From Gemmatimonadaceae bacterium (GTDB taxonomy: Bacteria; Gemmatimonadota; Gemmatimonadetes; Gemmatimonadales; Gemmatimonadaceae), in NCBI GenBank assembly GCA_019689955.1, contig JADGGM010000030.1, positions 1 through 11,785 on the forward strand: DNA of 11,785 nt, in the 5' to 3' direction. Shown one piece after another: positions 1-11,785 of the stretch (the stretch's first letter is position 1; every line of letters begins with the position of its first letter). The translations under genes and the position numbers were made by a program. The notes under the pieces are model-generated. The model ran no database searches. It was not told where the DNA came from and was given only the letters and a program-made list of their open reading frames with translations.

Positions 1-28
1 GGCCAGGGGGGCGGGGGGCGGCGCGGCG

Positions 29-1513
29 CTATTGCGTTGGCGACCGCCCCGCGCTGCTCGATGCGGCACGCGACCTCTGCTGGTACGCAACGACCGCATC
101 GATGACCTTCACCAGGTCGGACTCCGACCCCAGGGTCGCGTCGCCGACGTAGAGGAGCTTCCCCGTCGGCCCCACGAGCCGCAGCGGGATCTCCTGCCTC
201 GTCTCCCCAGGGGACACGCGATAGCTGCGGCCGTTCGCGCTCGAGTCGGGGAGATAGCGCCCGTCGGGCGGGGGGAGCTGCTGCATCGCGGTGACGCTGA
301 CGGTGAGCACCCCAGGGAGCGCGAGGTCATCGTGGAAGTAGTGCCACATCATCTCGGCTTCCTCCGACGGCGACGGGGGCGGCCGGAGACGGAAGTAGCC
401 GAAGGTCTGTGCGACGAGCACGATGTCGAGCGCGTCGCCGAAGCGGCGGTGCAATCGCTGGAGCAGCGCGTACCCGGGGTAGCACTGTACGCCGCACCGG
501 TGGTCGACGAAGGCGAGGAGCGTTACGCGCCCGGGGGCGGGGCGTGGCATCGTGTCGCGGCGGCCGAACCAGTAGTCGCCTGCGAGCGGCGGCGCGGGAC
601 GCCCGGCGCCGCGCAGGAGCACGTTGTCGACGAGGTCCTGCGCCGTGTCGCCGGTGAACCCTTGTCGGCTCGCCTCGGCGAGCCCCTTCCGCCGGGCGAA
701 CCGCACGTATGCATCGGGGCCGCTGTCGCGGAGCACGTCGAGCGGGCGCGGGGGGGTGAGCGCGACCACGCCCATGCTCAGCATCGCCCGGAGGAGGATC
801 GTCCGCGGATCGGCCGAGTCGGCGACCGAGGCGAGCGCCATGACGCGCGGTGCGAGGCGCATGAGGAACGTGGAATCGTCGAGCTGGTGCGCGAGCGCGC
901 CGAGCTCCATGTACGCTTGGATCCGCTCGGTGATGACCGACGGCCCGAGCGAGTCGAGCCGCATCGCGAGCGCCTCGGCCGCCGCGGCGCGGGCGGGGGT
1001 CGCTCGGAGCAGCATCCGGATCGCCGAGGAGAGGAGCGCACCCCGCTCGGCCGTGGAGCGAGCGCGCGCGAGCCGCTGGTCGACGAGGCGCGCGAAGTCG
1101 CTGTCGCGGTTCGCGATCAGGAGGAGCTGCAGGTACATCGCGTCGCTCCGCGGCGGCATCCGGTCCGGGGCGATGTGTGCGCTGCACCGCTGCGCGACGG
1201 CGATCACCTCGGCGGGCTCGGAGGCGCGGGCCTGGGCCAGGGCCGACAGGGTGTCCTCCCGCGTTCCCCAGAGCACATGGGCGCGCGTGCGCCGCACCGC
1301 GGCGAGGCACTCATCCGGGGAGCCGTACTGCTCGATCGGCGCCGGCTGGGTGGGCCAGTCGAAGCGCGTTTGCGCGCCGGCGGCCGGCGCGGCGGCGAGC
1401 ATCGCCACGCCGAGCAGCGCCGGCGCGAGGCCACGGCGCGAGCGGGACATCGCGTGGCGCGCGCGCCGCGGCGTGGCGCGGTCGGCGTCGTCGACCAGGA
1501 AGTCAGATGGCAT
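29..1513 (-). CDS. Exported thioredoxin-like protein with helical N-terminal half (cassette A)
   Basis: 494 residues, third gene of cassette A. Residues 22-47 read as a Sec signal peptide (SRSRR, then a hydrophobic Ala/Leu stretch, AGA before Gln48), so the protein should act outside the cytoplasm. Residues about 85-300 are Ala/Leu/Arg-rich and helical-looking, possibly TPR-like, with no recognised family. Residues about 303-475 resemble a thioredoxin/TlpA-type fold: GRVTLLAFVDHRC leads into the CxxxC motif Cys340-GVQ-Cys344, and a later strand reads RLVGPTGKLLYVGD. The cysteine spacing is CxxxC, as in SCO-type copper or redox proteins, rather than the classical CxxC. The ATG at 1513 overlaps the TldE stop by 11 nt. 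A second ATG at 1450 sits exactly before the signal peptide and is an alternative start; neither has a clear Shine-Dalgarno. The gene ends at a TAG at 29-31, and only 28 GC-rich bases remain. Envelope location is fairly secure; a disulfide, copper or scaffold role is inference. Confidence 0.75.
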   Translation of the reverse strand: MPSDFLVDDADRATPRRARHAMSRSRRGLAPALLGVAMLAAAPAAGAQTRFDWPTQPAPIEQYGSPDECLAAVRRTRAHVLWGTREDTLSALAQARASEPAEVIAVAQRCSAHIAPDRMPPRSDAMYLQLLLIANRDSDFARLVDQRLARARSTAERGALLSSAIRMLLRATPARAAAAEALAMRLDSLGPSVITERIQAYMELGALAHQLDDSTFLMRLAPRVMALASVADSADPRTILLRAMLSMGVVALTPPRPLDVLRDSGPDAYVRFARRKGLAEASRQGFTGDTAQDLVDNVLLRGAGRPAPPLAGDYWFGRRDTMPRPAPGRVTLLAFVDHRCGVQCYPGYALLQRLHRRFGDALDIVLVAQTFGYFRLRPPPSPSEEAEMMWHYFHDDLALPGVLTVSVTAMQQLPPPDGRYLPDSSANGRSYRVSPGETRQEIPLRLVGPTGKLLYVGDATLGSESDLVKVIDAVVAYQQRSRAASSSAGRSPTQ

Positions 1514-2888
1514 CGATCGTTGCGGTGAAGCTGAAGTCGTCGACCTTGAGCGGCGGGACGATCGCCGGCGCCTCCGGGCTGAAGACGGGGACCGGCGTCC
1601 CGATCTGCGCGATGCTGTTCAAGACGAAGAGCGGCGATTCCGTGAAGCGAAGGTTCTTCACCGCCTTGCTGATCTTCCCGTTCTCGATGAGCCAGAGCCC
1701 ATCGCGCGTGACCCCGGTGTAGAGGAGGCTCGTGGGGTCGAGCAGCGAGATGTTGGAGAAGCGCGTGACGAGGAGCCCGCGCTTCGTCGTCGCGATCATC
1801 TCCTCGACCGACGTCTCTCCCCCGCTCATCTGGTACGCGAACGTGTTGGGGGAGCCGAGGTTCTGGTGCAGCCACTGCAGCGCGTACCCGCGGTCCGTGC
1901 TGAGCGCCGTGAGGACGCCGTGGTCGATCCACGTCACGGGGCGCACCGGCTCGCCGCTCGGCGTGAACGGCACGACACCGAGGTCCGGGTGCATGGGATC
2001 GTGCGAGATCGTCACCCGCGAGTCCGCCACCTTGAGCCCGAGCTTGGAGAAGAACGGGCGGAGCGCGAAGGTGTGGTTCCCCTGCTCGGCGAAGCTGCGC
2101 CGGTCGAACTTCATGACCACGTACTGCACGAGGTCGTGCACCGCCTGGGGCTCGAGGATCACCGTGTAGCGCCCAGGCTCGATGGCCACCGGGTTGCGCG
2201 AGGCCAGGCACTTCTGGAGCGCGCGCTGCGCCAACGCCGCCCCGTCGATCCGCCCCCAGTCGTACGAGGACAGACCGGCCCACCCGGAGCCCGTCCCCTT
2301 GGGGTCGCGCACGGTCATCGAGCACTGCGCTTGAGTGTACGGGGCGTAGAGCGGCTCACCATTCGAGCGGATCAGGGCCCGCCCCGCGCCGCGGACTTCG
2401 ATGTAGCCGGCCGAGAGCATCCCCGCCTGCTCGGCCGGCTCAATGAGCGCGCGCGCCACCGCGGCGCATTCGTCCGCGCCGAGGGCGAAGGTACGGTCGC
2501 TCCAGATCGCCGGGCTGAGATAGTCGAAGTGGACCGCGGGGTCCTTGATGTCCTCGGGGGACGTCGGCCGGTAGCGGAGGGCGCGCTCGGCGGCGCGGAT
2601 CGCGCCCTGGATCGAGACATCGTCGATCTGGTTCGTGCGCGCCGAGGCGCTCGCGCCGCGGATGATGCGGCTGACGGTGAGCTCGTTGTTGCGCCGATCG
2701 CTGCCGAGGGTGACGCGGTTGCGCCCCCAGCGCATCTCCCCGCTCCACCAGGTGTCGATGTAGAGCGCCGTGTCGCCCCCGCCGACGGCGAAGCGCATCG
2801 CGCGCTGGGCGAGCGCCTCGCATTGCGCCTGGGAGAGAAAGCGGCGGGGCTCCTCGAGCAGCCGCCGCGGTTCGGATCGGCCGCGCAT
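1503..2888 (-). CDS. TldE/PmbA-family protein (cassette A)
   Basis: 461 residues. The C-terminal half matches the PmbA/TldD fold: GRYTVILEPQAVHDLVQYVV at 239-258, KVADSRVTISHDP at 286-298, GEPVRPVTWIDHGVL at 312-326, and a C-terminal stretch at about 355-425 including RFSN, DGLWLIENGKISKAVKN and LRFTESPLFVL. As in E. coli TldE there is no HExxxH. TldE normally pairs with TldD to form a heterodimeric protease with an enclosed chamber. The start is fixed by the TGATG overlap with the upstream TldD gene (stop 2890-2888, start 2888-2886); the same junction exists in cassette B. The frame stays open further upstream, but only antisense-free shadow coding of TldD would be added. No Sec or Tat signal is visible: the first 30 residues are charged and polar. 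It is either cytoplasmic or exported in complex with the Tat-bearing TldD. My hand count against the cassette B copy gives about 56 differences in 461 aligned residues, with no gaps. Confidence 0.87.
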   Translation of the reverse strand: MRGRSEPRRLLEEPRRFLSQAQCEALAQRAMRFAVGGGDTALYIDTWWSGEMRWGRNRVTLGSDRRNNELTVSRIIRGASASARTNQIDDVSIQGAIRAAERALRYRPTSPEDIKDPAVHFDYLSPAIWSDRTFALGADECAAVARALIEPAEQAGMLSAGYIEVRGAGRALIRSNGEPLYAPYTQAQCSMTVRDPKGTGSGWAGLSSYDWGRIDGAALAQRALQKCLASRNPVAIEPGRYTVILEPQAVHDLVQYVVMKFDRRSFAEQGNHTFALRPFFSKLGLKVADSRVTISHDPMHPDLGVVPFTPSGEPVRPVTWIDHGVLTALSTDRGYALQWLHQNLGSPNTFAYQMSGGETSVEEMIATTKRGLLVTRFSNISLLDPTSLLYTGVTRDGLWLIENGKISKAVKNLRFTESPLFVLNSIAQIGTPVPVFSPEAPAIVPPLKVDDFSFTATIDAI

Positions 2889-4510
2889 CACGCCTTCCTC
2901 GTCCGGTCGATGATCGTGACGTCCTTGAAGCGCGCCGGCACCGCGCCGATGCTGAACGCGCTTTGCCGCGCCGGCTCCCCCTTCACCGCCGCCGCGCCGT
3001 GCCACTCGAGGCTCCTGGCGCCGCCGAGTGCGGTGAGCGACTTCCACAGGTTCGGCGCGCGGAAGAGGATCCCCGCGCCGTCGATGCGCGCGACCTTCTT
3101 GCCGCGCTTGATCTCGTAGAAGTTGCCGCTGTGCGACTCGCCGTTCACGTGTTGGAAGTCGGTGGTGGCGGTGAGGTTGGTGACGAGGATGCCGGCGTCG
3201 AGGTCCTTCACGAGGTCGTCGAGCCGCACGTCGGCGCGGCCGGGTGTGATCGCGACGTTGGGCGGGTGCTCCATCGTCGCGTGGAGCGCGCTCGGCGCGT
3301 TGGCGCAGCCGTGCGAGCGCACGGGCTTGCCGTGCTTCGTGTAATACTCCGCGAGCCACCCGGCGCCCTCGCGCGTGGTCTGGAAATCGGCGAGGATGCC
3401 ATCCTTCACCAGCGTGAAGGGCTCGGGTTCCACCCCTTCGTCATCCCACTTGACCGTGGCGAGCGCGCCTGGGGTGGAGCGATCGCCCGTGACGGTGAGG
3501 AGCGGGGCGCCGACGGGTTCCGTGCCGAGCATGGCGAGGGGGCGGTTCAGCCAACTCGTGCCGCCGGCGTTCGCCTCGTAGCCGAGCGCGCGATCGAGCT
3601 CCGTGGCCGCGACGATGGTTCCGGCGAGGAGGTTGGCGACACCGGCGGCATCGAGCACGACGTCGTAGCGCCCCACCTCCACGGGCTTGATGGGGAGACG
3701 CCAGTCTTTCTCGAGGCGCGCCATGAGGATCGGGATCTCCTCGCGCAGCGGGGCCTCGCGGATGTACTCCCATCCGCGCGCGGCGCTCCCGAGGAGCGAG
3801 GAGGGGAGCATGATCGGCTGGCGCGGGTCGGTCCGGAGCTGCTGGTTGTCGTAGCTGATGCCGAAGCCGGCGTCGGTGCGGTAGAGCGTCTGCGTGACGA
3901 ACGTCCCTTCGGTGGACGCAAACGCTTTCTCCTGGCGCTGGAACCCCGCGCCGACGTTGGCGCTCACGCCGGGGTAGGCGGACTCGGTGTAGACCTGGAG
4001 CCCGTGGAGGTAATCGAGCACCTCGTCGATGGAGACGGTGAAGGGGTCGATCTTCACGGGCGTCACCCAATGTCCATCGGCGACCACCCGGATCTTCCCG
4101 AGCTCGACGACGCGCGCCTTGCCGAGGGCGTTGGCTTTCGCGTGGGCCACGGCCTCGCGCCCGAGGCGCGCCATCTCGTCCGGAGTCCAATATGGCCCGC
4201 TGGCGAACCCCCAGTAGCCGTTCACCAGCGCGCGGACGCCGACGGCCATCTCTTCCGCGTCCTGAATGATGGCGTTGAATGGCTCGAAGGAGCGGGACCA
4301 GGTGTGCGTGAGGCGGACGTCCGCGTACGTGGCGCCGGCGCTTCGGGCCGCGTCGAGCGCCAGGAGGGCGAGGGGCTTGACGTCGGGGTCGGTGATGGGG
4401 GGCGCGAGCGACGGCTCGCGCAGGGAGCGCGCGGCGAGCCATCGCGGGGTCGCGGCGAGGAGCGCGGCGCCGGTACCGGCCTTGAGGAAGTCGCGGCGGG
4501 AAACGGTCAT
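2888..4510 (-). CDS. Tat-exported TldD-family protein lacking HExxxH (cassette A)
   Basis: 540 residues. A classic twin-arginine signal opens the protein: SRRDFLK at 4-10, a hydrophobic stretch to about 21, and a likely cleavage near LAA at 25-27. The N-terminal TldD domain (about 42-130) shows ALDAARSAGATYADVRL and GVRALVNGYWGFASGPYW; EGTFVTQTLYR lies at 201-211. The C-terminal domain has GRYDVVLDAAGVANLL at 280-295, KWDDEGVEP at 354-362 and LVKDGIL at 367-373, matching the DDEG...ENGIL pattern of TldD. Where TldD carries HExxxH (GVLLHEAVGH in E. coli), residues 296-301 read AGTIVA, and there is no HE dipeptide anywhere. The C-terminal zinc-binding cysteine is also missing. The ATG at 4510 has GGAG ending 11 nt upstream, the same spacing as in cassette B. 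Family assignment is strong; canonical zinc protease activity is doubtful. It overlaps the TldE start by one base. Confidence 0.88.
   Translation of the reverse strand: MTVSRRDFLKAGTGAALLAATPRWLAARSLREPSLAPPITDPDVKPLALLALDAARSAGATYADVRLTHTWSRSFEPFNAIIQDAEEMAVGVRALVNGYWGFASGPYWTPDEMARLGREAVAHAKANALGKARVVELGKIRVVADGHWVTPVKIDPFTVSIDEVLDYLHGLQVYTESAYPGVSANVGAGFQRQEKAFASTEGTFVTQTLYRTDAGFGISYDNQQLRTDPRQPIMLPSSLLGSAARGWEYIREAPLREEIPILMARLEKDWRLPIKPVEVGRYDVVLDAAGVANLLAGTIVAATELDRALGYEANAGGTSWLNRPLAMLGTEPVGAPLLTVTGDRSTPGALATVKWDDEGVEPEPFTLVKDGILADFQTTREGAGWLAEYYTKHGKPVRSHGCANAPSALHATMEHPPNVAITPGRADVRLDDLVKDLDAGILVTNLTATTDFQHVNGESHSGNFYEIKRGKKVARIDGAGILFRAPNLWKSLTALGGARSLEWHGAAAVKGEPARQSAFSIGAVPARFKDVTIIDRTRKA
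3257..3592. repeat. 336-bp block identical between the two tldD copies (copy A side)
   Basis: Read base by base, this block is identical to 7909-8244, bounded by a C/G mismatch at 3256/7908 and an A/G mismatch at 3593/8245. It encodes TldD residues about 307-418. The flanks show many differences, so the block stands out sharply. Confidence 0.85.
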
Positions 4511-4692
4511 TCCAGTACGGTCTCCGGAGCTCGGCCACGAGTCTCCGGCGTGCGAGCAACCGGGGAGGCAAGGCGCCGAGTGGCCGTTACGAAGCGAGGT
4601 GCATCACGTCGACCGGCGGTGCATCGTGCCGGTGAAGGTACGACACACACGACGGGGACGCGCACCTAAGCGCGGGCGCGAGGCGAAGCCGA
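4511..4692 (-). other. 182-nt spacer between cassettes; possible internal promoter or hairpin
   Basis: This is the longest gap in the window, between the thioredoxin-like stop of cassette B and the TldD start of cassette A. It contains an inverted repeat, ACCGGC (4612-4617) and GCCGGT (4628-4633) with a 10-nt loop, but no T-tract follows on the minus strand, so it is a weak terminator candidate. A poor sigma70-like pair is present on the minus strand: TCGACG at 4612-4607 (4/6 to TTGACA), a 17-nt spacer, then TAACGG at 4589-4584 (3/6 to TATAAT). The roughly 45 bases nearest the TldD start resemble the leader of the cassette B TldD gene (GCACGCCG, then GGCCG/GGCTC-like blocks, then GGAG before the start). 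Short frames here end after five or six codons, so I see no peptide gene. A local promoter is plausible but unproven. Confidence 0.3.
4522..4525 (-). promoter_or_regulatory. Ribosome binding site for cassette A TldD (GGAG)
   Basis: On the minus strand GGAG is followed by 11 nt and then the ATG at 4510. The same GGAG-to-ATG distance occurs before the cassette B TldD gene although the surrounding bases differ, which supports both starts. The spacing is slightly long. Confidence 0.45.
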
Positions 4693-6165
4693 TCAGCGCC
4701 CGTCGCCCACCGATGACGCGCTCGTCTTCTTCTGATACTCGATCGCCGCCGCGATGAGGTTGGTGAGATCGGTCTCGCCCTGCAGGTACACGTCCCCCGC
4801 GTAGAGGATGGTTCCCGTGGGGCCGACGAGCCGCAGCGCGGTCTCCTGCTCCGTGGAGCTCGGGGACACGTGATAGCTCCGGCCGTTCGCCGTTTCCCCG
4901 TACACGTGTCGCCGGTCGGGCGCGGGGAGCTGGCTGGTCGGCGTGACGCTCACGGTGAGCATGCCGGGAAGCTTCAGCTCGTCGAGAAAATAGTGCCGGA
5001 TCAGCTCCGCCTCCTCCGACGGCGAGGGGGGCGGCCGGAGGCGGAAGTAGCCGAAGGTCTGGGCGACGAGGACGATGTCGAGCGCGTCGCCGAAGCGGCG
5101 GTGGAGGCGTTCGAGCATCGCGTACCCCGGGTAGCACTTCACTCGGCAGCGATGATCCACGAAGGCGAGGAGCGTCACGCGCCCCCGCGCCGGGAGCGGC
5201 CGGGTGGTGTCGCTGCGCCCGTACCAGTAGTCGCCCACGAGCGGCGGCGCGGGGCGGCCGGCGCCGCGGAGGAGATCGTTCTCGACCATGTTCTCCGCCG
5301 TGTCACGGCTCACCCCGCGCTTGGTGGCTTCCGCCACGTACTTTCGCCGGATGAGCTGCACGTAGGCATCGGGGCCGCTGTCGCGCAGCACGTCGAGCGG
5401 ACGGGGCGGGGTGAGCATCACGACGCCGGTGCTGAGCGCCGCTTTCATGATCAGGTTCGGGTTCGCCGAGTCGACGCGCGACCCGAGAGCGAGCGCGCGC
5501 GGCGCGGCGCGCGCGAGGAGGGCGGAGTCCCCCAGGAGGCGGGCGAGGTACGCGAGGCGGAACCACGCGTACAGACGCGACTCCGCGGCCTCGGGCCCCA
5601 GCGCGTCGAGGCGCTGCGCGAGCTGCTCGGCGGCGGCGATGCGGACGGGTCTGGCCCTGAGCAGCACGTCGAACGCCGAGAAGAGCGCGGTGCTGCGCGC
5701 GTCGACCGAGCGCGCTTCCGCGACCTGCTTGTCCACGACGGCGGCGAACGTGCTGTCCCGGCCCGCGATGAGGAGGAGTTGGAGGTAGAGCGGCCGGCTC
5801 GACGCGGGCATGCGATCGGCGTCGAGATGCGCGCTGCACCGGCGTGCGATCTCGATCACCTCCGGCGGCTCCGAGGCGCGGTCCTGCGCGACCGCGGACA
5901 GCGTGTCCGGCCGCGCCCCCCAGACCGCGCGCGCCTCCGATCGCTCCACCGCAGCGAGGCATTCCTCGGGGCGGCCGTACTGCTCGACCGGCGCCGGCCT
6001 GGCGGGCCAAGCGAAGCGCGTCTGCGCGCCGGCGGCGGGGGCGATGACGAGCACCGCGGCGCCGAGCACCGCGCGGGAAAGACGGCGGCTCCGGCGGGTG
6101 CCTCGAGGCACGGGGCGCGGCCGCGCCGTGCGGCCGCATCCATCCACACGCGGGTCAGATGGCAT
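4693..6165 (-). CDS. Exported thioredoxin-like protein with helical N-terminal half (cassette B)
   Basis: 490 residues, paralogue of the protein encoded at 29-1513. A Sec-like signal runs from the RRSRR cluster at 24-28 through a hydrophobic stretch to AGA before Gln48. The ATG at 6165 overlaps the TldE stop by 11 nt, as in cassette A; the internal ATG of cassette A is absent here, although a GTG at 6111 could also start the protein. The cysteines are Cys340-RVK-Cys344, again CxxxC, followed by YPGYAMLERLHRRFGDALDI and an almost unchanged stretch to PSPSEEAE near 386. Over roughly residues 328-386 the two copies differ at only about four positions, whereas over 101-200 they share only about 57 of 100 residues by hand count. 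The thioredoxin-like core is therefore constrained and the helical half is not. The partner or substrate is unknown; redox partner, copper carrier and structural subunit all remain possible. Confidence 0.75.
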   Translation of the reverse strand: MPSDPRVDGCGRTARPRPVPRGTRRSRRLSRAVLGAAVLVIAPAAGAQTRFAWPARPAPVEQYGRPEECLAAVERSEARAVWGARPDTLSAVAQDRASEPPEVIEIARRCSAHLDADRMPASSRPLYLQLLLIAGRDSTFAAVVDKQVAEARSVDARSTALFSAFDVLLRARPVRIAAAEQLAQRLDALGPEAAESRLYAWFRLAYLARLLGDSALLARAAPRALALGSRVDSANPNLIMKAALSTGVVMLTPPRPLDVLRDSGPDAYVQLIRRKYVAEATKRGVSRDTAENMVENDLLRGAGRPAPPLVGDYWYGRSDTTRPLPARGRVTLLAFVDHRCRVKCYPGYAMLERLHRRFGDALDIVLVAQTFGYFRLRPPPSPSEEAELIRHYFLDELKLPGMLTVSVTPTSQLPAPDRRHVYGETANGRSYHVSPSSTEQETALRLVGPTGTILYAGDVYLQGETDLTNLIAAAIEYQKKTSASSVGDGR

Positions 6166-7540
6166 CGATCAATGCGGTAAAGCTGAAGTCCTTGACCTTG
6201 AGCGGCGGGACGATCGCCGGTACGCCCGGGCTGAACACGCGCTCGGGGCGGCCGAGCTGTTCGATGCTGTTGAGGACGAAGAGCGGCGACTCGGTGAAGC
6301 GGAGGTTCTTGACGGCCTTCGAGATCTTCCCGTTCTCGATGAGCCACAACCCATCGCGCGTGACCCCGGTGAGGAGGAGGCTCACAGGATCGACGTACGA
6401 GACGTTGGAGAAGCGGGTGACGAGGAGCCCGCGCTTCGTCGTCGCGATCATCTCCTCGACCGACGTTTCTCCCCCGCTCATCTGATAGGAGAGCGTGTTG
6501 GGATAGCCGAGGTTGTCGTAGAGCTTCGTGAGGGCGTACTCGCGGTTGTACGCGAGCGTGGTCAGAACGCCGTGGTCGATCCACGTCACGGGGCGCACCG
6601 GCTCGCCGCTCGGCGTGAACGGCACCACGCCCAGGTCCGGGTGCATCGGATCGTGCGAGATCGTCACCCGCGAGTCCGCCACCTTGAGCCCGAGCTTGGA
6701 GAAATCGCGGCGCAGGGCGAACGGGTGCACGCCGCCTTCGGCGATGTCGCGAAGATCGAAGTTGCGGACCACGTACTGCACGAGGTCGTGCACCGCCTGG
6801 GGCTCGAGGATCACCGTGTAGCGCCCGGGCTCGATACCCACGGGGTTGCGCGAGGCCAGGCACTTCTGGAGCGCGCGCTGCGCCAACGCCGCCCCGTCGA
6901 TCCGCCCCCAGTCATAGCTACTGAGCCCTGCCCACCCGGAGCCGGTGCCCTGTGGGTCGCGCACGGTCATCGAGCACTGCGCTTGAGTGTACGGGGCGTA
7001 GAGCGGCTCACCATTCGAGCGGATCAGGGCTCGCCCCGCGCCGCGGACCTCGATGTAGCCGGCCGAGAGCATCCCCGCCTGCTCGGCCGGCTCGATGAGC
7101 GCGCGCGCCGCCGCAGCGCGCTCGCTCGCACCGAGCGCGAAGGTACGGTCGCTCCAGATCGCGGGGCTGAGATAATCGAAGTGGACCGCGGGATCTTTGA
7201 TGTCTTCGGGCGAGGTTGGGTGATAGGCGAGCGCGCGCTCGGCGGCCTGGATCGCGCTCTGGATCGAGACGTCGTCGATCTGATTCGTGCGTACCGAAGC
7301 GGCGGCCTCGTGGATCGAACGGCGTATCGTGAGCTGGTTGTTGCGGCGGTCGCTGCCGAGGGTGACGCGGTTGCGCCCCCAGCGCATCTCCCCGCTCCAC
7401 CAGGTGTCGATGTAGAGCGCCGTGTCGCCCCCGCCGGTGGCGAAGCGCATCGCGCGCTGAGCGAGTGCTTCGCACTGGTCCTGGGAGAGAAAGCGGCGGG
7501 GCTCCTCGAGCAGCCGCCGCGGTTCGGATCGGCGGCGCAT
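6155..7540 (-). CDS. TldE/PmbA-family protein (cassette B)
   Basis: 461 residues, exactly the length of the cassette A copy and alignable without gaps. It carries the same PmbA/TldD C-terminal hallmarks: GRYTVILEPQAVHDLVQYVV at 239-258, DSRVTISHDPMHPDLG at 289-304, VTWIDHGVL at 318-326 and GETSVEEMIATTKRGLL at 357-373. There is no HExxxH and no signal peptide. The start at 7540 is fixed by the TGATG overlap with the TldD stop. Differences from cassette A cluster at residues about 69-106, 259-280 and 328-351, and in the last 35 residues, while 142-258 is nearly unchanged. If the family precedent holds, it forms the non-catalytic half of a TldD/E heterodimer; each cassette supplies its own pair, so matched or mixed dimers are both conceivable. 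Export, if it occurs, would depend on the TldD partner. Confidence 0.87.
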   Translation of the reverse strand: MRRRSEPRRLLEEPRRFLSQDQCEALAQRAMRFATGGGDTALYIDTWWSGEMRWGRNRVTLGSDRRNNQLTIRRSIHEAAASVRTNQIDDVSIQSAIQAAERALAYHPTSPEDIKDPAVHFDYLSPAIWSDRTFALGASERAAAARALIEPAEQAGMLSAGYIEVRGAGRALIRSNGEPLYAPYTQAQCSMTVRDPQGTGSGWAGLSSYDWGRIDGAALAQRALQKCLASRNPVGIEPGRYTVILEPQAVHDLVQYVVRNFDLRDIAEGGVHPFALRRDFSKLGLKVADSRVTISHDPMHPDLGVVPFTPSGEPVRPVTWIDHGVLTTLAYNREYALTKLYDNLGYPNTLSYQMSGGETSVEEMIATTKRGLLVTRFSNVSYVDPVSLLLTGVTRDGLWLIENGKISKAVKNLRFTESPLFVLNSIEQLGRPERVFSPGVPAIVPPLKVKDFSFTALIDAI

Positions 7541-9162
7541 CAGGCTTTCCTCGTCCGGTCGATGATCGTGACGTCCTTGAAGCGCGCCGGCACCGCGCCG
7601 ACACTGAACGCGCCGTTGCGCATCGGCTCCCCCTTGGGCATGGTGGCCGACCGCCACTCGAGGCTCTTGGCGCCGCCAAGCGCGGTGAGCGACTTCCAGA
7701 GCCCCGGCGCGCGGAAGAGCATCCCGGCGCCCGTGAGGTGCGCGACCTTCTTCCCGTTTCGGACCTCGTAGAACCGGCCGCTGCGCGATTCGCCGTTGAG
7801 GTGCTGGAAGTCGGTGTCGACGGTGAGCCCGGCGATGAAGATCCCCTTCTCGAGCCCCGCGATGAGGTCGTCGAGCCCCACGTCGCTCCGAGCCGGTGTG
7901 ATCGCGAGGTTGGGCGGGTGCTCCATCGTCGCGTGGAGCGCGCTCGGCGCGTTGGCGCAGCCGTGCGAGCGCACGGGCTTGCCGTGCTTCGTGTAATACT
8001 CCGCGAGCCACCCGGCGCCCTCGCGCGTGGTCTGGAAATCGGCGAGGATGCCATCCTTCACCAGCGTGAAGGGCTCGGGTTCCACCCCTTCGTCATCCCA
8101 CTTGACCGTGGCGAGCGCGCCTGGGGTGGAGCGATCGCCCGTGACGGTGAGGAGCGGGGCGCCGACGGGTTCCGTGCCGAGCATGGCGAGGGGGCGGTTC
8201 AGCCAACTCGTGCCGCCGGCGTTCGCCTCGTAGCCGAGCGCGCGGTCCAGCTCCGTGGCCGCGCCGATCGTGCTCGCCAGGAGCATCGAGACGCCGTGCG
8301 CGTCGAGCACGACATCGTAGCGTCCGGCCTCGATCGGCTTGAACGGGAGACGCCAGTCTTCCTCGAGGCGCGCCATGAGGATCGGGACCTCCTCGCGCAG
8401 CGGGGCCTCGCGGATGTACTCCCACCCCCGCCCCGCGCGCCCGAGGAGCGGGGACGCGATGGTCGTGGGGAGCCGATCGTCGGTGCGGTACTTCTCGTTG
8501 TCGTAGCTGATGCCGAAGCCGCCGCCGGTCCGGTAGAGCGTCTGCGTGACGAACGTCCCCTCGGTGGACGCGAACGCTTTCTCCTGGCGATAGAAGTCGC
8601 ACGCCACCTGTGCCGACACGCCGGGATACGTCGCGGCCGTGTAGATCATCAGACCGCGGAGATAATCGAACACCTCGTCGACCGGCACGGTGAACGGGTC
8701 GATCTCGACCGGCGTCTCCCAGTGGCCGTCGGCGACCACGGGAACCTTCCCGAGCTCGACGACCCGCGCCGCGCCGAGCGCGTTGGCTTTCGCGTGGGCC
8801 ACGGCCTCGCGGCCGAGGCGCGCCATCTCGTCCGGAGTCCAGTACGGCCCGCTCGCGAAGCCCCAGTAGCCGTTCACCAGTGCGCGCACGCCAGCGGCCA
8901 TCTCCTCGGCCTCTTCGATCGTGCGATGGTACGGCTCGAAGGAGCGGGTGTAAGTGTGCGTGAGACGGACGTCGGCGTACGCCGCGCCCGCGCTGCGCGC
9001 GGCGTCGAGCGCGCGGAGCGCGAGCGGTTTGACGTCGGGATCAGTGATTGGCGGAGCGAGCGGCGCCCCCGGCGCCGCGTGCACCGCGAGCCAGCGTGGG
9101 GTGGCGGCCAGCACCGCGGCGCCGGTACCGGCCTTGAGGAAGTCACGACGAGAAACGCCCAT
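7540..9162 (-). CDS. Tat-exported TldD-family protein lacking HExxxH (cassette B)
   Basis: 540 residues, the same length as the cassette A paralogue. The Tat signal SRRDFLK is at 4-10. The frame stays open to 9405, but the extra residues are Arg/His-rich, lie inside the coding sequence of the neighbouring lipoprotein and would bury the Tat signal. I therefore start at the ATG at 9162, which has AGGAG ending 11 nt upstream. The hallmarks ALDAARSAGAAYADVRLTHT, GYWGFASGPYWTPDEMARLG, EGTFVTQTLYR, WDDEGVEPEPF and LVKDGIL are present. The HExxxH position reads ASTIGA at 296-301, so the zinc motif is lost here too, with a different replacement sequence from cassette A. No C-terminal cysteine replaces the third ligand. 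Residues 307-418 are identical to cassette A, but the 110 residues around 201-310 hold about 24 substitutions. It follows the lipoprotein gene by 62 nt, suggesting co-transcription. Confidence 0.88.
   Translation of the reverse strand: MGVSRRDFLKAGTGAAVLAATPRWLAVHAAPGAPLAPPITDPDVKPLALRALDAARSAGAAYADVRLTHTYTRSFEPYHRTIEEAEEMAAGVRALVNGYWGFASGPYWTPDEMARLGREAVAHAKANALGAARVVELGKVPVVADGHWETPVEIDPFTVPVDEVFDYLRGLMIYTAATYPGVSAQVACDFYRQEKAFASTEGTFVTQTLYRTGGGFGISYDNEKYRTDDRLPTTIASPLLGRAGRGWEYIREAPLREEVPILMARLEEDWRLPFKPIEAGRYDVVLDAHGVSMLLASTIGAATELDRALGYEANAGGTSWLNRPLAMLGTEPVGAPLLTVTGDRSTPGALATVKWDDEGVEPEPFTLVKDGILADFQTTREGAGWLAEYYTKHGKPVRSHGCANAPSALHATMEHPPNLAITPARSDVGLDDLIAGLEKGIFIAGLTVDTDFQHLNGESRSGRFYEVRNGKKVAHLTGAGMLFRAPGLWKSLTALGGAKSLEWRSATMPKGEPMRNGAFSVGAVPARFKDVTIIDRTRKA
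7909..8244. repeat. 336-bp block identical between the two tldD copies (copy B side)
   Basis: Partner of the block at 3257-3592, at the common 4652-bp offset. It covers the DDEG region and the His/Cys-rich segment of TldD. The identity includes synonymous positions, which points to recent sequence exchange rather than selection on the protein alone. Confidence 0.85.
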
Positions 9163-9173
9163 TCCGATACGAT

Positions 9174-9178
9174 CTCCT
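9174..9178 (-). promoter_or_regulatory. Ribosome binding site for cassette B TldD (AGGAG)
   Basis: AGGAG on the minus strand, 11 nt before the ATG at 9162. It decides the start in favour of the Tat-signal methionine over the longer in-frame opening at 9405. It is the best Shine-Dalgarno match I see in the window. Confidence 0.55.
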
Positions 9179-9224
9179 GACGGCGACGACGAGCCGCGGC
9201 CGATGTGTCGCGGCGTGCAGCGGA

Positions 9225-10322
9225 TCAGCGCGTGCGGCGCGCCTCCGAGGGACGCGCCTCGACGACGATCTCCCCCGACGCGCCCGTGATCGTGTCGTGG
9301 TACGGGTATCGCCCGGGCGCCGTGAAGATGCGGTACTTCGGTAGCGCGAAGCCCACGCCCGTGGTGTCGCCGAAGGCGGGGATGTTCCCCGACCCGCACC
9401 CGCACATGAAGTCCTCGGCCACGTTCGTCGGGTCATCGAACGTCACGTCCGCGTTGCTCCCGGTGGCGTTGATCCAGATGATCCGACCACCGACGGCGAT
9501 CGTCACCTGGCTCGGCGAGAACACGACCGGCGGCCCGCCGGGGGTGGTCGACTTCTGGATGAGGACCACCTGTCCCGTCGGCATGGTGATCGCGAACGGG
9601 ACCGTGTCGGCCTTGGTGATGCCGTAGGCGGTCGTGGTGGCCGAGATCTTCACGATCCCCGGGCGCACGCCGAGGAGGAGGCCGAACTGATCGATCGTCG
9701 CGATGGTGGTGTCCGACGAGCGGTACTCCACCACGAGGTCCGGCACAGGCACGTCGTGGTCGTCCAACGCGACGTACGGGACCGGCTTGGGGCCGTAGAA
9801 ATCGGTGAAGCTGAGCGCGTTCGCGAACCACACCGCGGTGTCCGGCGGCACGGGGTGGATGGAGAACGAATCGAGCACCGGCGGGCTCGACACATCGGTC
9901 ACGTTGAAGGTCGCGGTGTCCGCGTGCGTGAGCGGCCCCAGGGTGAGCGACGCGATGACCTTGATCCCGAAGCCGGTCTTGAGCGCGTGCACGAGGCCCA
10001 GGGAATCGACCTGGAGGCGCTCGGGATCAGTGGAGCGGTAGCTGACCGCCGGCGCATCGGTGATGACCTCGCCCAGGGCGTTGTACGGTGTGGCGGCGAG
10101 TCGGATCGTGTCGTACGGCGCGACGGTGGAGATGGTGATTGCGCGCCGGTCGAGCGTGAGCGCCCAGTACAGCGCCGCGGGATCGGCGACCGGCGTGGGC
10201 GCCGCGGCGTCGGTGCCGCAGCCGGCCAGGGCGAGGAGCGCGATGGCGCGGCCGAGGCGTCGCGCACGCGACCGCGCGCGGCGCGCCGGATCGAACGGAA
10301 CGAAACCGGGACCAGTGAGCAT
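9225..10322 (-). CDS. Lipoprotein with Ig-like repeats and a degenerate cupredoxin-like domain
   Basis: 365 residues. An Arg-rich start and a hydrophobic stretch lead to the lipobox LAGC with Cys35, predicting a lipid-anchored envelope protein. Two Big_2-like beta domains follow at about 60-143 and 150-246; each has the pattern of a residue pair such as YRSTDPERLQVDSLGLVHAL or YRSSDTTIATIDQFGLLLGV, then a Gly-rich turn and an alternating strand. Residues about 266-356 resemble the plastocyanin-type domains of such proteins: SPSQVTIAVGGRIIWIN, VTFDDP and FTAPGRYPYHDTITG. The copper ligands appear lost: the usual HNVTFDD histidine is replaced (NADVTFDD), the YHCxxH cysteine and histidine read YHDTIT, and no Met follows. 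An unusual MCGCGSG at 306-312 sits in the insert. The start lies 26 nt after the SusD stop with no clear Shine-Dalgarno. Surface binding or structural support of the neighbouring system is inference. Confidence 0.75.
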   Translation of the reverse strand: MLTGPGFVPFDPARRARSRARRLGRAIALLALAGCGTDAAAPTPVADPAALYWALTLDRRAITISTVAPYDTIRLAATPYNALGEVITDAPAVSYRSTDPERLQVDSLGLVHALKTGFGIKVIASLTLGPLTHADTATFNVTDVSSPPVLDSFSIHPVPPDTAVWFANALSFTDFYGPKPVPYVALDDHDVPVPDLVVEYRSSDTTIATIDQFGLLLGVRPGIVKISATTTAYGITKADTVPFAITMPTGQVVLIQKSTTPGGPPVVFSPSQVTIAVGGRIIWINATGSNADVTFDDPTNVAEDFMCGCGSGNIPAFGDTTGVGFALPKYRIFTAPGRYPYHDTITGASGEIVVEARPSEARRTR

Positions 10323-10348
10323 GGATCGCGTCCGGGAGAAGGAGTCGG

Positions 10349-11785
10349 TCAGGCGCCGCGGCTCAGGCAGCCGTGGAAGAGCGAGTTGTAGGTGCGCTCC
10401 CGCGACGGGACGGGCGCGTCCACCTCGCCGCCGTATCGCCCCGTCCCGCCCGGGTAGGCGCCGACGGGATACACGAGATTGGGGTTGCGCCTATACAGCC
10501 GGATGAGGCGGCGCATGTCGCCCTGCCGGTGCCCGGTGAGGAAAAGCCAGAACGCGCGTTCGCGGAAGACGAGGTCCACGCGCGCGTCCGGCGTGCCGGG
10601 GTCGTGCAGCGGCCCGAGCCCGGCCACGCCCCCCGTGCCGGCCACCCAGAGGGTGTCGTAGCGGTACGTCGTGTCGACCTGCGGCGTGCCCCCCACGTCG
10701 GTGGTGTCCACGTGATCCACGATCGTGTCCACGCGCGTGAAGGTGCCGTTGGTGCGCAGCGTGTTGAGCGTTGTGAGCCAATCGCCCGCGACGGCGCCGT
10801 TGAGCTGCGCCTCCGCCTCGATGAGCCGCGCCTCGACGCCGCTCGCCACCACGACCGGCGTGCCGCCCGTCAGCGCGTACTTGGCCGGGCGGTAGAGCGG
10901 GCGGCCGTTGGTGCTCGTGGCCACGATGGTCGCTGCCGTCCGAGGGTCGTGGCTGCTGATGTAGTCCAGCCCGTTCCCGCCTTCGCGATCCGCCATGATG
11001 TCGGGGCGGGCCGTGCCCGGGGCGTAGTACGCGAAGTTCCGGCCGTCGGGCTGGTTCACGTAGTACACCGCGTACTGGAAGTCATCCGGCACCTCGGCCA
11101 CCGCCTGCGCGGCCTCGGCGAACCGGCCGAGGGCGAGGAGCGCCCGCGCTTTCCCCACCCGCGCGAGGTTCAGGATGCGCGCGCTGTCGGCCACGAGCGC
11201 CAGCGCGCTGTCGAACATCGTGATCGCGTGTTGGTACACATCCGCGGTGGGCGAGCCCGGCCGCAGCGTGAAGTCGCCGTCGTAGTCGACCGTGCTCAGG
11301 GGGATGCCGGAGCAGAACAAGTCCGCGAGGAAGATCTCGGCGTAGCCTTGCAGCGCGTCGAGGTGCCCTGTGAGCGCCTGGAGGCTGTCCGGGGCGAAGC
11401 GCGTGAGCAGCCCGCGCGCCTGCGATCCCTGTCCGCGGATGAGCTGGAGCTCGGAGTACGCCGACTCGTACGGCTCGTTGACCTGGACATCGCCCTCCAT
11501 CTCGGGGAGGACGCGGCTGTCCGTGCGCATGCCGTACGAGAAGACGCCGACCGGATACCCGATCCCCTCCGCCTGGAGCTCGTCGGCGAGCAGGCCGGAG
11601 ACGACGACGAACGGGCTCGTCAGGTTCGCGGCGAAGGCGCGGCGGAACTGCGCCAGCGCGCCGCGGTACGCGCTCACGGCACCGCCGGGGGTCTGGACGG
11701 CCGTGGGATCGGGGATGTCGGGGGGGAGCTTGGCGTTGCCGACCACCTGGTCCGGGGAGCAGGCGGCCGCGCCCAGGGCGAGGAG
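10349..11785 (-). CDS. SusD/RagB-like outer-membrane lipoprotein, 5' end outside window
   Basis: 478 codons are visible plus a TGA stop; the true start lies beyond the right edge. The first codons read LLALGAAAC and then SPDQ: the end of a lipoprotein signal with the lipidated Cys at 11759-11761. A GTG at 11746 is in frame but would remove this signal, so I reject it as the start. SusD-type marks, numbered from the first visible codon, are the helical pair around 147-164 (GYAEIFLADLFCSGIPLS), a TPR-like helix near 205-230 (LARVGKARALLALGRFAEAA), RPAKY at 299-303 before EARLIEAEAQL near 318-328, and the C-terminal DLVFRERAFWLFLTGHRQGD near 404-423 followed by YPVG and YPGG. Family members are surface lipoproteins that cap a SusC-type TonB-dependent transporter and bind its glycan or peptide substrate. 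The SusC partner should lie just upstream, outside the window. Confidence 0.87.
   Translation of the reverse strand, partial: LLALGAAACSPDQVVGNAKLPPDIPDPTAVQTPGGAVSAYRGALAQFRRAFAANLTSPFVVVSGLLADELQAEGIGYPVGVFSYGMRTDSRVLPEMEGDVQVNEPYESAYSELQLIRGQGSQARGLLTRFAPDSLQALTGHLDALQGYAEIFLADLFCSGIPLSTVDYDGDFTLRPGSPTADVYQHAITMFDSALALVADSARILNLARVGKARALLALGRFAEAAQAVAEVPDDFQYAVYYVNQPDGRNFAYYAPGTARPDIMADREGGNGLDYISSHDPRTAATIVATSTNGRPLYRPAKYALTGGTPVVVASGVEARLIEAEAQLNGAVAGDWLTTLNTLRTNGTFTRVDTIVDHVDTTDVGGTPQVDTTYRYDTLWVAGTGGVAGLGPLHDPGTPDARVDLVFRERAFWLFLTGHRQGDMRRLIRLYRRNPNLVYPVGAYPGGTGRYGGEVDAPVPSRERTYNSLFHGCLSRGA

Follow-up and report, generated by a model that had tools for sequence, protein, structure and literature searches.

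TldD and TldE are widespread, yet the function of their genes has been called elusive (PMC5810440; whatever we credit to this paper, here and below, comes from excerpts of it). In the metalloprotease heterodimer of Escherichia coli, the residues Glu270, Asp272 and Lys456 of TldD tether a ‘clamp’, and crystals of inactive TldD were found to hold stray bound peptides; the excerpts also remark that Asp may stand in for Cys454, the third metal ligand, in Gemmatimonas (PMC5810440).

The window analysed here (the whole stretch of DNA, 11,785 nucleotides) is the entire contig C505 of a 3.76-Mb genome assigned to the Gemmatimonadaceae (G000; 751 contigs, 88.7% complete). It has the following features:

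29..1513, minus strand: T1, a protein whose C-terminal part has a thioredoxin fold
1503..2888, minus strand: E1, the TldE-type partner, 461 amino acids; the start codon overlaps the stop codon of A1 (TGATG)
2888..4510, minus strand: A1, the TldD-type subunit without HExxxH, with a Tat signal; 540 amino acids, ATG start
2948..2950, minus strand: codon of A1 Ile521, facing the C-terminal His of HExxxH relatives
2981..2983, minus strand: codon of A1 Lys510, facing Lys456 of the clamp tether (kept)
2987..2989, minus strand: codon of A1 Ala508, which aligns with the third metal ligand, Cys454 in E. coli and Asp or Asn in HExxxH relatives
3593..3601, minus strand: codons of A1 Glu304, Leu305 and Asp306; Glu304 and Asp306 face Glu270 and Asp272 of the clamp tether (kept)
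3608..3625, minus strand: codons of A1 residues 296–301 (AGTIVA), facing the TldD HExxxH by profile alignment
4493..4498, minus strand: twin-arginine codons (residues 5–6) of the A1 Tat signal (PF10518, 23.8 bits)
4693..6165, minus strand: T2, a second thioredoxin-fold protein
6155..7540, minus strand: E2, a second TldE-type copy, the start codon of which overlaps the stop codon of A2
7540..9162, minus strand: A2, a second TldD-type copy, motif ASTIGA, with a Tat signal
9225..10322, minus strand: B, Big_2 plus plastocyanin-like domain, a probable lipoprotein (lipobox by eye)
10349..11785, minus strand: SusD-like protein (weak by sequence), reaching the contig end

A TldD-type subunit without the metal ligands

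Matches above the Pfam cut-off cover the TldD/PmbA domains 1 (PF01523, 22.3 bits) and 3 (PF19289, 70.6 bits) of A1, as well as its TAT_signal (23.8 bits), with domain 2 (PF19290, 14.8 bits) falling below a cut-off of 20.9; the TldD fold is found across the whole chain. Against NCBIfam NF040952 the protein scores 45.8 bits, below the 635-bit equivalog score, though this model describes archaeal TldD and is a weak test. E1 has the TldE/PmbA fold with no catalytic motif, and its gene lies beside the TldD-type gene.

The initial annotation had described A1 as altered at the segment facing TldD GVLLHEAVGH and as devoid of any HE dipeptide; both descriptions hold. In the profile alignment the segment reads AGTIVA, located on a helix of the model (residues 288–302), and a check of the whole protein found no HE anywhere. 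Aligning the profile to TldD places the E. coli segment LLHEAVGH opposite the family columns LL-detlgr. Since we sorted the 234 distinct A-type rows by the HExxxH columns themselves (202 HExxxH, 25 ligand-less, 7 not reaching the motif; further ligand-less copies of G325, with DGTIGH, and G063, with ALTIGT, stand outside these counts), these columns prove nothing further.

At the third-ligand column, the 202 HExxxH rows have Asp (173), Asn (23) or a gap (6), in agreement with the remark on Gemmatimonas excerpted above (PMC5810440), and none of the 21 ligand-less rows with a letter there keeps Asp, Asn or Cys. The missing C-terminal Cys, on which the initial annotation had relied, would thus not by itself show the loss of a ligand in a lineage that uses Asp or Asn, but the ligand is indeed lost, with Ala508 in its position in A1. 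A C-terminal His (profile column 513, within SHG) is present in 196/196 HExxxH rows with a letter and 0/22 ligand-less rows; we regard it as a residue that may belong to the active site in TldD proteins of the Tat type. By eye, this His is seemingly absent from E. coli TldD. Two ligand-less rows deserve separate mention: C615, which retains the first His and the Glu (HE), and C731, which has Glu in the third-ligand column, with Ala and Ser replacing the two His.

Whilst the ligands and catalytic Glu have been lost, the clamp tether is mostly kept: equivalents of Glu270, Asp272 and Lys456 are retained in 20/25, 23/25 and 16/20 ligand-less rows respectively, and all three are present in A1. The equivalent of the E. 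coli ‘brace’ Arg362, as placed by profile alignment only, is retained by 4/24 ligand-less rows that have a letter in this column, versus 200/200; being mostly changed, it indicates that the cleft may be remodelled. Judged by sequence and model, the clade has lost its catalytic residues and kept both fold and selection, as is expected of a pseudoenzyme, and we consider it close to certain that the A1/E1 pair is unable to cut by the TldD mechanism.

Twin arginine occurs at the expected position in 24/24 ligand-less A rows with letters there; within the window genome it is seen in 11 of the 12 ligand-less copies, the twelfth (C640) being cut by the contig end. A crude scan of maximal N-terminal hydropathy returned 0.15–1.35 for 14 E proteins of the ligand-less type versus 1.31–1.81 for 11 uncut A proteins, ranges that overlap at the margin. 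With a Tat signal on A and none seen on E, the pair would fold in the cytoplasm and be exported together.

Copies, selection and ancestry

Two copies in the genome, as the initial annotation had it, proved too few: there are at least 12 that are ligand-less. G000 has 28 matches to PF19289 (the C-terminal domain) and 15 to PF01523, and among its A-type copies that reach the motif 12 are without HExxxH and a single one, on C266, reads HESIGH; those on C265, C89 and C598 are uninformative on this point, being truncated or internally deleted. The C89 copy (L041:604-1671) is missing its central part including the motif (profile positions ~244–366), by either internal deletion or an assembly fault. 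The C266 contig (L009, 3134 nt), bearing the only HExxxH pair found in G000, has ends (2-115 and 3021-3134) that agree at 111/114 bases, as would be expected of an assembly path that nearly closes on itself, or of similar pairs arranged in tandem. Contamination of the metagenome-assembled genome is an unlikely cause of the many copies: GC is 0.68–0.74 across the 21 contigs with family members, and the tetranucleotide correlation of family contigs with ten sampled G000 contigs is 0.86–0.95 for 16 of the 17 contigs of sufficient length (0.70 for C80), the ten giving 0.81–0.94 among themselves (20 contigs were sampled, of which 7 were masked and 3 too short for the tetranucleotide test).

Both window pairs are under purifying selection, with dN/dS (NG86) of 0.125/0.365 for A1/A2, a value that includes a 336-nt identical tract, and 0.096/0.339 for E1/E2. 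The tract (3257-3592 in A1, 7909-8244 in A2) is identical to the letter, in genes that differ at ~16% of bases overall. Either a recent gene conversion or an assembler that merged the two copies would account for this identity.

For A we built a tree from 127 rows, 24 of them ligand-less and 103 with HExxxH, omitting short sequences and the majority of the HExxxH rows from other phyla. A branch with SH-aLRT 100 sets the ligand-less rows apart on one side, and the tree of E splits in the same way with SH-aLRT 99 (18 rows beside ligand-less A, 7 G000 E genes at contig ends, 93 beside HExxxH). As quick, midpoint-rooted trees with some long branches, these favour a common origin of the ligand-less copies without proving it; the catalytic centre was probably lost once, in a Gemmatimonadota clade.

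Of 395 genomes sampled across the phylum, 17 gave a match to the ligand-less profile at E 1e-142, of which five, spanning two families, carry ligand-less copies by motif (G000, G325, G138, G063 and G012), the best match in the other 12 being HExxxH; as only three candidates per genome were scored, more distant copies may have escaped notice. A profile built from G012-type sequences matched no genome beyond G012. Within 60 genomes including that of the window, the family is expanded only in G000 (18 matches) and G012 (14), the others having 0–4. Five other genomes of the same genus gave no match (four) or a single HExxxH match (G002), such that the clusters are either patchily inherited or gained. 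Scanning 84,980 species genomes with two peptide patterns, we found ligand-less copies only in Gemmatimonadota (5 loci in 3 genomes) among the best 80 of 93 matches.

The surrounding uptake genes

Codon-based gene calling and Pfam give, for G000 and G325, the gene order ECF sigma, FecR, SusC, SusD-like, Big_2/plastocyanin-like, A, E, T and M16, seen in full in locus L261 of G325 and in part in most G000 contigs; the SusC comprises STN (PF07660), plug and TonB barrel. The HExxxH pairs of G325 (L262) have none of these cluster genes. As the window contig ends inside its SusD-like gene and has no SusC, the SusC, ECF and FecR genes are read from sister loci, where SusC is clear (PF00593, PF07715) and SusD weak by Pfam: within the SusD-like family, Pfam SusD matches 1/10 members (E 0.0028), and PDB 3lew gives E 0.018. 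By eye, the plastocyanin-like domain of B has no apparent Cys/His/Met copper set; it may be another relic in this operon that has no metal. The G000 draft as a whole has 52 TonB plug-domain matches, a rich set of outer-membrane receptors.

The cluster varies between carriers. G063, from the other family, has the order M16, ECF, A, E, T, ECF, FecR, SusC, and no SusD-like or Big_2 gene was found in that stretch; G012 has a T-like protein 5' of A, and neither a Big_2 protein nor M16 was found in the loci examined. With M16 also not present after T in C253 and L056, it is not a general partner. Where M16 occurs, HxxEH is found in 9 of the 11 open reading frames or pieces above 100 bits, the two without it being pieces on C109.

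Where a row has 4 kb or more of sequence upstream, a same-strand SusC is found no further than 5 kb away in 16/18 ligand-less versus 3/158 HExxxH cases (Fisher p 7e-18; two of these three are one locus), and a SusD-like gene in 15/18 versus 0/158 (p 4e-19). The p values are overstated because the rows are related, and the neighbour models were built on ligand-less loci and hence are biased towards them, with the strongest effect for SusD, T and B. In total, SusC or SusD occurs no more than 5 kb away from 22 of the 25 ligand-less rows (the SusC counted for L169 being part of a second ECF/FecR set downstream); the exceptions are L038, where the contig ends at the gene, A1 itself, whose SusD is at a greater distance upstream on the contig, and L164. 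We consider it very likely that the A1/E1 pair is part of a SusCD-type uptake locus.

Function and comparison with known systems

The explanation we propose, which we judge to be evenly balanced between right and wrong, is that A1/E1 is a TldD/TldE shell that lost its proteolytic centre and was copied and kept within TonB/SusCD uptake clusters under ECF-sigma/FecR control. Given that inactive E. coli TldD binds stray peptides, holding peptides is the most economical job for such a shell; in our estimation, the pair has an even chance of handling imported peptides without cutting them. Following joint export, the pair would meet a ligand entering via SusC/SusD, the peptide nature of which is suggested by TldD ancestry and by the M16 peptidase of some clusters. 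The inner cleft of the pair would receive this peptide, as happens in inactive E. coli TldD, and the pair would either keep it or pass it along uncut, with cutting left to M16 with its intact HxxEH where present and elsewhere to an unlinked peptidase. T would act on thiols, and paralogous clusters may serve different ligands. The position of the copies among nutrient-uptake genes suggests that an ancient exported peptidase became the component of an importer that handles peptides. More tentatively, and with rather more doubt than belief, we envisage peptide-utilisation loci of a new class, where the dead shell is a Tat-exported periplasmic receiving chamber for TonB/SusCD-imported peptides, diversified within a single genome into a dozen or more ligand-specific sets, with other peptidases such as the linked M16 doing the cutting.

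Among other readings, the pair could be a regulatory pseudoenzyme that, once exported, senses an imported ligand and signals to FecR/ECF, or that tunes genuine TldD/E through competition for subunits or substrate. FecR and ECF sigma genes do recur, and L164 has its ligand-less pair with ECF/FecR alone, no SusC being found on its 20 kb; the genome retains one HExxxH pair (C266), and according to the excerpts E. coli TldD and TldE each form homodimers besides the heterodimer (PMC5810440). The SusC of these clusters, though, has an STN domain. In FecR systems this domain of the receptor is the usual signal donor, and we think a regulatory role unlikely.

The initial annotation had left a choice between a pseudoprotease and a different catalytic site; loss of ligands and catalytic Glu with retention of the fold agrees with the former, and no His/Cys candidate for the latter emerged from the conserved His, Cys, Asp and Glu columns of A and E, among which an alternative metal or thiol site had been sought. 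His and Cys columns all fall short of 90% conservation in the 24 ligand-less A rows and do not rise above 62% in the 16 E rows, which speaks against a relocated zinc site. Asp/Glu columns conserved at 90% or above number ten in A and eight in E, and could accommodate a metal bound by carboxylates, or a reaction centred in subunit E, but several of these acids are also retained in HExxxH relatives, as expected of structural residues; an enzyme with another active site is accordingly improbable.

We give similarly little credence to a shell recruited to hold some imported compound other than a peptide. Glycans are what most SusCD systems import, no M16 was found in the G012 loci examined and the brace Arg is mostly changed; against this, M16 peptidases recur in the G000 and G325 clusters, and TldD/E shells are not known to bind anything but peptides. 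Sequestration of toxic or antimicrobial peptides in the periplasm would suit copies that are many and diverse, as it would the sequence-independent peptide binding that the excerpts describe for E. coli TldD (PMC5810440), but a pure shield would need neither the linked TonB/SusC import genes nor the M16 of several loci, making this role very improbable. Decay of the copies to no present function, to which the internally deleted C89 copy might point, we reject, as the initial annotation rightly did, on the strength of 12 near-complete open copies, dN/dS well below 1 for the window pairs and five carrier genomes in two families.

If the peptide-handling explanation is true, then a peptide-handling part has been added to SusCD-type loci, known mainly for glycans. 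A clade with catalysis lost but the shell kept, multiplied and tied to an importer sets binding apart from cutting and assigns the shell a role that can be tested. It also carries a warning for annotation, in that ligand-less proteins match Pfam ‘metallopeptidase’ domains without the residues that hold the metal. In the open-access PMC literature we found no paper joining TldD with SusD or with pseudoenzyme; the titles and opening lines of abstracts for TldD with Gemmatimonad have nothing on ligand-less pairs, nor do the matches listed for PmbA with SusC.

Set beside the E. coli TldD/TldE metalloprotease heterodimer (PDB: 5NJ5), A1/E1 shares the TldD- and TldE-type folds and the clamp tether residues, but is without HExxxH and the third ligand, has a Tat signal and sits in uptake clusters. 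The nearest HExxxH relatives, at 30–39% identity to A1, are the Tat-signalled pairs of Gemmatimonadota and Hymenobacter, which resemble the ligand-less pairs in their Tat signal and, for most, an adjoining TldE-type gene; unlike them, they keep HExxxH, the Asp/Asn ligand and the C-terminal His, and of the 158 for which 4 kb or more of upstream sequence is available, 155 show no SusC in the nearest 5 kb. TldE/PmbA homodimers (PDB: 1VL4, 3QTD, 3TV9, 1VPB) are, from the excerpts, like A1 in their fold, hollow shell and want of a catalytic site (PMC5810440), whereas A1 is closer to TldD, keeps the clamp tether and has a separate TldE-type gene as its partner. Finally, the sister loci resemble SusCD/RagAB-type TonB-dependent importers with ECF/FecR control in having SusC (STN, plug, barrel), a SusD-like protein, FecR and an ECF sigma factor; to this set, they add the ligand-less TldD/E pair.
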